The position numbers and the translations under genes are program-made. 64,000 nt of DNA from positions 62,001 through 126,000 of the forward strand of contig CASFVA010000036.1 in the NCBI GenBank assembly GCA_949298075.1, read 5' to 3'. Positions within the stretch are counted from its first letter, which is position 1. The number at the start of each line of letters is the position of its first letter. Below are positions 1-64,000 of the stretch, in pieces. A model generated the notes under the pieces. That model was not told the DNA's origin. It was given only the letters and a program-made list of their open reading frames with translations, and did not search any database. Source of the stretch: an uncultured Lentisphaeria bacterium (lineage in GTDB: Bacteria > Verrucomicrobiota > Lentisphaeria > Victivallales > Victivallaceae).

Positions 1-2
1 GT

Positions 3-527
3 GCTGATCCGGTGGTGATGGCTGAGGTTCTTCAGCTCCGGGAGGGGCAGAAAATCTACACCAACTACAATTTGTGGTACACCGATCCAGCCGACATCAG
101 CTGTCTTAACATTCAGCAGGGAGCGTTCATCCCGCTCGGAACCGAGGTGGAGCCGGTAGGCACCAGCCGCTGGGGAGACACCATCACGTTCCGGGACAAG
201 CTGGGAAAAACCTATGTGATCAAATTCAGATCCGGGTACCGGCTCTGCACCATGGCTGATTTTATCGCCTACACTTTCACCACCAAAAACCGCGAAGAAT
301 TGCTGGACGGGATTTCGGAAGAGGTTAAAACGCGAATTGAACGCGGAGAAGTGGTTCCGGGAATGTCTCAGCGCGAGGTTTTGCTCGCATACGGGCCGCC
401 CCCGGGGTGCCGTACTCCGAGTTTGCGCAACGAAACCTGGATTTACTGGATCAGCGATTCCCGGACTGTGCGTTTGGTTTTCCGGGGCGACAAAGTGCGC
501 AACATATTGAACATTAACGAAAATTAA
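3..527 (+). CDS. BamE/SmpA-like hypothetical protein, 5' end may lie outside the window
   Basis: The frame is open to the left edge, so the true start may be upstream; the first in-window candidates are GTG at 12 and ATG at 18. The visible protein is about 171-174 residues. The C-terminal third carries GMSQREVLLAYGPP followed by a WIYW stretch and a VRLVFRGDKV strand. This is the usual layout of the SmpA/OmlA (BamE-like) fold, where GMT-x-EQV-x-x-LG-x-P precedes a beta-hairpin. No signal peptide can be seen because the start is uncertain. It ends 9 bases before murF and is probably co-transcribed with it. Its function is not recognisable beyond the fold resemblance; an envelope role is inferred from fold and neighbours only. 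Confidence 0.6.
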   Translation, partial: ADPVVMAEVLQLREGQKIYTNYNLWYTDPADISCLNIQQGAFIPLGTEVEPVGTSRWGDTITFRDKLGKTYVIKFRSGYRLCTMADFIAYTFTTKNREELLDGISEEVKTRIERGEVVPGMSQREVLLAYGPPPGCRTPSLRNETWIYWISDSRTVRLVFRGDKVRNILNINEN

Positions 528-536
528 TTATTCACC

Positions 537-1907
537 ATGAATCCGGCCACCTTTTCCGCCGCGGAATTGGCCGCGGCAACCGGCGGCAGATGGGATGGCG
601 TTCCGGCTCCGGGTCGCATTGGGGTTTTTACCGACACCAGGCAATCCGGAGTCGGTTTGCTTTTCATCGCACTTGCCGGGGAACGTTTTGACGCTCATGC
701 TTTTCTGGACCGTGCTGTCGAGTCCGGTGCGGCGGCGCTTTGTATCAGGGAGAGTTTTTCCGGTCCGACACCAATCGGAATTCCCGTGCTTCGAGTCCGG
801 GATACTTTGGCGGCTTATCAGGCGGTGGCCGGATGGCACCGGCGTCGTTTCAGCCAGCTTGGAATTGCGGCGGTTACCGGCAGTGTCGGCAAAACCAGTG
901 TCAAGGAGATGCTGGCGGCGATTGGTCGAACCGCTGCCGGTTCCGCCGGCGCGGTGGTTTCAACTGTCGGAAACACCAACAACCAGGTTGGCGTCCCGCA
1001 GAATCTGCTGCGGCTGACTGCTGCGACCCGTTATGCAGTGATTGAAATGGGCACCAATCATCCCGGCGAGATTCTGCCGCTGAGCCGAATTACAATGCCC
1101 GAGGTCGCGGTGGTTAATTCCATCGCTCCCTGTCACTTGGAATTTTTGGGCGATTTGGATGGAGTTGCCCGGGAAAAAGCAACTATTTTTGCCGGACTTC
1201 GTCCCGAGGGAACGGCTGTCATTCCGGCGGATCTGCCGCAGGAACCGATTTTGAGACGGGCGGCCGGTGAACACCGGATTCTGACTTTCGGGGCTTCGAA
1301 AGCGGCCGACTGCCGGGTGGAGTACCTCGGCGGGGCTTTGGCCGGCAGCCGGTTCCGTCTGATTTTCATAACCGGAGAGGATTTTACTGTCGACTGGCGT
1401 TTGACCGGAGCGCATCAGGCGATCAATGCCGCAGCGGCGGCTGCGGTGGCGCAGGTGCTGGGGATCGCACCTGCACTGATAGCGGCCGGATTGCCGGAAA
1501 CCGTACTGCCCGGTATGCGCATGAAGACTGCTGTAATCGCCGGTGTTACTTACATAAACGATGCTTATAATGCCAATCCGGCCAGTATGCAGGCAGCTTT
1601 GACACAGCTTCTCGAACTGCATCCTTCCGGACGGCTTATTCTGGTTTTAGGCGGTATGCGCGAATTAGGTGAGGTGTCGCTGGCTGAACACCACAGCCTG
1701 CTTGAGTTTGTCCATCGCGAATTTCCAGAAGCACTGACAATAACTGTTGGGGCCGAATTCGATGGTCTTGATTCACCCCGGCATTTTGCCGCGGCGGCGG
1801 ACGTGGCGCCGGTTCTGTCGGCTCTGGTCAGGTCCGGCGACGTGGTATTTGCCAAGGGATCGCGGGGGGTTGGGGTCGAAAACGCGTTGCCGCCTGCCGC
1901 CCGCTGA
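537..1907 (+). CDS. murF: UDP-N-acetylmuramoyl-tripeptide--D-alanyl-D-alanine ligase
   Basis: MurF adds D-Ala-D-Ala to the UDP-MurNAc-tripeptide, the last cytoplasmic step of the peptidoglycan stem peptide. The protein is 456 residues, the normal family length. It shows the Mur N-terminal domain, the P-loop TGSVGKTS near residue 115, the EMGTNHPGEI segment of the central domain, and the MurF signature YNANPASM near residue 343. The ATG at 537 lies 9 bases after the previous stop. The stop at 1905-1907 is followed almost at once by murE. Order here is murF-murE, the reverse of the usual dcw order. Confidence 0.95.
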   Translation: MNPATFSAAELAAATGGRWDGVPAPGRIGVFTDTRQSGVGLLFIALAGERFDAHAFLDRAVESGAAALCIRESFSGPTPIGIPVLRVRDTLAAYQAVAGWHRRRFSQLGIAAVTGSVGKTSVKEMLAAIGRTAAGSAGAVVSTVGNTNNQVGVPQNLLRLTAATRYAVIEMGTNHPGEILPLSRITMPEVAVVNSIAPCHLEFLGDLDGVAREKATIFAGLRPEGTAVIPADLPQEPILRRAAGEHRILTFGASKAADCRVEYLGGALAGSRFRLIFITGEDFTVDWRLTGAHQAINAAAAAAVAQVLGIAPALIAAGLPETVLPGMRMKTAVIAGVTYINDAYNANPASMQAALTQLLELHPSGRLILVLGGMRELGEVSLAEHHSLLEFVHREFPEALTITVGAEFDGLDSPRHFAAAADVAPVLSALVRSGDVVFAKGSRGVGVENALPPAAR

Positions 1908-1924
1908 AATTGAGAGATAGCAAT

Positions 1925-3349
1925 ATGCCAACTGGATTTATCAACCGGCGCGGTCCGGAATTGGATTTGCCTGAACAGCTTGTATGTGATTCCAGGCAGG
2001 CCGGCGTCGAAACCGGTTTTGTCGCTGTACGGAGCGGGCACGGATTTGTTGATGCGGCGGTGTCCGCTGGAGTCAGGGTGGTGGTGCACCAGGAGGAACT
2101 GCCGCACTATCTGCCGGGAGTTTGCTATTATCAGGTGGCGGACAGTGCCGCATTTTATGCCTGCTGGTGCCGTCAGGCCAATGCCTCTCCTGATGAGTCT
2201 CTGGATTTATTCGGAGTCACCGGCACCAATGGAAAAACCACCAGTGTGTGGCTGCTGGCTCACATACTCAATGCCTGCGGCCGCCCCTGCGGCTTGATTT
2301 CGACCGTGGAAATTCGAGATGGGTACGAGGCGGTGCCAGCTGTCGGAACTACTCCGGGCCCGGCTGAATTGTTTGCCCGGCTGAAAAAAATGTGCGAGCA
2401 TGGAATGACCGCCGCCGCGATGGAGGTTTCCAGCCATGCACTGGATCAGCGCCGGGCTGACGGTATTCGTTTCCGGACGGCAATTTTCACCAATCTCACT
2501 GGTGACCACTTGGATTACCACGGTGACATGGAAAACTATTATCAGGCCAAACGAAGGTTGTTTGCCGAGTTGCTCGAGCCGGTGAAAGGCCGGGCCGTCA
2601 TTAACATTGACGATCCCGGCGGTCGCCGGCTGGCGGCAGAGTTACCTCCGGACAAAGTGATTTCTTTCGGAACAGCTGGGGAGGCAATCTGGCGGATATC
2701 CGGGGTGCGGCTTTCGGATTGCGGAACAAAATTCACCCTGAGCTCCACGGAGCAAAGCCTGGAAATCAGTTCGCCTTTGATTGGAGAACACAACGTGTAC
2801 AATTTAACCGGGGTTGTCTGCGCGCTTCTGGATTATGGGCTGACCGGAGCGGAAGTGATCAGATCGTTGGAAATTCCGGTTGCGGTTCCGGGGCGGCTGG
2901 AACGTATTCAGGCTCCCGGCGGCGCGACTTTTTTCATTGATTACGCCCACACCGATGATGCATTGACCCATGTGATTGCCACGGTGCGGGCCATTGCCCG
3001 GGGAAGAGTCATCGTGGTGTTCGGAGCCGGAGGCGACCGTGATCGTTCCAAGCGTCCGCGCATGGGGGCGGCGGCCGCCGCCGCCGATGTTCTGGTGGTG
3101 ACCAGCGACAACCCGCGCAGCGAAGAGCCAACTTCCATTATCGCTCACATTATTGCCGGAATTCCGGAAGACAAACCGTTCCACATTTTTGTCGACCGAC
3201 GGGAGGCGATAGAATTTGCATTCCGGGAGGCCGGAGCCGGGGATTGCGTGTTGATTGCCGGCAAAGGGCATGAGGATTATCAGGAAATCAATGGAGTACG
3301 ACACCATTTCAGCGACCGGGAAGAGGTGTTACGCCTGCTGGGACAATGA
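1925..3349 (+). CDS. murE: UDP-N-acetylmuramoyl-L-alanyl-D-glutamate--2,6-diaminopimelate ligase
   Basis: MurE adds the third stem-peptide residue in the cytoplasm. The 474-residue protein has the N-terminal Mur domain with CDSRQ, the P-loop GTNGKTT near residue 99, the central-domain segments EVSSHALDQ and LTGDHLDYH, and DNPRSEEP near residue 395. The DNPR motif is the known marker of enzymes that add meso-diaminopimelate rather than lysine, which fits a Gram-negative wall. A TTG at 1910 is also in frame, but ATG at 1925 is preferred: it follows a purine-rich GAGAGA and the protein then begins at the usual family position. It is 17 bases from murF and 6 from the next gene. Confidence 0.94.
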   Translation: MPTGFINRRGPELDLPEQLVCDSRQAGVETGFVAVRSGHGFVDAAVSAGVRVVVHQEELPHYLPGVCYYQVADSAAFYACWCRQANASPDESLDLFGVTGTNGKTTSVWLLAHILNACGRPCGLISTVEIRDGYEAVPAVGTTPGPAELFARLKKMCEHGMTAAAMEVSSHALDQRRADGIRFRTAIFTNLTGDHLDYHGDMENYYQAKRRLFAELLEPVKGRAVINIDDPGGRRLAAELPPDKVISFGTAGEAIWRISGVRLSDCGTKFTLSSTEQSLEISSPLIGEHNVYNLTGVVCALLDYGLTGAEVIRSLEIPVAVPGRLERIQAPGGATFFIDYAHTDDALTHVIATVRAIARGRVIVVFGAGGDRDRSKRPRMGAAAAAADVLVVTSDNPRSEEPTSIIAHIIAGIPEDKPFHIFVDRREAIEFAFREAGAGDCVLIAGKGHEDYQEINGVRHHFSDREEVLRLLGQ

Positions 3350-3355
3350 TGAATT

Positions 3356-4414
3356 ATGTTGACCGATGAATTGGAAAAATTTCTTTTCGGTTTTTATGCA
3401 GCAAACGAATTTCCGGCGTTGCGTCGCCAAAGTCAGGAATGGCGACGGAAACGTCCGCTTGCCGGTGTGCGGATTCTGGATGGTACGCCGGTGTTCCGCA
3501 ATACCGTAGCCAAATACTGGGCGTTACTCAATGGTGGCGCCGGACTGACGGTCAGTGTCGGGGCCGGTATTCCCTGCGATGAGGACGTGGTCCGTCAATT
3601 GTCCGCCTGGGGAATTCCGGTGTTGCGGGGAGGCTGTGGGGCTGAAGGCGAGTTTGACGTGGTATGCGATTGCGCCGGAGCACATCGACGGATGCCAAGC
3701 CGGTTCGGCTATGTTGAATTGACCCGGTCAGGGTGTCCGCTTTACCAGAATTGCCGGCAGCCGGTATATGTGGCGGATGCCGGCCGTATAAAAATAATTG
3801 AAACCGCCCTGGGCACCGGTGATGGTATGCTGCGGGCTTTGGTTCAGCTGGGATACCGGGAGTTCAATGGTCGCTTGCTGCTGCTTTTCGGATGCGGTAA
3901 AGTCGGTCGCGGTGTTGCCTGGGCGTTTCGGCGGGCCGGAGCCGGTGTGGTGGTGGTGGATGATCCCGGTCTGATTTCTCCGCCGGCCGGAGTCGAGTTG
4001 ATCAGCCGGTTCGATCTGAAGGCAGTGCGGGCGGCGATTGCCGCTGCTGATGTCATTGTTTCAGCAACCGGCATCGGCGGCGCTTTGGCCGGCATCGCCG
4101 GAGAACTCGCGGCTTCCAGGGCGCTGATTGCAAATGCCGGAGTGGAGGATGAATTCGGAGCCGCTCTTCCTGAAGCGCGGGTGCTGAACCGCAAGGCTCC
4201 TCTGAATTTCATATTGGATGAACCCACTCACTTGAAATACATTGACCCGTCGTTGGCCTTGCACAACCACGGAGTGGTGGAGCTACTGCGGGGCGGGCTG
4301 GCTTCCGGACTCAATGTGCCATCCGCTGAGGTGGAGGATCAGCTGCTTGATATTTTGAAGGAGGATGGCGCTGTCGCTTCGGAATTGGAATACATTGATT
4401 TGGTTGCGGGGTAA
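3356..4414 (+). CDS. Divergent adenosylhomocysteinase-like NAD-binding protein
   Basis: The 352-residue protein aligns by eye along much of S-adenosylhomocysteine hydrolase (SAHH), but it is shorter than the usual 420-480 residues. The Rossmann NAD motif FGCGKVGRG sits near residue 177 at the place of the SAHH GYGDVGKG. NAGVEDEFG stands where SAHH has the NIGHFDxEI segment, and HLKYIDPSLALHNHG where SAHH has its HPSFVM...NQ segment. Several SAHH substrate residues appear changed: DDGGD becomes CDCAGA, SEETTTG becomes ELTRSG, and SKFDN becomes RIKIIE (the lysine may remain). It is therefore probably not a normal SAHH. It lies 6 bases after murE and 6 before a deaminase that can act on SAH, suggesting a linked role in handling SAH or a related nucleoside. 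Confidence 0.7.
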   Translation: MLTDELEKFLFGFYAANEFPALRRQSQEWRRKRPLAGVRILDGTPVFRNTVAKYWALLNGGAGLTVSVGAGIPCDEDVVRQLSAWGIPVLRGGCGAEGEFDVVCDCAGAHRRMPSRFGYVELTRSGCPLYQNCRQPVYVADAGRIKIIETALGTGDGMLRALVQLGYREFNGRLLLLFGCGKVGRGVAWAFRRAGAGVVVVDDPGLISPPAGVELISRFDLKAVRAAIAAADVIVSATGIGGALAGIAGELAASRALIANAGVEDEFGAALPEARVLNRKAPLNFILDEPTHLKYIDPSLALHNHGVVELLRGGLASGLNVPSAEVEDQLLDILKEDGAVASELEYIDLVAG

Positions 4415-4420
4415 TCAATT

Positions 4421-5701
4421 ATGCCGGATGTGCTGATCAGGAATGTTCAATTGGACGGGCGCGTTACCGATGTGCTGATTGCCGGCAATCGTTTTGCCCG
4501 GATCGCTCCCGGCATTGTCCCTCAGACGGAATGCCGGATTGTTGACGGCTCACGTCAGGCAATACTGCCGCCTTTCTACAATGCGCACACCCACGCGGCA
4601 ATGACTCTGCTGCGCGGGTACGCTGACGACCTGGAGTTGTTTACCTGGCTCAATGACTATATCTGGCCGGCGGAAGCACGGCTTTCCGAGGCGGATATCT
4701 ATGCCGGTTCCCGGCTCGCCATATTGGAAATGATCAAAACAGGGACTGTGTTTTTCAATGACATGTACTGGCATCAGATTGCCACGTTACATGCTGCCTG
4801 GGAAATGGGAGTCAGGGCAGCCATCGGCATGTTGGCGATCTGCGGTCCGGATGGAAAATTGCTGGACCGCAATCAGCAGGCCAATGCTGAGTTGCTTCGT
4901 GAAATTCATAAATTCTCCGACGGCAGACTCACGATCACCTGGGCTCCGCATTCGGTATATACTGTGAGTGAGCCGGTGTTGCGGCAGATTGCCGCAGAAG
5001 TGGAAGATGAGGGGCTGGTTCTGCACATTCATGCCTCGGAAACAGCCAAAGAGGTTTCCGACTGTCTCGAACAGCATGGCTGTACCCCGATTGTCTGGCT
5101 TAACCGGCTGGGGCTGTTGGGACCGCGGTCGATTCTTGCACACGGTTGCCATATCACCGATGAAGAACTGGAATTGGTGGCGGCCAGCAGGGCGGTGTTG
5201 GCCCATATGCCGATTTCCAACCTGAAGCTGGTCAGCGGCATCTTTCCATTGGAAAAAGCTGTTGTCTGCGGGTGTCGGGTTGCGCTGGGCACGGATGGAT
5301 GTTCCTCCAACAACAGCCTTTCCATGTTTGGCGAAATGAAGGCGGCGGCATTGGCGGCCAAATTTCTGACAGGAGATCCGACTTCCGGCAATGCGGACCG
5401 GATATTCAGGACGGCCACCCGGGGAGGGGCAGCCGCTTTCGGCATTGACGCCGGAGAGATTGCCGAGGGACGTCTGGCCGATGCCATGCTGATCGATCTT
5501 GATCATCACCTGATGGTCGGCGACTACAATCTGAAGGCCAATTTAGTTTATTCCGCCGACAGTTCTGTAGTGCGGACCGTGATTTGCAACGGCCGGATTC
5601 TGATGGAAAACCGCCACGTCCCGGGCGAAGCTGACATCGTTGCCGCTGCCCGGGAAGTATGTGAAAAACTGCGTCGTTCACATCATCCTGGGTCGCGCTG
5701 A
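4421..5701 (+). CDS. mtaD: 5-methylthioadenosine/S-adenosylhomocysteine deaminase family amidohydrolase
   Basis: The 426-residue protein is a metal-dependent amidohydrolase of the MtaD/TrzN class. Metal and catalytic motifs are visible in order: NAHTH near residue 54, HIHASE near 203, AHGCH near 240 and LGTDGCSSNN near 290. Family members deaminate the adenine ring of MTA, SAH, 5'-deoxyadenosine or aminodeoxyfutalosine; substrate cannot be fixed from sequence. ATG at 4421 follows the SAHH-like gene by 6 bases, so the two are probably made together. A deaminase plus an SAHH homologue resembles the SAH to S-inosylhomocysteine route known from methanogens. An alternative is aminofutalosine deaminase of menaquinone synthesis, but no other mqn gene is nearby. 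Confidence 0.85.
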   Translation: MPDVLIRNVQLDGRVTDVLIAGNRFARIAPGIVPQTECRIVDGSRQAILPPFYNAHTHAAMTLLRGYADDLELFTWLNDYIWPAEARLSEADIYAGSRLAILEMIKTGTVFFNDMYWHQIATLHAAWEMGVRAAIGMLAICGPDGKLLDRNQQANAELLREIHKFSDGRLTITWAPHSVYTVSEPVLRQIAAEVEDEGLVLHIHASETAKEVSDCLEQHGCTPIVWLNRLGLLGPRSILAHGCHITDEELELVAASRAVLAHMPISNLKLVSGIFPLEKAVVCGCRVALGTDGCSSNNSLSMFGEMKAAALAAKFLTGDPTSGNADRIFRTATRGGAAAFGIDAGEIAEGRLADAMLIDLDHHLMVGDYNLKANLVYSADSSVVRTVICNGRILMENRHVPGEADIVAAAREVCEKLRRSHHPGSR

Positions 5702-5763
5702 CCGACAAGGCAAATCCGCAATCCGGTGCTGCAGCGTCTGGCAGTTTTGTCCGGTTTGCTCAG

Positions 5764-6882
5764 TCACTCGAAATCAAAATGGTAACGTTCAAGCCGGTAG
5801 AGATGCTTCAAGGCAATTATGTCCTGCTGCAGAGAAGCGTTTATCGGGATGCCGGTCTGTGAACGTTCGGTCATGGTCAGATATTCCTTTTCCCCGGCAG
5901 TGTATATCCGCCGGCAACCGGGAGCTTTGGCGGAGTTGCGCAATGCCCTTAAGATTTCGCCGGCGGTGTGCCTGAATTCTTCCAGACCGCAGAATGCCTG
6001 GGGGTCAATGACTATGAAAAAGTGGCCGAGATGATAAGGTTGCTTCCCGCCATCCCGGGAGCGCCCATACAATGCCTGCAAAAAAGCGCCCTGCTGCAGT
6101 GCCGCACACAAAATTTCAACTACGGTAGCATAACCATAGCCTTTGTAGCCTCCCAGTTCTTCACCGATTCCACCGAGCGGAGTCAGCGCCGCCTGGCCAC
6201 GCACCAGTGCCTCGAGTACCTCATGCGCATCAGTCATGGTATTGCCCTGTGGATCAATTACCCAGCCCGGCGGCAGAGGTTTGCCGATCCGGTCGTAGAC
6301 TTCAATCTTGCCGCGTTGCGAAACCGATGTGGCGCAGTCAAGCAGAAAAGGGAATGCTTCATCAGTGGGCATGGCAAACGTCAGAGGGTTGGTCCCAAGC
6401 ATGTTTTCCACTCCGAAAGTTGGTGCGATGGAAGGGCGGGCGTTGGTTCCGCTGATTCCAATCAGTCCCTGTTCGACTGCCATCAGAGGGTAATATCCGG
6501 CAATGCCGTAATGGCTGGAATTGCGAATTACCGCCATGGCCATGCCGAACTGCCGGGCCTGAGTGATCAGGTAGTTCATGGCCTCTCTTGAAGCGACCAT
6601 TCCCAAGCCGTCATGGGCATCGATCACGGCGCTGGTGGGACCGCGGCGTACAAATTCCACGTCAGTTACCGGATTGACCACGCCATCCCGGATGCGATCA
6701 ACATAGATCGGTTTCAGGCGGCTGATGCCGTGAGAATCTATGCCGCGCAAATCGGCGGCAATCAACACATCAGAACAAAATTCCGCGTCAGCGGCTGGAA
6801 CCCCCGCCGCCGAAAGCGCATCGGCCATAAACGACTTGAGGACAGCGGCTGGAACATGGTGAACTGTTGCGGACATGACCAT
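5764..6882 (-). CDS. Malate/L-lactate dehydrogenase family (Ldh2/YiaK-type) oxidoreductase
   Basis: The roughly 370-residue protein belongs to the Ldh2 family of NAD(P)-dependent oxidoreductases, which act on 2-oxoacids or 2-hydroxyacids such as malate, ureidoglycolate, sulfolactate or diketogulonate. Characteristic segments are AADLRGIDSHGISRL near the N terminus, RNSSHYGIAGYYP mid-protein, GTNPLTFAMP, and GYKGYGYATVVE. The family assignment is clear; the substrate is not. Two starts compete: ATG at 6882 (4 bases after an AAAGGAG ribosome site) and ATG at 6876 (10 bases after it). It converges on the deaminase with 62 bases between stops, so it is a separate unit. Confidence 0.88.
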   Translation of the reverse strand: MVMSATVHHVPAAVLKSFMADALSAAGVPAADAEFCSDVLIAADLRGIDSHGISRLKPIYVDRIRDGVVNPVTDVEFVRRGPTSAVIDAHDGLGMVASREAMNYLITQARQFGMAMAVIRNSSHYGIAGYYPLMAVEQGLIGISGTNARPSIAPTFGVENMLGTNPLTFAMPTDEAFPFLLDCATSVSQRGKIEVYDRIGKPLPPGWVIDPQGNTMTDAHEVLEALVRGQAALTPLGGIGEELGGYKGYGYATVVEILCAALQQGAFLQALYGRSRDGGKQPYHLGHFFIVIDPQAFCGLEEFRHTAGEILRALRNSAKAPGCRRIYTAGEKEYLTMTERSQTGIPINASLQQDIIALKHLYRLERYHFDFE

Positions 6883-6900
6883 TCAACTCCTTTGGGTTGT

Positions 6901-6925
6901 CAGGACACCCTGCGGTCCTGTTTTT
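6901..6925 (+). promoter_or_regulatory. Small hairpin plus T-tract in the 5' region of the Ldh2-type gene
   Basis: CAGGAC and GTCCTG form a 6-bp stem around an 8-base loop and are followed by TTTTTGTTTTT on the plus strand. No plus-strand gene ends close by, so a terminator role is doubtful. On the minus strand the hairpin lies just upstream of the ribosome binding site of the oxidoreductase gene, so it could affect its translation or transcript end. The rest of 6883-7102 shows nothing firm. Confidence 0.3.
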
Positions 6926-7102
6926 GTTTTTAATTTAAGCCAAACTTCGGAGCTGTCCAGGCGGTATATATTTTTTTGACTGTTTTTTGAACTGATGCGC
7001 AGAAATTATGTGCATACGAGCAAATTAAGAGATTCGGAAAGGGCATAAGCTCAAAAAGTCCAATCCCTCGAAATACAGGGCAGGCGCAGCGATGTCAAAA
7101 CT

Positions 7103-9103
7103 TCAGTCTTTCGGCACACTGGATGACTTCATCAGGTCTTTTTTGAAGAAATCCCGCGGTGGTTCACCGGATTCGTCGACGTGGAAGTAGCTCAAGCCAA
7201 TTGATTTTTTCCGGCAGAACATGGTTATTTGCCCGTTGATCTCAGGAGTCACGCTTCGGGGGGTGATAACCACATGATCAAAGGGGTGGGAGTCGTATAT
7301 TTTTTCCAGATCCCGGGTGGTTCCCAGCACATCAAAACCATAGACGTTCCAGTGCTGCAGCTGGCGGTCATCGTCCAGGATGCCGACCACCATATAAGTG
7401 CTTCCGCTATGGCAACGACAGAAAAAAGAATTGAAATAAAGCCGGCAGTAAGGCCCGCCGCCGACCAGCAGAAGGCGTATGTATTGTTCATCCCGGCCCC
7501 GGTTGTGCAAATAGAAGTTACGCAGAACAAAGCTTTCCATATACCGCATGGTAAAGCGCTCTCCAAATACAAACAACAGGATCAGCAGATAAAACAGAAT
7601 GTATCCTGATACCACAGTATGTTCCGGATATTCAGCGAAAATCATTTTGTGCTGAAACAACACATAAACCATGATAAATCCGCATCCGGCGGCCAGTGAA
7701 AGGGTCTTGAACAGCATCAGATAACGGTTTATGCCAACCCGAAGCCAGAAAGTCTTGTACACTCCGGCAATAACCGGAAACAGCACAAAGGGCGCCAGAA
7801 ACGCCGTTATAACCGGCAGCGTGAACATGACACGTATGTCGTTGAAAGTAAGGATTCCGCAGAGACCGAACGCGACTGCGAGCATCGCGAGATCAATAAA
7901 CGGATGAGCCAGCATCAGCAAAGAACGCTTGGATGGACGATTCAAGCCTTTTACCATCATGGTTGCCGAATCCAGCAGTTCAATGTCAGCCAGCCGGATA
8001 ACAGCCACGGCGCCGGCCATCACCAGCAGGAAAATCATAGTCGACAGATTGGTGTTGAATACAATTGGAACCAGTGCCACCAGCGACAGAAGGACTGCAA
8101 GCATATAGATGAACAACGTGGTTTTGCGGTCGCTGCCGGTGCGTTTCAGTATGCGATGATGCAGGTGGTCGTGATCGCCCGCCATGATGCCGTTTGCGGA
8201 ATGTGGATTGTTGATTTTCCGGAGGGTCCTCCGCCAGATGGCCAGAACAACATCGAACAGGGGGACGCCCATCGCCAGCAGGGGGAAAACCAATGAGGCG
8301 AATGAAATTGCCTTGGATACCTGACTGGTACTGATGAAGGCAAAAAACAGCCCGATGAACATACTGCCGGTGTCACCCATGAAAATTTTGGCCGGATGAA
8401 AGTTGTAGTAAAGAAATCCGAGACAGCTTCCGCAAAAGATTAAAATTATAATCGCCAAGTGGGGTTGATGGTAATTGAAGAAGTACCAGGTGGCCAAAGT
8501 AAACGAAGATATCCCGGCCAATCCGGCAGCCAGCCCGTCCAGCCCGTCAATGAGATTGAACGCATTTATAATGGCAATAACCCAAATCACCGTGACCAGG
8601 AGTCCGAGCCAGCATGGAATCTGCCAGCCGAAGACGGAATAAAAACCGCCGCCCAGAAAATAGACGAGCATTCCGACGGCGATTTGAACCAGAAGTTTTA
8701 TCGCCGATGGCAATTCGCAGCGGTCGTCAATAATACCGGTAATCAGAATCAGGCAGGCCGGCGGAATAAACCGCATTATTTGATTCAGTGCCTCGGCATT
8801 ACGGTCCAAATAATAACTGCGCAGGGCAAATACGGCCGCAACCAGGAAAAACGTAAAGGCGATCGCAAGTCCGCCGCCGCTCGGGGTCGGTTTTTCATGG
8901 GCATGACGCCCCTGTGGAATGTCGATAAAACCCAGACGGGGCAGCAGACGGATGCAGACAAAAGTCATCACCAGCGATATCAGCAGGGCTGCGCCGGGAT
9001 AAAACAACAAATCCGAATACACTGTCACCAGCTGGTGCAATGCATTTTTCCATATGGAAAATCCGGGTGGCGCCACAGCGGCACCCAGCAAAATACTGTT
9101 CAT
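7103..9103 (-). CDS. WecA/TagO-type undecaprenyl-phosphate sugar-phosphate transferase fused to a CoA_binding_3-like domain
   Basis: The 666-residue protein has two parts. Residues of about 30-370 are a polytopic glycosyltransferase family 4 transferase that moves a sugar phosphate, typically GlcNAc-1-P, from UDP-sugar to undecaprenyl phosphate. Visible motifs are HEKPTPSGGG, NAFNLIDGLDG, FMGDTGSM and DHDHLHHRIL. Residues of about 385-640 hold several membrane segments and then a Rossmann-like region with LLLVGGGPYCR and VVGILDDD. That half resembles the membrane-plus-CoA_binding_3 front half of WbaP-type initiating transferases, but without their catalytic bac_transf domain. ATG at 9103 is preferred over GTG at 9106 for its spacing from GGAGAG. 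It probably primes cell-surface polysaccharide. It has its own promoter. Confidence 0.82.
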   Translation of the reverse strand: MNSILLGAAVAPPGFSIWKNALHQLVTVYSDLLFYPGAALLISLVMTFVCIRLLPRLGFIDIPQGRHAHEKPTPSGGGLAIAFTFFLVAAVFALRSYYLDRNAEALNQIMRFIPPACLILITGIIDDRCELPSAIKLLVQIAVGMLVYFLGGGFYSVFGWQIPCWLGLLVTVIWVIAIINAFNLIDGLDGLAAGLAGISSFTLATWYFFNYHQPHLAIIILIFCGSCLGFLYYNFHPAKIFMGDTGSMFIGLFFAFISTSQVSKAISFASLVFPLLAMGVPLFDVVLAIWRRTLRKINNPHSANGIMAGDHDHLHHRILKRTGSDRKTTLFIYMLAVLLSLVALVPIVFNTNLSTMIFLLVMAGAVAVIRLADIELLDSATMMVKGLNRPSKRSLLMLAHPFIDLAMLAVAFGLCGILTFNDIRVMFTLPVITAFLAPFVLFPVIAGVYKTFWLRVGINRYLMLFKTLSLAAGCGFIMVYVLFQHKMIFAEYPEHTVVSGYILFYLLILLFVFGERFTMRYMESFVLRNFYLHNRGRDEQYIRLLLVGGGPYCRLYFNSFFCRCHSGSTYMVVGILDDDRQLQHWNVYGFDVLGTTRDLEKIYDSHPFDHVVITPRSVTPEINGQITMFCRKKSIGLSYFHVDESGEPPRDFFKKDLMKSSSVPKD

Positions 9104-9166
9104 CACATACTCTCCAGCCTGATGGCTGCATTACCCCATCAATGCACCATCCTGCCTTGTGGTCTT

Positions 9167-9195
9167 AATATAACATTGAATGCAATCTTATACAA
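9167..9195 (-). promoter_or_regulatory. Sigma-70-type promoter of the sugar-phosphate transferase gene
   Basis: On the minus strand, TTGTAT (9190-9195) and TATATT (9167-9172) are separated by exactly 17 bases. The predicted start lies roughly 55 bases before the gene. The same -10 TATATT recurs at other intergenic sites in this window. Confidence 0.6.
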
Positions 9196-9220
9196 ATTAA
9201 TTCGTTTCATTCAAATCCGG

Positions 9221-9343
9221 CTATTGGGTTTTAACTGCCAGCTCGCCGTCTGAAAACCTCAGATTCAGGGTTTTCCCGGACGGCTGGCGGGCTGTGGTTA
9301 CCGGCTTGCGAGTGGCTGCGTCGAACACCAGCGCGTAGCCGCG
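9221..9343 (-). pseudogene. Severed in-frame C-terminal end of xseA
   Basis: Directly after the TAA that ends xseA the same frame continues for 40 codons, starting RGYALVFDAATRKPV and ending FSDGELAVKTQ, then TAG at 9221-9223. This is the conserved exonuclease VII large subunit tail: an RGYA segment, then a beta-rich stretch ending in a D-G-x-x-x-V pattern. No frameshift is needed; one base change would restore a 396-residue protein of ordinary length. Confidence 0.85.
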
Positions 9344-10411
9344 TTAGAGCTGCCGGGCCGGATTCGGGGCATTCAGGGCGGTTTCCAGGCGCACCAGCTG
9401 GCCGGTCAGCTGGCTGCAGAATAATTCAAGCGCGGCGTCGCGCCGGCCGTCCAGTTCGTCAACCCGTTGACGATAAAGGTCGAGCAAGTGCTGGGGCGTC
9501 GAAAAGGCCGGGGAAGCGGTGATGCTGTCAAGGCGGTGGCGCCAACGGTTGAGAGCGAGCTGGGTTACGGCAATGATGTCCTTTTCGCAACGGCGCAGGG
9601 TGGTCAGAAATTCTTCCCGCCGTCCGATTACCAGTTCTGCTGCTGCGCTTGGCGTCGGGGCCCGCAGGTCTGCGGCAAAATCACAAATGGTAAAATCAAT
9701 TTCGTGCCCGACGGCGCTTATAACCGGAATGCGGCTGGCGGCCACTGCCCGGGCGACGCGCTCTTCGTTGAACGGCCACAAATCCTCCATGCTGCCGCCG
9801 CCGCGGGTGACGACCAAAACGTCGGCGCCATTGGTCCGGTTGAAAAAATCCAGACCGCGCACCACTGAGTCGGCGGCTCCGGCTCCCTGAACCAGCGCGG
9901 GAAAGATTCTGATGTTCAAATTGGGAAACCTGCGATTGATGATCTGCAGAAAATCCCGAATGGCGGCCCCGGAGGGGCTGGTTATGATTCCGATGCGCCG
10001 CGGAAGCAGGGGAATCGGACGCTTGCGTTCCGGAGCGAACAATCCTTCCGCTTCCAGTTTGCGTTTGACTTCTTCAAAACGGCGCTGCAGTTCTCCCAGT
10101 CCGGCCGGACGCATTTTGCTGACGGAAAATTGATATTCACCGCGAACGGTATAGACGGTGAGTCTGCCGTAGACCTCCACCAGAGAACCGTTGCCGATCT
10201 GCATTTGCCGTATGCGTTCGGCTCCACCGAACCAGCATCCCCGCAGCTGGGATTTGTCATCTTTGAGAGAAAAATAAGCATGTCCGGAGCGATGCTGCAC
10301 CAGCGAGCCGATTTCTCCTGACAGCCAGAACGGCATCAGACTGCCTTCTATGAGTTCCCGGACAGCCTGGTTGACTTCTGATACACTCCAAACCGGTTCC
10401 CTGTTGTCCAT
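9344..10411 (-). CDS. xseA: Exodeoxyribonuclease VII large subunit, ending early at an in-frame TAA
   Basis: XseA is the large subunit of exonuclease VII, which degrades single-stranded DNA with XseB. The N-terminal OB domain begins WSVSEVNQAVRELIEG and carries SGEIGSLVQHRSGHAYFSLKD. The nuclease domain shows GIITSPSGAAIRDFLQI, VTRGGGSMEDLW and SAVGHEIDFTICDFAADLRAPTPSAAAE. The reading frame ends at TAA (9344-9346) after 355 residues, right where the family continues with RGYA. The missing 40 residues follow in the same frame (see next feature). Either the protein is truncated by a nonsense mutation or the base is a sequencing error. It starts with ATG at 10411 without a strong ribosome site. 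No xseB is adjacent. Confidence 0.9.
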   Translation of the reverse strand: MDNREPVWSVSEVNQAVRELIEGSLMPFWLSGEIGSLVQHRSGHAYFSLKDDKSQLRGCWFGGAERIRQMQIGNGSLVEVYGRLTVYTVRGEYQFSVSKMRPAGLGELQRRFEEVKRKLEAEGLFAPERKRPIPLLPRRIGIITSPSGAAIRDFLQIINRRFPNLNIRIFPALVQGAGAADSVVRGLDFFNRTNGADVLVVTRGGGSMEDLWPFNEERVARAVAASRIPVISAVGHEIDFTICDFAADLRAPTPSAAAELVIGRREEFLTTLRRCEKDIIAVTQLALNRWRHRLDSITASPAFSTPQHLLDLYRQRVDELDGRRDAALELFCSQLTGQLVRLETALNAPNPARQL

Positions 10412-10525
10412 AATAACTGAAAATCTTTTCTCAATGCAAATTCAGCACATATTTTTAATGTATCGCAGATTGATGGAATGTTCCAGCGCCGCGGCGATAA
10501 TATTAATAAAATATCAGTCATTGAC

Positions 10526-10553
10526 TTGATAATCTTTGAATTGAACTTATATT
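10526..10553 (+). promoter_or_regulatory. Sigma-70-type promoter of the nusA operon
   Basis: TTGATA (10526-10531) and TATATT (10548-10553) are 16 bases apart. Predicted transcription start is near 10560, giving a leader of about 180 bases that contains the hairpin described next. Confidence 0.55.
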
Positions 10554-10605
10554 ATTAAAGGTTATTGGGATGGTTTAATTATTTCGCTTGATCCGGAGGT
10601 GCGAT

Positions 10606-10635
10606 AAAGTGGGAGTCAATGCCCGCTTTTTTGTT
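10606..10635 (+). terminator. Terminator-like hairpin in the nusA leader, resembling the rimP-leader type
   Basis: An 8-bp stem (10606-10613 with 10622-10629, including one G-T pair) closes an 8-base loop and is followed by TTT-G-TTTTT. Hairpins of the form GTGGG...CCCGC plus T-run stand before rimP-nusA in many bacteria. Here it would sit between promoter and nusA and could attenuate transcription, perhaps as a NusA feedback site. The role is inferred; the hairpin is seen. Confidence 0.55.
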
Positions 10636-10742
10636 TTTCGGAAACTGGTGTTTACGCCGGGAAGATGTGGTTGCGGGACGGATTGATTCCCGTTGGCGTC
10701 CGCAGCCGCCGGAACGAGCGGTCAAATGGAGGGCTGTTAATT

Positions 10743-11981
10743 GTGAGCAACGAGTTACTTACCATTCTCGAATATATCGAGCAGGAACGCGGTATTTCGC
10801 GTGAAAGTCTGGTCAAGGCGCTGGAGAGCGCCATTCTTACCGCTTCGCGCAAGAGTATTCATCCGGCCAGCAATCTCAAGGTGAAAATTGATCCACCGAC
10901 TGGTAAAATTCAGGCGTGGGCAATGCTGGAGGTGGTGGAGAGCAATCCCAATTGCGATCAGTTGCTGATTGCCCGGGCCCGGGAGCGCTTCCCCGAGGTC
11001 AAACCCGGAGAGATTGTGGAGTGGGAGGTGACGCCTCGGAATTTCGGTCGGATTGCGGCTCAGACCGCGCGCCAGGCGATTGTCCAGCAATTGCGCAAAG
11101 CTGAAAAGGAGAATGTTCAGGAGGAGTTTGCCGACCGGGTCGGACAGATCATCAATGGTACGGTCCGGCGTTTTGAGGGCGGCAACATCATTATCGATTT
11201 CCAGCGTGCCGAGGGCATTATGCCGATCAAGGAGAAGATCCATGACGAGCAGTATGTCGTCGGTGACCGCATAAATGCACTGTTGCTCAAGGTCGATATC
11301 AACAGTGCCGGACCAAGTTTGATTGTATCACGCAGCACCCCGGAATTTGTGGTAAAGCTGTTTGAGCGCGAAGTTACCGAGATCCATGACGGACTTGTGA
11401 AAATCATGGGGGTGGCCCGAGAGCCCGGACGGCGGACGAAGATTGCTGTGGCCTCGTCCGATCCGCGCATTGATCCGGTGGGGGCCTGCGTCGGTATGCG
11501 CGGAACCCGGGTCCGCCGCATTACTGACGAACTTGGGAACGAACGGGTGGACATCGTACCCTATGATGAGGACATCCGGAAATATGCCGCCAACGCGCTT
11601 TTGCCGGCCAAGGTGCTGCAGGTCGATGTCAATCCGGAAACACACGAATTGTCCGTTCTGGTCAGCGAAGATCAGTCCAAAGTCGCGTTCGGGCGCAAAG
11701 CCCAGAATGTGCGGCTTTCCGCCAAACTGCTCGGCTGGAACGTCAACCTCCGCAGCGAAACTGCTGCCTCTGAAGCTCCGACTTTGGCGGAAAAGATGAG
11801 GCAGGCTGCGGCCCAGCTGGCCGAGGATTTCGGGGTGGCTGAGGCCACGGCCGGGTTACTGGTTTCCAATGGATTTGTAACCCTTGATGGCATCAAGGCT
11901 GCTGATGCCGATGTTTTGCTGGCCATTCCCGGAATTGACCGGGACGAGGTGGCGCAGGCGCTGGAGCGGCTCAATGGTTGA
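10743..11981 (+). CDS. nusA: Transcription termination/antitermination protein NusA
   Basis: NusA binds RNA polymerase and RNA and modulates pausing, termination and antitermination. The 412-residue protein has the N-terminal NusA domain (SNELLTILEYIEQERGIS), an S1 domain around GTVRRFEGGNIIIDF, two KH domains (GMRGTRVRRITDELGNERVD; KVAFGRKAQNVRLS), and a C-terminal helix-hairpin-helix stretch. A longer frame opens upstream, but GTG at 10743 is chosen: it lies 9 bases after GGAGGG and starts exactly where the NusA domain begins. It is first in an operon with infB, rbfA and a DHH phosphoesterase. The usual rimP is missing. Confidence 0.93.
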   Translation: MSNELLTILEYIEQERGISRESLVKALESAILTASRKSIHPASNLKVKIDPPTGKIQAWAMLEVVESNPNCDQLLIARARERFPEVKPGEIVEWEVTPRNFGRIAAQTARQAIVQQLRKAEKENVQEEFADRVGQIINGTVRRFEGGNIIIDFQRAEGIMPIKEKIHDEQYVVGDRINALLLKVDINSAGPSLIVSRSTPEFVVKLFEREVTEIHDGLVKIMGVAREPGRRTKIAVASSDPRIDPVGACVGMRGTRVRRITDELGNERVDIVPYDEDIRKYAANALLPAKVLQVDVNPETHELSVLVSEDQSKVAFGRKAQNVRLSAKLLGWNVNLRSETAASEAPTLAEKMRQAAAQLAEDFGVAEATAGLLVSNGFVTLDGIKAADADVLLAIPGIDRDEVAQALERLNG

Positions 11982-12001
11982 CAAAGCGGGGGAGATTACA
12001 G

Positions 12002-14071
12002 GTGAATAAATTATATGTAAAAGACCTTGCTAAGAAATACGGTGTTTCGTTCAAGGAGATTATTCTGGAGCTTAACAAGCAGGGAATCGAGACTCCGAAG
12101 GCGGAAAACAGCCAGATTCCGGAAGACATGGTTGAACTGGTTGAGCTGTTTTTTGCCGACCTGTACGATCAGGGAGAAGCCGCAGTTTCCAAGCTGGTTG
12201 AAAAAGACAAACGCGGGGCCAGAAAAGTTCCGCGTCGCGCGGCTGAGAACTCCGGCAATGTCAAGTCCGGCAAGCCGGGCAAGACCCCGACGGTGGCAAC
12301 GGTGCCTCAAAGTGGTGAAATTCATCTTTCACCGCCTTTTATCGTTAAGAATGTCGCCGAAGCCGTCGGTCGGCGCCCGAACGAGGTTATCACCGACCTT
12401 ATCAAACTGGGGGAATTGGCCGGAATAAATCAGGCCATCAGTGAAAGCAACGTGCGGAAGCTGTGCGCAGGATACGGCCTCGAACTGGTAATTGACGCCG
12501 CTCAGAAGGCGCCGGCGGCGCCGCCGGCGAAAATCAAGCCGGAAGATGATCCGGCGCTGCTGCGTGAGCGTCCGCCGGTTGTAACTTTCATGGGGCATGT
12601 TGATCACGGCAAAACGTCGCTTCAGGATGCGGTGCGTCATACCCATGTTACGGCGGGGGAGGCTGGTGCGATTACTCAGCATATCGGGGCGTCAACAGTA
12701 ACATTCAACGGCAAGATGATTACTTTCATCGATACGCCCGGACATGCCGCGTTCACCAGTATGCGGGCCAGGGGAGCCAACGTCACCGATCTGGTTGTGC
12801 TGGTGGTTTCAGCCTCGGAAGGATTCAAGCCGCAGACGGTGGAGGCGATGAACCATGCTCTGGCGGCCAAGGTGCCGATCATTGTCGCCATCAATAAGAT
12901 TGATTTACCGGATGCCGATCCGGACAAGGTCCTGCTGCACATGCAGCAAAACGGCTTGACCAGCGAGGACTGGGGCGGTACTGTCGGAACGGTCCGGGTT
13001 TCGGCCAAAACCGGCGAGGGACTGGACAACTTGCTGGAACGGATTCTGATAGAGGCTGAGATGCTGGAATTGCGGGCCAATCCCAGGCGTCGGGCTTCCG
13101 GAGTGGTGCTCGAAGCCCAGCTGGAGCAGGGGCTGGGGCCGACGGCCAGTGTCCTGATTCAGGATGGTACCCTGCATGTAGGAGATGCTGTCCTCTGCGG
13201 AGAACATTACGGGAAAATCCGTACATTGGTCAATGACAAGGGTGAGCGGGTGAAATCCGCCGGGCCGAGTGTCCCGGTTAAAGTGGTGGGACTGTCTGGA
13301 GTTCCGGAGGCCGGTGACCGGCTTGAAATCTGTGCTTCGGAGCGGGAGGCCCGTCAACTGGCGGATGACCGGGTGGCTGAAAAGCGCGGCCAGATGCTGG
13401 CGACCAGTTCCATCGCTTCGGCCGAGGACCTCTTCAGCCGACTCAACCGGGAAGACCGCAACACGCTTAACATCATTATCAAATCCGATGTGAAAGGCTC
13501 GGGGGAAGCCATTGCCCAATCTCTGGACCAGCTGCCATCCGACAAGATTAAGGCCGAGGTGGTCAGCAACGCAGTCGGGCCGATCAGTGACAGCGATATT
13601 GACTTGGCTGCGGCGACCGGCGCAATCGTAGTCGGTTTTCACGTCCGGGTCAATCCCGGCGTCAATGATCTGGCCAAGAAACGGGGGGTGGAAATCCGGC
13701 TTTACAGCATCATTTATGAATTGCTGGAGGACATCACGGATGCCCTGGCCGGCAAACTGGAACCGGAAAAACGGGAAAAAGTTATTGGCACCGCCCGTAT
13801 TCTGCAGATTTTCGAACTCAGCAAAGGACCCAAAATCTGTGGATGCCGGGTGGATTCCGGAGTGGTCAAGGTTGGAGCCAAGGCCAGGGTACGGCGCAGC
13901 AAGGAGCTGATTTACAATGGAGAGGTTGTCAGTCTGCGCCATTTCCGGGATGACGTCCGCGAAGTTAAAGCCGGTCTGGAATGCGGTATCCGCCTTGACA
14001 ACTTTGCTGATTTCGTCGAAGGTGACGAAATTGAAATCTACGAGATTGAGTTGAAAAAAGCTACGCTCTGA
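12002..14071 (+). CDS. infB: Translation initiation factor IF-2
   Basis: IF-2 is the GTPase that places initiator tRNA on the 30S subunit. The 689-residue protein has an N-terminal IF2_N domain (NKLYVKDLAKKYGVSFKEI), a short linker, a second IF2_N-like domain near residues 105-160, the G domain with GHVDHGKTS near residue 198, DTPGHAAF and NKIDLPD, and C-terminal domains ending EGDEIEIYEIE. The linker is short compared with E. coli IF-2. GTG at 12002 is chosen because it follows a GGGGGAG ribosome site; a TTG at 11978 overlaps the nusA stop and is less likely. Confidence 0.95.
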   Translation: MNKLYVKDLAKKYGVSFKEIILELNKQGIETPKAENSQIPEDMVELVELFFADLYDQGEAAVSKLVEKDKRGARKVPRRAAENSGNVKSGKPGKTPTVATVPQSGEIHLSPPFIVKNVAEAVGRRPNEVITDLIKLGELAGINQAISESNVRKLCAGYGLELVIDAAQKAPAAPPAKIKPEDDPALLRERPPVVTFMGHVDHGKTSLQDAVRHTHVTAGEAGAITQHIGASTVTFNGKMITFIDTPGHAAFTSMRARGANVTDLVVLVVSASEGFKPQTVEAMNHALAAKVPIIVAINKIDLPDADPDKVLLHMQQNGLTSEDWGGTVGTVRVSAKTGEGLDNLLERILIEAEMLELRANPRRRASGVVLEAQLEQGLGPTASVLIQDGTLHVGDAVLCGEHYGKIRTLVNDKGERVKSAGPSVPVKVVGLSGVPEAGDRLEICASEREARQLADDRVAEKRGQMLATSSIASAEDLFSRLNREDRNTLNIIIKSDVKGSGEAIAQSLDQLPSDKIKAEVVSNAVGPISDSDIDLAAATGAIVVGFHVRVNPGVNDLAKKRGVEIRLYSIIYELLEDITDALAGKLEPEKREKVIGTARILQIFELSKGPKICGCRVDSGVVKVGAKARVRRSKELIYNGEVVSLRHFRDDVREVKAGLECGIRLDNFADFVEGDEIEIYEIELKKATL

Positions 14072-14079
14072 GGTTATTC

Positions 14080-14439
14080 ATGGCGGAAAAAGTCGATCGC
14101 CTGACGCGGGTCAACACCTTGATCCGGCAGGAAATTGCCCGTTATTTTGAAAAGGATATTCTGGCTCCGGCGCACATGCTGGTTTCAGTGACTGAGGTCC
14201 GTTCCAGTGTGGATTTGCGCAATGCCACTGTTATGGTCAGCATTTTTGGCGGTTCTCCGGCGGAGCGTTCTGAGGTCATGCAGGAGATTTCCCATCGGCG
14301 GGTGGATATTCAGCGGGCTCTGGCACGGGTGCTGTCTTTCAAGCACACGCCGGTGCTCAATTTTGAGCAGGATCGGCGTCGTGAATTGGGAGACCGGGTG
14401 CTGGAAATGCTGGGCGGCGTCGAGCCGGAAGCACGGTAG
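14080..14439 (+). CDS. rbfA: 30S ribosome-binding factor RbfA
   Basis: RbfA is a KH-fold factor that helps mature the 30S subunit and 16S rRNA 5' end. The 119-residue protein begins MAEKVDRLTRVNTLIRQEIA, contains VSVTEVRSSVDLRNATVMVS and ends with HTPVLNFEQDRR, all typical of the family. It starts 8 bases after infB and ends 5 bases before the next gene, the usual infB-rbfA order. Confidence 0.93.
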   Translation: MAEKVDRLTRVNTLIRQEIARYFEKDILAPAHMLVSVTEVRSSVDLRNATVMVSIFGGSPAERSEVMQEISHRRVDIQRALARVLSFKHTPVLNFEQDRRRELGDRVLEMLGGVEPEAR

Positions 14440-14444
14440 AAAGC

Positions 14445-15431
14445 ATGAGCTGGATCAATTTGGAGCAGGCTGGCGAGCACTTGCTGGCGGCTGAAAGTGT
14501 TATTATTATAACTCATTTGCGTCCGGATGGCGATGCTCTGGGGTCGACTTTCGGTATGCGGGCCTTTTTGAGGGGGCTTGGGAAAAAGGCTGATGTGCTT
14601 CTGCCTGAGCCCCCGCCCCGGCGTTATCGTGAGTGGTGTCAGGGATATCTGAGCCGATTGGATGAAATCGGGTTTCAGGCGTACGACCTGGTGCTGCTGC
14701 TGGATTGCGCCAACGTACAGCGTTTGGGAGCTGCCGGAGTATCGGTGGAGTTTCTGCGCACGTTGAATTTTCTGAGCATTGATCATCATCCCGCTAATTC
14801 AATTGCCGCCCGTTACGATTGTCTGATCCCGGCTGCCTGCAGCGCCAGCGAAATTGTGGCGACGCTGGCCTTGGCGTCCGGCCGTCCACTGCCGGTCGAG
14901 TCGGCCAGTCGTTGGCTTGCCGGCATGATGACGGATACCGGTTGTTTTAGATTTTCCAACACTGACGGGGATGCCCTCCGGGTGGCTGCGCAGCTGCTGG
15001 ATCACGGAGCCGAGTTGGAAAACGTGGTGAATACGTTGTTTTTCAGCAAGTCCATGCGTCAGCTGCAATTTGAAGCTGAATTGGTGGAAAAGCAGCTCAA
15101 GCTTGCCTGTCACGGTCGACTTGCTTACGCATTCATTCCAGATGATATGCTTGAGCGGCATCATTTCGCACTGCGTGAAGACGAGGGGTTGATTGATATT
15201 TTGCGCGGCATCGATACGGTGATAATCGCTATGCTGCTGCATCGCCAGCCGGATGGCTTCAAAGTATCTCTTCGCAGCAAAGATCAACGCTATCCTGTAG
15301 GCCCCCTGGCCCGGAGTTATGGCGGCGGCGGACACGATATGGCTGCTGGAATAACTATGGACTTGGATTCGCTGGAGGAGGTGGAGAATATCATGCTCGG
15401 CGAAATCGGAAAATTACTCGGATTTTCCTGA
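14445..15431 (+). CDS. nrnA: DHH-DHHA1 phosphoesterase (NrnA-like oligoribonuclease/pAp phosphatase)
   Basis: The 328-residue protein has the DHH domain motifs HLRPDGDALGS near residue 24, LLLDCAN and SIDHHPAN, and GMMTDTGCFRFSNT, then a DHHA1 domain with SYGGGGHDMAAG near the C terminus. Members hydrolyse short RNAs and 3'-phosphoadenosine phosphate, and commonly follow rbfA. ATG at 14445 follows rbfA by 5 bases, so it is in the same operon. A cyclic-dinucleotide or pApA hydrolase role is possible for close relatives; sequence alone does not decide this. Confidence 0.9.
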   Translation: MSWINLEQAGEHLLAAESVIIITHLRPDGDALGSTFGMRAFLRGLGKKADVLLPEPPPRRYREWCQGYLSRLDEIGFQAYDLVLLLDCANVQRLGAAGVSVEFLRTLNFLSIDHHPANSIAARYDCLIPAACSASEIVATLALASGRPLPVESASRWLAGMMTDTGCFRFSNTDGDALRVAAQLLDHGAELENVVNTLFFSKSMRQLQFEAELVEKQLKLACHGRLAYAFIPDDMLERHHFALREDEGLIDILRGIDTVIIAMLLHRQPDGFKVSLRSKDQRYPVGPLARSYGGGGHDMAAGITMDLDSLEEVENIMLGEIGKLLGFS

Positions 15432-15706
15432 GTGATCACGTATTATACCTGAGCATATTGGTGAATGCTTCCCGTGCGCAACTCTGAGCTTCGCCGCGCC
15501 AACTTTTTCTAGATCGGCAGCAGCCATCCGCTGCGAAAAGTCTGTGCCGGGGAGGTATGGCCGGCGTACCTGACCGTATCTGCCCTGTTTTAACCGCAGC
15601 AGTTTGAGCGGATGCGCGGAACCATGATTAATTTTCCCCGTTTACGTCCGGAAGCGGAAATACCGGATTTTTTCCGAAAAGGGGAGAAGAATAAGGCAAG
15701 CAAAAG

Positions 15707-15783
15707 TGGTAGCGGGTCACGGACTCGAACCGTGGACCTGCGGATTATGATTCCGACGCTCTAACCAACTGAGCTAACCCGCC
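15707..15783 (-). tRNA. tRNA with anticodon CAU, probably elongator tRNA-Met
   Basis: A full 77-base cloverleaf can be folded on the minus strand, from the 5' GGCGGGT at 15783 down to an encoded CCA at 15707-15709. The anticodon loop ATCATAA gives CAU, and the T-loop is TTCGAGT. The top anticodon-stem pair is U-C (mismatch). CAU occurs in elongator Met, initiator Met and lysidine-modified Ile2 tRNAs. The gene at 18134 fits Ile2 better, so this one is called Met; that choice is inference. Confidence 0.85.
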
Positions 15784-15794
15784 GCCGATTTAAT

Positions 15795-15823
15795 AAAATA
15801 GCGCCGAATCGCTGTTTTTTCAA
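15795..15823 (-). promoter_or_regulatory. Promoter of the tRNA-Met(CAU) gene
   Basis: On the minus strand TTGAAA (15818-15823) and TATTTT (15795-15800) are separated by 17 bases and stand directly upstream of the tRNA. Confidence 0.55.
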
Positions 15824-15947
15824 CCTCGAATGAGAATTTTTCCTTAATTTTTCTGCAGTGAGGCGGTTTCGCATTGCGGAACATGGGCAGGGTTACTTGG
15901 TATTGGCTCTGATACCACCCCGGAGTAAGCACTTTTTAAGAGTGTCG

Positions 15948-15978
15948 AAAAAAACGGAACGGAATTTAATCCGTTCCG
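15948..15978 (-). terminator. Rho-independent terminator of the symporter gene
   Basis: On the minus strand a perfect 9-bp stem (CGGAACGGA with TCCGTTCCG, loop of 6 bases) is followed by seven T residues. It lies 31 bases past the stop of the sodium:solute symporter gene. Confidence 0.85.
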
Positions 15979-16008
15979 GCCAGACGCGGCTGAATTGCTC
16001 CAGGTGAA

Positions 16009-17643
16009 TCAGAGCACCGAGAAGTCAGCAAAATACCAGTAGATCGCAATAACAATTGCCAGCAGCGCAAGAGAAGCCCAAATGGTTCCGCGCCATGGCG
16101 TGAGGTCCGTGGCTTTAACGTCCACTTCCTGGTAAGCGGATGAACGGGGAAACAACGCTCCCCAGACAAACATCATCACAAGCAGCCCGATGAAAACCAG
16201 GGCGACAAAATGGTATTGACTCATTATGGTCAGCACCGAGTTGAAAGGCTCCACAAAATATCCGAAGGCAATGGCGATTACTCCAACTATCAGCGCGCTT
16301 TTAGCTGCAGCCGCCGGAACAAAACGACTGATCATTCCGACCAGAACCACTGCGAGAATCGGAATGAAATAGAGGGCATTCATGGTTTGAAGATAGTTGA
16401 ATATGCCACCGGCTTTGACAAGCAGCGGGGCCACAAAAATACAGATCACCGTCATGATGAAACCGAATTGCCGCCCCGATTTCACCACTTTGAGGTCAGA
16501 CGCATCTGGAGAAATCATTTTTTGATAAATGCCCAGACTGAACATGGTACAGGTACTGTTCAGCGCGGAGTTGAAACTCGAGAGGATAGCTCCGAGCAGA
16601 ACCGCAGCGAAAAAGCCCTGTAACGGGCCGGGCAGCACATAGGCAACCAGGGCGCCGTAGGCCTGATCGCTGCTCGGAACTTGGATCAACTGGAATTTTT
16701 CCATTGCCATGACGAACGCGATCAGGCCGGGAACTACCAGATAAAGCGGACCGATCAATTTCAGCAGAGCGGTAAGCAGTACGCCTTTCTGACCTTCGGC
16801 GAGCGATTTTGCTCCCAAAGTGCGTTGAATGATCTGCTGGTTGGTGCACCAGTAGAAAACATTGATCAGAAAAATTCCGGTGAAAAGTCCGAAGAAAGGG
16901 ACCTCCGAGCCGTTAGGGCCGATGGAATTCAGTTTGCCGGCTTCTCCGGCTTCCTGCATGAATATGTTGAGTCCGCTGAAAAAGCCGCCATCACCTCCCA
17001 GGGCGACAAAAGCGAAATAGGTGATCATGAATCCGCCAATGAGCAGTCCGATTCCATTCAGGGTGTCCGAAACGGCGCAGGAGTTCAAGCCGCCCCACAA
17101 CGCATAAAACGCTCCGATAACCGCTACTGCAGTCACCACAATGAAGAGCTGCCAGTAAGGGGAAACAACGCCGAGTTTCAGAAGAACTTCATCCAGTCCG
17201 AGAATTCCGATCATGCCCTGGGCACCCGTATACAGAATAATCGGCAGCAAAATGACAACGTAGGCGGCCAGAAAGATGATGTTGCAGATCAGTCCGGTTG
17301 TGTGGTCAAAGCGGCGTTCCAGATATTCCGGAACGGTTGTAACGCCGGTTCTGAGAAATTTAGGCAGAAACAGCAGCGCCATTAACACCAGTGCGGCCAC
17401 AGCGACCACCTCCCAGGCCATGACCGCGAGACCGTTGGAATAAGCGCTGCCGTTCAGTCCCACCATCTGCTCGGTGGAAAGATTGGTCAGCAGCAGGGAG
17501 CCGGCGATAAACGGAAAAGTCAGGGAACGTCCGGCAAGAAAAAAACCATCCCGGGATGAATGTTCAGTTTTTCGAGTCAGCAGCCAGGTCCCGAGGGCGA
17601 CCAGACCGGTAAATCCGACAAACGACGCGATGAGAATAAACAT
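16009..17643 (-). CDS. Sodium:solute symporter (SSS/SGLT family)
   Basis: The 544-residue protein is a polytopic inner-membrane transporter. The typical SSS front is present: a first membrane helix, DGFFLAGRSLTFPFIAGSLL, then LSTEQMVGLNG (the sodium-site helix region), and VPEYLERRFD. Further on come FYALWGGLNSCAVSDTLNG and FFAAVLLGAILSSFNSALNS. The overall pattern and WCTNQQIIQRTLGAKS resemble sugar transporters of the SGLT branch, so a sugar or related substrate is likely but not proven. ATG at 17643 is preferred to an upstream start because AGGAGA stands 9-10 bases before it. It has its own promoter and terminator and is monocistronic. Confidence 0.9.
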   Translation of the reverse strand: MFILIASFVGFTGLVALGTWLLTRKTEHSSRDGFFLAGRSLTFPFIAGSLLLTNLSTEQMVGLNGSAYSNGLAVMAWEVVAVAALVLMALLFLPKFLRTGVTTVPEYLERRFDHTTGLICNIIFLAAYVVILLPIILYTGAQGMIGILGLDEVLLKLGVVSPYWQLFIVVTAVAVIGAFYALWGGLNSCAVSDTLNGIGLLIGGFMITYFAFVALGGDGGFFSGLNIFMQEAGEAGKLNSIGPNGSEVPFFGLFTGIFLINVFYWCTNQQIIQRTLGAKSLAEGQKGVLLTALLKLIGPLYLVVPGLIAFVMAMEKFQLIQVPSSDQAYGALVAYVLPGPLQGFFAAVLLGAILSSFNSALNSTCTMFSLGIYQKMISPDASDLKVVKSGRQFGFIMTVICIFVAPLLVKAGGIFNYLQTMNALYFIPILAVVLVGMISRFVPAAAAKSALIVGVIAIAFGYFVEPFNSVLTIMSQYHFVALVFIGLLVMMFVWGALFPRSSAYQEVDVKATDLTPWRGTIWASLALLAIVIAIYWYFADFSVL

Positions 17644-17685
17644 ATCAGCAAGTCTCCTGAAATTTTTGGACTGATATTTTATAAT

Positions 17686-17714
17686 ACTATAGCCGCAAAG
17701 GGCGCTCAAGTCAA
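17686..17714 (-). promoter_or_regulatory. Promoter of the symporter gene
   Basis: On the minus strand TTGACT (17709-17714) and TATAGT (17686-17691) have a 17-base spacer. The predicted start is about 35 bases before the ATG at 17643. Confidence 0.7.
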
Positions 17715-17894
17715 CCCGTTTGAGGTGATCAGAACCGGAATATTCAGCGCATTAGAACTTGCATCGGCGCTGTTTGTTCTATACCAGCGATTATCTGGCC
17801 GCAAAGGATTGGGCAGAACATGTGAACATGGGGCAGTGCAGTCAAGATGCCGGCTGGATATGTGGGTATTCTGATGGTAAAGTGCGGCGGGAAA

Positions 17895-17970
17895 TGGCAT
17901 CTCCAACGGGATTCGAACCCGTGTTGCCGGGATGAAAACCCGGTGTCCTAGGCCTCTAGACGATGGAGAC
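17895..17970 (-). tRNA. tRNA-Glu, anticodon UUC
   Basis: The minus strand folds into a complete 76-base tRNA. The 5' end is at 17970, the D arm reads GTCTAGAGGCCTAGGAC, the anticodon loop is TTTTCAT inside a CCGGG/CCCGG stem, the T-loop is TTCGAAT, and CCA is encoded at 17895-17897. It matches the bacterial tRNA-Glu pattern closely. Confidence 0.96.
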
Positions 17971-17990
17971 TCGCCGCGTAACGATTTTCT

Positions 17991-18018
17991 AATATAGCCC
18001 GCTTTTATTGAAAAACAA
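17991..18018 (-). promoter_or_regulatory. Candidate promoter of tRNA-Glu
   Basis: On the minus strand TTGTTT (18013-18018) is 16 bases from TATATT (17991-17996), about 20 bases upstream of the tRNA 5' end. Confidence 0.5.
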
Positions 18019-18079
18019 GTGTCTTGAACGAGAAAAAGAATTTTTTTTGCTGAAAATGCTTAAAATTTCAAGTGTCGCC

Positions 18080-18108
18080 TTGCTTCAGAGCACTGACGGA
18101 GTTATAGT
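18080..18108 (+). promoter_or_regulatory. Promoter of tRNA-Ile2(CAU)
   Basis: TTGCTT (18080-18085) and TATAGT (18103-18108) are 17 bases apart and 25 bases ahead of the tRNA. Confidence 0.5.
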
Positions 18109-18133
18109 ATGATATTGTCAATAGATTTGACAC

Positions 18134-18210
18134 GGACCCGTAGCTCAGTCGGTTAGAGCAGGTGACTCATAATCTCCGGGTCGTGGGTTCAAGTCCCGCC
18201 GGGTCCACCA
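18134..18210 (+). tRNA. tRNA with anticodon CAU, probably tRNA-Ile2 (lysidine type)
   Basis: A 77-base cloverleaf runs from GGACCCG at 18134 to an encoded CCA at 18208-18210. The anticodon loop CTCATAA gives CAU, and the T-loop is TTCAAGT. The acceptor GGACCCG and the GGTGACTCATAATC anticodon region match the common bacterial tRNA-Ile2 layout, which reads AUA after lysidine modification. The middle anticodon-stem pair is U-U, which is unusual. Confidence 0.85.
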
Positions 18211-18489
18211 TATTTTCAGTCCTATTCTGAACTTGTTTCTGCCTTTCCGGTTTTGCCCCATTCTGCCTTGGATTCTGGCTGAAGAAAATGATTGCGCGTG
18301 TTCCGGTGGTGGGACTTGACTGTTTTCAGACGCAGCATTTAAATATAAATTTTTTCGTGGATGCCCGAAGCTGATTCCGGATTCCGGGGCAGTACAGTCC
18401 AAATTCGATACTGAATGGCGACGTCTTTAGGTAAACGAAAATGTTGATGGTGCGGTGCAGAACTTCCTTGCTCACCAGGGTGACATTAC

Positions 18490-19464
18490 GTGGTGTTTTG
18501 TGTTGGCGAATTTGTTTCAGGGGTATTGAGCCGGATCATTGTTTTTCAGTTAAAAAAAACGCAATGTTACGCTAAGAAAACAACTGTTCCGTTAGCCAAT
18601 GGCGGCTATGCCTTTAAAATGAAAATCGACAAAGGCACTGTTCTAGTTACGGAAGGGCGGCGGGTTTGGATATCCCTGGATGATCAGAAACTTCTATGTC
18701 GCATTGTTGATTTTCCTTTCACCATCAATGATTTATGGTTGCAGCGTGGCCGGCTGATGATTTTAGGCGAAAAGGCCTTGATGAATTGCGATTTGCGGGA
18801 CAATGACCGCAAAGTACATATTTCTGCAAATCAGATGGCGAAAAGTTTGCCAATTTTCCAGGAAGACCGGGAAATGTTCTTTTTTACCGGTGGAACTGGC
18901 AAAAACGATGATGAAGCAATTCTTTTCAATGGCGGTCAGGCAAGTGCGATTGGCAGTTATTCAATTGCAGAGCATAAATATAATCGGCTCACGACTCTGC
19001 CACAGGTTTATAGACAGATGGATTTATTTTCGGTAACCCGTTCTGCTGACAATTGCGGCAATTACCTGTATAGCTGGGCGGCCGGTCCGGATTGCATGGC
19101 CCAGATTGAAATTTTGTTTTCTGCCGCGGACGGACAGTTTCGGGTGATTGGCAGCCGCGGCAGCGATTTTTTTGAAACAGCCTGGAACGCTATTCCGGAC
19201 GACTGGGGGATGAAATGGTGTCCATGGCACAATATCTCCGGAGAGTTGGAATACAATGGGAGATATTTGCTGTATTCTGGCCGCAGGGGTGGATGGGATA
19301 GAAACCAGCTGTCTGGCAGTGCCGGGATTGTTGATTTAGACCAGTATCCCAGTGGCATAAGCCTGCAATATCCCGCGGTTAATGGACTGTATTTTCATCC
19401 TGACGGTCAATCGCTGTGGGCAGTGGAATACTATCAAGTGACTAAAATCAGGCCGGCAGTATGA
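18490..19464 (+). CDS. Orphan hypothetical protein, possibly beta-propeller-like
   Basis: The 324-residue product is not recognised. It lacks a signal peptide and obvious membrane helices. It alternates short beta-prone segments with G and N turns. The segment NGLYFHPDGQSLWAVEYYQVTKI near the C terminus resembles a blade of YVTN/WD-like propellers, but no catalytic motif is visible. The start is uncertain: GTG at 18490 opens the frame, and ATG at 18619 is a possible later start. Base composition is much lower in GC than either flank (28 of 60 in one sampled line), hinting at separate origin. It sits between tRNA-Ile2 and the beta-helix operon and ends about 115 bases before a hairpin terminator. 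Confidence 0.6.
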   Translation: MVFCVGEFVSGVLSRIIVFQLKKTQCYAKKTTVPLANGGYAFKMKIDKGTVLVTEGRRVWISLDDQKLLCRIVDFPFTINDLWLQRGRLMILGEKALMNCDLRDNDRKVHISANQMAKSLPIFQEDREMFFFTGGTGKNDDEAILFNGGQASAIGSYSIAEHKYNRLTTLPQVYRQMDLFSVTRSADNCGNYLYSWAAGPDCMAQIEILFSAADGQFRVIGSRGSDFFETAWNAIPDDWGMKWCPWHNISGELEYNGRYLLYSGRRGGWDRNQLSGSAGIVDLDQYPSGISLQYPAVNGLYFHPDGQSLWAVEYYQVTKIRPAV

Positions 19465-19578
19465 CCAAATTAGAACCTGAATCAACCGCGGCTTCAAGCC
19501 GTATCGGGTGGAACGCAATCAGGCGATAATTGTACTTTCACCATATTCATACAACAATATAAGTGAGAATGAATTATT

Positions 19579-19603
19579 AAAAAGCAGTTATTCTGCGCTT
19601 TTT
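19579..19603 (+). terminator. Hairpin terminator with A- and T-rich arms
   Basis: AAAAAG-CAG pairs with CTG-(CG)-CTTTTT around the loop TTATT. The A-tract and T-tract make it able to work in both directions. It most likely closes the orphan gene transcript. Confidence 0.55.
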
Positions 19604-19711
19604 CAGGCCTTTTCCGTCTCTTCGGACGCACTTGATTCAGCAATTGTCAAATGCCTGAATCCCATTTACGCTGTTCCCTCTGTTTTTTTGCAAAAGCCGT
19701 CATAGTACCTC

Positions 19712-19739
19712 TTGACTTTAAGCTTTGGCATGCTATATT
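19712..19739 (+). promoter_or_regulatory. Promoter of the beta-helix operon
   Basis: TTGACT (19712-19717) and TATATT (19734-19739) are 16 bases apart, one of the best matches in the window. It would drive the genes from 19856 to 32131. Confidence 0.7.
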
Positions 19740-19746
19740 ACCTTAG

Positions 19747-19760
19747 AATTGCATGCAATT
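19747..19760. promoter_or_regulatory. Perfect 14-bp palindrome at the start of the beta-helix operon
   Basis: AATTGCATGCAATT begins 8 bases after the -10 element and covers the predicted transcription start. A second GCATGC lies in the promoter spacer at 19728-19733, 23 bases upstream. A repressor operator is a reasonable guess. Confidence 0.45.
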
Positions 19761-19855
19761 TTCTTTAAAGTATTTTACTTTTTTAAATAACACAAAGAGT
19801 CGGGTCGCAGAATATGATTCAATCTGCGGCAAGCCCCAATTCAAGGAGGTGTGCG

Positions 19856-22800
19856 ATGTTGTCAGTAAGTCCTCGTTCCCAGGATCCCGTGGCGGCCGGA
19901 ATTGTTTCCGACAGCGGGCTGGAAGAAGTTTCTGTCAACGGTATCCTTTATGCCGGTCAGCCCTACACCTTAATTCCCGAGGCGTTTGCAGACAATTCTG
20001 TGGTCGCAGCCCAGGGAATCACCCTTTCCGCCAAATATCTGGTTGGTTCCGGCAATCAGACTCTGGCTGCAACTGAATGTACATTCAGCGAACTCAGTTC
20101 GACCAATGGTGGCGCTCTCGGCAACTGCGGAACGATGATTCTGGAAAAATCCACCCTGTCGGGCAATACTTCTGAAAATTCTGTCGGTGGCGCCATTTAC
20201 AACGATGCCAGCGCCAACAACACCGGAAGGCTTACAATAATTGATACGGTGTTCAGCAACAATACCGCCGATAATGGCGGCGGAGCAATCCGTAACAAGG
20301 GTATTGTTACCATTACCGGCTCACAGTTTACCGGCAACCAGTCCAACTCCGGAGGTGCGATTGCCAACAACGGGCTGGATGTGACTTCTGTTACCATTTC
20401 AGATACCTCTTTCATCGACAACGTGGCAACCACCGGCAGCGGCGGTGCCATCACCAATTCCGCGACGCTCATCATCGGTGATACCGTGTTTTCCGGGAAT
20501 CAGTCCGGATCCGGCGGTGCTATCGCCAATACGGCTGCCGGAACTTGTACCATCAATGGATTAATCACACTGGCAACTGAATCTGATACGATTGTCAATT
20601 CCGGAACCATGGCCATTGACGGTTCCGCGTTCTTCAAGGAAAACGAAGTCGGCGTGCGGCAAGTGGTGGATGCGGCCTCGACCAACTGGTTCAGCGGCAA
20701 CGCCATTACCGTTACCGAAGGATACACCACTTTCACCGATGGCAGCGGGTTGTTTGTTGCCAACGGCGTTACTTCGGCAGGAATTGTTTCCGACAACGGG
20801 CTGCACGAGGTGACGGTTAACGGAGTGGTTTATGGTGGACCGGCCTATTCCAATATCAAGGATGCTTTCGCAGCGCAGAACGTAGTGGCTGTTTCCGGGA
20901 TCACTTTCAGTGAAAAATACTCTATGGCCTTTTCGGACAAATGTCTGGCCGTGACCGGTGCCACATTCAGCGGACTCAGCTCAACCAATGGCGGGGCCTT
21001 GGATAACGGCGGCATCATAATTTTGGAAAAATCCACGATGTCAGACAACACATCGGTTAATTCCGTGGGGGGGGCGATTTACAATGATGCCAATACCAGC
21101 AACACCGGTGTGATTACCATTATCGATACGATGTTCAGCGGCAATAGCTCCGACAACGGTGGCGGAGCTATCCGTAATAAGGGAATCATTACCATTACCG
21201 GATCGGTTTTTACCGGCAATCAGTCCAATTCCGCCGGTGCGATTTCAAATGGTGGGCTGGAGATGACCTCGCTCACGATTTCTGATACTGAATTCATCGG
21301 CAACGTGGCAACAACGGGTACTGGCGGAGCCATCAACAATTCCGCGGTCCTGGTTATCGGAGATGCGGTATTCAACGGCAATTTGGCGGCTTCCGGAGGC
21401 GCCATTTCCAATGCGGCCGCCGGTGTTTGCACCATCAACGGTCTGATTACCCTGGTCACTGAGTCTGATACGATTATCAACTCCGGAACGATGATTATTG
21501 ACGGTTCCGCCTTTTTTGAGGAAGGCGGAGCCGGGGTGCGCCAGGTGGTGAAGGCCGCCACGAGCAACTGGTTCAGCGGCAATGCCGTCACCGTTACGGA
21601 AGGGTATTTCTCTTTCCTTGATGGCAATGGGTTGTATGTGGCCGGCGGCGCGACCCAGGCCGCCATTGTTTCCGACAGCCTGCTGCATGAAGTGACGGTG
21701 AACGGGGTGATTTACGCCGGAATCAGTTATGATTCGATCGAAAAGGCTGTAGCCGCCAATAACATTGTTGCGGTGTCCGGCATGACCCTGACCGATAAAT
21801 ACAGCGTAAACAGCGCTGCCAGAACTCTGGCATTGTATGATTGCACCATCAGCGGCATTACTCAATACGGCAATGGAGGTGCGCTTTCCGCGGACGGTAC
21901 TCTGATTTTGGACAACGTCAAGTTGATTGATAACGTGTCAAGTTCAGTCGGTGGGGCGATTTATATCAACGGAACTGCGGATTCTCAGGTTTCGGTGACG
22001 GTGGTTGACAGTGTTTTCTCCAACAACTTCGCCGGTGGTGCCGGTGGTGCGATCCGCAATAAGGGTATTCTTTCCGTAAGCGGTTCGTTTTTCAGTGGAA
22101 ATCAGGCTACGGTCAGCAGCCCGGATGGCGGTGCCATCAGTTCGGTGGGATATGATTACACCAATGTGACGATTGAAAACACGATTTTTTCCAACAATTC
22201 CTCAGAGCGCAACGGCGGTGCTGTAGCGGTCGGCGGTGGTTCGTTTACACTTAATACTGTAAAGTTCTACAACAATCAGAGCACTGCCGCATCCGGGACG
22301 GCTGGAGCTCTGTATCTGCTTGGTACCGGCGCGGTGACAGATGCGTTGTTTGTGGGCAACTCCGCTATTGGTAACGGTGGCGCTACAACGATTGGCAATT
22401 CTGGAATTGTAGTTACAGGCAACCGGTTCCTTTACAATACCGCAGCTTCCGCCGGTGCAATTTTTGCTAACTCCAAAGCCGGGGGGGCAATCGGGCATTC
22501 TGAATTTATCGGCAACAGTTCCGTCTCCAATGGTGGTGGTGCGGTCAACACCGGAGGAAGCCTGACGATTTCCGACTCGCTGTTCAGCGGAAACTACACC
22601 GGGGATACAGGAAACTACAGTGGTGGCGCGATCAACAATTCCGGAAGTCTTTCCATTGCGTCATCAGTGCTTTCCGGGAACAGTGCGTTCTATGCTGGTG
22701 GTGCGGTCGCCAACTCCAAGACGTTGACCGTTTCCGACAGTGAGTTTTCTGGCAACAGCGCCCAATATGGAGGAGCCATTTATTTGTCCGGAAATGGCAC

Positions 22801-24853
22801 TGCTGAAATCAGCAATACCGTTTTCACTGGCAACACCGCAACGGTGCAGGGTGGGGGATTCTATATTCAGGGTACGTCAGGGGCAACACTTCGAAACGTG
22901 ATTTTTGACGGCAACTCGGCTTCAGGAAATAATGGCGGGGCAATTTTCAATATAGGTACGCTTTCTCTGGAGAATACAGAGTTCAGAACCGCTTCCGATA
23001 CCATTAAAAACAATGGTAGTATTACCATCACCGGGTATTTGAAACTGGGTGCGACATTGTCTACTGCCAGCGGCAGTGTGAATGCTGACGGTGCAACGAT
23101 TATTTTCGACATCTCCAAGTTCGGAACCGCCAACAGCGACGCGCTGATTGATGTTTACAGCAATATCAGTGGCGGCGTGGTTTATCAACTTGAGGCGGCC
23201 GGCAGCCAGGCTGATGGTAAATACCTGTTGTTCAATGACGCGTCGATTTTTACTGGCAGTATCGGCATTGATGTCACCGGCAACAAGGTTTCCCTCGCCC
23301 GGAATGAAAGCTATACAAATTATTTCCATGGCAAGAACTACTCGTTGTCGCTTGACAATAATCAATTGACTTTCACGGTCGGGGCGGCGACTGAAACGCT
23401 GGCGGAACAGGCGGCGCTGACGACGGTGACGTTGAACACGTCGGATCAGGGTGCGAAGTGGGGAGATGCCGCCATGGCCGGTGCTACAGGTTTCATCACT
23501 GCCGGTGCTGGAATGAGCGGTGCGGGCAACCTGTACCTGGAGATTGACACGGCGGTCACCGCCTCCGGGGCCTATATTGTGGGCGGAGAGTTTGACGGCA
23601 CGACCAATCTGAAGCTGACCAACGGCACGGTGGGGGCGCTGCTGGGCGGAGCCGACGGCGGCACGGCGCAGAACGTCAATCTGCTGGCGGGCGGCGGCAG
23701 GGCGGCTTCCGCCAGTCTCATTTACGGCGCGGGCCGGGGGAGCGTGACGGGCGATGTCAATGTCGAGGTGACGGCGGGTGCGAATATCGGCACTCTGACC
23801 GGCGGCGCGGTGCTGCTGAGCAACGCATCCGGCGGTCTCTCCGTGGGCGGCGACATCAGCGTCAGCGTCACGGGCGGCACCGTGACCGGCAACGTGATCG
23901 GCGGCCACCGGGTCAACGTGGGCGCCGCGACCGGCACCGCCTCGGTGGCGGGTTCGATCACGATTGAAATCACCGGCGGCCTTCTGAAGGCCGGGCAGTC
24001 GGTCTACGGCGGCGGCTTCGCGGTCGGCAACGGCTCGGCTCAGGGCCATAACGCCATTGAAGTCGCCGGCGGCGTCAACATCGTCTGGGACGGCGGCGCC
24101 CTGACCGAGACCGCCGGAGCGGCGCGGGTGCTGGCGGAAGCGGAAAAAGACGGGATCCGCCGGGTGGTGGCCACCATCCGGACCGATGCCGGAGGCCGGC
24201 GGATTTTCGTGCGCTCGCTGCCGCCGCTGTTGAAGCTGTCCGAAATCGACGGCAATCCCACTTTGCATCCGCGCAAGCCTTTCCGGGGAGACGGCGCCAC
24301 CGTCTGCCCGACCGGACGGCTGCTGCGCTGGAGCCTGGCCGAACTGGGCTGGATTCTGCGGGCGCGGCTGGTGTTGCCGGAGTCACCGCCGCCGCGGCTG
24401 GTGATTGCCCGGCATGATGGTGCGTTTTATTTCAACGGGTACACTCCGGACACCACCGCCGAACTGGAAATCGCCACTCCGCTGGGTGTGCCGGTGCCGG
24501 TCGGCCGGGAAATCCGCCTCAAACACGGTGTCGGGGTTTTCCGGCTGGAAAAGGCGCCGCACTTCCGCTCGCGGGCCCTGATCCGTCAGGAGGAAGACGC
24601 GGTGGTGTCGACCAAAACCGCGTTCTGCGGCACACCCGATGCCCGCGGGCGGATGGATCTGCGCGGCCTGCGCGATGCCGAAGTGCGTTTTTTTGTTCCG
24701 GCCGACGCCGGAGAAGTGGTTATCAAACGCCGCGACAGCGGACCCTCGGCGTATTTCAGCGACGAAACGCTTCCGGTGGAGTGGGAAAACTCCCGCTTCG
24801 GCCGCTGTCTGATCGTGCGCCACGCCAGCGGTACGCTTCACTTCAAATGGTGA
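19856..24853 (+). CDS. Giant beta-helix repeat protein with chlamydial Pmp-like GGAI motifs and an unrelated C-terminal domain
   Basis: The 1665-residue product begins at ATG 19856, 4 bases after a perfect AAGGAGGTG ribosome site. Residues of about 15-1150 form a right-handed beta-helix built from F-x-G-N...GGAI-x-N rungs, the FxxN/GGAI pattern of chlamydial polymorphic membrane proteins. Residues 15-308 and 309-602 are two tandem copies with exactly the same period; a third diverged copy follows. From about 1180 a second glycine-rich repeat type appears (GGTVTGNVIGGH). The last 235 residues differ, with segments such as DGAFYFNGYTPDTT, and read like the tail of a glycan-active enzyme. There is no N-terminal signal peptide and no autotransporter barrel at the end, which is odd for a surface protein. 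GC rises sharply near 23.4 kb. The next gene follows by 10 bases. Confidence 0.85.
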   Translation: MLSVSPRSQDPVAAGIVSDSGLEEVSVNGILYAGQPYTLIPEAFADNSVVAAQGITLSAKYLVGSGNQTLAATECTFSELSSTNGGALGNCGTMILEKSTLSGNTSENSVGGAIYNDASANNTGRLTIIDTVFSNNTADNGGGAIRNKGIVTITGSQFTGNQSNSGGAIANNGLDVTSVTISDTSFIDNVATTGSGGAITNSATLIIGDTVFSGNQSGSGGAIANTAAGTCTINGLITLATESDTIVNSGTMAIDGSAFFKENEVGVRQVVDAASTNWFSGNAITVTEGYTTFTDGSGLFVANGVTSAGIVSDNGLHEVTVNGVVYGGPAYSNIKDAFAAQNVVAVSGITFSEKYSMAFSDKCLAVTGATFSGLSSTNGGALDNGGIIILEKSTMSDNTSVNSVGGAIYNDANTSNTGVITIIDTMFSGNSSDNGGGAIRNKGIITITGSVFTGNQSNSAGAISNGGLEMTSLTISDTEFIGNVATTGTGGAINNSAVLVIGDAVFNGNLAASGGAISNAAAGVCTINGLITLVTESDTIINSGTMIIDGSAFFEEGGAGVRQVVKAATSNWFSGNAVTVTEGYFSFLDGNGLYVAGGATQAAIVSDSLLHEVTVNGVIYAGISYDSIEKAVAANNIVAVSGMTLTDKYSVNSAARTLALYDCTISGITQYGNGGALSADGTLILDNVKLIDNVSSSVGGAIYINGTADSQVSVTVVDSVFSNNFAGGAGGAIRNKGILSVSGSFFSGNQATVSSPDGGAISSVGYDYTNVTIENTIFSNNSSERNGGAVAVGGGSFTLNTVKFYNNQSTAASGTAGALYLLGTGAVTDALFVGNSAIGNGGATTIGNSGIVVTGNRFLYNTAASAGAIFANSKAGGAIGHSEFIGNSSVSNGGGAVNTGGSLTISDSLFSGNYTGDTGNYSGGAINNSGSLSIASSVLSGNSAFYAGGAVANSKTLTVSDSEFSGNSAQYGGAIYLSGNGTAEISNTVFTGNTATVQGGGFYIQGTSGATLRNVIFDGNSASGNNGGAIFNIGTLSLENTEFRTASDTIKNNGSITITGYLKLGATLSTASGSVNADGATIIFDISKFGTANSDALIDVYSNISGGVVYQLEAAGSQADGKYLLFNDASIFTGSIGIDVTGNKVSLARNESYTNYFHGKNYSLSLDNNQLTFTVGAATETLAEQAALTTVTLNTSDQGAKWGDAAMAGATGFITAGAGMSGAGNLYLEIDTAVTASGAYIVGGEFDGTTNLKLTNGTVGALLGGADGGTAQNVNLLAGGGRAASASLIYGAGRGSVTGDVNVEVTAGANIGTLTGGAVLLSNASGGLSVGGDISVSVTGGTVTGNVIGGHRVNVGAATGTASVAGSITIEITGGLLKAGQSVYGGGFAVGNGSAQGHNAIEVAGGVNIVWDGGALTETAGAARVLAEAEKDGIRRVVATIRTDAGGRRIFVRSLPPLLKLSEIDGNPTLHPRKPFRGDGATVCPTGRLLRWSLAELGWILRARLVLPESPPPRLVIARHDGAFYFNGYTPDTTAELEIATPLGVPVPVGREIRLKHGVGVFRLEKAPHFRSRALIRQEEDAVVSTKTAFCGTPDARGRMDLRGLRDAEVRFFVPADAGEVVIKRRDSGPSAYFSDETLPVEWENSRFGRCLIVRHASGTLHFKW
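19898..20779 (+). repeat. Tandem 882-bp repeat, copy 1
   Basis: Codes for a 294-residue unit opening with GIVSDSGL. The next unit opens at 20780 with GIVSDNGL and keeps the same order of motifs (SSTNGGAL, ILEKST, NSVGGAIYNDA, NGGGAIRNKG, ESDTI, NWFSGNA). Confidence 0.85.
20780..21661 (+). repeat. Tandem 882-bp repeat, copy 2
   Basis: Same length to the base as copy 1, with many synonymous and some amino-acid differences. It is followed at 21662 by a third, clearly diverged copy opening AIVSDSLLHEV, in which the order of rungs soon drifts. Confidence 0.85.
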
Positions 24854-24863
24854 GGAGCAGTTT

Positions 24864-26867
24864 ATGTTGAGATTTCTGATGCTGATTTTTTTGACCGGCG
24901 GCGTGCTGACCGCCGCGGTCGAACCCCGCCGGGCGGCTCCGCTGCCGCTGTCCGAAGCCGCCAACACCGGATTTGCCGACGAGGAGGCCCGGGACCGCCG
25001 GGGGGGCTGGATCGACAACGGCGCGGTGCAGGATCTGCGCAGCTTCCGGCCCGGACGGCTGACGCATGAGCTGGCTGATTTTGAAATCATTGATCCGGCC
25101 GCCAATCAGGGACGTTCCTGTGTAGTGCTGGGCGGTGCTTCGCACAAATATCTGCCGCGCAAGGCGGCGCAGCCGCTGGATGGTGTCGTGATGAAAACGC
25201 TGGTGCTGCTGCACGCCTCGGCCTGGACGCCGCCGGAACGCACGGAAATCGGTTCCGTCTGGGTGGATTTCACCGATAACACCAGCCTGCGGATTCCGGT
25301 GGTTGCCGGGCAGGATGTCGGCAACTGGATGCCCCCGGCGCACTACACCAATGCCCACGTCGGCTGGAAGGAAAGCCGGGACGATACTGAGGTCGGTCTC
25401 TACGTCTCCTGTTTCCCCGTGACAGATAAACCGGTGGCCCGACTGCGGTTTGAAAGCAACGGCCGGGCGGTCTGGATGATTGTCGCGGCGGCATCGTCGC
25501 CCGACCGGCTGGTGCTCGACGCCGATTTGCAGTACACGTTCCGGCGCAACGCCGATTGGCGGGAGATCCGGTTTGACCACGCGGTGGAACCGGGGTCGGC
25601 ACTGGATTTCTCGTTTCAGCTCGACGCTCCGGCGGGCAAACACGGCTTTCTCCGGGCGGTCGGGGAGAATTTTGAATTTGAAAAGCGGCCCGGAGTGCCG
25701 GTGCGCTTCTACGGCGCCAACCTCACGCTGACCGCCAACTACATGAGCCACGCCGAGGCCGATCAGCTGGCCGAGCGGCTGAGCCGGATCGGTTACAACG
25801 CGATCCGGCTGCACCATTACGACCGCGATCTGATGGTCAAAACCGCCGGTAATTCACTGGAAATTGATCCGGAGCAGCTCGATCGGCTGGAATACCTGAT
25901 CGCTGCGCTCAAGAAACGCGGTCTGTACATTCTGATTGACCTTTATTCGATCCGGGATCCGGTGGCCGGGGAGTTTTCCACTCTGCCCGGAGTCGGCCGC
26001 GGTCCGGTCGGCCGGCGTGACTACAAGCTCGGAGCCATGCTGCATCCTGAAATGAACGGCAACCTCAAGATGTTTGCCCGGAAACTGCTGACCCACGTCA
26101 ATCCCTACACCGGACTGGCGCTGATTGACGAACCGGCGCTGGCCGGAGTCTGCGTACTCAATGAGAACATGATTTTCAGCCTGTACAACGCCTGCCGGGG
26201 TGATCGGGAAATCGCCGCTTTTTTCCGGCAGAAATTCGGGGAATTTTGCGCCGCGAATCCGGCAGAGGCCCGAACCGCCTCACGCCCGGCCGTGTTCCGG
26301 CGCTTTCTTTATCAGGTATACCTTGAGTACTGGCGGGACATGGCAACTTATCTGCGCCAGCTCGGATTGCGCGCCCCGCTGACCGAACTCAACCACCGGC
26401 AGGCGCCCCTGGCGCTGGGACTGCGCGAAAACTTCGATTACGTTGATGATCACATCTACTGGGATCATCCCCGATACCTTAACCGGAAACGCGGCCAGCC
26501 GCCGATCCGACTGATCAACACTTCGGTGCTCAATGACTCGGTCCGGATTCTGCCGGTGCGCAGCATCGCTCCCACCCGGATCATCGGCAAGCCCTTCACG
26601 GTCACGGAGTACAATTTCTGCTATCCCAACGCGTTCCGGGCCGAGGGGGCGCCGGTTTTCGCCGCCTATGCCGCATTTCAGAACTGGAGTGCTCTCTACC
26701 GGTTTGATTACGCATCAGGTTATGTGTCTCTTTTCAGCCGGGTGCCGAATCAGAGTTATTTCGGGGTTTCCGCCGATCCGGTCCGGCTGCTGGGTGAGCG
26801 CATCGCCGCGGCGTTTTTCGTCCGGGGAGACCTGGCGGCGGGACGCCGGACGGTGCCGGTCACGTGA
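24864..26867 (+). CDS. Secreted clan GH-A glycoside hydrolase, N-terminal and catalytic part, cut by a frameshift
   Basis: The 667-residue frame starts with a Sec signal peptide (LRFLMLIFLTGGVLTAA), then a beta-sandwich-like region, then a TIM barrel from about residue 275 (RFYGANLTLTANYMS, YNAIRLHHYDRD). The likely acid/base is E434 in CVLNEN and the likely nucleophile E582 in VTEYNF, the usual beta-4 and beta-7 positions of GH-A enzymes. The closest named family cannot be fixed. The frame stops at TGA 26865 within RTVPVT, and the rest continues in another frame from 26864. Inserting one G to make ACG-GTG-AAG would join both parts. It follows the beta-helix gene by 10 bases. Confidence 0.78.
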   Translation: MLRFLMLIFLTGGVLTAAVEPRRAAPLPLSEAANTGFADEEARDRRGGWIDNGAVQDLRSFRPGRLTHELADFEIIDPAANQGRSCVVLGGASHKYLPRKAAQPLDGVVMKTLVLLHASAWTPPERTEIGSVWVDFTDNTSLRIPVVAGQDVGNWMPPAHYTNAHVGWKESRDDTEVGLYVSCFPVTDKPVARLRFESNGRAVWMIVAAASSPDRLVLDADLQYTFRRNADWREIRFDHAVEPGSALDFSFQLDAPAGKHGFLRAVGENFEFEKRPGVPVRFYGANLTLTANYMSHAEADQLAERLSRIGYNAIRLHHYDRDLMVKTAGNSLEIDPEQLDRLEYLIAALKKRGLYILIDLYSIRDPVAGEFSTLPGVGRGPVGRRDYKLGAMLHPEMNGNLKMFARKLLTHVNPYTGLALIDEPALAGVCVLNENMIFSLYNACRGDREIAAFFRQKFGEFCAANPAEARTASRPAVFRRFLYQVYLEYWRDMATYLRQLGLRAPLTELNHRQAPLALGLRENFDYVDDHIYWDHPRYLNRKRGQPPIRLINTSVLNDSVRILPVRSIAPTRIIGKPFTVTEYNFCYPNAFRAEGAPVFAAYAAFQNWSALYRFDYASGYVSLFSRVPNQSYFGVSADPVRLLGERIAAAFFVRGDLAAGRRTVPVT

Positions 26868-27517
26868 AGCGGGCCGATTTTGACGCGGCTTACACCGAGG
26901 ACTTCCCCGCCGCCTGCGGACTGGCGGGTTTGCTGGAGCGGATCGGTTCCGAGCCGGGCGGGAAAACCGGATTGTCCCGCCCGGTTGATTTTCCCGGCGA
27001 CAAGACATTCACCTCCGCGACCGGGGAAATCACCGCCGACCTCAGGCGCGGTACGTTCCGGGCCGCCGGCAGGCGCAGCGAAGCGCTGGTGCTGCCCGAG
27101 GGCGCCAGACTCACCGGCCGGCGGCTGACCGTTGACAACCGCCACGGCTGGTGCGTCGCCGCATTGATCGACCGGCCGGAACCGGGTCGCCGGCTGATTT
27201 TGCATCTCACCGATGCGCGAAGCGAAGGCATGGAGTTTGCCACCCCGGAGGATCAGGTGGTGCTGGCGCTGCCCAAAGCGACCGCGCTGCTGGGCCGCCG
27301 CGGCGTGGCGGAGTTCTCCGTCGCCGTGCCGGAGGGGCGGTATGAACTGTTCGCGCTGGACATCACCGGCCGGCGGCTGGCGCCGGTTCCTTTTGATTGG
27401 AAGGACGGTCGTCTGGTGTTTACGGCCGATACTTTTGCCGTGCCGGGCCGTGTGGTGTTCGCCTATGAACTGGCAGCTCAGGCGCCGGATTCCGGGACTG
27501 CCGCAACTGTAAATTAA
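26864..27517 (+). pseudogene. C-terminal part of the frameshifted GH-A hydrolase
   Basis: This 217-residue frame begins VKRADFDAAYTEDFP exactly where the upstream hydrolase is interrupted. It lacks a signal peptide or its own ribosome site and consists of beta-strands ending RVVFAYELAAQ, as expected for the C-terminal beta-sandwich of a GH-A enzyme. A GTGA overlap could in principle allow coupled translation as a separate chain, so two subunits are an alternative, but a one-base deletion or sequencing error is simpler. Confidence 0.7.
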
Positions 27518-27537
27518 ACCGAAAGGAGTTCAGAAAA

Positions 27538-28059
27538 ATGAAAAAACCTGGTCTGCTGATCGCATGTTTTGCCGTGATTGCGGTACTGGGAGCGGTTGAA
27601 CCCGGCGCGGTGGTTCTGGTTCGGGCCCAGTCCAATGTCGACATCCGCGAGTGCGGCGACGGGCTGGCCCGGATGAGCCGCAAAGGCCCCACCGCATATT
27701 CGATCCGATACGATCTCACCGACGAATGGCGGGAGATCAAGGTCGTGTTCGCGCTGGAGCAGGACGGCGAAGCTATCCTGTCGTTCTATGGTCAGCCCAC
27801 GACCGGGCCCGATAAAAAGCGGGTGGCGAACTGGGCTGACTTTGAGGAGGTTGCCGTTGACGGCCAGGTCCGGATCAAGGGACCGGTGGCGGTGACTTCC
27901 CGTCCCCACGGGGTGCGGCAGTTCCGGATCAGGCTCAAGGCCGGCGAACCGGCCACGATTGCCGCCAGAATCCGCAAATCGACTCCGGAAACCATCGCCG
28001 CCGCCGAGATTGACATTCAAAAGCGCGTTGAACGCGCCGCCCGCAGAAAAGCTAAATGA
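27538..28059 (+). CDS. Small secreted protein, paralogue of the gene at 32320-32868
   Basis: The 173-residue protein has an N-terminal signal peptide (KKPGLLIACFAVIAVLGAV). The mature part shares a pattern with the protein encoded at 32320-32868: E-W-x-x-I, D-G...L-x-F-x-G-Q-x-T, N-W-x-D-F-x-x-V-x-V-x-G, a K-x-P-V-A or G-P-V-A turn, I-x-A-x-I-R-K-S, and a basic tail of R, A and K. The predicted fold is a small beta-sandwich, perhaps glycan-binding, but no family is recognised. AAAGGAG precedes the ATG. Its stop overlaps the next start in ATGA. Confidence 0.78.
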   Translation: MKKPGLLIACFAVIAVLGAVEPGAVVLVRAQSNVDIRECGDGLARMSRKGPTAYSIRYDLTDEWREIKVVFALEQDGEAILSFYGQPTTGPDKKRVANWADFEEVAVDGQVRIKGPVAVTSRPHGVRQFRIRLKAGEPATIAARIRKSTPETIAAAEIDIQKRVERAARRKAK

Positions 28060-31000
28060 AGTCGGCGTCCCTTCTGCTTGAGGGGTTGGCCGTCGCCGTC
28101 GCCTGGGGCGCCGCCGCCGGCCAGCCGGAATTGCGGTTTTACGCTCCGTTTGACGGCAGTCCGCGGTCGGTGGCCGGAATCCGGGCTGCGCCGCTGGCGG
28201 CACGGCGGCTGGAGTACGCTCCCGGAATCCGGGGAAAGGCTCTCAAGATGAGCGGAGCCGGGGCGATGCTGTGCTATGCGATCGCCGGCAATCTCTCCCT
28301 GAAGCGCGGCACGATCACGTTCTGGTACCGGCCGCTGTGGGAGACGCCGTCCCGGGAAAAAATTCCGATCCGCAGCCTCTTTTCCACCGACCGGCCATCC
28401 GCAAAGCGAGGTTCAGGCGATCTGACGATTTTCGCCTGGTCCACCAATGTCCGGGCCGACATCAACGCTGTTCCGGACCGCAAGAAAGGCCTCAACCTCC
28501 TGGAGCCGGGCCGCTGGAGTCATGTTGCCCTGACCTGGGAAAACAACGACTACACGCTGTATGTCGACGGCGTCGCCGCAGCGGCCGGCCGGGCTCACGA
28601 CGCCCGCAACCTGATGCTGCGCCCCGGCGTAACTTTTCCCCATCCGGCCCGACCGGCGGACTTTGCCAGGATCAAAAACTTTTACATCGGTTCCGACGCC
28701 CCCGGAAACCGGGCGGCAGCCGACGGTCTGATCGACGAGTTTAAAATCTACGATGGACCGCTTTCCGCCGCCGCGGTGGCGGCGGAGGCCGCCCGGATCC
28801 GGCCGCTGTATGCCACGCGTTCACTGCGGCGTTATGTACTGGCGGAACGCTCCGGGGAACGGTTGCGGTTCGAGGTGGTCAATTCGGGAACCCGTCCGGA
28901 GACGTTCCGCTGGGAATGCGTCGACGCCGCCGGCCATACGGTTGCCGCCGCTCCGGAGCCGCTCACGGTTGAACCCGGCGGCCGGCTGCGGGTGGAACCG
29001 GAACTGCAGGCTGCCGCCGGCCGCGGCTGGTTCCGGGTGCTTTCCCCGGCGGGGACGGAGGTGCTGCGGCGGGAGTTCTGGAGTATTCCCGCCCGCAATC
29101 CGATGCTCTCGGATTCCCCGGGCTTCCGGTTGGAACCGCTTTTCACTCTGCGCCCGGCGGAGCTGACCGGTGATCCCGACCGTTTTGCCGCCATCGGCCG
29201 GTGGCGGGTGGGCGAACTGGCCGGAAGTCGTTATCTGGAAGCGGGACCGGAGCGGTGCGACCGCTTCGCCGTCCGGATGAAACTGCCGGAGTCCGGCGTA
29301 CCCTATCTCATTGAAGTCGATTACCCCGACGACTGCAAACGCACCGCCGACCTGGTGTTCCAGCCTTCCGGATCGAACGGCTCCGCCTTTGACATGCAGG
29401 TCGGTTATTTAACCGGCGGCAGCCGGCCGCTTTCCGGGCGCTTTGTGACCAGTTCGCGGATTTACTGGGCGCCGGACACCGATGTTACCATGATCGCGAT
29501 GAGCGCCCGTTCCGGGACTCCCGCCGCAGTGGCGGAAGTCCGGGTGAGCCGGGTGCTTGGCGGCCTGCCCGACCGACACACCAGGGGAGCGGCGCCGGTC
29601 GAAGGCCGGCGGCGGATTGTCGGCATGAATTTCGAGGACCCCTCGCTGTGCAGCGGTTTCGGCGTCGATCCCTTTTCGCCGGCGGGCGGCATGATGATTG
29701 CCGACCGGCTGAGTGCCTACATGCGCTTCAGCGGGCAGGAGGCGCTGATTTATCCGCTCTGGTTCTACGGCGGGCGGATCGGCGAAGAGTACACCGGGCG
29801 GTCCCATGCGCCGGGATTTGCCTGGCTGTGGTGCAAACGCTTTGAGTCGCTCGACCTGGATTTTTACGCCGCACTCAATCTCTACAGCATGCCGGGGTAC
29901 GATCTGAATCCGCCGCGGGAAAAACTGGGGAGCGGCGCCTATCACGCCACCGCGTTTTCGGTGCTGGATACCGGCGATCCCTCCACCCGCGGACTGCATC
30001 GCGAACCGCCGCTTTTCAACTTCATGCATCCCGAAACCGTAAATTACGTCAAAGCCGCGCTGGATGATGTCTGTGACGAACTCGGCGATTCCCCCGCGTT
30101 CAAGGGAGTGGTGCTCAATATTTCGCCCCGCTCCTTTCTGTCGTTCGGCAGCATTCACGCCGGCTACAACGACTATGTCGTCGCCGCCTTTGAGCGTGAC
30201 ACCGGAATCCGGGTGCCGGTGGACCGGGCCGATCCCCGGCGAGGGGAACTTTACGCCCGGTGGCTGCTGGAGCACGCCCGCGAGCAGTGGCTCGACTGGC
30301 GCTGTCTCCAGGTTACGAAGTTTCACCGGGAACTGGCTGAGCATCTGCAGACACGGCGGCCGGATCTCACCCTTACGGTCAATCCCCGCTTCAGTTACGA
30401 ACGTTTTCTCCGGGATCCGGAGTTCATGATCCCAGGTTATCAGACGCGGAAATTGCGGGAGGCCGGTTTTGATCCCCGGCTCGGCGGCGATCAGCCGAAT
30501 CTGGCTTTCATGCACACGGTCTTCCCGGTTGCCGCCCGCCACCGGGAAGGCATGGGCGAGCCGGCTGCGGCGCTGGCCCGGGCTGAGCAGCTGGAGCAGA
30601 CGCCCGAGTACTATGAAATTCTGAAGGGCGCCCGCCGGATTTTGATCCACCAGCATGACATCTACTGGGAGTCCCGGGTGGGCGGCGGTCACAAGCCTAA
30701 CATGGACAGTCGGGAAAAGGATGCGCCCAATCCGCTGCGTACTCCGTGGCTGCGCGAGACGGTGTGGCGGGTCGGCGTGCTCAATCCCGCCGGCCGCGAG
30801 GTGCTGCGCCCGTATGTGCTGCCGCTGCGCTTCGGGGATCTGCTGGGGGCGACCCGGGGCGGTTTTCTGATCGGGACCCATGGCTCAGAACCGGAAATCG
30901 CGGAGTTTTCCCGGGTGTTCCGGGCGCTGCCGGCGCAGGAATTTGCCGATGAGTGGGCGCCCTCCGGGGACATCCGGATCCGGCGTTTCTCCGGCGACGG

Positions 31001-31181
31001 CATGGAGTGGCGCTACATCGTCAACACCGGAAGCCGGGAGCTGGAGGCCGAACTGGACTTCCCCACGCCTGCGTTCACGGTTCCGGAAGGCGAAGCGGTG
31101 GCGCCCGGCCGTCACCGGCTGCGCCTGAAACCCTATGAGCTCCGGGCGTTCCGCCGTCCGGTTCCGCCGGCTGCGTCATGA
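28056..31181 (+). CDS. Large secreted protein with LamG-like domain and putative glycan-hydrolase barrel
   Basis: The 1041-residue protein starts with a signal peptide (KSASLLLEGLAVAVAWGAAA). Residues of about 25-255 form a concanavalin-like LamG domain (GRWSHVALTWENNDYTLYVDG, LIDEFKIYDGPLS). A middle beta-rich part follows, then from about 520 a barrel-like region with PLFNFMHPETVNYVKAALDDV, FKGVVLNISPRSF and HQHDIYWES. The C-terminal strand domain ends in PYELRAFRRP, common in glycoside hydrolases. No named GH family could be assigned; GHL-type proteins are the nearest impression. It overlaps its neighbours by 4 bases on each side, indicating translational coupling. Confidence 0.78.
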   Translation: MKSASLLLEGLAVAVAWGAAAGQPELRFYAPFDGSPRSVAGIRAAPLAARRLEYAPGIRGKALKMSGAGAMLCYAIAGNLSLKRGTITFWYRPLWETPSREKIPIRSLFSTDRPSAKRGSGDLTIFAWSTNVRADINAVPDRKKGLNLLEPGRWSHVALTWENNDYTLYVDGVAAAAGRAHDARNLMLRPGVTFPHPARPADFARIKNFYIGSDAPGNRAAADGLIDEFKIYDGPLSAAAVAAEAARIRPLYATRSLRRYVLAERSGERLRFEVVNSGTRPETFRWECVDAAGHTVAAAPEPLTVEPGGRLRVEPELQAAAGRGWFRVLSPAGTEVLRREFWSIPARNPMLSDSPGFRLEPLFTLRPAELTGDPDRFAAIGRWRVGELAGSRYLEAGPERCDRFAVRMKLPESGVPYLIEVDYPDDCKRTADLVFQPSGSNGSAFDMQVGYLTGGSRPLSGRFVTSSRIYWAPDTDVTMIAMSARSGTPAAVAEVRVSRVLGGLPDRHTRGAAPVEGRRRIVGMNFEDPSLCSGFGVDPFSPAGGMMIADRLSAYMRFSGQEALIYPLWFYGGRIGEEYTGRSHAPGFAWLWCKRFESLDLDFYAALNLYSMPGYDLNPPREKLGSGAYHATAFSVLDTGDPSTRGLHREPPLFNFMHPETVNYVKAALDDVCDELGDSPAFKGVVLNISPRSFLSFGSIHAGYNDYVVAAFERDTGIRVPVDRADPRRGELYARWLLEHAREQWLDWRCLQVTKFHRELAEHLQTRRPDLTLTVNPRFSYERFLRDPEFMIPGYQTRKLREAGFDPRLGGDQPNLAFMHTVFPVAARHREGMGEPAAALARAEQLEQTPEYYEILKGARRILIHQHDIYWESRVGGGHKPNMDSREKDAPNPLRTPWLRETVWRVGVLNPAGREVLRPYVLPLRFGDLLGATRGGFLIGTHGSEPEIAEFSRVFRALPAQEFADEWAPSGDIRIRRFSGDGMEWRYIVNTGSRELEAELDFPTPAFTVPEGEAVAPGRHRLRLKPYELRAFRRPVPPAAS

Positions 31182-32131
31182 TCCGGCGCCGTCGACTTGC
31201 GATCGCCGGAATCATTCTGGCGGCGACCGCGCTCGCCGGGGTCCGGCAATGGGTTCTGGCCCGGGACTGCCGCCGTCGCGAGCTCCGGCTTCAGGAACTG
31301 GTCCGGCAGGCGGCCGGGACTCCGGCCGCGTTCCGGGCCAAGGCGGTCAACTCTCCGGAAGGAGTGGCGGTGCGGAGCGTTCTGACCCGGGTGGAGCCGC
31401 CGCCGAACAGCTGCAACTGGGGTACTCCGGGGGGCGCGGCGCGCTATCTTGACGATCTGGAACGCGCCATCCGGCGCGACCTGCAGTGGCGGATTCCGCC
31501 GCCGGTGTTTGCCGCGCCGCCGCTGGCCGTACCGCTGCGGATTGACGGGATGACCGCTCCCGGGGAGTGGGACGGCGCCTGGCGCAGTGACGGCGAATAT
31601 CCGCTGGACAGCGCCGAACGGGAGTCCTCCGCCACCCGCTGGCGGCTCGGCTGGGATCGCCATTTTGTCTACTTCTGCGCGGAAATTGCCGATACTGAAG
31701 TGATTGAAACCAATGTCCGCCATCCGTACCGCGATGATTCGTTTGAATTTTTTCTGCTGCCGGATGAGCGGCTTCACACTTACTTTGAGCTGGTGTTTTC
31801 TCCGTCCGGAGCCGCCTATCTGCGGACCGCCGTGCAGTCGGCCCGGCAGCGTTACTCCCTCGAACCGGAAGCCCCGGCCGGACTGGAATACCGGGTCGGA
31901 CGGCATGCCGGCGGTTACGTTGTGGAGGGTCGTTTGCCGTTTGCCGCACTGCCGGGGTATTTGCTGGGCAATCCGCCGAAACCCGGAGAAACGCTGAAAT
32001 TCATGATGGTCCGCACCGACCGCGATGCGGCCGGCCGCTACCGGCGCACCACGCCCTTTCCGGCCTGCGGTGACGGTCACAACCTGGCGGTTTACGCCAC
32101 GCTGCGGCTTCTGGCCCCGGCGGCTGATTGA
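31178..32131 (+). CDS. Membrane-anchored CBM9-like (DOMON-type) carbohydrate-binding protein
   Basis: The 317-residue protein has an N-terminal membrane anchor (RLAIAGIILAATALAG) without a clear cleavage site. Residues of about 110-315 match the carbohydrate-binding family 9-like fold: IDGMTAPGEWDGAW, LGWDRHFVYFCAEIADTEV, YRDDSFEFFLLPD, YFELVFSPSGA and TPFPACGDGHN. Such domains bind glycan ends or decorate enzymes. ATGA overlap with the preceding gene couples its translation. It is the last gene of the operon and is followed by a terminator. Confidence 0.82.
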   Translation: MIRRRRLAIAGIILAATALAGVRQWVLARDCRRRELRLQELVRQAAGTPAAFRAKAVNSPEGVAVRSVLTRVEPPPNSCNWGTPGGAARYLDDLERAIRRDLQWRIPPPVFAAPPLAVPLRIDGMTAPGEWDGAWRSDGEYPLDSAERESSATRWRLGWDRHFVYFCAEIADTEVIETNVRHPYRDDSFEFFLLPDERLHTYFELVFSPSGAAYLRTAVQSARQRYSLEPEAPAGLEYRVGRHAGGYVVEGRLPFAALPGYLLGNPPKPGETLKFMMVRTDRDAAGRYRRTTPFPACGDGHNLAVYATLRLLAPAAD

Positions 32132-32281
32132 AGGCGTCGGAGGGAATTGAGGTGTCCGGTGCGCCGCCGGTGTCTGCCGCGCCGCCGGCCGGAGATTCCC
32201 CGGGCGGACGCTGACTCCTTCTGCCTAAACGTGGCGGATGGAATTGGAAGAACCGTTTTCGGGCCAAAGGCGGCTCTGAAA

Positions 32282-32321
32282 CGAAGCGGGGGACGGCTGC
32301 CCGCCCCCCGTTTCGGTTTTT
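32282..32321 (+). terminator. Terminator of the glycan operon
   Basis: An 11-bp GC-rich stem (32282-32292 with 32305-32315, one G-T pair) is followed by GGTTTTT. It sits between two convergent genes and its T-run touches the stop codon of the minus-strand gene. Confidence 0.75.
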
Positions 32322-32868
32322 ATTTTCCGTTTTGAGCCGCTTTTTTGGCCGCTGCTTTCTTAATCGCGGCCCGGTCGGCTTTTTTGCGGGCGTTGTATTC
32401 GCCGCGGGCGGCATCGGTAGGCAGACTTTTGCGGATTTTCGCTTTGATTTCCAAAGGCGTTCCGGAGGTGGCGTCCACCCGGATGCTCTTGGCTCCGTAA
32501 GAGCGGGCAGACGCGGCCACCGGCCGTTTGACGTAAACTTTGCCGTTGACCGAAACCTGGTCGAAGTCCACCCAGTTGTAGACCGGTTTCTTGGCGGAAT
32601 TTCGGGTCGTCTGCCCGGCGAACTGGAGCGAGATTTTACCGTCTTCCGCCGGCGTGACCGTCAGCGCAATGTCGCTCCACTCCTTGTCCACCGGAAACGC
32701 CACCACTTTGCGGGCGCCGGTTTTGACCTTGGGATCGGTCACTTTTTTCGAACCGGAGGCCTCGACCTTGACCGGTTTCTTGGTGTTGATGGTGACCAGC
32801 GCGTCGAAATCGGCGGCGTAACCGACCAGTCCGGCCAGCAGCAGCGCCGGCAACCAGAATTTTTTCAT
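32320..32868 (-). CDS. Small secreted protein with Lys/Ala-rich tail, paralogue of the gene at 27538-28059
   Basis: The 182-residue protein starts with a signal peptide (KKFWLPALLLAGLVGYAADF). It shares the EWxxI, FxGQxT, NWxDFxxVxVxGxVxxKxPVA and IxAxIRKS pattern with the small secreted protein of the operon on the other strand. Its last 35 residues are very rich in K and A. Function is unknown. It may be soluble in the periplasm or cell-surface associated, with a basic tail that could contact anionic polymers. AGAGGG lies ahead of the ATG. Confidence 0.78.
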   Translation of the reverse strand: MKKFWLPALLLAGLVGYAADFDALVTINTKKPVKVEASGSKKVTDPKVKTGARKVVAFPVDKEWSDIALTVTPAEDGKISLQFAGQTTRNSAKKPVYNWVDFDQVSVNGKVYVKRPVAASARSYGAKSIRVDATSGTPLEIKAKIRKSLPTDAARGEYNARKKADRAAIKKAAAKKAAQNGK

Positions 32869-32989
32869 GAAACTACCCTCTGATTAAATTGATGAAACAG
32901 GAGAATTCCGACAGTATATTCATTTGCCTCAGCGTTTTGTCGCTTTATACAATAACCTCCTGCCCGGGTCATTTCAAGTATCCGGCGGT

Positions 32990-33017
32990 TTGAAAAACGA
33001 CAAAGTTCCCCTATATT
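32990..33017 (+). promoter_or_regulatory. Promoter of the GH36-like gene
   Basis: TTGAAA (32990-32995) and TATATT (33012-33017) are 16 bases apart, with the gene start about 45 bases after the predicted transcription start. Confidence 0.6.
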
Positions 33018-33069
33018 AACTCTACGGTCCGGGAACAGGTCTCCCGACCGTCAATTTGTGGAGAAATTT

Positions 33070-35052
33070 ATGATTCTGCTGCGTGATGAGGACTTAGTCG
33101 TGACTTTCGAGAACGGTCTGCTGACCATGACCAACGGTTCCATCCGCCGGGTGGTGGAACTTGCCAGCCTGGGAGCTCCGCGCACGGTGGAGCTTTCCGG
33201 CATTGACGGCGTCAACCGGGCCGCCGCCGCCAACGGTGCGGCCGACTTCGCCTTTGTCGGACTGGAGCCGCCGACCGCCGCGGCGCCCTGGCAGCTGGGC
33301 GAAGTGCGGGCCGAGTCCCTGCCGCAGTCGTTGCTGGATGGCGCGGCAGTCCGGGTGACGGTCGACATGACCGATGTCCGGCGGGGCATTGATTACCGCC
33401 GGGAGTATTTTCTCTACCGCGGTCTGCCGGTGATCGGGACGCTTGCCGCCTTCCGGAGCGCGGTGACTCCGAATGTCTACTGGAACCACCGGGGACTGAA
33501 CGGAGACGCCGGCGGGCCGCCCCACGGCTTCACCGATTCCCTGCTGGCCGCCGGACCTATGACGCCCAAACTGAGTGTCCGGTTCCGTGGCCGGACCGAT
33601 CTGACAGACGACCTGGTGGAATTTGTTTCCAGCCCGGCCGCCGGCCGCCTGGGCGGCAACCTGCTGTTCGCCTCGGACAGCGCCGGAACCGGATTCTTCC
33701 TTTTCCAGGAGTCGCCGCCGGACGAGGAGCGGCGGGATTTTGAAAATTTCAGTTTCATCTGGTCCGGACACCGGGTGGAGTCGTGCAACTGGGGCGTTCA
33801 TCCCGCTGAAGTGGTCCCCGGTCAATGGCAGGTCAGCGACCGGACCGCCGTCGGTATCTACACGGACCGCGCCGGCGCGGTACGGAGCCTCAAGGCGTAT
33901 CAGCGTCTGAGGTTTCCCTCCGATCCCCGTCACCGGGCGGTGGTGGTCAATCCCTGGGGATGCGGCCGGTTCCGGGAGCTGGCGGATGCGGACTTTCTGG
34001 TGCGTGAAATTTCCGCCGCCGCCGAATGCGGCGCCACCCATTATCAGATTGATGACGGCTGGCAGCGGGGCGGCACGCTGAATGAGATCACGGTGCTGAA
34101 CCACCGGGTGACGCCGGACTACTGGGAGGTGTCGGAACGGCTCGGCGGTTCACTCTCCCCCCTCCGGGAAGCCGCAGACCGGGCCGGCATCAAGCTGGCA
34201 CTTTGGATGGCCCCCTCAGTCAACTGCGAATACGACGACTGGCGCGCTTTTGCCGATACGGTGCTGAAATATCACCGTGAGTACGGGATCGGCATTTTCA
34301 AGTTCGACGGAGTCAAACTGCGTTCATCCCGCGCCGCCCGCAATTTCCGGTCACTGCTCGAACGGCTCAAAACAGCCTCCGGCGGCGGCATTTTCATCAA
34401 CATGGACACGACCAACGGGCAGCGTCCCGGTTACTGCAGTTTTCTGGAGTTCGGCAACATTTTTCTCGAAAACCGCTACCTCTGCCACACCTGGGGACGC
34501 AACTACCATCCGGAAAAGGCCCTGCGTAATCTGTGGCGGCTGTCCCGGCTGCTGCGGCCGCAGAACTTCCAGATTGAAGTGGCCAATCCCCTCGATTATG
34601 TTGACGGCTGCTTTCACGAAGCCGGCTTCTGCGATCCGCGGGATTATCCGTGGGAATACTGGCTGGCGGTGCCGATGTTCGCCTCGCCGCTGCTGTGGTT
34701 CGCCCCGTCGCTGCTGCCCGAAGCCATGCGGCGGCGCTGCCGGACGGTCATGGAACTGCACCGCCGCTGGCGCGACCGCATCATGGAGGGCGAAATCTTT
34801 CCGATCGGCGATGAACCCGACGGCCGGTCGTTCACCGGTTTTGTCAGCCGCCATCCGCAGGGGCTGGATACCGTGATTGTCTACCGTGAAATCGGCGCCG
34901 CCGCCGGCCGGAGCCAACTGGTGTCCGAACAGATCCCGGCCGGCCGCCGGTGGCGGACGGTCGGCGGCGCCGGCGAGGTGCTCAGCGTTCCCGGCGGGCT
35001 TGACGCGTCTGTTCCGGCGGCGCCCGGCTTCGTGCTGGCGGTGGCGGAATAA
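33070..35052 (+). CDS. GH36-like alpha-galactosidase (clan GH-D)
   Basis: The 660-residue protein has an N-terminal beta-sandwich and a barrel with YQIDDGWQ near residue 325 and FKFDGVKL near residue 410. In GH36 and GH27 enzymes the aspartate of the K-x-D motif is the nucleophile. Segments NPWGCGRF, LALWMAPSVNCEYDD and GNIFLENRYL also fit melibiase-type enzymes. No signal peptide is visible, so it probably acts inside the cell on imported oligosaccharides. ATG at 33070 is chosen over GTG at 33058 because GGAG at 33060-33063 is correctly spaced for it. It has its own promoter. Confidence 0.82.
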   Translation: MILLRDEDLVVTFENGLLTMTNGSIRRVVELASLGAPRTVELSGIDGVNRAAAANGAADFAFVGLEPPTAAAPWQLGEVRAESLPQSLLDGAAVRVTVDMTDVRRGIDYRREYFLYRGLPVIGTLAAFRSAVTPNVYWNHRGLNGDAGGPPHGFTDSLLAAGPMTPKLSVRFRGRTDLTDDLVEFVSSPAAGRLGGNLLFASDSAGTGFFLFQESPPDEERRDFENFSFIWSGHRVESCNWGVHPAEVVPGQWQVSDRTAVGIYTDRAGAVRSLKAYQRLRFPSDPRHRAVVVNPWGCGRFRELADADFLVREISAAAECGATHYQIDDGWQRGGTLNEITVLNHRVTPDYWEVSERLGGSLSPLREAADRAGIKLALWMAPSVNCEYDDWRAFADTVLKYHREYGIGIFKFDGVKLRSSRAARNFRSLLERLKTASGGGIFINMDTTNGQRPGYCSFLEFGNIFLENRYLCHTWGRNYHPEKALRNLWRLSRLLRPQNFQIEVANPLDYVDGCFHEAGFCDPRDYPWEYWLAVPMFASPLLWFAPSLLPEAMRRRCRTVMELHRRWRDRIMEGEIFPIGDEPDGRSFTGFVSRHPQGLDTVIVYREIGAAAGRSQLVSEQIPAGRRWRTVGGAGEVLSVPGGLDASVPAAPGFVLAVAE

Positions 35053-35070
35053 ACCCGGATACCTGGGGAT

Positions 35071-35116
35071 CCGGAGTCCGCCGGCCGGATTCTCCCGCTC
35101 GGACGGCGGACTCCGG
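35071..35116. repeat. 13-bp perfect inverted repeat after the GH36-like gene
   Basis: CCGGAGTCCGCCG and its exact complement CGGCGGACTCCGG are separated by 20 bases. No T-run follows, so it is at best a weak terminator; it may stabilise the 3' end of the transcript. Confidence 0.6.
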
Positions 35117-35119
35117 GTC

Positions 35120-35148
35120 TTGCATTATCAGCGGTTATGTGGTATATT
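35120..35148 (+). promoter_or_regulatory. Promoter of serA
   Basis: TTGCAT (35120-35125) and TATATT (35143-35148) are 17 bases apart, about 50 bases before the serA ATG. Confidence 0.6.
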
Positions 35149-35199
35149 AATAAACTTTGAATTTTACAGATCAAACGGTTTAACGCGGGAGATGTTTCG

Positions 35200-36774
35200 A
35201 TGCGTAAAGTTTTAATTCCCACCAAGCTCGACAAGTATGCCGCCAACCTTCTCAGCGAACGCGGTTACGCGGTGGTGCTCGATGCCGCCACGGAGCTGAG
35301 TGAACAGATCCGGAACAATCCCGACACCGAAGTTCTGATTGTCCGCAGCGAAAAGATCACCCCCGAAATCATCGACGCACTGCCGCAGCTCAAGCTGATT
35401 GTCCGGGCCGGCGCCGGCTACAACACCATCGACATCAAATACGCCAGAAAACGCGGCGTCGACGTCATGAACACCCCCGGAGCCAACGCCAACGCCGTGG
35501 CTGAAGAGGTGGTCGCCATGATTCTGGCCGCCTACCGGCACATGATTTCCGGCGACATTTCCACCCGCGCCGGCAACTGGGAGAAAAGCAAATTCCTCGG
35601 CCGCGAACTCACCGGCAAAACCGTCGGCATTCTCGGACTGGGCAACATCGGGCAGCTGCTGGTCAGGCGGCTCTCCGGTTTCGAAGTCAAGATTCTCGGA
35701 TTCGATCCGATCATGTCCCCCGCGCTGGCGGACAAGCTCGGCGTGGAACTCTGTGGCGTCGAACGCATTTTCGCGGAGTCCGACATCGTTTCGCTGCATA
35801 TTCCGGAAAATGACGAGACCCGCGGCATGATCAACCGGCGGCTGTTTGAACTGATGAAACCCGGCGCCATGCTGATCAACTGTGCGCGTTACGGCATCCT
35901 CAACGAGGAGGATCTCCGGGCGGTCAAGGCCGAAAAGAAGATTATTTTCTGCGACGACGTCTATCCCAAAGACGCTCCCGGTCCCAAGAGCGTGGCCGAT
36001 GTCGCCGACGTCATGCTCCCCCACCTCGGAGCCAATACCGTCGAGGCCAATTTCACGGCCGCCAAGCGGGCCGCCGAGCAGACCATCGCCTATTTTGAAC
36101 AGGGCGTCACCAAGTGCGTCGTCAACAAGGCGCTGCCCGACGGGCTCGACGAGAAGTATCAGAAACTGGCCTATGTGCTGACCAAGCTGGCGCACGCCTA
36201 TCTCGGCCGGGAAAACAATCCCACCCGCATTGAAACCAGCTTCTACGGCGACCTGGCCAGATTTGAACCCTGGATGCTGCCGCCGATCGTCGCCGGCATC
36301 GCGGCCGACTTCGCCGCCGACAACGGGCCGAAGGATGCCGAAAACTTCCTCGCCGAAACCGGTATTGAGCTGGTCAATCGCGAGGTGGACAACAACAAGC
36401 ACTACGGCGAGGCGATGACCATCGACCTCTTCGTCGGCGGCAACCTGATCTACAAGGCCGGCGCCCGCGGCACCATCACCGAGAACAAGCTGATGCTGTC
36501 GCGTCTCAACGGTTTTGACGAACTCTATCTTGATCCGACCGGGTATCACCTCTTTGTCGAATACGCCGACGCCCCCGGGGTGATCGGCCGCATCGCCGGA
36601 ATTCTCGGCGAGAAGAACATCAACATCATCGACATCCGGGCTCCGCAGGACCTTGCCACCGGCAATTCGCTCACGATTGTCAAGACCAACGTCGAGGTGC
36701 CGGAAATGCTGGTCGAGAAAATCCGGGATGCGGTCCAGGCGACCAAGGCGTTCGAATTTACCTATTTGCCGTGA
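35200..36774 (+). CDS. serA: D-3-phosphoglycerate dehydrogenase
   Basis: SerA oxidises 3-phosphoglycerate as the first step of serine synthesis. The 524-residue protein is the long form: the two-part dehydrogenase domain with GLGNIG near residue 147, an ASB-like intervening domain (residues about 320-450) and a C-terminal ACT domain (HLFVEYADAPGVIGRIAGIL) for allosteric control. Of the catalytic R-E-H set, R (NCARYG) and H (LPHLGAN) are present. The usual Glu position reads VYPKDAPG, so Asp seems to replace it. It leads a plus-strand run with an unknown gene and purSL. Confidence 0.9.
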   Translation: MRKVLIPTKLDKYAANLLSERGYAVVLDAATELSEQIRNNPDTEVLIVRSEKITPEIIDALPQLKLIVRAGAGYNTIDIKYARKRGVDVMNTPGANANAVAEEVVAMILAAYRHMISGDISTRAGNWEKSKFLGRELTGKTVGILGLGNIGQLLVRRLSGFEVKILGFDPIMSPALADKLGVELCGVERIFAESDIVSLHIPENDETRGMINRRLFELMKPGAMLINCARYGILNEEDLRAVKAEKKIIFCDDVYPKDAPGPKSVADVADVMLPHLGANTVEANFTAAKRAAEQTIAYFEQGVTKCVVNKALPDGLDEKYQKLAYVLTKLAHAYLGRENNPTRIETSFYGDLARFEPWMLPPIVAGIAADFAADNGPKDAENFLAETGIELVNREVDNNKHYGEAMTIDLFVGGNLIYKAGARGTITENKLMLSRLNGFDELYLDPTGYHLFVEYADAPGVIGRIAGILGEKNINIIDIRAPQDLATGNSLTIVKTNVEVPEMLVEKIRDAVQATKAFEFTYLP

Positions 36775-36807
36775 GCCGGAACCGGCCCGGGGAGCGGGGG
36801 TGACCGA

Positions 36808-37473
36808 TTGAATTTCAATCTGACCAATCAGATTTTCAGCCGGGTCAGGCGGACTTTGGACGGCCTGCGCCCGGCTGCGGCGGAGCCGCGTCGGATCGAT
36901 CATCTCGTCAAAATGAACCTCCCCCCCCTGATGGGACGGCGCGACGCCGCCTATGACCGGGTCGCCGAGTTGCTCAACCTCGATCTTTTTGCCGCCGACC
37001 AGGAGCGGCGACTGGAGTTTTACGAGGTCAGCGCCGAGCTGATGCGGCGGGCCGGAGCCGATACCCGGTCGCTGCTGGTGATGATTTCCAGCCGGGATAC
37101 CGCGGTGCGTGAACGCAACATGCTCGGTTATCTCACCATGGTGGAAAACAGCGTCAAGGTGCTGCAGAGTTTCATTGAGCTGGAAAACCGGGCGATCCGG
37201 AACGACAATCCCAATCTGCATGAATTCATCGAATCCGACAGCCGGGTCGAGCTCGTGCGTAACGAGCAGATGCTGACCGAGACCGAAATCACGCTGGTCA
37301 ACCAGCTGCGGGCGATTCTGGAGCGCAGCGGACCCAAGCTGATGCGCTACCGGGGCTATGCCATCAAGAACTTCAGCCGGGAAAACGCTGAGCGTTACAA
37401 CAACGCCTACCGGACCTACAGCGAGGTTTACGCCGCCGGAATCCGGGAGTTGGAATCTGCTCCGGCGACCTGA
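36808..37473 (+). CDS. Hypothetical helical protein between serA and purSL
   Basis: The 221-residue product is not recognised. It lacks a signal peptide and membrane segments and appears mostly alpha-helical and charged, with EFYEVSAELMRRAGADTRSL and RERNMLGYLTMVENSVKVL. TTG at 36808 is used as the start, behind a GGGGGTG ribosome site. It is 33 bases after serA and 31 before purSL, so it is probably co-transcribed. A cytoplasmic role is likely; nothing more can be said. Confidence 0.7.
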   Translation: MNFNLTNQIFSRVRRTLDGLRPAAAEPRRIDHLVKMNLPPLMGRRDAAYDRVAELLNLDLFAADQERRLEFYEVSAELMRRAGADTRSLLVMISSRDTAVRERNMLGYLTMVENSVKVLQSFIELENRAIRNDNPNLHEFIESDSRVELVRNEQMLTETEITLVNQLRAILERSGPKLMRYRGYAIKNFSRENAERYNNAYRTYSEVYAAGIRELESAPAT

Positions 37474-37504
37474 GCGACAATCAACATATTTTCAGAGGTG
37501 CAAA

Positions 37505-40474
37505 GTGAATTACCGGGTGGAAATTTCTCCCCTGCCGCAGTGGCGTGATGCCCGTGGGGAAAGCGTGCGGCAGCAGATCAAGGATGTTTTCGGTTTTCAA
37601 GTCGATGCGGTTCGCTGCCGCGATGTTTACACGATCGCGGCCGACATCACGGATTCCGAGGCGCGGCGCATTGCCGAACTGCTTTACAATCCGGTGCTGC
37701 AGGGCTGGCGGGTCGGCGCATCGAAGTCGGCCAATTTCATCGAGCTGCCTGCCTGCGATTTCGTGGTGGTGGTCGGATTTCGTCCCGGCGTGACCGACAA
37801 CGTGGCGCGGACCTTGCGTTCGGCGGTCGGCGACATTCTCGGCCGGCGCCTCGGCGAGGAGGAGTTCATTGCCTCGTCGACCGAGTATCTGCTCTACTCC
37901 AGGTCGCTCGACGCGGCCAAAGCCCGGGAAATCGGCTGCAGGCTGCTGGCAAATGAACTGATTCAGACCGTGCTGGTGCTCTCCGGCGAGGAGGCGGCGC
38001 AGGGAATTCCGCTCAATCTGCCGCGGGTGAAGGCCCAGGCCGGCGGGGTGGTCGGCGGCTACGATCTTGAAGTCGACGACGACAAACTCATGGAAATCAG
38101 CCGGCGGGGGGTGCTTGCGCTGTCGCTGGAGGAGATGAAGTCGATCCAGGCCTATTTCAGGTGCGTCAGGAACCGGGCGGACTACGGACTGCCGCCCCAT
38201 CCGACCGACGTCGAGCTCGAGGTGCTGGCCCAGACCTGGAGCGAGCACTGCAAACACAAGATTTTCAGCGCTGAAATCGATTACACCAACGAAGAGACCG
38301 GTGAAACGAGTCACATTGTCTCCTGTTACAAGACTTTCATTCAGAAAAGTACGCGGGAGATTGCAGAAAAGGTCGACTGGCTGGTGTCGGTGTTCAAGGA
38401 CAACGCCGGAGTCATTGACTTCAATAACCGGTGCGATGTCGTCTACAAGGTGGAAACTCACAACAGTCCTTCGGCGCTCGATCCCTACGGCGGCGCGATG
38501 ACCGGAATTGTCGGCGTCAACCGCGACCCGCTCGGCACCGGTCAGGGCGCCGAACTGCTGATCAACGTCTGGGGGTACTGCCTGGGGTCGCCGTTCACAG
38601 ATCCGGCCGAAGTGCCGGAGGGGCTGCTGCATCCGCGGCGGCTGCGCGACGGCGTCCACAAGGGTGTGATCGACGGCGGCAACCAGAGCGGAATTCCCTA
38701 CGGCAACGGCTGGGAGTATTTTGATCCGCGCTACATCGGTAAGCCGCTGGTGTTCTGCGGCACCGTCGGCAAGCTGCCCAAGCAGATCAACGGCGTCAGG
38801 GGGGCGAGCAAAACGATCCGTCCCGGCGACCTCATCGTGATGGGCGGCGGCCGGATCGGCAAGGACGGAATCCACGGCGCCACCTTTTCCAGCGAGGAGC
38901 TGCACAAGGACAGCCCGGTGCAGGCGGTGCAGATCGGGGATCCGATCACCCAGAAAAAGCTGGGAGATTTCATCATGGAGGCCCGCGACCGCGGCCTTTA
39001 CCGGTTCATAACCGACAACGGTGCCGGCGGACTCTCTTCGAGCGTCGGCGAAATGGCCGAAGAGTGCGGCGGCTGCCGGCTTGATCTCAAGGCCGCCCCG
39101 CTCAAATACGCCGGACTGCAGCCGTGGGAAATTCTGGTTTCCGAGGCGCAGGAACGCATGAGTTTTGCCGTGCCGCCGGAAAAAATTGACGAATTCAAGG
39201 CGCTGGCCGAACGCCGCGACGTTGAAGTGACGGTGCTGGGTGAATTTAATGACAGCGGCAAGTTTCACATCATGTACGGCGACCGCACTGTCGCGCTGAT
39301 TGACATCGACTTCATGCACACCGGACTGCCCCGGATGCATCTCAAGGCCCGGTGGCGGGCTCCGGAATTTCCGGAACCCGATCTCACGGGCCGCGATCCG
39401 GCCGCCGACCTGGTCCGGCTGATGGGACAGCTCAACATCGCCTCCGACGAGTACAAGGCGCGGCAGTATGATCATGAAGTCAAGGGGCTGAGTGTGGTCA
39501 AGCCCTTCGGCGGCAAAATGCGCGATGTCGCTTCCGATGCGACGGTGACGATGATTGAGCCGCTGAGTCGCGAGGGCATCATTCTGACCTCGGCGATACT
39601 GCCGCGATACAGCGATATCGACACCTACCACATGGCGGCCGGCTGCATCGACCTGGCGGTGCGGCGGGTGATCGCGGTGGGCGGCCGGCTCGGCAAGGTG
39701 GCCGGACTGGACAATTTCTGCTGGCCGGATCCGGTGCAGAGCGACAAAACTCCCGATGGGGAATACAAACTTGCGCAGCTGGTACGGGCCAATCAGGCGC
39801 TTTACGACTATACCCGGGCTTACCTGGTGCCCTGCATTTCGGGCAAGGACTCCATGAAGAACGACAGCACCCGGGGCGGGCGTAAAATCTCGATTCCGCC
39901 GTCGCTGCTGTTCAGCGTGATTGCCAAAATGGACGACATTGATCTGGCGGTGACCTTTGACGCCAAGTCGGCGGGCGACCTGGTCTATGTGATCGGAGCA
40001 ACCCGGCCTGAGCTTGGCGGCAGCGAGTACTTCAACATGCTGGGCTACACCGGCAATGCCGTGCCCAGGGTGGAAGCCGGTCCGGCGCTGGAGATTTACC
40101 GGCGGGTCAGTTCCGCAACGGCGCAAAAACTGGCGGCGTCGCTGATTTCGCCGGCGCTGGGCGGCCTGGGGGTGGCGCTGGCCAAGACGGCGATGGGCGG
40201 CCGGCTCGGGCTGGATATTGATCTGGCCGCGGTTCCCGGCGAAGGATGTTCGGATCTCGAACTGCTGTTCTCCGAGACCCACAGCCGGTTTGTCGCCACG
40301 GTCAGGCCCGAAAATCAGGCTGCGTTTGAGGCGGCGCTGGCGGGAGTGCCGGCGGCGCTGGTCGGCCGGGTGATTGCCGAGCCGGAGCTGAGAATTGCCG
40401 GCCGCTCGGCGGCGTTCCGGGTGAGCCTGGAGGCGCTGCTGACGGAATACAAGAGTACGCTCGACCGGATTTGA
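37505..40474 (+). CDS. purL: Phosphoribosylformylglycinamidine synthase, PurS-PurL fusion
   Basis: This enzyme turns FGAR into FGAM in purine synthesis, using ammonia delivered by PurQ. The 989-residue protein has an N-terminal part resembling PurS (NYRVEISPLPQWRDARGESV onward, about 170 residues), then the two AIRS-type ATPase repeats of PurL. Visible motifs are ETHNSPSALDPYGGAMTG, GVNRDPLGTGQG, FITDNGAGGLSSSVGEMAEE and SGKDSMKND. The glutaminase domain PurQ is absent, so a separate purQ must exist elsewhere. GTG at 37505 follows GAGGTG and begins the PurS domain; a longer upstream frame overlaps the previous gene and is rejected. Confidence 0.92.
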   Translation: MNYRVEISPLPQWRDARGESVRQQIKDVFGFQVDAVRCRDVYTIAADITDSEARRIAELLYNPVLQGWRVGASKSANFIELPACDFVVVVGFRPGVTDNVARTLRSAVGDILGRRLGEEEFIASSTEYLLYSRSLDAAKAREIGCRLLANELIQTVLVLSGEEAAQGIPLNLPRVKAQAGGVVGGYDLEVDDDKLMEISRRGVLALSLEEMKSIQAYFRCVRNRADYGLPPHPTDVELEVLAQTWSEHCKHKIFSAEIDYTNEETGETSHIVSCYKTFIQKSTREIAEKVDWLVSVFKDNAGVIDFNNRCDVVYKVETHNSPSALDPYGGAMTGIVGVNRDPLGTGQGAELLINVWGYCLGSPFTDPAEVPEGLLHPRRLRDGVHKGVIDGGNQSGIPYGNGWEYFDPRYIGKPLVFCGTVGKLPKQINGVRGASKTIRPGDLIVMGGGRIGKDGIHGATFSSEELHKDSPVQAVQIGDPITQKKLGDFIMEARDRGLYRFITDNGAGGLSSSVGEMAEECGGCRLDLKAAPLKYAGLQPWEILVSEAQERMSFAVPPEKIDEFKALAERRDVEVTVLGEFNDSGKFHIMYGDRTVALIDIDFMHTGLPRMHLKARWRAPEFPEPDLTGRDPAADLVRLMGQLNIASDEYKARQYDHEVKGLSVVKPFGGKMRDVASDATVTMIEPLSREGIILTSAILPRYSDIDTYHMAAGCIDLAVRRVIAVGGRLGKVAGLDNFCWPDPVQSDKTPDGEYKLAQLVRANQALYDYTRAYLVPCISGKDSMKNDSTRGGRKISIPPSLLFSVIAKMDDIDLAVTFDAKSAGDLVYVIGATRPELGGSEYFNMLGYTGNAVPRVEAGPALEIYRRVSSATAQKLAASLISPALGGLGVALAKTAMGGRLGLDIDLAAVPGEGCSDLELLFSETHSRFVATVRPENQAAFEAALAGVPAALVGRVIAEPELRIAGRSAAFRVSLEALLTEYKSTLDRI

Positions 40475-40544
40475 GGAGGTCCGGTCGGCGGTCCGGCGCC
40501 CGCGGGGCGGCGCCGGGAGCTGCGCCGTGCGGGGATGACGCCCG

Positions 40545-40564
40545 GCGGCGGCGTTTGCCGCCGC
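40545..40564 (+). repeat. 8-bp GC hairpin between purSL and the sigma factor
   Basis: GCGGCGGC and GCCGCCGC flank a GTTT loop. There is no T-run. It may shape the transcript just upstream of the GGAGGAGTG ribosome site of the sigma gene. Confidence 0.4.
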
Positions 40565-40581
40565 ATCAGGTCGGAGGAGTG

Positions 40582-41331
40582 ATGGATACAAGCGGGGGAG
40601 ATAACGCCGGGGGGCGCCGGCAGGAAGTCGATGCACTGATTGAAGACAACCTGCGCCTGGTGCTCAAGATCGCCAATGATTTTCTGGGGCGGGGACTGCC
40701 CTGGGACGATCTGGTTTCCGAGGGTAACCGGGGCTTGATGACGGCCGCCGGTCGTTATGATGCGTCCCGCGGCGCCAAATTCAGCACCTACAGCGCCTGG
40801 TGGATTAAGCAGGCGATCCGGCAGGCGATTGCCGAGCAGGGGCAGACGGTGCGCGTACCGATCGGCACCCAGTTGAATTCACGCCGAATCCGGCGCAAGG
40901 CCACGGAGCTGAGCAGTGAACTGGGGCGTTCGCCCACGGATCAGGAGCTGGCGGCGGCGCTGGATCTGCCGCTGGTCACCATCCGGCGGCTGCGCGACAC
41001 CCGTCAGGCGGACATGCGTTCACTCAATGCGACACTGTCCGGCAGTGATCCGGACAGTTCCGAGCTCATCGATTTTTTTGTTGATGAATCGACTCCGCCG
41101 CCGGACCAGGAGCTGACGCGGCTGGAGGACATCGAGCAGCTGATCGCCCTGCTCGACACGCTTCCCGATCGGGAAAAGCAGGTGCTGAAGCTGCGGTTCG
41201 GACTGGATGGCGAACCGGTACGCAAACTTGAGGAACTCGGTGCGATGCTCGGCTGCACCAATGAGCGGGTGCGTCAGATCCAGAATCAGGCTCTCAAAAA
41301 GCTGCAGCGGAAAATGCTTGGACAGTCCTGA
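40582..41331 (+). CDS. Sigma-70 family RNA polymerase sigma factor
   Basis: The 249-residue protein has region 2 (NLRLVLKIANDFLGRGLPWDDL, YSAWWIKQAIRQAI), region 3 (VRVPIGTQLNSRRIRRKATEL, RSPTDQELAAAL) and region 4 (LPDREKQVLKLRFGLDGEP, CTNERVRQIQNQALKKLQ). Region 1 is missing, so it is an RpoD-related group 2 or similar alternative factor rather than the main sigma. ATG at 40582 directly follows GGAGGAGTG. It is 107 bases after purSL and 36 before the dihydrouridine synthase gene. No anti-sigma gene is adjacent. Confidence 0.9.
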   Translation: MDTSGGDNAGGRRQEVDALIEDNLRLVLKIANDFLGRGLPWDDLVSEGNRGLMTAAGRYDASRGAKFSTYSAWWIKQAIRQAIAEQGQTVRVPIGTQLNSRRIRRKATELSSELGRSPTDQELAAALDLPLVTIRRLRDTRQADMRSLNATLSGSDPDSSELIDFFVDESTPPPDQELTRLEDIEQLIALLDTLPDREKQVLKLRFGLDGEPVRKLEELGAMLGCTNERVRQIQNQALKKLQRKMLGQS

Positions 41332-41367
41332 CCGGGCGCGGCGGGCCGGCTGATTTCAGCAAACTGG

Positions 41368-42339
41368 ATGTTCCGGAATATGATTTACGGTGAAAATGCT
41401 TTGATTCTGGCGCCGCTGTCGGGTTTCACCGACGCGGCTTACCGGGCGGCGGCCCGGCGGTGCGGCTGTCGTTATGTATTCACCGAGATGGTGGATGCGG
41501 CCAGCCTCGCCTACGCGGCCCGGCGTTCGGAGCCGCTGCTGTACCGGGCTCCGGACGAGGAATTTCTCGGAGTTCAGGTTGTGGGTGCCGATCCGGATTT
41601 GCTGCGTCGGGCGGCGGAAGTGCTCAACCGGCACGAGTTTTCACTGCTGGATTTCAACCTTGGCTGTCCGGTTCCCAAGGTGGTGCGCAAGGGGGCCGGA
41701 GCTGCGCTGGGCCGGAACCGGGATCGGGCGCTGCGTTGTTTTGAAGTGCTGACCGCGGCGTCGCGGTTTCCGGTCTCGGCCAAGATCCGGATTATCGGGA
41801 CCGGCGATCCGGAGCCGACCCTTGCCCTCTGCCGCGGACTGGTCGATCTCGGCGCCGCAGCCATCACGGTGCACGGGCGCACCTGGGAGCATTTCTACAG
41901 CGGCGAGGTGGATTTCGGGGTGATCCGGGCGGTGCGCGAGAGCTTTCCCGGAATTCCGGTGATCGCCAATGGCGGAGTCAACTCAGTGGAGACGTACCGT
42001 GAAATGCGGGAAAAAACCGGTTGCACCCGGGTCATGCTGGCGCAGGGGGCGATGGGCAATCCCTGGCTGTTCCGCGAAATCGCCGGCGGAGCGCCGCCCA
42101 CGCTCGGGGAATGGCGGGAAGAGGTGCTGCGGCACATCGACGGCATGATCGGTCTTTACGGCGAGGCTTCGGCGCTGGTACAGGGGCGGAAAATAGTCCA
42201 TGATTACCTCAGGGGGCGCGGATTTCCCGGCAGCGCCCGGGCGGCGGCTTCGGCGCTGTCGCTCCGGAGTCAATTGGTCGAACTGGTTGAGCACGTCGCG
42301 CCGGTGGCGTCGGGAGCATTGATCCGCAGAATCAGGTAA
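41368..42339 (+). CDS. dus: tRNA-dihydrouridine synthase
   Basis: Dus enzymes reduce uridine to dihydrouridine in tRNA with FMN and NADPH. The 323-residue protein is a TIM barrel with LAPLSGFTDAAYR, FTEMVDAASL, the catalytic-cysteine segment DFNLGCPVPKVVRKGAGAAL, ITVHGRTWEHFYSGEVDF and ANGGVNS. Which U it modifies cannot be told. The last 70 bases overlap the 3' end of the gene on the minus strand. A second in-frame ATG lies at 41380. Confidence 0.92.
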   Translation: MFRNMIYGENALILAPLSGFTDAAYRAAARRCGCRYVFTEMVDAASLAYAARRSEPLLYRAPDEEFLGVQVVGADPDLLRRAAEVLNRHEFSLLDFNLGCPVPKVVRKGAGAALGRNRDRALRCFEVLTAASRFPVSAKIRIIGTGDPEPTLALCRGLVDLGAAAITVHGRTWEHFYSGEVDFGVIRAVRESFPGIPVIANGGVNSVETYREMREKTGCTRVMLAQGAMGNPWLFREIAGGAPPTLGEWREEVLRHIDGMIGLYGEASALVQGRKIVHDYLRGRGFPGSARAAASALSLRSQLVELVEHVAPVASGALIRRIR

Positions 42340-44126
42340 TCGCCGCGTCCCGATGGCAGCGGCAGAGGGGAAAGCCCGCCGGACTGAACCAGTTCGCCGA
42401 GCTGGCTGATGAGTTTTTCCTGTTCCGGACGCACGGCGGCCTGGGCGTCGAGATCGGTCAATCCGGAGCCGACCAGCAGGTGGTCGTAGTCCTTGAGACG
42501 TTGCCGCAGTTCAGCGGCGGAGTCCGGCATCCGGGCGGAAGCGGCATTGAAGTAAGGCGAGAAAATCCGGCATCCGGGCGGAGCAAAGAGCGTGCGGCGT
42601 TCCATGAACAGCAGGACACGGCCGCCGTGTTCAGGCAGTCTCCACAGTTGTTCCACGGCTTCGGCGTAGCCCGGATCGCGTCCGGCTCCGGCCAGATAGG
42701 CCCCGGGGTGTTCCGGCACGAGCGGAAGCCAGCGCCAGGCGTTGATGAAGTGTCCGAACATCGGCGGAGCAAACGAGAGCGCGGCTCCGACGACGGCGGC
42801 CGCCAGAAACGACCGGCGGTGGCGCAGCTCCGCCAGTCCGGCGGCCGCTCCTGGGATCAGCAGCAGCAGCAGCGGGTAGAGAAACCGGGTCTGCTGGCCG
42901 GTGACGGCCCAGAATCCGTAAAACGCCGCGCCGGCCAGCGCCGGAACCAGCCAGGCCCGGATTGCGCCGGCGGAGCTGTTCCGGATGGCGCGGCGGGCGC
43001 CGACCGCCGCGATCAGCACCAGCATGACCGTTTGAAGTCCGAGGGTGATGCCGTCAAAGGCCCGTCCGTCAACCGCCGCGACCAGCCAGCCCACGGTTAT
43101 TCCGGGCAGCACTCCGAGTCCGTAGCGGAAACTGCCGAGCATCCGGTGAAATTCGGCGACCCGGAGCTGATCCGGAGGACCGCCGGCCAGCAGAGCGCCG
43201 AAGGGATAGAACCAGTCGCCGGTACAGTGATAAATCCGCCAGAAAAAAGGAGCGGCGGCCAGTCCGGCGGCCGCTGCGAACCAGATCAGGTGTCGCCGGG
43301 AACGGACATCTTTGAGATTCAGTACCAGCAGAGCGAGGGCGGCGGCGCCTCCGGTGAGCTTGACTGCGAGCGCGGCTCCGGCGCACAGTCCGCTGAGGAC
43401 CGCGCTGCGCCGGGAGGAGTGCCGGAGAGCGGCGAACCAGCCTGCGACGGTGAAGAGCGCGACAAAACTTTCAGCGTAGCTCTCCCGGATCACGGTCAGT
43501 GCCAGCGGGGTGGCAAAGCCGATGACGGTCAGCACCAGGGCGGCCGGCCGTCCCGACCGGCGGCAGCGCCGGTAGACGGCGGCGGCCAGCAGCAGCGTGA
43601 GCAGCCAGACCGCCAGCCGGGGTACCAACAGACCGCCGATTTTGAGTGCTCCCAGCAGCGTGAAATGCGGGAGCGATGGATAAGCCGAGTATGGATTGTC
43701 GAGCCGGACTGCCGCATCGCCGGATTCCAGATACAGCCGCGGCAGGGCGGCCTGATAAACCTGTTCGTCCCAGCCGACCGGCGGCAGCAGCGCAGAAGCC
43801 AGGGTGAAAACGGCGAAGAGCGCCAGAACCAGTCCGGGCCAGGAAAGGCGGAGGCGCCGGCAGCAGTGTACGGCCGCGATTGAGAAGGGCAGCGCCAGCA
43901 GGGCGGCCCAGAGCCAGCGGGGCAGTGCGAGACCGGTGCGGGGCGCGACGACGTCGATGATGCCGAGTCCCAGTACGCCGAGTGCAAATTTCACCAGCGG
44001 ATCACTCCGGCGGAGTCCGGGAATCAGGGTGCCGAGGCCGAACGCGGCTCCGCCCCAGAGCATCAGGGCGCCCAGTGCGGCGGCAGTACCGGGAAACAGC
44101 CGGGGATCGCTCCAAAACGCGTTCAT
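42270..44126 (-). CDS. Polytopic glycosyltransferase of the PMT/ArnT type
   Basis: The 618-residue protein has a dozen or so hydrophobic segments and the periplasmic motif VGWDEQVYQAALPRLYLESG near residue 110. This resembles the catalytic-loop region of GT-C glycosyltransferases (PMT_2 and ArnT class), which use polyprenyl-linked sugars. It is followed by NPYSAYPSLPHFTLLGALK. A soluble tail of about 130 residues ends the protein. It overlaps the following Wzy-like gene by 4 bases (44123-44126), so both act in one envelope glycan unit. Its 3' end overlaps dus by 70 bases tail to tail. Confidence 0.78.
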   Translation of the reverse strand: MNAFWSDPRLFPGTAAALGALMLWGGAAFGLGTLIPGLRRSDPLVKFALGVLGLGIIDVVAPRTGLALPRWLWAALLALPFSIAAVHCCRRLRLSWPGLVLALFAVFTLASALLPPVGWDEQVYQAALPRLYLESGDAAVRLDNPYSAYPSLPHFTLLGALKIGGLLVPRLAVWLLTLLLAAAVYRRCRRSGRPAALVLTVIGFATPLALTVIRESYAESFVALFTVAGWFAALRHSSRRSAVLSGLCAGAALAVKLTGGAAALALLVLNLKDVRSRRHLIWFAAAAGLAAAPFFWRIYHCTGDWFYPFGALLAGGPPDQLRVAEFHRMLGSFRYGLGVLPGITVGWLVAAVDGRAFDGITLGLQTVMLVLIAAVGARRAIRNSSAGAIRAWLVPALAGAAFYGFWAVTGQQTRFLYPLLLLLIPGAAAGLAELRHRRSFLAAAVVGAALSFAPPMFGHFINAWRWLPLVPEHPGAYLAGAGRDPGYAEAVEQLWRLPEHGGRVLLFMERRTLFAPPGCRIFSPYFNAASARMPDSAAELRQRLKDYDHLLVGSGLTDLDAQAAVRPEQEKLISQLGELVQSGGLSPLPLPSGRGDYLILRINAPDATGATCSTSSTN

Positions 44127-45943
44127 GATCCGGTGTCCTGCCGGCTGAATTGGACGAGCGGCTGATCGTCGAGGCCGGGGGCGGCGAGGAGCCGGGCAAA
44201 ATCACCGGGCTTCAACCCGCGCAGCCGCATGCAGAGTTCATAGTGTTCCGCCGCCGACTGGATTGTCTCCGGCGGCGAACCGGACCGGCGCATGATCTCC
44301 AGCCGGAGTCCGGAGTAAAAAGCGCTGTACGGGAAACACTGCAATTCCCGTTCGAACCATTCCAGCGCCGCCTGGTATTCGCCACGCAAGGCCAGCGCCC
44401 GGGCCCGCAGGCCGTTGCTGTGAAAATAGTTTTCCGTGCCGAGGCGGCGCATTTCCTCCAGCCGGTTGAGTGCGGCCTGGGGGTTGCGGCCGCCGGCCAG
44501 CATAAGCTGGGCTTCAAGGTAGAGGCCCGGAATCCTGGCCTGGATTTTGCGGGATTCGGCCAGCGCGGCGGCCGCGGGTTCGATCAGCTGTTCCTGCGCG
44601 AGCAGTTCGCCCCGCCGCAGCGCCAGCGTGGATCGGAGGGTGCGTTCGGCTTCAAATCCCGCCGTCAGCAACAGCAGTCCGGCCGCCGCCGTCCTGATTG
44701 CCGCTGCCGGATTCCGGCCGGGGACCGTTTCGCAGCGGTACCGGTTTCCAGCGGCCAGCGTACCGCCGACGATCAGGAACAGTGTTCCGGCCAGCGGGGT
44801 GGAGAGCAGCACGTCGAACTGCCCGTGGATCAGCAGTGCGGCGAACATCCAGCTCAGATAGAGCCGTACCGGTGCGTGACGGTTGAAATTGCTGAAAACG
44901 CTCAGATACAGCAGGGCCAGGCAGAGTGCGCCGGTCACGCCGAACATGGAGATGAAGTGCAGCAGTTCGCTGTGCGGATGCGGATGCAGTGTCGCCATGA
45001 ACGTCGAGAAAAAGTAGCCATCGGGCAGGCATGGCGCCACCGCGCTGCCGAAACGTCCGGCTCCGACTCCGAGCAGGGGATGCCGGAGAACCACTGTGAG
45101 CGCTCCCCGCCACAATTCAATGCGGCTGTCAGCGTTGCCCTCGGCGGCGAACATCAGCTGGAGCAGCAGACCGATGCCGAGCCCGCCGGCGATCAGAGCG
45201 CCCAGCACCCGGAAGCGGCGCGGGATGAACCACAGCACCGCGATCAGCAGCGCGGCTCCGGCGGCGCCGGCGATGGCTCCGCGCGGCACAAGCTCCGGAA
45301 AGGCGAGGCAGAAAGCTGCCAGTGCCACCGACAGGGTGATCACCGCCGGAAGCAGGTGGAACTTATGTCCGGATTTATCCGTGAACAGGGCCGGCAGCGT
45401 GACGGCCAGCAGTGAAAGGTTCCAGTTCCAGTTGCCGGGGAGTCCGGTGAAATTCTCGGTGAACAGCGAAAAAAGCGCCAGCACCGGGAACAGCAGCCGG
45501 CAGTAATTCGGCAGCACCCGGCGGAATTCCCCGTTCAGCGCCAGACCGGCCAGCGGCATCATGGTGAAGAACAGGGAGTTGGCCAGGAGGTCGCCGGAAC
45601 CGCCCAGGCGTATCTGCTGGATTACCGCAATGCCGAGCGCCGCCAGCGCGACGACGATGAACAGCCGGACCGGGCGTTCACGGCGCCACATCTGGATCAG
45701 GCGACCGGGAAACAGCAGCACAACCGCCGCGGCGATCATTCCGCTGACGCCGATTCCGGTGAATTCAACTTCGCCCCAGAGCGGCACCTGGCCGCGCACC
45801 GGCTTCAACCAGGCCAGCGGGTAAGCTGAAAACGGCAGCGTCAGCAGCAGGACCGCGGCCGCCAGACGCAGACTTCCGGCGGAATTGCGCGTCCGGGCAC
45901 CGGCGGCTCCGGAGTCCGGGAACGCGTGTACAACGTCAGGCAT
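44123..45943 (-). CDS. O-antigen ligase/polymerase-like (Wzy_C) membrane protein with TPR-like tail
   Basis: The 606-residue protein has about ten hydrophobic segments. It carries the Wzy_C signature: SRIELWRGALTVVLRHPLLG, GVGAGRFG, then HPHSELLHFISMFGVTG. Such proteins join or polymerise lipid-linked glycans on the periplasmic side. The last 170 residues are helical TPR-like repeats (ALNRLEEMRRLG, ALEWFERELQCFPYSAFY), often seen in PglL/WaaL relatives. It lies between plsY and the GT-C gene, sharing a 4-base overlap with the latter. Whether it is a ligase or a polymerase is undecided. Confidence 0.82.
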   Translation of the reverse strand: MPDVVHAFPDSGAAGARTRNSAGSLRLAAAVLLLTLPFSAYPLAWLKPVRGQVPLWGEVEFTGIGVSGMIAAAVVLLFPGRLIQMWRRERPVRLFIVVALAALGIAVIQQIRLGGSGDLLANSLFFTMMPLAGLALNGEFRRVLPNYCRLLFPVLALFSLFTENFTGLPGNWNWNLSLLAVTLPALFTDKSGHKFHLLPAVITLSVALAAFCLAFPELVPRGAIAGAAGAALLIAVLWFIPRRFRVLGALIAGGLGIGLLLQLMFAAEGNADSRIELWRGALTVVLRHPLLGVGAGRFGSAVAPCLPDGYFFSTFMATLHPHPHSELLHFISMFGVTGALCLALLYLSVFSNFNRHAPVRLYLSWMFAALLIHGQFDVLLSTPLAGTLFLIVGGTLAAGNRYRCETVPGRNPAAAIRTAAAGLLLLTAGFEAERTLRSTLALRRGELLAQEQLIEPAAAALAESRKIQARIPGLYLEAQLMLAGGRNPQAALNRLEEMRRLGTENYFHSNGLRARALALRGEYQAALEWFERELQCFPYSAFYSGLRLEIMRRSGSPPETIQSAAEHYELCMRLRGLKPGDFARLLAAPGLDDQPLVQFSRQDTGS

Positions 45944-45956
45944 GGCCGGCTCCGCG

Positions 45957-46631
45957 CTACGGTTTGGATTTGCTCTGAAAACGGCTTTCCGTTCCGGCGG
46001 CGAGCCGTTTGAGATTGGCTCGGTGTTTCCAGATGGCCAGCAGGCCGATGGCGGTGAAAAATATCTGAATCACTCCGGAACGCGCCACATCGGAGCCGAT
46101 TCCGGCCGCGGCGAAGATCACCGTGAACACCGGCAGCGCCGCCGCCGCCGCCACGCTGGCCAGCGAAACGTAGCGAGAGGCAAGAAACACCGCCGCCCAT
46201 ACTGCGGCTGTGGCCGCCAGCGGCAGCGGAGCCAGCGCGAGCGCCGCTCCGGCGCCGGTGGAAATTCCCTTGCCTCCCTTGAACCTGAGGAATACCGGAA
46301 ACATGTGTCCGAGTACGGCCGCCAGGGCGGCGGCGATGGCCGGCAGCGTCGCCGCCGGCCGGCCGGCGGTCTCCGGAGCGAAACCGGCCAGCACGACCAT
46401 CACCGGCAGCCAGCCTTTCAGGAAATCACATAGAAAACAGAGCTTGCCGGCCAGGCTGCCGACGGACCGGGTCACGTTGGTGGCGCCGATATTGCCCGAA
46501 CCGGTTTTGCGGATGTCCACGCCATGGCACCAGCCGATGAGCAGACCGAACGGGATTGATCCGATGAGGTAAGACGCCGCGATTACAATGATTAAAGCCG
46601 GCCAGCCGGCTTGAAAACCGTCAATATTCAT
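45957..46631 (-). CDS. plsY: Glycerol-3-phosphate acyltransferase PlsY
   Basis: PlsY transfers an acyl group from acyl-phosphate to glycerol-3-phosphate, the first step of phospholipid synthesis. The 224-residue membrane protein has the conserved loops SYLIGSIPFGLLIG, RKTGSGNIGATNVTRSVG and FKGGKGISTGAGA. It ends 14 bases before the Wzy-like gene and is probably the first gene of that minus-strand group. It is divergent from the M24 peptidase gene with about 80 bases between. Confidence 0.93.
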   Translation of the reverse strand: MNIDGFQAGWPALIIVIAASYLIGSIPFGLLIGWCHGVDIRKTGSGNIGATNVTRSVGSLAGKLCFLCDFLKGWLPVMVVLAGFAPETAGRPAATLPAIAAALAAVLGHMFPVFLRFKGGKGISTGAGAALALAPLPLAATAAVWAAVFLASRYVSLASVAAAAALPVFTVIFAAAGIGSDVARSGVIQIFFTAIGLLAIWKHRANLKRLAAGTESRFQSKSKP

Positions 46632-46670
46632 AGTATCTTATTCCAAAATGAACTCAAATCCCCGATCAAT

Positions 46671-46682
46671 AGTAATATTACT
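46671..46682. promoter_or_regulatory. 12-bp palindrome between plsY and the M24 peptidase gene
   Basis: AGTAATATTACT is a perfect palindrome in the short divergent intergenic region. It could be an operator for either gene; no further support is visible. Confidence 0.3.
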
Positions 46683-46712
46683 CCAAAACCCGGAGTTTTC
46701 AACGTCCTGCCC

Positions 46713-47822
46713 ATGAAAAACACCTTGAAATTGCTGGTCGCTTCCGGCGATGCCTCGCCGGACATGCGTTACGCTTCCGGACTTTCGACCCCCGACGAGT
46801 TCATCTGGTTCGGAACGGACCGTGAGAGCGGAGTTGTCATGTCGGCGCTGGAATACAACCGGGCCTGCAGCCAGGTGCGTTCCGGGGTCCGGGTGTACGC
46901 AGAAACTGAGCTGGGGAGAAACCGGCTGGAAATTCTGACGGAACTCCTGCGGCGGTTTGACGCCGCCGGATTCGTGGTTCCGGCGGAGTTCCCGCTGGGA
47001 CTGGCTGAAAAAATGCGGTCGGCCGGCCTGACGGTGCGTCCGGTCGACGGCTGCTTCTTCCCCGCCCGGGAATTCAAGTCGGAGCCGGAGGCCGCCGCCG
47101 TTGCCGCCGCCCTGCGCGGCGCTGAAGCCGGATTGGAGCGGGCCGTTGGAATTCTGCGCGAATCCGGCATAGGGGCCGACGGCTCCCTGATCTGGGAAGG
47201 TGCGCCCCTGACCAGCGAACGGCTGCGTTCGGAAATCGATGTGGTCATGCTCCGGCGGGGACTGCTCCCGACCGGAACCATCTGCGCCGGCGGCCGCCAG
47301 AGCGCCCAGCCCCATCACCAGGGCAGCGGCGTTCTGTATGCCAACGCTCCGATTGTCATGGATATTTTTCCGCGTTCCGGGGCGACCGGTTACTGGGGCG
47401 ACTTGACCCGGACCGTGGTCAAGGGGCGGCCCTCGGACGAACTGCTCCGGATGTATGATGCGGTGCTGGCGGCCCGGGAGTTGGGCAAGGAGAAAATCCG
47501 CATCGGTGCCGTGCCGGCGGAGATTCACCGCGCCGCCGCTTCCGTGCTGGAGTCCGCCGGTTTCCGGACCGGTCGTTCCGCGGAGGGCGATTTCGGTTTC
47601 TTCCACGGTCTCGGGCACGGGGTCGGGCTGGACATCCATGAGGCGCCCCGGTTGTCTCCCCGCAACGAGATTCCGTTGCGCGGCGGAGAAATGATCACTG
47701 TCGAACCGGGTCTGTATTACCCCGGGCTGGGCGGCATCCGGCTGGAGGACCTGGTCTGGCTGGCTCCGGATGGGGCGGTGCATACTTTGACCCGGGCACC
47801 CGACTTTTTCACGGTGGACTAA
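46713..47822 (+). CDS. M24 family metallopeptidase (Xaa-Pro peptidase type)
   Basis: The 369-residue protein has a creatinase-type N-terminal domain and an M24 pita-bread domain. The five metal ligands can be placed: D and D in MDIFPRSGATGYWGDLTRT, H in FFHGLGHGVGLD, E in TVEPGLYY, and E in GIRLEDLVWL. Members cleave Xaa-Pro bonds or di- and tripeptides. A longer frame opens at 46611 but overlaps plsY; ATG at 46713 gives the sensible N terminus although no strong ribosome site precedes it. Confidence 0.88.
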   Translation: MKNTLKLLVASGDASPDMRYASGLSTPDEFIWFGTDRESGVVMSALEYNRACSQVRSGVRVYAETELGRNRLEILTELLRRFDAAGFVVPAEFPLGLAEKMRSAGLTVRPVDGCFFPAREFKSEPEAAAVAAALRGAEAGLERAVGILRESGIGADGSLIWEGAPLTSERLRSEIDVVMLRRGLLPTGTICAGGRQSAQPHHQGSGVLYANAPIVMDIFPRSGATGYWGDLTRTVVKGRPSDELLRMYDAVLAARELGKEKIRIGAVPAEIHRAAASVLESAGFRTGRSAEGDFGFFHGLGHGVGLDIHEAPRLSPRNEIPLRGGEMITVEPGLYYPGLGGIRLEDLVWLAPDGAVHTLTRAPDFFTVD

Positions 47823-47846
47823 TCCGGCTTTTTCCCGGCGGAGAAA

Positions 47847-47875
47847 TTGTATTTGCCGGCCGCCGGGATTATATT
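47847..47875 (+). promoter_or_regulatory. Candidate promoter of the ftsK operon
   Basis: TTGTAT (47847-47852) and TATATT (47870-47875) are 17 bases apart. The leader to ftsK would be about 320 bases and includes the direct repeats. Confidence 0.55.
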
Positions 47876-47939
47876 ATTCCGGAAACCGGCGGAGCGGTTT
47901 TCAGTCGGGGACTTCCGGCTGAGTTACGGAAGAGCGGCC

Positions 47940-48088
47940 CCGGCGTCATCCGGTGCGCGGGGCGGGGGGCACAACGCCGGAGAACATGTTCAGGCACTTT
48001 CCGGCGTCATCCGGTGCGCGGGGCGGGGAGGAGCCGCGATGCCGTGTCAGCGCTGGTTTCGTCGTCATCCGGGGCGTGGGGCGGGGAG
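47940..48088 (+). repeat. Three direct repeats of about 28 bp at 60-61 bp spacing
   Basis: Copies at 47940-47967 and 48001-48028 are identical over 28 bases (core GTCATCCGGTGCGCGGGGCG). A third at 48061-48088 has a few changes. Spacers of about 33 bases differ from each other. Confidence 0.75.
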
Positions 48089-48203
48089 GAAAGTGGAACG
48101 ACCCGCGGCGCGGACTTGACGCCGGCCGGCGGCGGAGTTGAAATTAAAACCGCTGTTGCCTCCGGTGATGGACCGGGGCAACAGCCGGGATCGGAGTTTT
48201 ATC

Positions 48204-50732
48204 ATGTCTGTTCAGCACGCGGATGATCGCAATCCGGAGCGGGGAATTTTCCGCATCCGGCATATTTTCTTTCTCGCCGTCATGCTGCTGGCGTTTCTGG
48301 CGCTGCTCAGTTACCGGGTCTCGGATACCGCTCTGATTCTGGGCGGCCGGGGAACTCCGCTGGCCCCGGGCAACTGGATCGGACTGCTCGGCGCCCGGTT
48401 CAGTTTCTGGATATTCCATCTCTTCGGCCTGGCGGGTTACGCGCTCATGGCGCTGATGCTGCTTAAAATGGTGCGTTTTTTCGTGCCGGAACCGGGCGGG
48501 CGCGCCCTGACGCTGTTCTCCGGTACGGCGCTGGTGATGTTCGGACTGGCGCTGGTGTTCGGACTTTCTCCTGAAAGTTTTGTCGGAGTGAGCGCCGCGC
48601 TCGGACTGGGCTCCCTGCGCGAACCGGCTCTGGCATTGTCCGGCGGCGTCATCGGTCAGGTGCTGGCGGCGCCGGCAGTCGGGGATTATCCTGACGGTGT
48701 GCTGCGGCAGCTGATCGGTGCGGTCGGCGCCATGATTACCGGCTGGGCGCTTTTTACCGTCGGGGTGGTGGTGCTTTACGTTGCAGACTGGCACCGGGTG
48801 CTGCGTGACCGGGTGTTCAGTCCGGCGCCCGCCGGTGAAACCGGACCCCGCCGGATCGACATGGTGGCGGCGCAGGCTGACGGGGATGACGGCCAATCCG
48901 ATGACGGGTACGACGATTCTTCCGCTCCCGCCCGGCGCGGTCTGCTGGCCGGCCTCATGGAGCGGCGTCAGGCGCTCCGTTCGGCGCCGGAGGCGGATAA
49001 GGCGGATCCGGAGCCGGATCCGGAGCCGGATGAAACCGCGGTCGACCGGGACGCTGACGACCCCGGAATACCCTCCCCGGTCCCCGTGGAGCCGTTTGAA
49101 GATCCCGGTCCGGCGCGTCAGACATTGCCGGCGGAGCCGGTTCCGGCCGCCGGATTGGAGCGCTCCGGCAACATTTCCACCCGGGTCGGCGAGCGTGGTG
49201 ACGACCTCCGGGCCGGCCATGGCGATTATCAGCTGCCGCCGGTGCCGATGCTGTCGCAGGGGGCGGCAACCGGCGGGGAGGATCTGGAATCCATCGCGGT
49301 GGCCCGGGACAACCTTCAGCGCACTCTTGAGGATTTCGGCATTGACGGGCGGGTCTCGGGATACACTTCCGGCCCCCGGGTCACCCGGTTTGAAATCACC
49401 CTGGCTCCCGGCGTGAACGTCAAGAAGGTCGAGAGTATCGCCGACAACATTGCGATGAACCTTTCGGCTCAGAGCGTCCGGGTGTTGGCGCCGATTCCGG
49501 GGCGTCCGGTGGTCGGGGTCGAAATTTCCAACAAGAGCTCCGAAGCGGTGTTCATGCGTTCTGTCATGGAAAGCGACGCCTGGCGGCTCGGCAAGGCGGA
49601 AATTCCGATCGCGCTCGGCAAGGATGTCGCCGGCAAACCGGTGGTGCTTGACCTGGCCAAGGCCCCGCACATGCTGATTGCCGGTTCCACGGGCACCGGC
49701 AAGAGCGTGTGCTCCAACACGCTGATTATGAGTTTGCTGTTCCGCTTCAAGCCCGACGAACTCAAGCTGATCATGGTCGATCCCAAGGTGGTGGAGTTCG
49801 AGGACTATAAACGTCTGCCGCATCTGCTCACTCCGGTGATCAACGACTCGGCCAAGGTGCCCATTGCGCTGCGCTGGGCGGTGAACGAGATGGAAAAACG
49901 CTACCGGATCCTGGCCCGGGCCGGAGTCAAGAAGATTTCCGAGTACAACTCCCGCACCCTGCCCGAGACTCCGGTGCTCGACGAGGACGGCCGGCCGATT
50001 CCGGACCGGCTGCCGGTGCTGATTGCGATCATCGACGAACTGGGCGACCTCATGATGACCGAGGCCCGCAAGGACGTCGAAAACTCCATCACCCGCATCG
50101 CCCAGAAAGGTCGCGCCGCCGGAGTCCACATCGTGGTGGCCACCCAACGGCCGTCGACCAACGTCATCACCGGCGTCATCAAGGCCAATTTGCCGACCCG
50201 GCTCTGCTTCCAGGTGCGGTCGCTGATTGACAGCCGGGTGGTGCTTGACGCCGGCGGCGCGGAGAAACTGCTCGGCAAGGGCGACATGCTGTACATGTCG
50301 CCAACCAGCATGAACATCGAACGGGTTCAAGGTTCCTTTGTGCCTGATCCTGACATCAGAAAAGTGGTGGAATTTGTCTGCAGCCAGGCTCCGCAGCAGT
50401 TCAACAGCCAGGTTCTGGCCGAGAACGCCGAGGAAGCCGGCGAGGATGACGAAATGCTGCCGATTGACGACGAGGACCGTTCTGATGTCGCACATCTGGT
50501 CAACCGCTATCTGCGGCCGGGTGATAATCCCAATGTCCGCAAAGCGTTGGAAATTGTCATCCTTGACCGCAAGGTGAGCACAAGTTACCTTCAGCGGCGG
50601 TTGGGGATCGGCTACAATTCGGCCGCCACGATCATCGACACGCTGGAAGAGCGCGGCGTGGTGGGGCCGGCTTCCGGCAGCGGCAACAAACGTGATATTC
50701 TGATTTTCGACGGTATGGAGATCAGCGAATGA
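48204..50732 (+). CDS. ftsK: DNA translocase FtsK/SpoIIIE
   Basis: FtsK pumps chromosomal DNA through the division septum. The 842-residue protein has four N-terminal membrane helices (residues 20-210), an acidic, proline-rich linker, and the motor with AGSTGTGKSVCSN (Walker A), IAIIDELGDLMMT (Walker B) and VVATQRPSTNVITG. It ends with a winged-helix gamma domain (SYLQRRLGIGYNSAATIIDTL) that reads orientation sequences. ATG at 48204 is preferred over an upstream TTG because GGAG at 48193 is well spaced. It heads a plus-strand group with the RodZ-like gene. Confidence 0.94.
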   Translation: MSVQHADDRNPERGIFRIRHIFFLAVMLLAFLALLSYRVSDTALILGGRGTPLAPGNWIGLLGARFSFWIFHLFGLAGYALMALMLLKMVRFFVPEPGGRALTLFSGTALVMFGLALVFGLSPESFVGVSAALGLGSLREPALALSGGVIGQVLAAPAVGDYPDGVLRQLIGAVGAMITGWALFTVGVVVLYVADWHRVLRDRVFSPAPAGETGPRRIDMVAAQADGDDGQSDDGYDDSSAPARRGLLAGLMERRQALRSAPEADKADPEPDPEPDETAVDRDADDPGIPSPVPVEPFEDPGPARQTLPAEPVPAAGLERSGNISTRVGERGDDLRAGHGDYQLPPVPMLSQGAATGGEDLESIAVARDNLQRTLEDFGIDGRVSGYTSGPRVTRFEITLAPGVNVKKVESIADNIAMNLSAQSVRVLAPIPGRPVVGVEISNKSSEAVFMRSVMESDAWRLGKAEIPIALGKDVAGKPVVLDLAKAPHMLIAGSTGTGKSVCSNTLIMSLLFRFKPDELKLIMVDPKVVEFEDYKRLPHLLTPVINDSAKVPIALRWAVNEMEKRYRILARAGVKKISEYNSRTLPETPVLDEDGRPIPDRLPVLIAIIDELGDLMMTEARKDVENSITRIAQKGRAAGVHIVVATQRPSTNVITGVIKANLPTRLCFQVRSLIDSRVVLDAGGAEKLLGKGDMLYMSPTSMNIERVQGSFVPDPDIRKVVEFVCSQAPQQFNSQVLAENAEEAGEDDEMLPIDDEDRSDVAHLVNRYLRPGDNPNVRKALEIVILDRKVSTSYLQRRLGIGYNSAATIIDTLEERGVVGPASGSGNKRDILIFDGMEISE

Positions 50733-50804
50733 GTTACCGCCGGAGCCCGGCGGAGACGGACAGAACGATGGCCAATTCAGGCGATGGCATAACGGAGAAC
50801 GACG

Positions 50805-51530
50805 ATGGCAGCAGAAAAAGACTCCTATGAATTATTTGAAGACGTGCCGGCGGAAAACCCCGCCGGGGAGTCGGACGGAGCGGCTCCGGTTCCGGCCGCT
50901 GCGGCCGCCGGGACGGAAGACAGGCCGCGGCGGGCTCCGCTGTTTCCTCCGCGGCGCACGCCCGGGGTCGAGAAGATCGTTCCGGAGGACATCGACGTGA
51001 GGGACGTCGGCGGCGGACGCTCGTTCGGGCAATACCTCCGGGAGCTGCGGGAACGCAACCACCTTTCGGTGGACGAAATTGCCGAAACCACCCGGATCAG
51101 CCGCAATTATGTCGAGGCGCTGGAGGCGGAGGACTTTGACCGGCTGCCGCCGCTGGCTTATGTGCTGGCTTATGTCAAGACGCTCTGCGCCCTCTATCAG
51201 GTGCCGGCGGAACGCATCGCCGAGGTGACGGCGGAGCTGCGCGAACATCTGTCGCCGGAACTGCCCGAGGACATTTCCAAGAGCGTCATCGACCGGGAGG
51301 AAAGCGAGGAGGATATCCGCCGCATCCGGCAGCTTACCGTCATTCTGGCCGCGGCGGCGGTGCTGTTGGTGGTGGTGCTGGCGGTGGGCGGCGTTCTGAT
51401 CTGGGCCGGAATCCGGCGGGCGTCGGCGCCCCCGGCGGTGGAACCGGTGGATCAAGTGCGGCTGGTTGAAATTCAGGGGATGCCGCAGCTTGAGCCTACC
51501 CGGCTCCGGGCGGAAGAGGCCCGGCGGTGA
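50805..51530 (+). CDS. RodZ-like membrane protein with N-terminal helix-turn-helix
   Basis: The 241-residue protein has a Cro/C1-type helix-turn-helix of the RodZ class at about residues 68-140 (FGQYLRELRERNHLSVDEIA, FDRLPPLAYVLAYVKTL). It then has one membrane helix near residues 184-206 (VILAAAAVLLVVVLAVGGVL) and a short periplasmic tail. RodZ links MreB to the membrane in cell-shape control. The long beta-rich C-terminal domain of E. coli RodZ is absent. Its stop overlaps the next start in GTGA, so the lipoprotein downstream is translationally coupled. Confidence 0.8.
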   Translation: MAAEKDSYELFEDVPAENPAGESDGAAPVPAAAAAGTEDRPRRAPLFPPRRTPGVEKIVPEDIDVRDVGGGRSFGQYLRELRERNHLSVDEIAETTRISRNYVEALEAEDFDRLPPLAYVLAYVKTLCALYQVPAERIAEVTAELREHLSPELPEDISKSVIDREESEEDIRRIRQLTVILAAAAVLLVVVLAVGGVLIWAGIRRASAPPAVEPVDQVRLVEIQGMPQLEPTRLRAEEARR

Positions 51531-53608
51531 TCCCAGTAAAAAAGTCTGTGCAGAAATGGCTTGCGCCGGTGCTGCTGCCGGTGCTGGCGGCCGGCTGTGC
51601 CTCCAGCGAGCGGCTGATCCGGCTGGGTCCGGCGGGGGAGTGCTACCGGCCGCCGGCTGAGGCGCGCATCAGTGATGGGGCATTCGGCAGTGTCGCCGGA
51701 CGCGCTCCGGCTGCAGTGCCCGCGACGCTGATCAATATCTGGCCGCTGTTTTTCCGCAGTGACGACTACGTTTCGGTTTTGTGGCCGCTGATGGATCTGG
51801 ACCGGTACGGCTGGGCGGTGCGCCCCTGGTTCAACCGGGAGGGCAATGAATTTTCGGTTCTGTTTCCGCTGGCGGCCTGGAATCCGGTCAACGGCGACGG
51901 CTGGGCCGGCAATGTCTATTGGAACCGGGAACGGTTCGGCGCATTTCCGTTGTTTCACTTCAGTGACGGTTTCAACTTCATTCTGCCGGTTTTCTGGAAC
52001 CGGCGGGAAGGTCGTCTGATCTCGTACGGCGTGCTGCCGCTGGCGTTGCGGCGGAAGGCCGGATTCAGTTTTGCCGGTCCGTTCTGGTGGGAGGCGTCCG
52101 CGGAGAGCTGGGCGGGTGGAGTCTTTCCGGTGGCGGGATTCCGGTCGTCGGGAATGAATCATGTCGGACCGGTCTGGTGGGATTTCCGGCAAGTTTCGGG
52201 GCTGAAGGACTTTGGAGTATTCCCGTTTTTCCGCTATGCGTCGGCCGGATCACAGTATTGTTTCCCGCTCTACGCCATCTGGCGGGAGGGCCGGGGCGTT
52301 CTGACGCCGCTGGCCGGCTGGTTCTGCGACGGGCGCCGTTCCATGTTCTCCATCCTGGGGCCGCTGTATCTGAGATGGCAGTTCCGGAATCCGCCGGGTG
52401 AGGAGAGTCTGCCCGGCATGCTGGTGGAGTCTGATCTGCGGCTCTGGGGCGGACTGGCGGTTTCGGAGGTCCGGCGGCGGCTGAGCTGGAAATCCTCCCG
52501 GGCTCTGCCGTGGCGGCTGCGGTCGTGGCGGAGCATTGCCGCTGACCGCGAGCTGGCGGAAATCCTGTTGAACCGGTTCGATCCGGAGCTGGAACTGCCG
52601 GCGTCTCCGGAGGAGATGGTCCGGTTTGTCCGTCAGGTCCGGGACCGGCACACCTTCATTTCCGAGGGCCGTTTTGCCGGGTTTCTGCCGGTGGCGGCCT
52701 GGGGCCGCGAAGGGGAGTTCCGCAGCCTGTGGATTCTGCCCTGCCTGTATGAAAGCGCGGCCGGCGAGCCCCGGCACTTTTCGTTGCTCGGTCCTTTCGG
52801 ATTCATCTGGAACCGGGATCGCTCACCCGGATCTTTCGGTCTGCCGCTGCGCCGGACCTCCTGGTCGGCGCTGCCATTGCTCAGCGGCTGCACCTTTCGG
52901 GAAACGCTGGTTCCCGAACCGCGTTTGGACGACCTGAAACAGGCGGAACGGCTGATTCATGCCAACGCCAGGTCCGAGACGGAGTTCCGGTGCCGGCTGC
53001 TCAGGGTGGCGCCGGATCTGGAGTTGCCGGACCGGACCTGCGACAGCAATCTGCGCCGGGATTTGGTTGAGTCGGCCGCCCGCCGGGCCGACTTCCGGGT
53101 CCGGGTCGACTGCACGGCCTGGTGTCTGCCGTTGTTCTGGTACAAGGATACGACCGAACAGTTCCGGCTGTTTCTTCCGGCGCTGGTGACCGGCTGGAGC
53201 CGGGACGGGGACAGCCGCCGGTTCGGCAGTCTGCCGCTGTTGAGCTGGTGGAACTCCACGGCTGACTCCGATGCGTTTGCGGTGCTGTTTCCGCTGTGGT
53301 ATCGGTGGCGGGAGCCGGAGTCGTCCGGCTGGCGGATTCTGGGATGGCTGGCGCGGCAGGAGCGCCGGGGAGCAGACCGCTCGCATTTCAGTATTCTTGA
53401 GTATCTCTTCCGCCACCGGCGCAGCGGCGTGGAATCGGAAACTCTGATTTTTCCTTTCATCAGTGTGCGGCGTTCCGGAGACGAGGCTCTGAGCTGGTCG
53501 TTTCTGTGGCGGGTGTTGGATTACCACCGCCGCGGCGGCCGGAGCGGAGGACACCTTTTTTTCATTCCTTTCGGTGATCCCGAAGTCGGGGATGACTGGA
53601 CAAAATAA
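51527..53608 (+). CDS. Large aromatic-rich repetitive lipoprotein of unknown function
   Basis: The 693-residue product has a lipoprotein signal peptide with the lipobox LAAGC at about residues 20-24, after a KKSVQKW positive start. The mature chain repeats short beta-prone modules with W/F-P-L and F-P-L-F cores (IWPLFFRSDDY, LWPLMDLDRYG, VFPFFRYASAG, LFPLWYRWREPE). Such pattern suggests a repeated beta-structure, perhaps outer-membrane associated. No enzyme motif is visible and no family is recognised. It starts with GTG overlapping the RodZ-like stop, hinting at an envelope or shape role; that is inference. Confidence 0.78.
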   Translation: MIPVKKSVQKWLAPVLLPVLAAGCASSERLIRLGPAGECYRPPAEARISDGAFGSVAGRAPAAVPATLINIWPLFFRSDDYVSVLWPLMDLDRYGWAVRPWFNREGNEFSVLFPLAAWNPVNGDGWAGNVYWNRERFGAFPLFHFSDGFNFILPVFWNRREGRLISYGVLPLALRRKAGFSFAGPFWWEASAESWAGGVFPVAGFRSSGMNHVGPVWWDFRQVSGLKDFGVFPFFRYASAGSQYCFPLYAIWREGRGVLTPLAGWFCDGRRSMFSILGPLYLRWQFRNPPGEESLPGMLVESDLRLWGGLAVSEVRRRLSWKSSRALPWRLRSWRSIAADRELAEILLNRFDPELELPASPEEMVRFVRQVRDRHTFISEGRFAGFLPVAAWGREGEFRSLWILPCLYESAAGEPRHFSLLGPFGFIWNRDRSPGSFGLPLRRTSWSALPLLSGCTFRETLVPEPRLDDLKQAERLIHANARSETEFRCRLLRVAPDLELPDRTCDSNLRRDLVESAARRADFRVRVDCTAWCLPLFWYKDTTEQFRLFLPALVTGWSRDGDSRRFGSLPLLSWWNSTADSDAFAVLFPLWYRWREPESSGWRILGWLARQERRGADRSHFSILEYLFRHRRSGVESETLIFPFISVRRSGDEALSWSFLWRVLDYHRRGGRSGGHLFFIPFGDPEVGDDWTK

Positions 53609-53661
53609 TCAAACGGTGATATATTTAAACCGGTCAAAAACTCGATTGTGCAAAATCTTAT

Positions 53662-54108
53662 ATGAAAATTCTACTGGTCAACGGTCCCAACCTGCAGTTG
53701 CTCGGCAGCCGCGAGCCTGAAATTTACGGCCGCGTCACTCTGCCGGAAATCGTCTGCCGGCTGCGCCGGATTGCCGGCGAACTCGGCGTTGAGCTGGTCG
53801 ACCGCCAGTCCAACCACGAGGGCGATCTGGTCGACTGGATCGGTGCGGCTCCGGCGGAAGGTTTTGCCGGCATCGTGATCAATCCCGCCGCCTACACCCA
53901 CACCTCCGTGGCGGTGCGCGACGCTCTGGCGGCGGCGGCGCTGCCGGCGGTCGAGGTGCACATGAGCAATATCCATGATCGGGAGGATTTCCGGTCGCGT
54001 TCCCTGACGGCGCCGGCCTGTGTCGGCGTCTTCTGCGGTTTCGGAGCCGCCACCTACGAGTGGGCTTTGCGGGCGCTGGCAGCCCGCCTTGAACATAACG
54101 CCGGCTGA
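53662..54108 (+). CDS. aroQ: 3-dehydroquinate dehydratase, type II
   Basis: AroQ dehydrates 3-dehydroquinate in the shikimate pathway. The 148-residue protein has [17 protein letters not shown] with the catalytic tyrosine, [29 protein letters not shown], and [18 protein letters not shown] with the catalytic histidine. The start ATG is at 53662. It lies just ahead of accB-accC, a common neighbour order in other bacteria. Confidence 0.95.
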
Positions 54109-54152
54109 ATCCCGTTTCGGGAGCCGGACCAAAACAGAAAAGAGCTTTACCC

Positions 54153-54605
54153 ATGAAGATTGACGAAATTAAAACCATTGTCAAGCTGATGTCCGAGTAC
54201 GGCATCACCGAATTCAACATTGAAGCCGACAACTGCAAGGTCTGCATGCGGCGGGAATCCGCGGCGCCCGGGGCTCCGGCGGTTTATGCGGCTCCGGCGG
54301 TGCTTCCGGCCATGCCGGCGGTTCCGGCGCAGCCTGCGACGGCTCCGGCGGCCCCGGCGGCTTCTGAAGTGCGCGAAACCGTTGATTCGCCGCTGGTGGG
54401 TACTTTCTACCGTGCGGCTTCACCCGAGGCCAAGGCCTTTGTTTCGGTCGGCGACACCGTGACCGCCGACACGACGATCGGCATCATCGAGGCGATGAAG
54501 GTCATGAATGAGATCAAGGCCGAGAAGTCCGGTGTGGTCAAGGAGATCCTGGTCGAGAACGGTCAGCCGGTGGAATACGGTCAGCCGCTGATTGTGCTGG
54601 GTTGA
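54153..54605 (+). CDS. accB: Biotin carboxyl carrier protein of acetyl-CoA carboxylase
   Basis: AccB carries biotin between the carboxylase and the transferase. The 150-residue protein has an N-terminal helical part, a Pro-Ala-rich linker (about residues 35-72), and the biotinyl domain with [18 protein letters not shown] and the biotin-lysine motif [19 protein letters not shown] precedes the ATG. It ends 31 bases before accC. Confidence 0.95.
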
Positions 54606-54636
54606 CGCAACTTGAGTTCATAACCCCGGAAGCATC

Positions 54637-56010
54637 ATGTTCAATAAAGTTCTGATTGCCAATCGCGGCGAAATCGCGCTCCGGATCAACCGGGCCTGCC
54701 GTGAACTGGGCATCCATACGGTACAGGTCTATTCCCAGGCCGACGCCGACTCCCTGGCGGTGCGCCTGGCCGACGAGGCGGTTTGCATCGGACCGGCGCA
54801 GTCGGCCTCCAGTTATCTGCTGATCGACCGGATTCTGTCGGTGGCCGCCATCTGCGACGTGGAGGCGATTCACCCCGGTTACGGGTTTCTCTCTGAAAAC
54901 GCTTATTTCGCTGAAGCCTGCCGCAAGCACGGGATTGTATTCATCGGTCCCACTCCGGAGGCGATGCGGGCGCTGGGCGACAAGGCCAGCGCCCGGGCCA
55001 CGATGAAAAAGGCGGGAGTTCCGACCACGCCGGGCAGCGACGGCCTCATCACCAGCGAGGAGGAGGCGCTCAAAATCGCCCACCAGCTTAAATATCCGGT
55101 CATTATCAAAGCGTCCGCCGGCGGCGGCGGCCGCGGCATGCGCATTGCCCATAATGATGCGAGTCTGATTCAGGGGTACTACGCCGCCAAGGCCGAGGCG
55201 GAGAGCGCTTTCGCCAACGGCGAACTCTATATGGAAAAATTTGTGGTCAATCCCCGCCATATCGAGGTGCAGATTCTGGCCGACAACTTCGGCAATGTCA
55301 TCCACCTGGGCGAGCGCGACTGCAGCGTGCAGCGCCGCAACCAGAAGCTCATTGAGGAGTCGCCGTCGCCGGCGCTTTCGGCCAAGTTGCGCGAACGCAT
55401 CGGCATGGCTGCGGTCAAGGCGGCCCGGGCGGCCAATTACACCAGTGCCGGAACCATTGAATTCCTGCTCAACAACGACGGCTCGTTCTATTTCATGGAA
55501 ATGAACACCCGCATTCAGGTGGAACATCCGGTCACGGAAATGATCACCGGTTTTGACATCGTCAAGGAGCAGATCCGCATTGCCGCCGGCGAACGCATGA
55601 CGGTGCGCCAGAAGGATATCCGTTTCACCGGCCACGCGATCGAGTGCCGGATCAACGCCGAGGATCCGGACCGCGAGTTTGCGCCGTCGCCCGGCCAGGT
55701 GTCGCTGTTCATCCCGGCCGGCGGCGCCAATGTGCGCATGGATACGCACGTCTACTCCGGCTACAAAATTCCGCCCTATTACGACAGCCTGATCGGCAAG
55801 CTGATTGTGCACGGAACCGACCGGAACGACGCCCTGGCCATCTGCCGCCGGGCGCTGGATGAGGTGGTGGTTGAAGGGGTCAGAACCACGCTGCCGTTCC
55901 TGAAAAAGGTGGTGCGGCACAAGAGCTTCAACGAAGGCAAGTACGATACCGGGTTTGTCGCCCGGATGTTGCAGGAGCACAATAATTCACTCAAGGAGGA
56001 AAAAGCATGA
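54637..56010 (+). CDS. accC: Biotin carboxylase of acetyl-CoA carboxylase
   Basis: AccC carboxylates biotin with ATP and bicarbonate. The 457-residue protein is full length and shows [16 protein letters not shown] at the start, [13 protein letters not shown], the ATP-grasp loop [11 protein letters not shown] near residue 163, [13 protein letters not shown], and [16 protein letters not shown] near residue 289. It overlaps the Asp23-family gene by 4 bases (ATGA). Confidence 0.96.
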
Positions 56011-56489
56011 AAGCCGCAGCTGAGACCAAAAAAACGGCCGCTAAAACTCAGGAAGTCTCCTCCGTGGCCAGCATCAGCGAAGGTTCCGATCTGGGCCTGG
56101 TGAAAATCCATGAAAACGTGATCGCCTCGCTGGTGCGGCGGGCGACGCTGGAAACGGAAGGGGTTTCCCGACTGTCCGGCAGCTCCATTGTGGACAACAT
56201 TGCCGAGATTGTCGGCAGCCGCCGGATGCAGGCCCGGGCGATCTCGATTGACCTTTCTGAAGAGAACCGGGTCAGAATCGAGGTCAAGCTCAACATCAAG
56301 TTCGGTTACAAGGTTCCCGAGCTGGCGGAAAAAGTTCAGAAAGCGGTCATCTCGCTGGTGGAATCCACCACCGGCATGACGGTGACCAGCGTCAACGTGC
56401 TGATTCAGGACATTGAGGAGGAGGAACCGGTAGTGGATGAAGAGGCCGAAGCCGATTCCGTGCCCGCCGCCGCGCTGCCGCCGCAATAA
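56007..56489 (+). CDS. Asp23/Gls24 family envelope stress-type protein
   Basis: The 160-residue protein matches the Asp23/Gls24 family: [25 protein letters not shown] near residue 32, [27 protein letters not shown], and [13 protein letters not shown], followed by an acidic tail. In Firmicutes this family is membrane-attached through AmaP and linked to cell-wall stress. The order accB-accC-asp23 is also seen there. Coupling to accC by a 4-base overlap suggests co-expression. Confidence 0.88.
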
Positions 56490-56522
56490 TAACCGGATCC
56501 GGATTCGGGGAGTGGTCTCATC

Positions 56523-57062
56523 ATGAATCTGCTTGCATCAATTGCTGACGGCTGGCGCACGGTATGCAGCGCCGAGTTCTGGCGCATGCTGCTGTCGGAT
56601 GACTTCAACCGGGGATATTTCACCGCGCTGGTGCTGGTTATATTGTTCCTGCTCCTGGTGCTGGTGGTGCGGATTGTCTTTGCCCTGATCTTCCGGACCC
56701 GGAGCTGCCGGGCGGTGACGATCGAGCAGGAGCATGGCAGTTTTTCCGTTTCCGCCGCGGCGATTACCGGGGCGGCAAAGCAGGAGCTGGAGCACATCCC
56801 CGGGCTGGAAGTCCGCAGAATCCGGTTGTATCGGCGGAGCGGCAAATACATCCTTGCCATCGGATGCGCCTTCGCCGCCGGAACGCGCTGTTCTGAAATC
56901 GCCCTGGAGATCCGGCCCCGGCTGCTGGAAAAGTTCAAGGAGTATTTCGGAATTGAGACGATCGGGGAAATCCGCATTGCGGTGGAAAAGATTTCCCCCG
57001 GAGCCGGTCAGAGGAACGATTCCGGAACCGATGATTCCTCCGTCCGTTTTACTGGCTTCTGA
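56523..57062 (+). CDS. AmaP-like membrane anchor protein
   Basis: The 179-residue protein has a hydrophobic segment near residues 38-58 (LVLVILFLLLVLVVRIVFAL). It is followed by an Asp23-related domain with GSFSVSAAAITGAAKQELEHI and VRRIRLYRR. This fits AmaP, the membrane anchor of Asp23 in Gram-positive bacteria, and its place directly after an Asp23 gene supports that. Only one clear membrane segment is seen. It overlaps the start of maf by 32 bases. Confidence 0.75.
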   Translation: MNLLASIADGWRTVCSAEFWRMLLSDDFNRGYFTALVLVILFLLLVLVVRIVFALIFRTRSCRAVTIEQEHGSFSVSAAAITGAAKQELEHIPGLEVRRIRLYRRSGKYILAIGCAFAAGTRCSEIALEIRPRLLEKFKEYFGIETIGEIRIAVEKISPGAGQRNDSGTDDSSVRFTGF

Positions 57063-57597
57063 ATCGCCGCGCCGCCGGGAACTGCTCGGGCGGCTCGGTA
57101 TTGATTTCAAGGTGGAGACGGCGCCGGTCGAGGAATTGACCGCCGCCGCCGATCCCCGTTCGGTTCCGCTGCTCAATGCGGCGGCCAAAGCCGCAGCCGT
57201 GGCGGAGCGTCATCCCGCCGCCGTGGTAATAGGCGCGGACACCGTCATTTGCCTTAACGGTCGGATTATCGGCAAGCCGTGCGACCTGGAGGAGGCGCGG
57301 CGTACGTTGCTGGAACTGTCCGGAGTCACCCATGAAGTCATCACCGGGGTGGCGCTCATCTGCCGGAACCGGGGACTGGAAAAGGTGTGGAGCGAGATTT
57401 CCCGGGTTACTTTCAAGCCGCTGTCACCGGAGCGCGTGGATGAATATCTCCGACTGGTCCACGTGCTTGACAAGGCCGGCTCCTACGCGCTTCAGGAACA
57501 CGGCGCTCTGATCGTTGACCGGGTGGAGGGCGACCCCGACAACATTGTCGGGCTGCCGCTGGGCCGGCTGCGCCGGGAACTGGCGAACCTGAACTGA
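57031..57597 (+). CDS. maf: Maf family nucleoside triphosphate pyrophosphatase
   Basis: Maf proteins hydrolyse non-canonical or pyrimidine nucleoside triphosphates. The 188-residue protein shows LLASESPRRRELLGRLGI, AVVIGADTVICLNGRIIGKP, the THEVITGVAL strand and AGSYALQEHGALIVDRVEGD, all conserved family segments. ATG at 57031 lies inside the end of the AmaP-like gene; its ribosome site is weak, so it may be coupled. Confidence 0.92.
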   Translation: MIPPSVLLASESPRRRELLGRLGIDFKVETAPVEELTAAADPRSVPLLNAAAKAAAVAERHPAAVVIGADTVICLNGRIIGKPCDLEEARRTLLELSGVTHEVITGVALICRNRGLEKVWSEISRVTFKPLSPERVDEYLRLVHVLDKAGSYALQEHGALIVDRVEGDPDNIVGLPLGRLRRELANLN

Positions 57598-57685
57598 CTG
57601 CCGTTGAAAAAGGCGGTTTCCGTGCGGGGTGCGCCCGCCGGTTGTTGCTCTTTCCGGATTTTTGCCGGCCGGTTGAAATCACCTC

Positions 57686-57713
57686 TTGCAAAAATGTTTT
57701 GCCGCGCTACATT
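57686..57713 (+). promoter_or_regulatory. Candidate promoter of the GH141-like gene
   Basis: TTGCAA (57686-57691) and TACATT (57708-57713) are 16 bases apart, about 60 bases before the gene. Confidence 0.5.
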
Positions 57714-57775
57714 AAACTCCTGATTCGAGCTGTCGGAAATTCCGATGGCGGCATGTCATCAAGGAGGGGCGATTT

Positions 57776-59875
57776 ATGATTTCCGAACTTACGATCACTC
57801 CGCCATCCGGCAGCGGGGCGGCGGCCGGGACGCCTGGTGAACTGCATTCCATTCCCGAAGCGCTGGAGGAGTTGCGCAACCTGAATCTCCGGGGAGAACT
57901 TCGGCTGCCGGCCACGGTCTGGTGTCGCGGCGGGGTTTATCCCGTGACGGAGCCGATGCTGATCGGTTCCGGTCTGGCGCTGCCGGTCACGTTCCGGGCG
58001 GCGCCCGGCGAGGAACCGGTGTTCGACGGCGGCTGCCACCTTAAGGACTGGGAGGAGACTGAACTCAACGGCTGCCGGGTGCTGCGCGCCCGGGTGCCCG
58101 CCGCGGCTGTGATTGACGGAGCGGTGCATCAGTTTCATGCCAACGGACGGCGCGGAGTCTGTGCGTCCTGGCCGAAAGCTCCCGAAGTCCTGACTCCGGA
58201 AAAGCCCGGAGTCGAATTTCGGAACACGCTTTTCAACCCCTCCAACTGCTTTTATGTCAGACCGGGCGATTTCAATCCCTCCTGGTATAATCCGCAGGGC
58301 ATTGAAGTTCGGATGTTCCAGCTCTGGACCGAGTCGCATCTGCCGGTGGAGTCGTTTGATTCCGCGACCGGGCTGGTGACATTCCGCTATCATATTCGTT
58401 GCGAGGTCAACGTGGCCAGCACCCGGTACGTCTGGCAGAATGTCCGGGAGGCCCTGACCGAACCCGGCGAATATTACTTTGACAATCTGGAACGTTATCT
58501 ATATTATTTCCCCCGGCCGGGCGAGACGGCGGCCAACCTGGACGGGGTGGTGCCCCGGAGCGGAGTGCTGCTGATGATTGCCGGTTCGGAACGTGATCCG
58601 GTGCAGAACCTCCGGTTTGAGGGACTGACCTTCCGCTACGGGGGCGCCGGTACGCCGGAAAGCGGCCGCGATTACGATTTTCCGGCTTCGCCGGGTGTGC
58701 CGCTGTGCCGTAATCACTTTGCCGGACAGCGTTTTCCCCGGCTGCGCTACGGCGGCAGTGTGCAGGCCTCCGCCGGGGTTCCGGGCGTCATCATGATGAC
58801 CGGGGTCCGGAACTGCGCACTGGAAAACTGCCGGATTGAACACTGCAACTGGTACGGAATCGGCATTGCCGCCGGAGTTTCGGGGCTCACGCTGTCCGGC
58901 AACGAACTGGCCGATCTGGGCGGCGGCGGTATCAGCGCCTGCGGCTGCCCGGCGGAAGAGCATGCGCCGGAACAGGCGGTTCACCACCTGGTCATAACAG
59001 ACAATCACATCCATGACTGCGGCGCGTTTTTCCTGAGTTCGGTCGGGATTCTGCTCGGACACGTCCGGAACACCCTGGTTGAGCACAATCACGTGCATGA
59101 CCTCTGTTACTCGGCCATTTCCTGCGGCTGGGTCTGGGGCTACGGTGACAACGCCGCCCGCGAGAACCGCATCGGCTTCAATCGGCTGCACGACATCGGC
59201 AAGGGGGTGCTGTGCGACATGGGAGGCATCTACATGCTCGGGGTCCAGCCCGGCTCCCGGATTTATAACAATCTGGTGTACAATGTGCAGTGCCGCTTCT
59301 ACGGCGGCTGGGGCATTTACACTGACGAGGGCTCATCGCACATCGTCATAGAGAACAACATCTGCTTTGACTGTTCCCGGGAGGCTTTCCATCAGCATTT
59401 CGGACGGGAAAATCTGGTTCGGGGCAACATCGCCGCGTTTGGCGGCGACAGCGGCATCGCCATTTCAGTCGGCCGCCGGCGCCAGCGTGGGTATGCGTCG
59501 CCGGGAGAAAACTACACGGTCGGCTACAACTTCTTCGGCAATGTCATTCTGGTGGATGGCACGCCGTTTTACCGGGGCGGGGATTCCGGAGCAATCAGCG
59601 CGGAACATTTGTTCACTGATCTGAACGTGCTCTTCGATTTGTCCGGTTCCGGGGAGAGTCCGGCGGCAGTCTGCGGGGATCCGCGGCAGTGGTCCCGGTC
59701 GGAATGGCGGGCGGCCGGCCACGACAGGCATTCTGAATTTGCCGACCCGGGGTTTGTGGATGCCCGGAACCGCGACTTTCACCTTAAAGCGGATTCCATT
59801 CTGCGGCAGTCCGGATTCCCGGATCCGGCGGTGACGCTGGATCAGGCCGGAGTGCGCCCGCTGTCGGAACGGTAG
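57776..59875 (+). CDS. Right-handed parallel beta-helix protein, GH141-like
   Basis: The 699-residue protein starts at ATG 57776 after AAGGAGGGG. An N-terminal domain (YYFDNLERYLYYFPRPGET; FRAAPGEEPVFDGG) precedes a beta-helix with repeats such as NCALENCRIEHCNWYGIGI, LVITDNHIHDCGAFFLSS, GGIYMLGVQPGSRIYNN and HIVIENNICFDC. This architecture matches GH141 (fucosidase/xylanase-type) and related beta-helix proteins. The active site cannot be named with certainty. No signal peptide is visible, so it may be cytoplasmic and act on imported oligosaccharides. Confidence 0.75.
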   Translation: MISELTITPPSGSGAAAGTPGELHSIPEALEELRNLNLRGELRLPATVWCRGGVYPVTEPMLIGSGLALPVTFRAAPGEEPVFDGGCHLKDWEETELNGCRVLRARVPAAAVIDGAVHQFHANGRRGVCASWPKAPEVLTPEKPGVEFRNTLFNPSNCFYVRPGDFNPSWYNPQGIEVRMFQLWTESHLPVESFDSATGLVTFRYHIRCEVNVASTRYVWQNVREALTEPGEYYFDNLERYLYYFPRPGETAANLDGVVPRSGVLLMIAGSERDPVQNLRFEGLTFRYGGAGTPESGRDYDFPASPGVPLCRNHFAGQRFPRLRYGGSVQASAGVPGVIMMTGVRNCALENCRIEHCNWYGIGIAAGVSGLTLSGNELADLGGGGISACGCPAEEHAPEQAVHHLVITDNHIHDCGAFFLSSVGILLGHVRNTLVEHNHVHDLCYSAISCGWVWGYGDNAARENRIGFNRLHDIGKGVLCDMGGIYMLGVQPGSRIYNNLVYNVQCRFYGGWGIYTDEGSSHIVIENNICFDCSREAFHQHFGRENLVRGNIAAFGGDSGIAISVGRRRQRGYASPGENYTVGYNFFGNVILVDGTPFYRGGDSGAISAEHLFTDLNVLFDLSGSGESPAAVCGDPRQWSRSEWRAAGHDRHSEFADPGFVDARNRDFHLKADSILRQSGFPDPAVTLDQAGVRPLSER

Positions 59876-59917
59876 TTCCGGGCGGCGCCGTTTTCGGGAA
59901 ATCCCGGAATGAAATGA

Positions 59918-59943
59918 AGCGGGGGAGCGCTGGCTCCCCCGCT
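59918..59943. terminator. Hairpin between convergent GH141-like and symporter genes
   Basis: An 11-bp perfect stem (AGCGGGGGAGC with GCTCCCCCGCT) encloses a GCTG loop. T-richness after it is weak on both strands. It probably ends both transcripts. Confidence 0.6.
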
Positions 59944-59949
59944 CTGACG

Positions 59950-62034
59950 TTATTTGGATGAATCCGGTGGCGCGGCTTCGTCCGCGTTACGGTGATTGAT
60001 GACTGTGCCGTCGTCCAGGGGATTGTCCCGGGCGGTGCGCAGGGCGCGGAAGAGGTCGCGGATATCACGGATTCCGCCCCAGGAGAACCAGACCGTGGTG
60101 ACCAGTCCGACCAGCAGCGCCAGTCCGAAGCCGTAGTAATAGAAGTAGTCGAACCACCACTCCTCCGGCCAGCGGAAAAAGTAGACGTTCCAGATGACAA
60201 TTCCCAGAAACACGGCAAAATTGTAGATGTTCCAGGCGAAAACCAGATAGGTCTGAATCCGGTCTCCCCGGGTGTAGTTGGCGTTGATTCCCAGCATGGC
60301 CGCAAATGAGCGGCGGGGCCGGGCCGGCCGTTCCGAGCGCGGCGGCCGGTGGAGCAGCGCATCGAGGTCAAAAACCCGGCCGCGGCCGGTGGCCAGCGAC
60401 ACGGTGACGTAGACGATGATGCAGCTGATCGCTGTCAGAAAACCCCATTCCGCTCCGGAAATCGGGAACCGCTCCGGCGTTACCTGCCAGCGGGCGATCC
60501 GGAGAAAATCCCCGAGCGACTCCAGCGACTGGCTGAAGTTTTCCAGTACTGACGGCGCGTGGCACGACAGCCAGGCGTAAATTGAACTGGACCAGCAGCT
60601 TTGCAGCCAGAAGCCCGTACTGCCCAGTCCCAGCCCGACCGCCGCCGCCGCCCAGGCTCCGCAGGTGTTGCCGAATTTCCAGTAGAGGCCGCCGATGATG
60701 ACGGATCCGGCAAAGCCGATCCAGAGGGCGCCGGTCATGCTGAAAAAGTGCAGTATGAAGGTATCCGGACGGTAAAAGTAGCCGAAGCACCAGGCGAAGG
60801 CCGCCACCCCCAGAATGGCCAGCCGCAGCAGCCACAGATGGGTGCGGGTGTTCAGCTGGGTTTTGCGCAGCGGCAGAACCAGGTCCTGAATAAAGATGCT
60901 GCCCCAGGATTGCAGACAGGTGGTGTCAGTGCTCACCATCGCCATGAACATCAGGGCGACGAACAGTCCGGACAGTCCGGTTGGCAGCAGCATGTGCAGT
61001 GCCAGCGGCACAGTCATCTGCCGCCGGATGGCCGCCGAACCCGGGCCGTCTGCGATCCGCCCGGACAGCGCCTCGCGGATCTGGGCGGCGATGTCGCTGA
61101 AATCCGGGTGATTGAGCAGAATCAATGCACTCATCACCAGCAGGGGAATCTTCATTCGGCCGAGGCCTTCGCGCCAGGTGATCAGCATGCTGGCCATTTT
61201 CTGCTCGTGCGCCGATTTGGCCGCGCTGTTGTAACCGGCGGCGCCCTGCCAGGCCATTTTGCCGTAGGCCGACATGAACACTCCGATCAGAATGAAAAGG
61301 ATGTTGAAGTCGGTGAGTTCCGCGGTGTCGAAGGGGTTGATGAACGACGCCCCGTCCGGGCGGTTCAGCAGGACCGTCTCGTAGTGCTCCGGAGTGAAGT
61401 GAAGCAGCAGATAGATCAGCAGTACGGTGAAAATCGCGTAGGTGAACAATCCCTGCAGGCAGTCGGTCAGCATACAGCTGAGCTGTCCCCCCAGGAACAG
61501 AATCGCCAGCGACACCGCCAGAAAGAACGCCATAAGAATGCCGAGTGTGGAAAACGTCACGCCTCCGATTTGAAACTGCTGCGGAATGTTGCAGTAGTAA
61601 ATGAAGAACCGGGTGCTGATTACCGGGAACAGCGCGTAGTTGAGGATTCCCGACAGAAAACAGATTCCGCCGGTGAAAATCCGGAACGATTTCGAATAGC
61701 GCAATTCAAAAAACTGTGCCAGCGTCATGGCCCGGGTTTCCCGGTAGCGGTAGATCACAAATCCGCTCAGGGCGATGGCCATGGTCACCAGAATGCCGAT
61801 GCCGCTCCAGAAGCTGAAAGCAAAACCGGAGTGATAACTCTGTTCGCAGGCGGCAATCAGCGAAATTACCGACACGCTGCTCTCCATTCCGGCGACCGCC
61901 AGCAGGTAGCGCCCCGCCACCCGGCCGCCGGACAGGAACCCGGCCACTCCGCTGACCAGCCGCTGGGCCCGGAAGCCGAGGTACAGCACCAGTATGAACG
62001 GCAGTACGGCAATGATCCAGTCGATGGTGCTCAT
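59950..62034 (-). CDS. Sodium:solute symporter (SSS family)
   Basis: The 694-residue transporter has an SSS layout: the first helices with SGGRVAGRYLLAVAGMESSVSV, a FFELRYSKSFRI segment, MAWQGAAGYN, LFVALMFMAMVSTDTTCLQSWG and repeated long hydrophobic stretches. It ends with a charged tail (EAAPPDSSK). It overlaps the upstream gene for a YetA/PcRGLX-like protein by 4 bases, suggesting that it imports products of that enzyme. The substrate is unknown; oligogalacturonides or rhamnosyl sugars would fit the neighbour. Confidence 0.88.
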   Translation of the reverse strand: MSTIDWIIAVLPFILVLYLGFRAQRLVSGVAGFLSGGRVAGRYLLAVAGMESSVSVISLIAACEQSYHSGFAFSFWSGIGILVTMAIALSGFVIYRYRETRAMTLAQFFELRYSKSFRIFTGGICFLSGILNYALFPVISTRFFIYYCNIPQQFQIGGVTFSTLGILMAFFLAVSLAILFLGGQLSCMLTDCLQGLFTYAIFTVLLIYLLLHFTPEHYETVLLNRPDGASFINPFDTAELTDFNILFILIGVFMSAYGKMAWQGAAGYNSAAKSAHEQKMASMLITWREGLGRMKIPLLVMSALILLNHPDFSDIAAQIREALSGRIADGPGSAAIRRQMTVPLALHMLLPTGLSGLFVALMFMAMVSTDTTCLQSWGSIFIQDLVLPLRKTQLNTRTHLWLLRLAILGVAAFAWCFGYFYRPDTFILHFFSMTGALWIGFAGSVIIGGLYWKFGNTCGAWAAAAVGLGLGSTGFWLQSCWSSSIYAWLSCHAPSVLENFSQSLESLGDFLRIARWQVTPERFPISGAEWGFLTAISCIIVYVTVSLATGRGRVFDLDALLHRPPRSERPARPRRSFAAMLGINANYTRGDRIQTYLVFAWNIYNFAVFLGIVIWNVYFFRWPEEWWFDYFYYYGFGLALLVGLVTTVWFSWGGIRDIRDLFRALRTARDNPLDDGTVINHRNADEAAPPDSSK

Positions 62035-64000
62035 GGCTGCCTGACTTTTTCCAGATATGACAGCGTCTGCGGGACCAGGTAGAGCGCCGAACTGAAGCTC
62101 TTGGGATGCGGCCAGTCCGGTTTTTCACCTTTGAGGGGAGAATCAAAGACTTCCTGCCGCTCGAACATCCGGTTCATGGTGTCCTCGATGACCGGCAGCA
62201 GGTCCCGGCGCTGATTGACGGCGGCGTTGAAAGCCAGCGCATAGCGCAGACTGGCCGCGTGGGAGCCGCCGAGCCGGGTGCTCTGGCGCCGCCACGGGAC
62301 CGGGCTGTGCACGAATCCCTTCCGGTCGGGGAAGTAAAGCCGTTCCATGATGTAATCGGCGCACTGTCCCAAATTTTCCAGAACATCCTTCCGGCCGGTC
62401 AGATTGTAGAGTTCAATCATGCCGGCACACTGATAGCCGGTGGGGAAGGAGAGTTCGCCGGTCAGGTCGCGGCGATCCTCCGGCCGGAGGCCGCCGGGCT
62501 TGTCGGGAGCGTTCCAGGAGGCGAGTTTGCAGTATTTGACTCCGCGCCCTTCCGCCCGTTCGATGACGATGTCGGCCAGTTGGTTGGCGGCGTCAAGGAA
62601 TTTCGGATCGCCGAGGAAGAAGTGCAGCGAGCAGAGGTTGAAGAGCGCCCAGCCCGGTTCGCGGGCGGTCGACGGCCAGTTTCGGCGCCTGAACATCGGA
62701 TCTTTGCAGATGAAGTTGCCGATGGCCTGAGCCTGTTCGCGGAAGCGCTCGTTGCCGGTGAACAAATAGGCCAGTGCCGTGCCGCGGGCCCGGGTGTGAC
62801 CGGCGGTGTGACGGCTGCTGATGAAAATTTCAGAACTCTGTCCGTAGTTGAAAAGTTTGAAACTGTTGGGGCCGTAATAACCACCGGTGTGACCGATGGC
62901 GTGAGCCCATACTCCGCCGTTGTGATCGGGGTTGACGTTGCGTTTGACGACGTCGACGTCGATGAAGTGGCGGGAACCCCGGATGGCCTCGCGGATGTAA
63001 TCCGGATTGTTGAGCCGCAGTCCCTGTTCAAAAAAGACGGTGGGAGTGTCGTATTCGTGATTTCCCCAGTTGAATTCCCGTTCGCCGAACCAGTCGCCCC
63101 AGTTGAGCAGCCCGTACCAGCGCTCTTTCTGCTGGCGCCCGAAGTAGGCGTCGGCGCCGGTTCGGACCGCCTCGTCGTAGCGGGCGGTGCCGGGGCTGGC
63201 CGGAACAATCCGGTGCGGCCAGGCTCCGGAGCGGTTGATGGCGGCGATGTCGGGAATGCCCACCGGCAGCGTCTGCAGAGCGGCGGCGGTGGCGAAAGAA
63301 TCGGCGTCCGGTTCAGTCAGGCCGAGGTAGACGGTGTATGATTTCTCGACGCCGCCCCGGAATTCGTAGCTGCCCGAGCGCAGATAGTAGGTGTGAATGT
63401 GTTCATCCGGCCGTCCGGCGTAGCGGTCGGCCGGCAGGATCGCCGGCATGAAATCAATCGACAGCGCATTGGCGGTGAATGAAACGCCCAGCGGATACTG
63501 CTCGGCCATTTCCGGAATCGAGACCACCGGAGTCCACGGCCGCTCCTTTACTGCGAAAACTCCGGAAATCCGTCCGGTCCGCAGCGCTCCGCCATCCACG
63601 GCGTAACGGTCGAACTCCCAGTGAACCAGCGATTTCCCGGCGTCGAATGCGGTTCCTTCCGGCGTGTACGCCGTCAGCCGTTTGCCGGAGAAATTGCCGG
63701 TCAGCCGCAGGGCGGCGCTCCGGGTGCTGGTCATCTCCTCCCGGGCGGTGTTTTTGCCCGGAGCCGTGGATGTGCTGAAACCGAACACCACCTCCGCTTC
63801 GATCCAGGGGACTCCGGCATAAGCGGTGAGAAAGAGTTCCCAATAACGTCCGGCGGTTTCCCGATAGCCGCCGCTGAGGCGCAGCACGGCTTTCAGCGGA
63901 CCGTTTTCCTGCATCCGGCAGTCGCGCAGCTGCGGAGTCAGCGGTTTTTCCAGCGCCATTTCCGGCAGCGACATATTCAGGGTCTCGCCGCCCCGGGTCA
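62031..64000 (-). CDS. YetA/PcRGLX-like exo-rhamnogalacturonan lyase family protein, 5' end outside the window
   Basis: The visible 647-residue portion starts with a possible ATG at 63974, but the frame stays open to the right edge (reading TRGGETLN just ahead of it), so the true N terminus is beyond the window. The sequence fits the YetA/PcRGLX family: a RIFT-barrel-like N-terminal beta domain, then a helical part with LLNWGDWFGEREFNWGNHEY, DHNGGVWAHAIGHTGGYYG, RHTAGHTRARGTALAYLF and REPGWALFNLC. Family members cleave rhamnogalacturonan of pectin from the chain end. It is translationally coupled to the symporter. Confidence 0.8.
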   Translation of the reverse strand, partial: TRGGETLNMSLPEMALEKPLTPQLRDCRMQENGPLKAVLRLSGGYRETAGRYWELFLTAYAGVPWIEAEVVFGFSTSTAPGKNTAREEMTSTRSAALRLTGNFSGKRLTAYTPEGTAFDAGKSLVHWEFDRYAVDGGALRTGRISGVFAVKERPWTPVVSIPEMAEQYPLGVSFTANALSIDFMPAILPADRYAGRPDEHIHTYYLRSGSYEFRGGVEKSYTVYLGLTEPDADSFATAAALQTLPVGIPDIAAINRSGAWPHRIVPASPGTARYDEAVRTGADAYFGRQQKERWYGLLNWGDWFGEREFNWGNHEYDTPTVFFEQGLRLNNPDYIREAIRGSRHFIDVDVVKRNVNPDHNGGVWAHAIGHTGGYYGPNSFKLFNYGQSSEIFISSRHTAGHTRARGTALAYLFTGNERFREQAQAIGNFICKDPMFRRRNWPSTAREPGWALFNLCSLHFFLGDPKFLDAANQLADIVIERAEGRGVKYCKLASWNAPDKPGGLRPEDRRDLTGELSFPTGYQCAGMIELYNLTGRKDVLENLGQCADYIMERLYFPDRKGFVHSPVPWRRQSTRLGGSHAASLRYALAFNAAVNQRRDLLPVIEDTMNRMFERQEVFDSPLKGEKPDWPHPKSFSSALYLVPQTLSYLEKVRQP

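Follow-up and report, generated by a model that had tools for sequence, protein, structure and literature searches.

Gene organization of the locus

The window analysed here, 64,000 nucleotides from an uncultured Lentisphaeria bacterium, is part of a 2.33-Mb draft genome that is 87% complete. Near its start, four forward-strand genes follow one another with gaps of 2-6 bases: murF (positions 537-1907), murE (1910-3349), a gene for a 352-residue homologue of S-adenosylhomocysteine hydrolase (SAHH; 3356-4414) and mtaD, which encodes a 426-residue MtaD/DadD-type amidohydrolase (4421-5701; PF01979, 2.3e-63). The SAHH homologue has an altered active site, and the reading frames, coordinates and gene order are those given in a preliminary description of this DNA. 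A malate/L-lactate dehydrogenase gene (Ldh_2; 5764-6882, reverse strand) is convergent with mtaD and shows no sign of membership in the pathway discussed below. No riboswitch was found within the window or in ten loci around carriers of the SAHH-like gene.

The two genes are neighbours in many relatives, so the preliminary description withstands the refutation that it had set for itself; outside the Lentisphaerota they are usually non-adjacent. In one relative (G033, L046:2380-4638), a gene for a 752-aa lipoprotein-like product stands between them. The position directly behind murE, previously regarded as unexpected, is real. In several genomes of the same genus that carry mtaD together with a purine-nucleoside phosphorylase (PNP), murE is followed directly by mtaD and the SAHH-like gene is absent, so that a single syntenic position is occupied by the latter in some genomes and empty in others. 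Because mtaD follows murE even without the SAHH-like gene, the arrangement is best described as a lineage-specific operon; murE provides operon context outside the proposed pathway, and a functional link to the mur genes was rejected on this ground. The SAHH-like gene likewise follows a Mur ligase gene at a few loci of other Lentisphaeria (L068, L070, L074), which was judged to be operon hitch-hiking. Outside the Lentisphaerota, no common partner was found among the neighbours of the SAHH-like gene. In one Fibrobacter MAG (L101:8001-10032), metF (MTHFR) lies immediately downstream, a possible link to methionine metabolism that is only suggestive.

Fold and family of the SAHH-like protein

The relationship to SAHH is detected by a single-sequence phmmer match to 7r39 (E 8.6e-09) and by a family profile match (E 3.6e-20). 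Structure prediction agrees: the AlphaFold model has a pLDDT of 94.7, and only SAHHs appear among the best 50 PDB matches listed, mostly with a TM-score of about 0.7-0.78 to the query. The protein nevertheless falls below the cut-offs of the curated SAHH model TIGR00936 (45.1 against 497.6 bits) and of PF00670 (23.1 against 27 bits), while PF05221 gives no match at E 1. Compared with AhcY, with which it shares the overall fold and the NAD-binding Rossmann domain, it has about 20% identity and only 352 residues instead of about 430-490, with a C-terminus shortened as in archaeal SAHHs.

The motifs by which the fold had first been recognized fare less well than the fold itself. FGCGKVGRG (residues 178-186; 3887-3913, forward strand) is the NAD loop of Rossmann domains in general, NAGVEDEFG occupies the position of the GHF gate of SAHH, and the SAHH-like family does not conserve the histidine of HLKYIDPS. 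The family has its own signature, NFxLxEPT (residues 284-291; 4205-4228, forward strand). More than 40 invariant columns are common to 30 members from the order, and most of these residues recur in 80 further loci, taken from public genomes of Lentisphaerota, Verrucomicrobiota, Fibrobacterota and Bacteroidota. The protein can therefore be placed with high confidence in a well-conserved, uncurated family that is distinct from both SAHH and S-inosylhomocysteine hydrolase (SIHH). This family of gut-bacterial enzymes is a previously unnamed, distant relative of the SAH-recycling enzyme, and no earlier description of it or of the route proposed below was found in the literature searched, which took in few subscription papers.

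A selectively altered active site

Active-site residues were mapped by profile alignment (hhalign) to two references, human AHCY and the AhcY of the organism itself, and two alignment methods agree on K146 and E149. In SAHH, Lys186 acts with NAD at the 3′-OH, while His55, Asp131 and His301 act at C4′ and C5′ (PMC4647836). The first of these sites persists in the SAHH-like family: K146 and E149-T150 (3791-3805, forward strand) are the counterparts of Lys186 and Asp190-Asn191, which oxidize and reduce the 3′-OH, and are kept or conservatively replaced. K146 is identical to Lys186, E149 is a conservative substitution for Asp190, and these two residues are invariant, as is D141 at the place of Asn181.

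The other sites differ, and the residues that replace them are in turn invariant or nearly so. On the forward strand, the segment P45-V-F47-R-N49 (3488-3502) stands where SAHH has its nucleobase motif HxTxQ/E and where the hypoxanthine-preferring SIHHs have HxExK, so that P45 replaces His55 and F47 and N49 replace the base-contacting Thr57 and Glu59; P45 and N49 are invariant across phyla. The same is true of D105-C106 (3668-3673), in which C106 aligns with the catalytic Asp131. E121-L122-T123 (3716-3724) takes the place of E155-E156-T157, with L122 for Glu156, and V263-E264-D265-E266 (4142-4153) lies at the His-Phe molecular gate of SAHH (PMC10978960), with V263 and E264 for His301 and Phe302.

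The claim that most adenosine-binding and catalytic residues are lost thus stands in part, since the changes are real and fixed in the family but the loss is selective and spares the catalytic lysine. Retention of the Lys/NAD site together with replacement of His55, Asp131, His301 and the base contacts means that the redox half of the site has been kept, whereas the half serving elimination and addition has been rebuilt, as has the base pocket.

The same replacements could also be read as the decay of an SAHH paralogue that is now dead or regulatory, or as the mark of a generic NAD-dependent dehydrogenase unrelated to 5′-methylthioadenosine (MTA), any pattern in its distribution being a lineage effect. 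Generic Rossmann families do match the SAHH-like family about as well as AdoHcyase_NAD. Such an origin is improbable, as the invariant positions cluster in the putative substrate motifs and most are kept across four phyla, and it also sits poorly with the presence or absence of the gene at a syntenic locus and with its repeated switching on the AhcY tree, opposite to that of phosphorylases.

The paired deaminase and the fate of SAH

The best NCBIfam match of the MtaD protein is NF004701, below the cut-off of that model, and its nearest solved structures are MTA/SAH deaminases. The preliminary description had noted intact metal motifs, and alignment with TM0936 bears this out. The HTH metal-binding motif (4586-4594, forward strand) aligns with H55/H57, and the ligands H55, H57, H200, H228 and D279, together with E84, H173 and E203, are kept throughout the alignment of paired proteins, with one exception at most. 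The positions of R136 and R148 of TM0936, which we take to be its contacts with the homocysteine carboxylate, are mostly occupied in the paired MtaD family by L/M and D/E.

An SAHH homologue next to a deaminase of this type recalls the route of Methanocaldococcus, in which SAH is deaminated to S-inosylhomocysteine and then hydrolysed by SIHH, itself an SAHH homologue acting after a DadD/MtaD-type enzyme. This archaeal two-step route is established (PMC10978960), and the preliminary description had looked to it as a precedent. For the present pair, such a function is very unlikely. About 29 kb upstream, the contig also carries an intact ahcY with a 492-aa frame, which answers the question of whether a second, canonical SAHH exists, and ahcY was found in 95 of 100 relatives and in 20 of 25 other carriers. 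SAH recycling is hence not the job of the SAHH-like protein, and a route replacing AhcY was rejected. In addition, the SAHH-like protein has neither the HxExK motif nor the gate, the arginines of TM0936 are replaced in the paired MtaD, and the phyletic pattern described below follows the enzymes of MTA and 5′-methylthioinosine (MTI) rather than ahcY. What survives of the earlier reading is its broader part, namely that an SAHH homologue was rebuilt for another substrate and is functionally tied to the deaminase. Three genomes that are 94-97% complete (G094, G006 and G009) have no detected ahcY; MtnN-like genes are found instead in two of them, and G094 carries mtaD together with the SAHH-like gene.

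A role in menaquinone synthesis, in which MtaD would deaminate aminofutalosine and the SAHH-like protein would be a futalosine-cleaving enzyme of an unusual type, is least probable of all. The futalosine pathway occurs in some carriers and aminofutalosine deaminases belong to the same deaminase superfamily, but PF02621 (MqnA/MqnD) is absent from the organism's own genome and present in only 11 of 25 carriers elsewhere. This role was rejected because carriers without MqnA/MqnD exist.

Complementary distribution with MTA-cleaving enzymes

The SAHH-like protein, MtnN, MTAP (with a model that also detects class II PNP), mtaD and MtnA were searched for in 99 relatives. The SAHH-like gene occurs with mtaD in 37 genomes, MTAP alone in 33, mtaD with PNP in 10, MtnN alone in 6 and mixtures of conventional enzymes in 7, while 6 genomes have none of these. 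All 37 carriers of the order have mtaD, and none of them has an MTA phosphorylase, a class II PNP, MtnN or MtnA, DeoD-type phosphorylases and other nucleosidases lying outside this search; a phosphorylase or nucleosidase is present in 56 of the 62 non-carriers. Without the SAHH-like gene, mtaD is found almost only alongside PNP. Completeness is 54-80% in the six genomes of the last category, and MtnA is present in four of these (G052, G067, G082 and G089), suggesting that their phosphorylase is simply unassembled.

The mutual exclusion of the SAHH-like gene and a phosphorylase or nucleosidase gives a Fisher p of 2.8e-21, uncorrected for phylogeny. A tree of AhcY from 81 genomes implies about 10 changes in the state of the SAHH-like gene, 5 of them forced by supported branches, and the phosphorylase or nucleosidase goes the opposite way in all five strictly supported independent pairs (p = 0.0625, from five pairs only). 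On an mtaD tree, the switch between the SAHH-like gene and PNP requires four changes, two of them forced. Among 40 further carriers, mostly from other phyla and covered for MtnN but not for MTAP and MtnA, MtnN above the cut-off is absent in 39, the exception being G114. Most carriers outside the Lentisphaerota have mtaD elsewhere in the genome.

The neighbours of the alternative enzymes indicate what this slot is. The PNPs of the genomes with mtaD and PNP are purine-nucleoside phosphorylases by NCBIfam, and in five genomes (G011, G014, G024, G027 and G035) the gene is divergent beside mtnA, which ties PNP to MTA salvage. In another genome (G013, L116:4305-4624), mtnA is present as broken fragments only, beside an intact PNP gene. 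MTAP is divergent beside a class II aldolase in G034 and G043, a neighbour expected for a DHAP-type shunt. These linkages identify the slot as MTA/MTI consumption.

A proposed two-step route

The phyletic and positional evidence, from which the substrate is deduced, indicates that the SAHH-like protein probably fills the MTA/MTI slot after MtaD, consuming MTI and perhaps 5′-deoxyinosine. That it does so by some NAD-dependent cleavage is somewhat less secure, though still favoured. MtaD would first deaminate MTA to MTI, as its family and linkage suggest, and possibly also 5′-deoxyadenosine to 5′-deoxyinosine. Bound NAD+, with Lys146 and Glu149, would then oxidize the 3′-OH of MTI in the manner of SAHH; the 3′-ketone would let the 5′-methylthio group depart as methanethiol, and addition of water followed by reduction of the ketone would yield inosine. 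As His55, Asp131 and His301 are lost, new acid/base groups would be needed and the 5′-elimination half of the SAHH reaction cannot simply be copied. The invariant Cys106, at the position of the C4′ acid/base Asp131, is a candidate for such a group, as are the invariant N49, E121 and E266.

This route would replace MTA phosphorylase, MTA/SAH nucleosidase, or MTI phosphorylase with MtnA. As it would yield no methylthioribose-1-phosphate, it fits the loss of MtnA, and it is also in keeping with the retained Lys/NAD chemistry. The inferred physiological slot is that of MtnP and MtnN, from which the SAHH-like protein differs in fold and chemistry. Deamination of MTA before cleavage is known from Pseudomonas aeruginosa, where an MTA deaminase precedes an MTI phosphorylase, the slot filled by PNP in the sister genomes; in contrast, the second step here would fall to an unrelated, NAD-linked protein of the SAHH fold with no MtnA downstream. 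Cleavage of the C5′-S bond itself is the most parsimonious option but is proposed tentatively, at somewhat less than an even chance. A little more doubtful still is the full scheme, a new methionine-salvage shortcut from MTA through MTI to inosine and methanethiol by C5′-S cleavage, which would skip methylthioribose-1-phosphate and operate in anaerobes of the gut and rumen from four or more phyla.

Against C-S cleavage is the consideration that such an enzyme would not handle 5′-deoxyinosine, which conventional MTA-cleaving enzymes can handle too. The main chemical rival is N-glycosidic cleavage, in which an NAD-dependent nucleosidase for 5′-modified inosines would occupy the same slot: after 3′-oxidation, removal of the C2′ proton would eliminate hypoxanthine from C1′, and methylthioribose or 5-deoxyribose would be excreted. 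Such an enzyme would accept both MTI and 5′-deoxyinosine, like those it replaces, and it would need the retained lysine for 3′-oxidation and not the lost residues, which act at C4′ and C5′. Nucleobase release is a side activity of canonical SAHHs (PMC10978960), and E. coli excretes methylthioribose (PMC6302742). Excretion would make the absence of MtnA compatible with this chemistry, and the MtnN-only genomes of the present set also have no MtnA. Homology, on the other side, favours the C5′ thioether. We know of no family close to SAHH with nucleobase elimination as its main reaction. Sequence alone cannot choose between the two bonds, although the glycosidic one is the somewhat unlikely choice.

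The order of the two steps could also be reversed, the SAHH-like enzyme converting MTA to adenosine and methanethiol and MtaD then deaminating adenosine. MtaD-type enzymes have a broad substrate range, and some Rikenellaceae or Alistipes-type carriers have no clear mtaD, which counts against MtaD acting first, as deamination may not always precede cleavage. Reversal is nonetheless improbable, given that mtaD accompanies the SAHH-like gene without exception in the order and also pairs with PNP, an enzyme of oxopurine nucleosides, which implies an MTI intermediate there. The carriers concerned (loci L050, L051 and L080 of genomes G102, G103 and G113) have the SAHH-like gene and weak amidohydrolase matches only, and may use MTA directly or rely on another deaminase.

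Implications for MTA clearance

MTA and related 5′-deoxynucleosides inhibit polyamine, methylation and radical-SAM enzymes, and cells need to clear them. Victivallis, Akkermansia glycaniphila and Fibrobacter are among the carriers with no recognisable MTA nucleosidase, and carriers of the Victivallis order additionally have neither MTA phosphorylase nor MtnA. How MTA is cleared in such carriers appears to be undescribed, and the SAHH-like protein with MtaD is a concrete candidate: the enzyme and its adjoining deaminase probably form a new two-step MTA disposal. The route may represent a new source of methanethiol in the gut and rumen and, if true, would mean that a very conserved enzyme fold has been re-purposed with its redox half-reaction retained.
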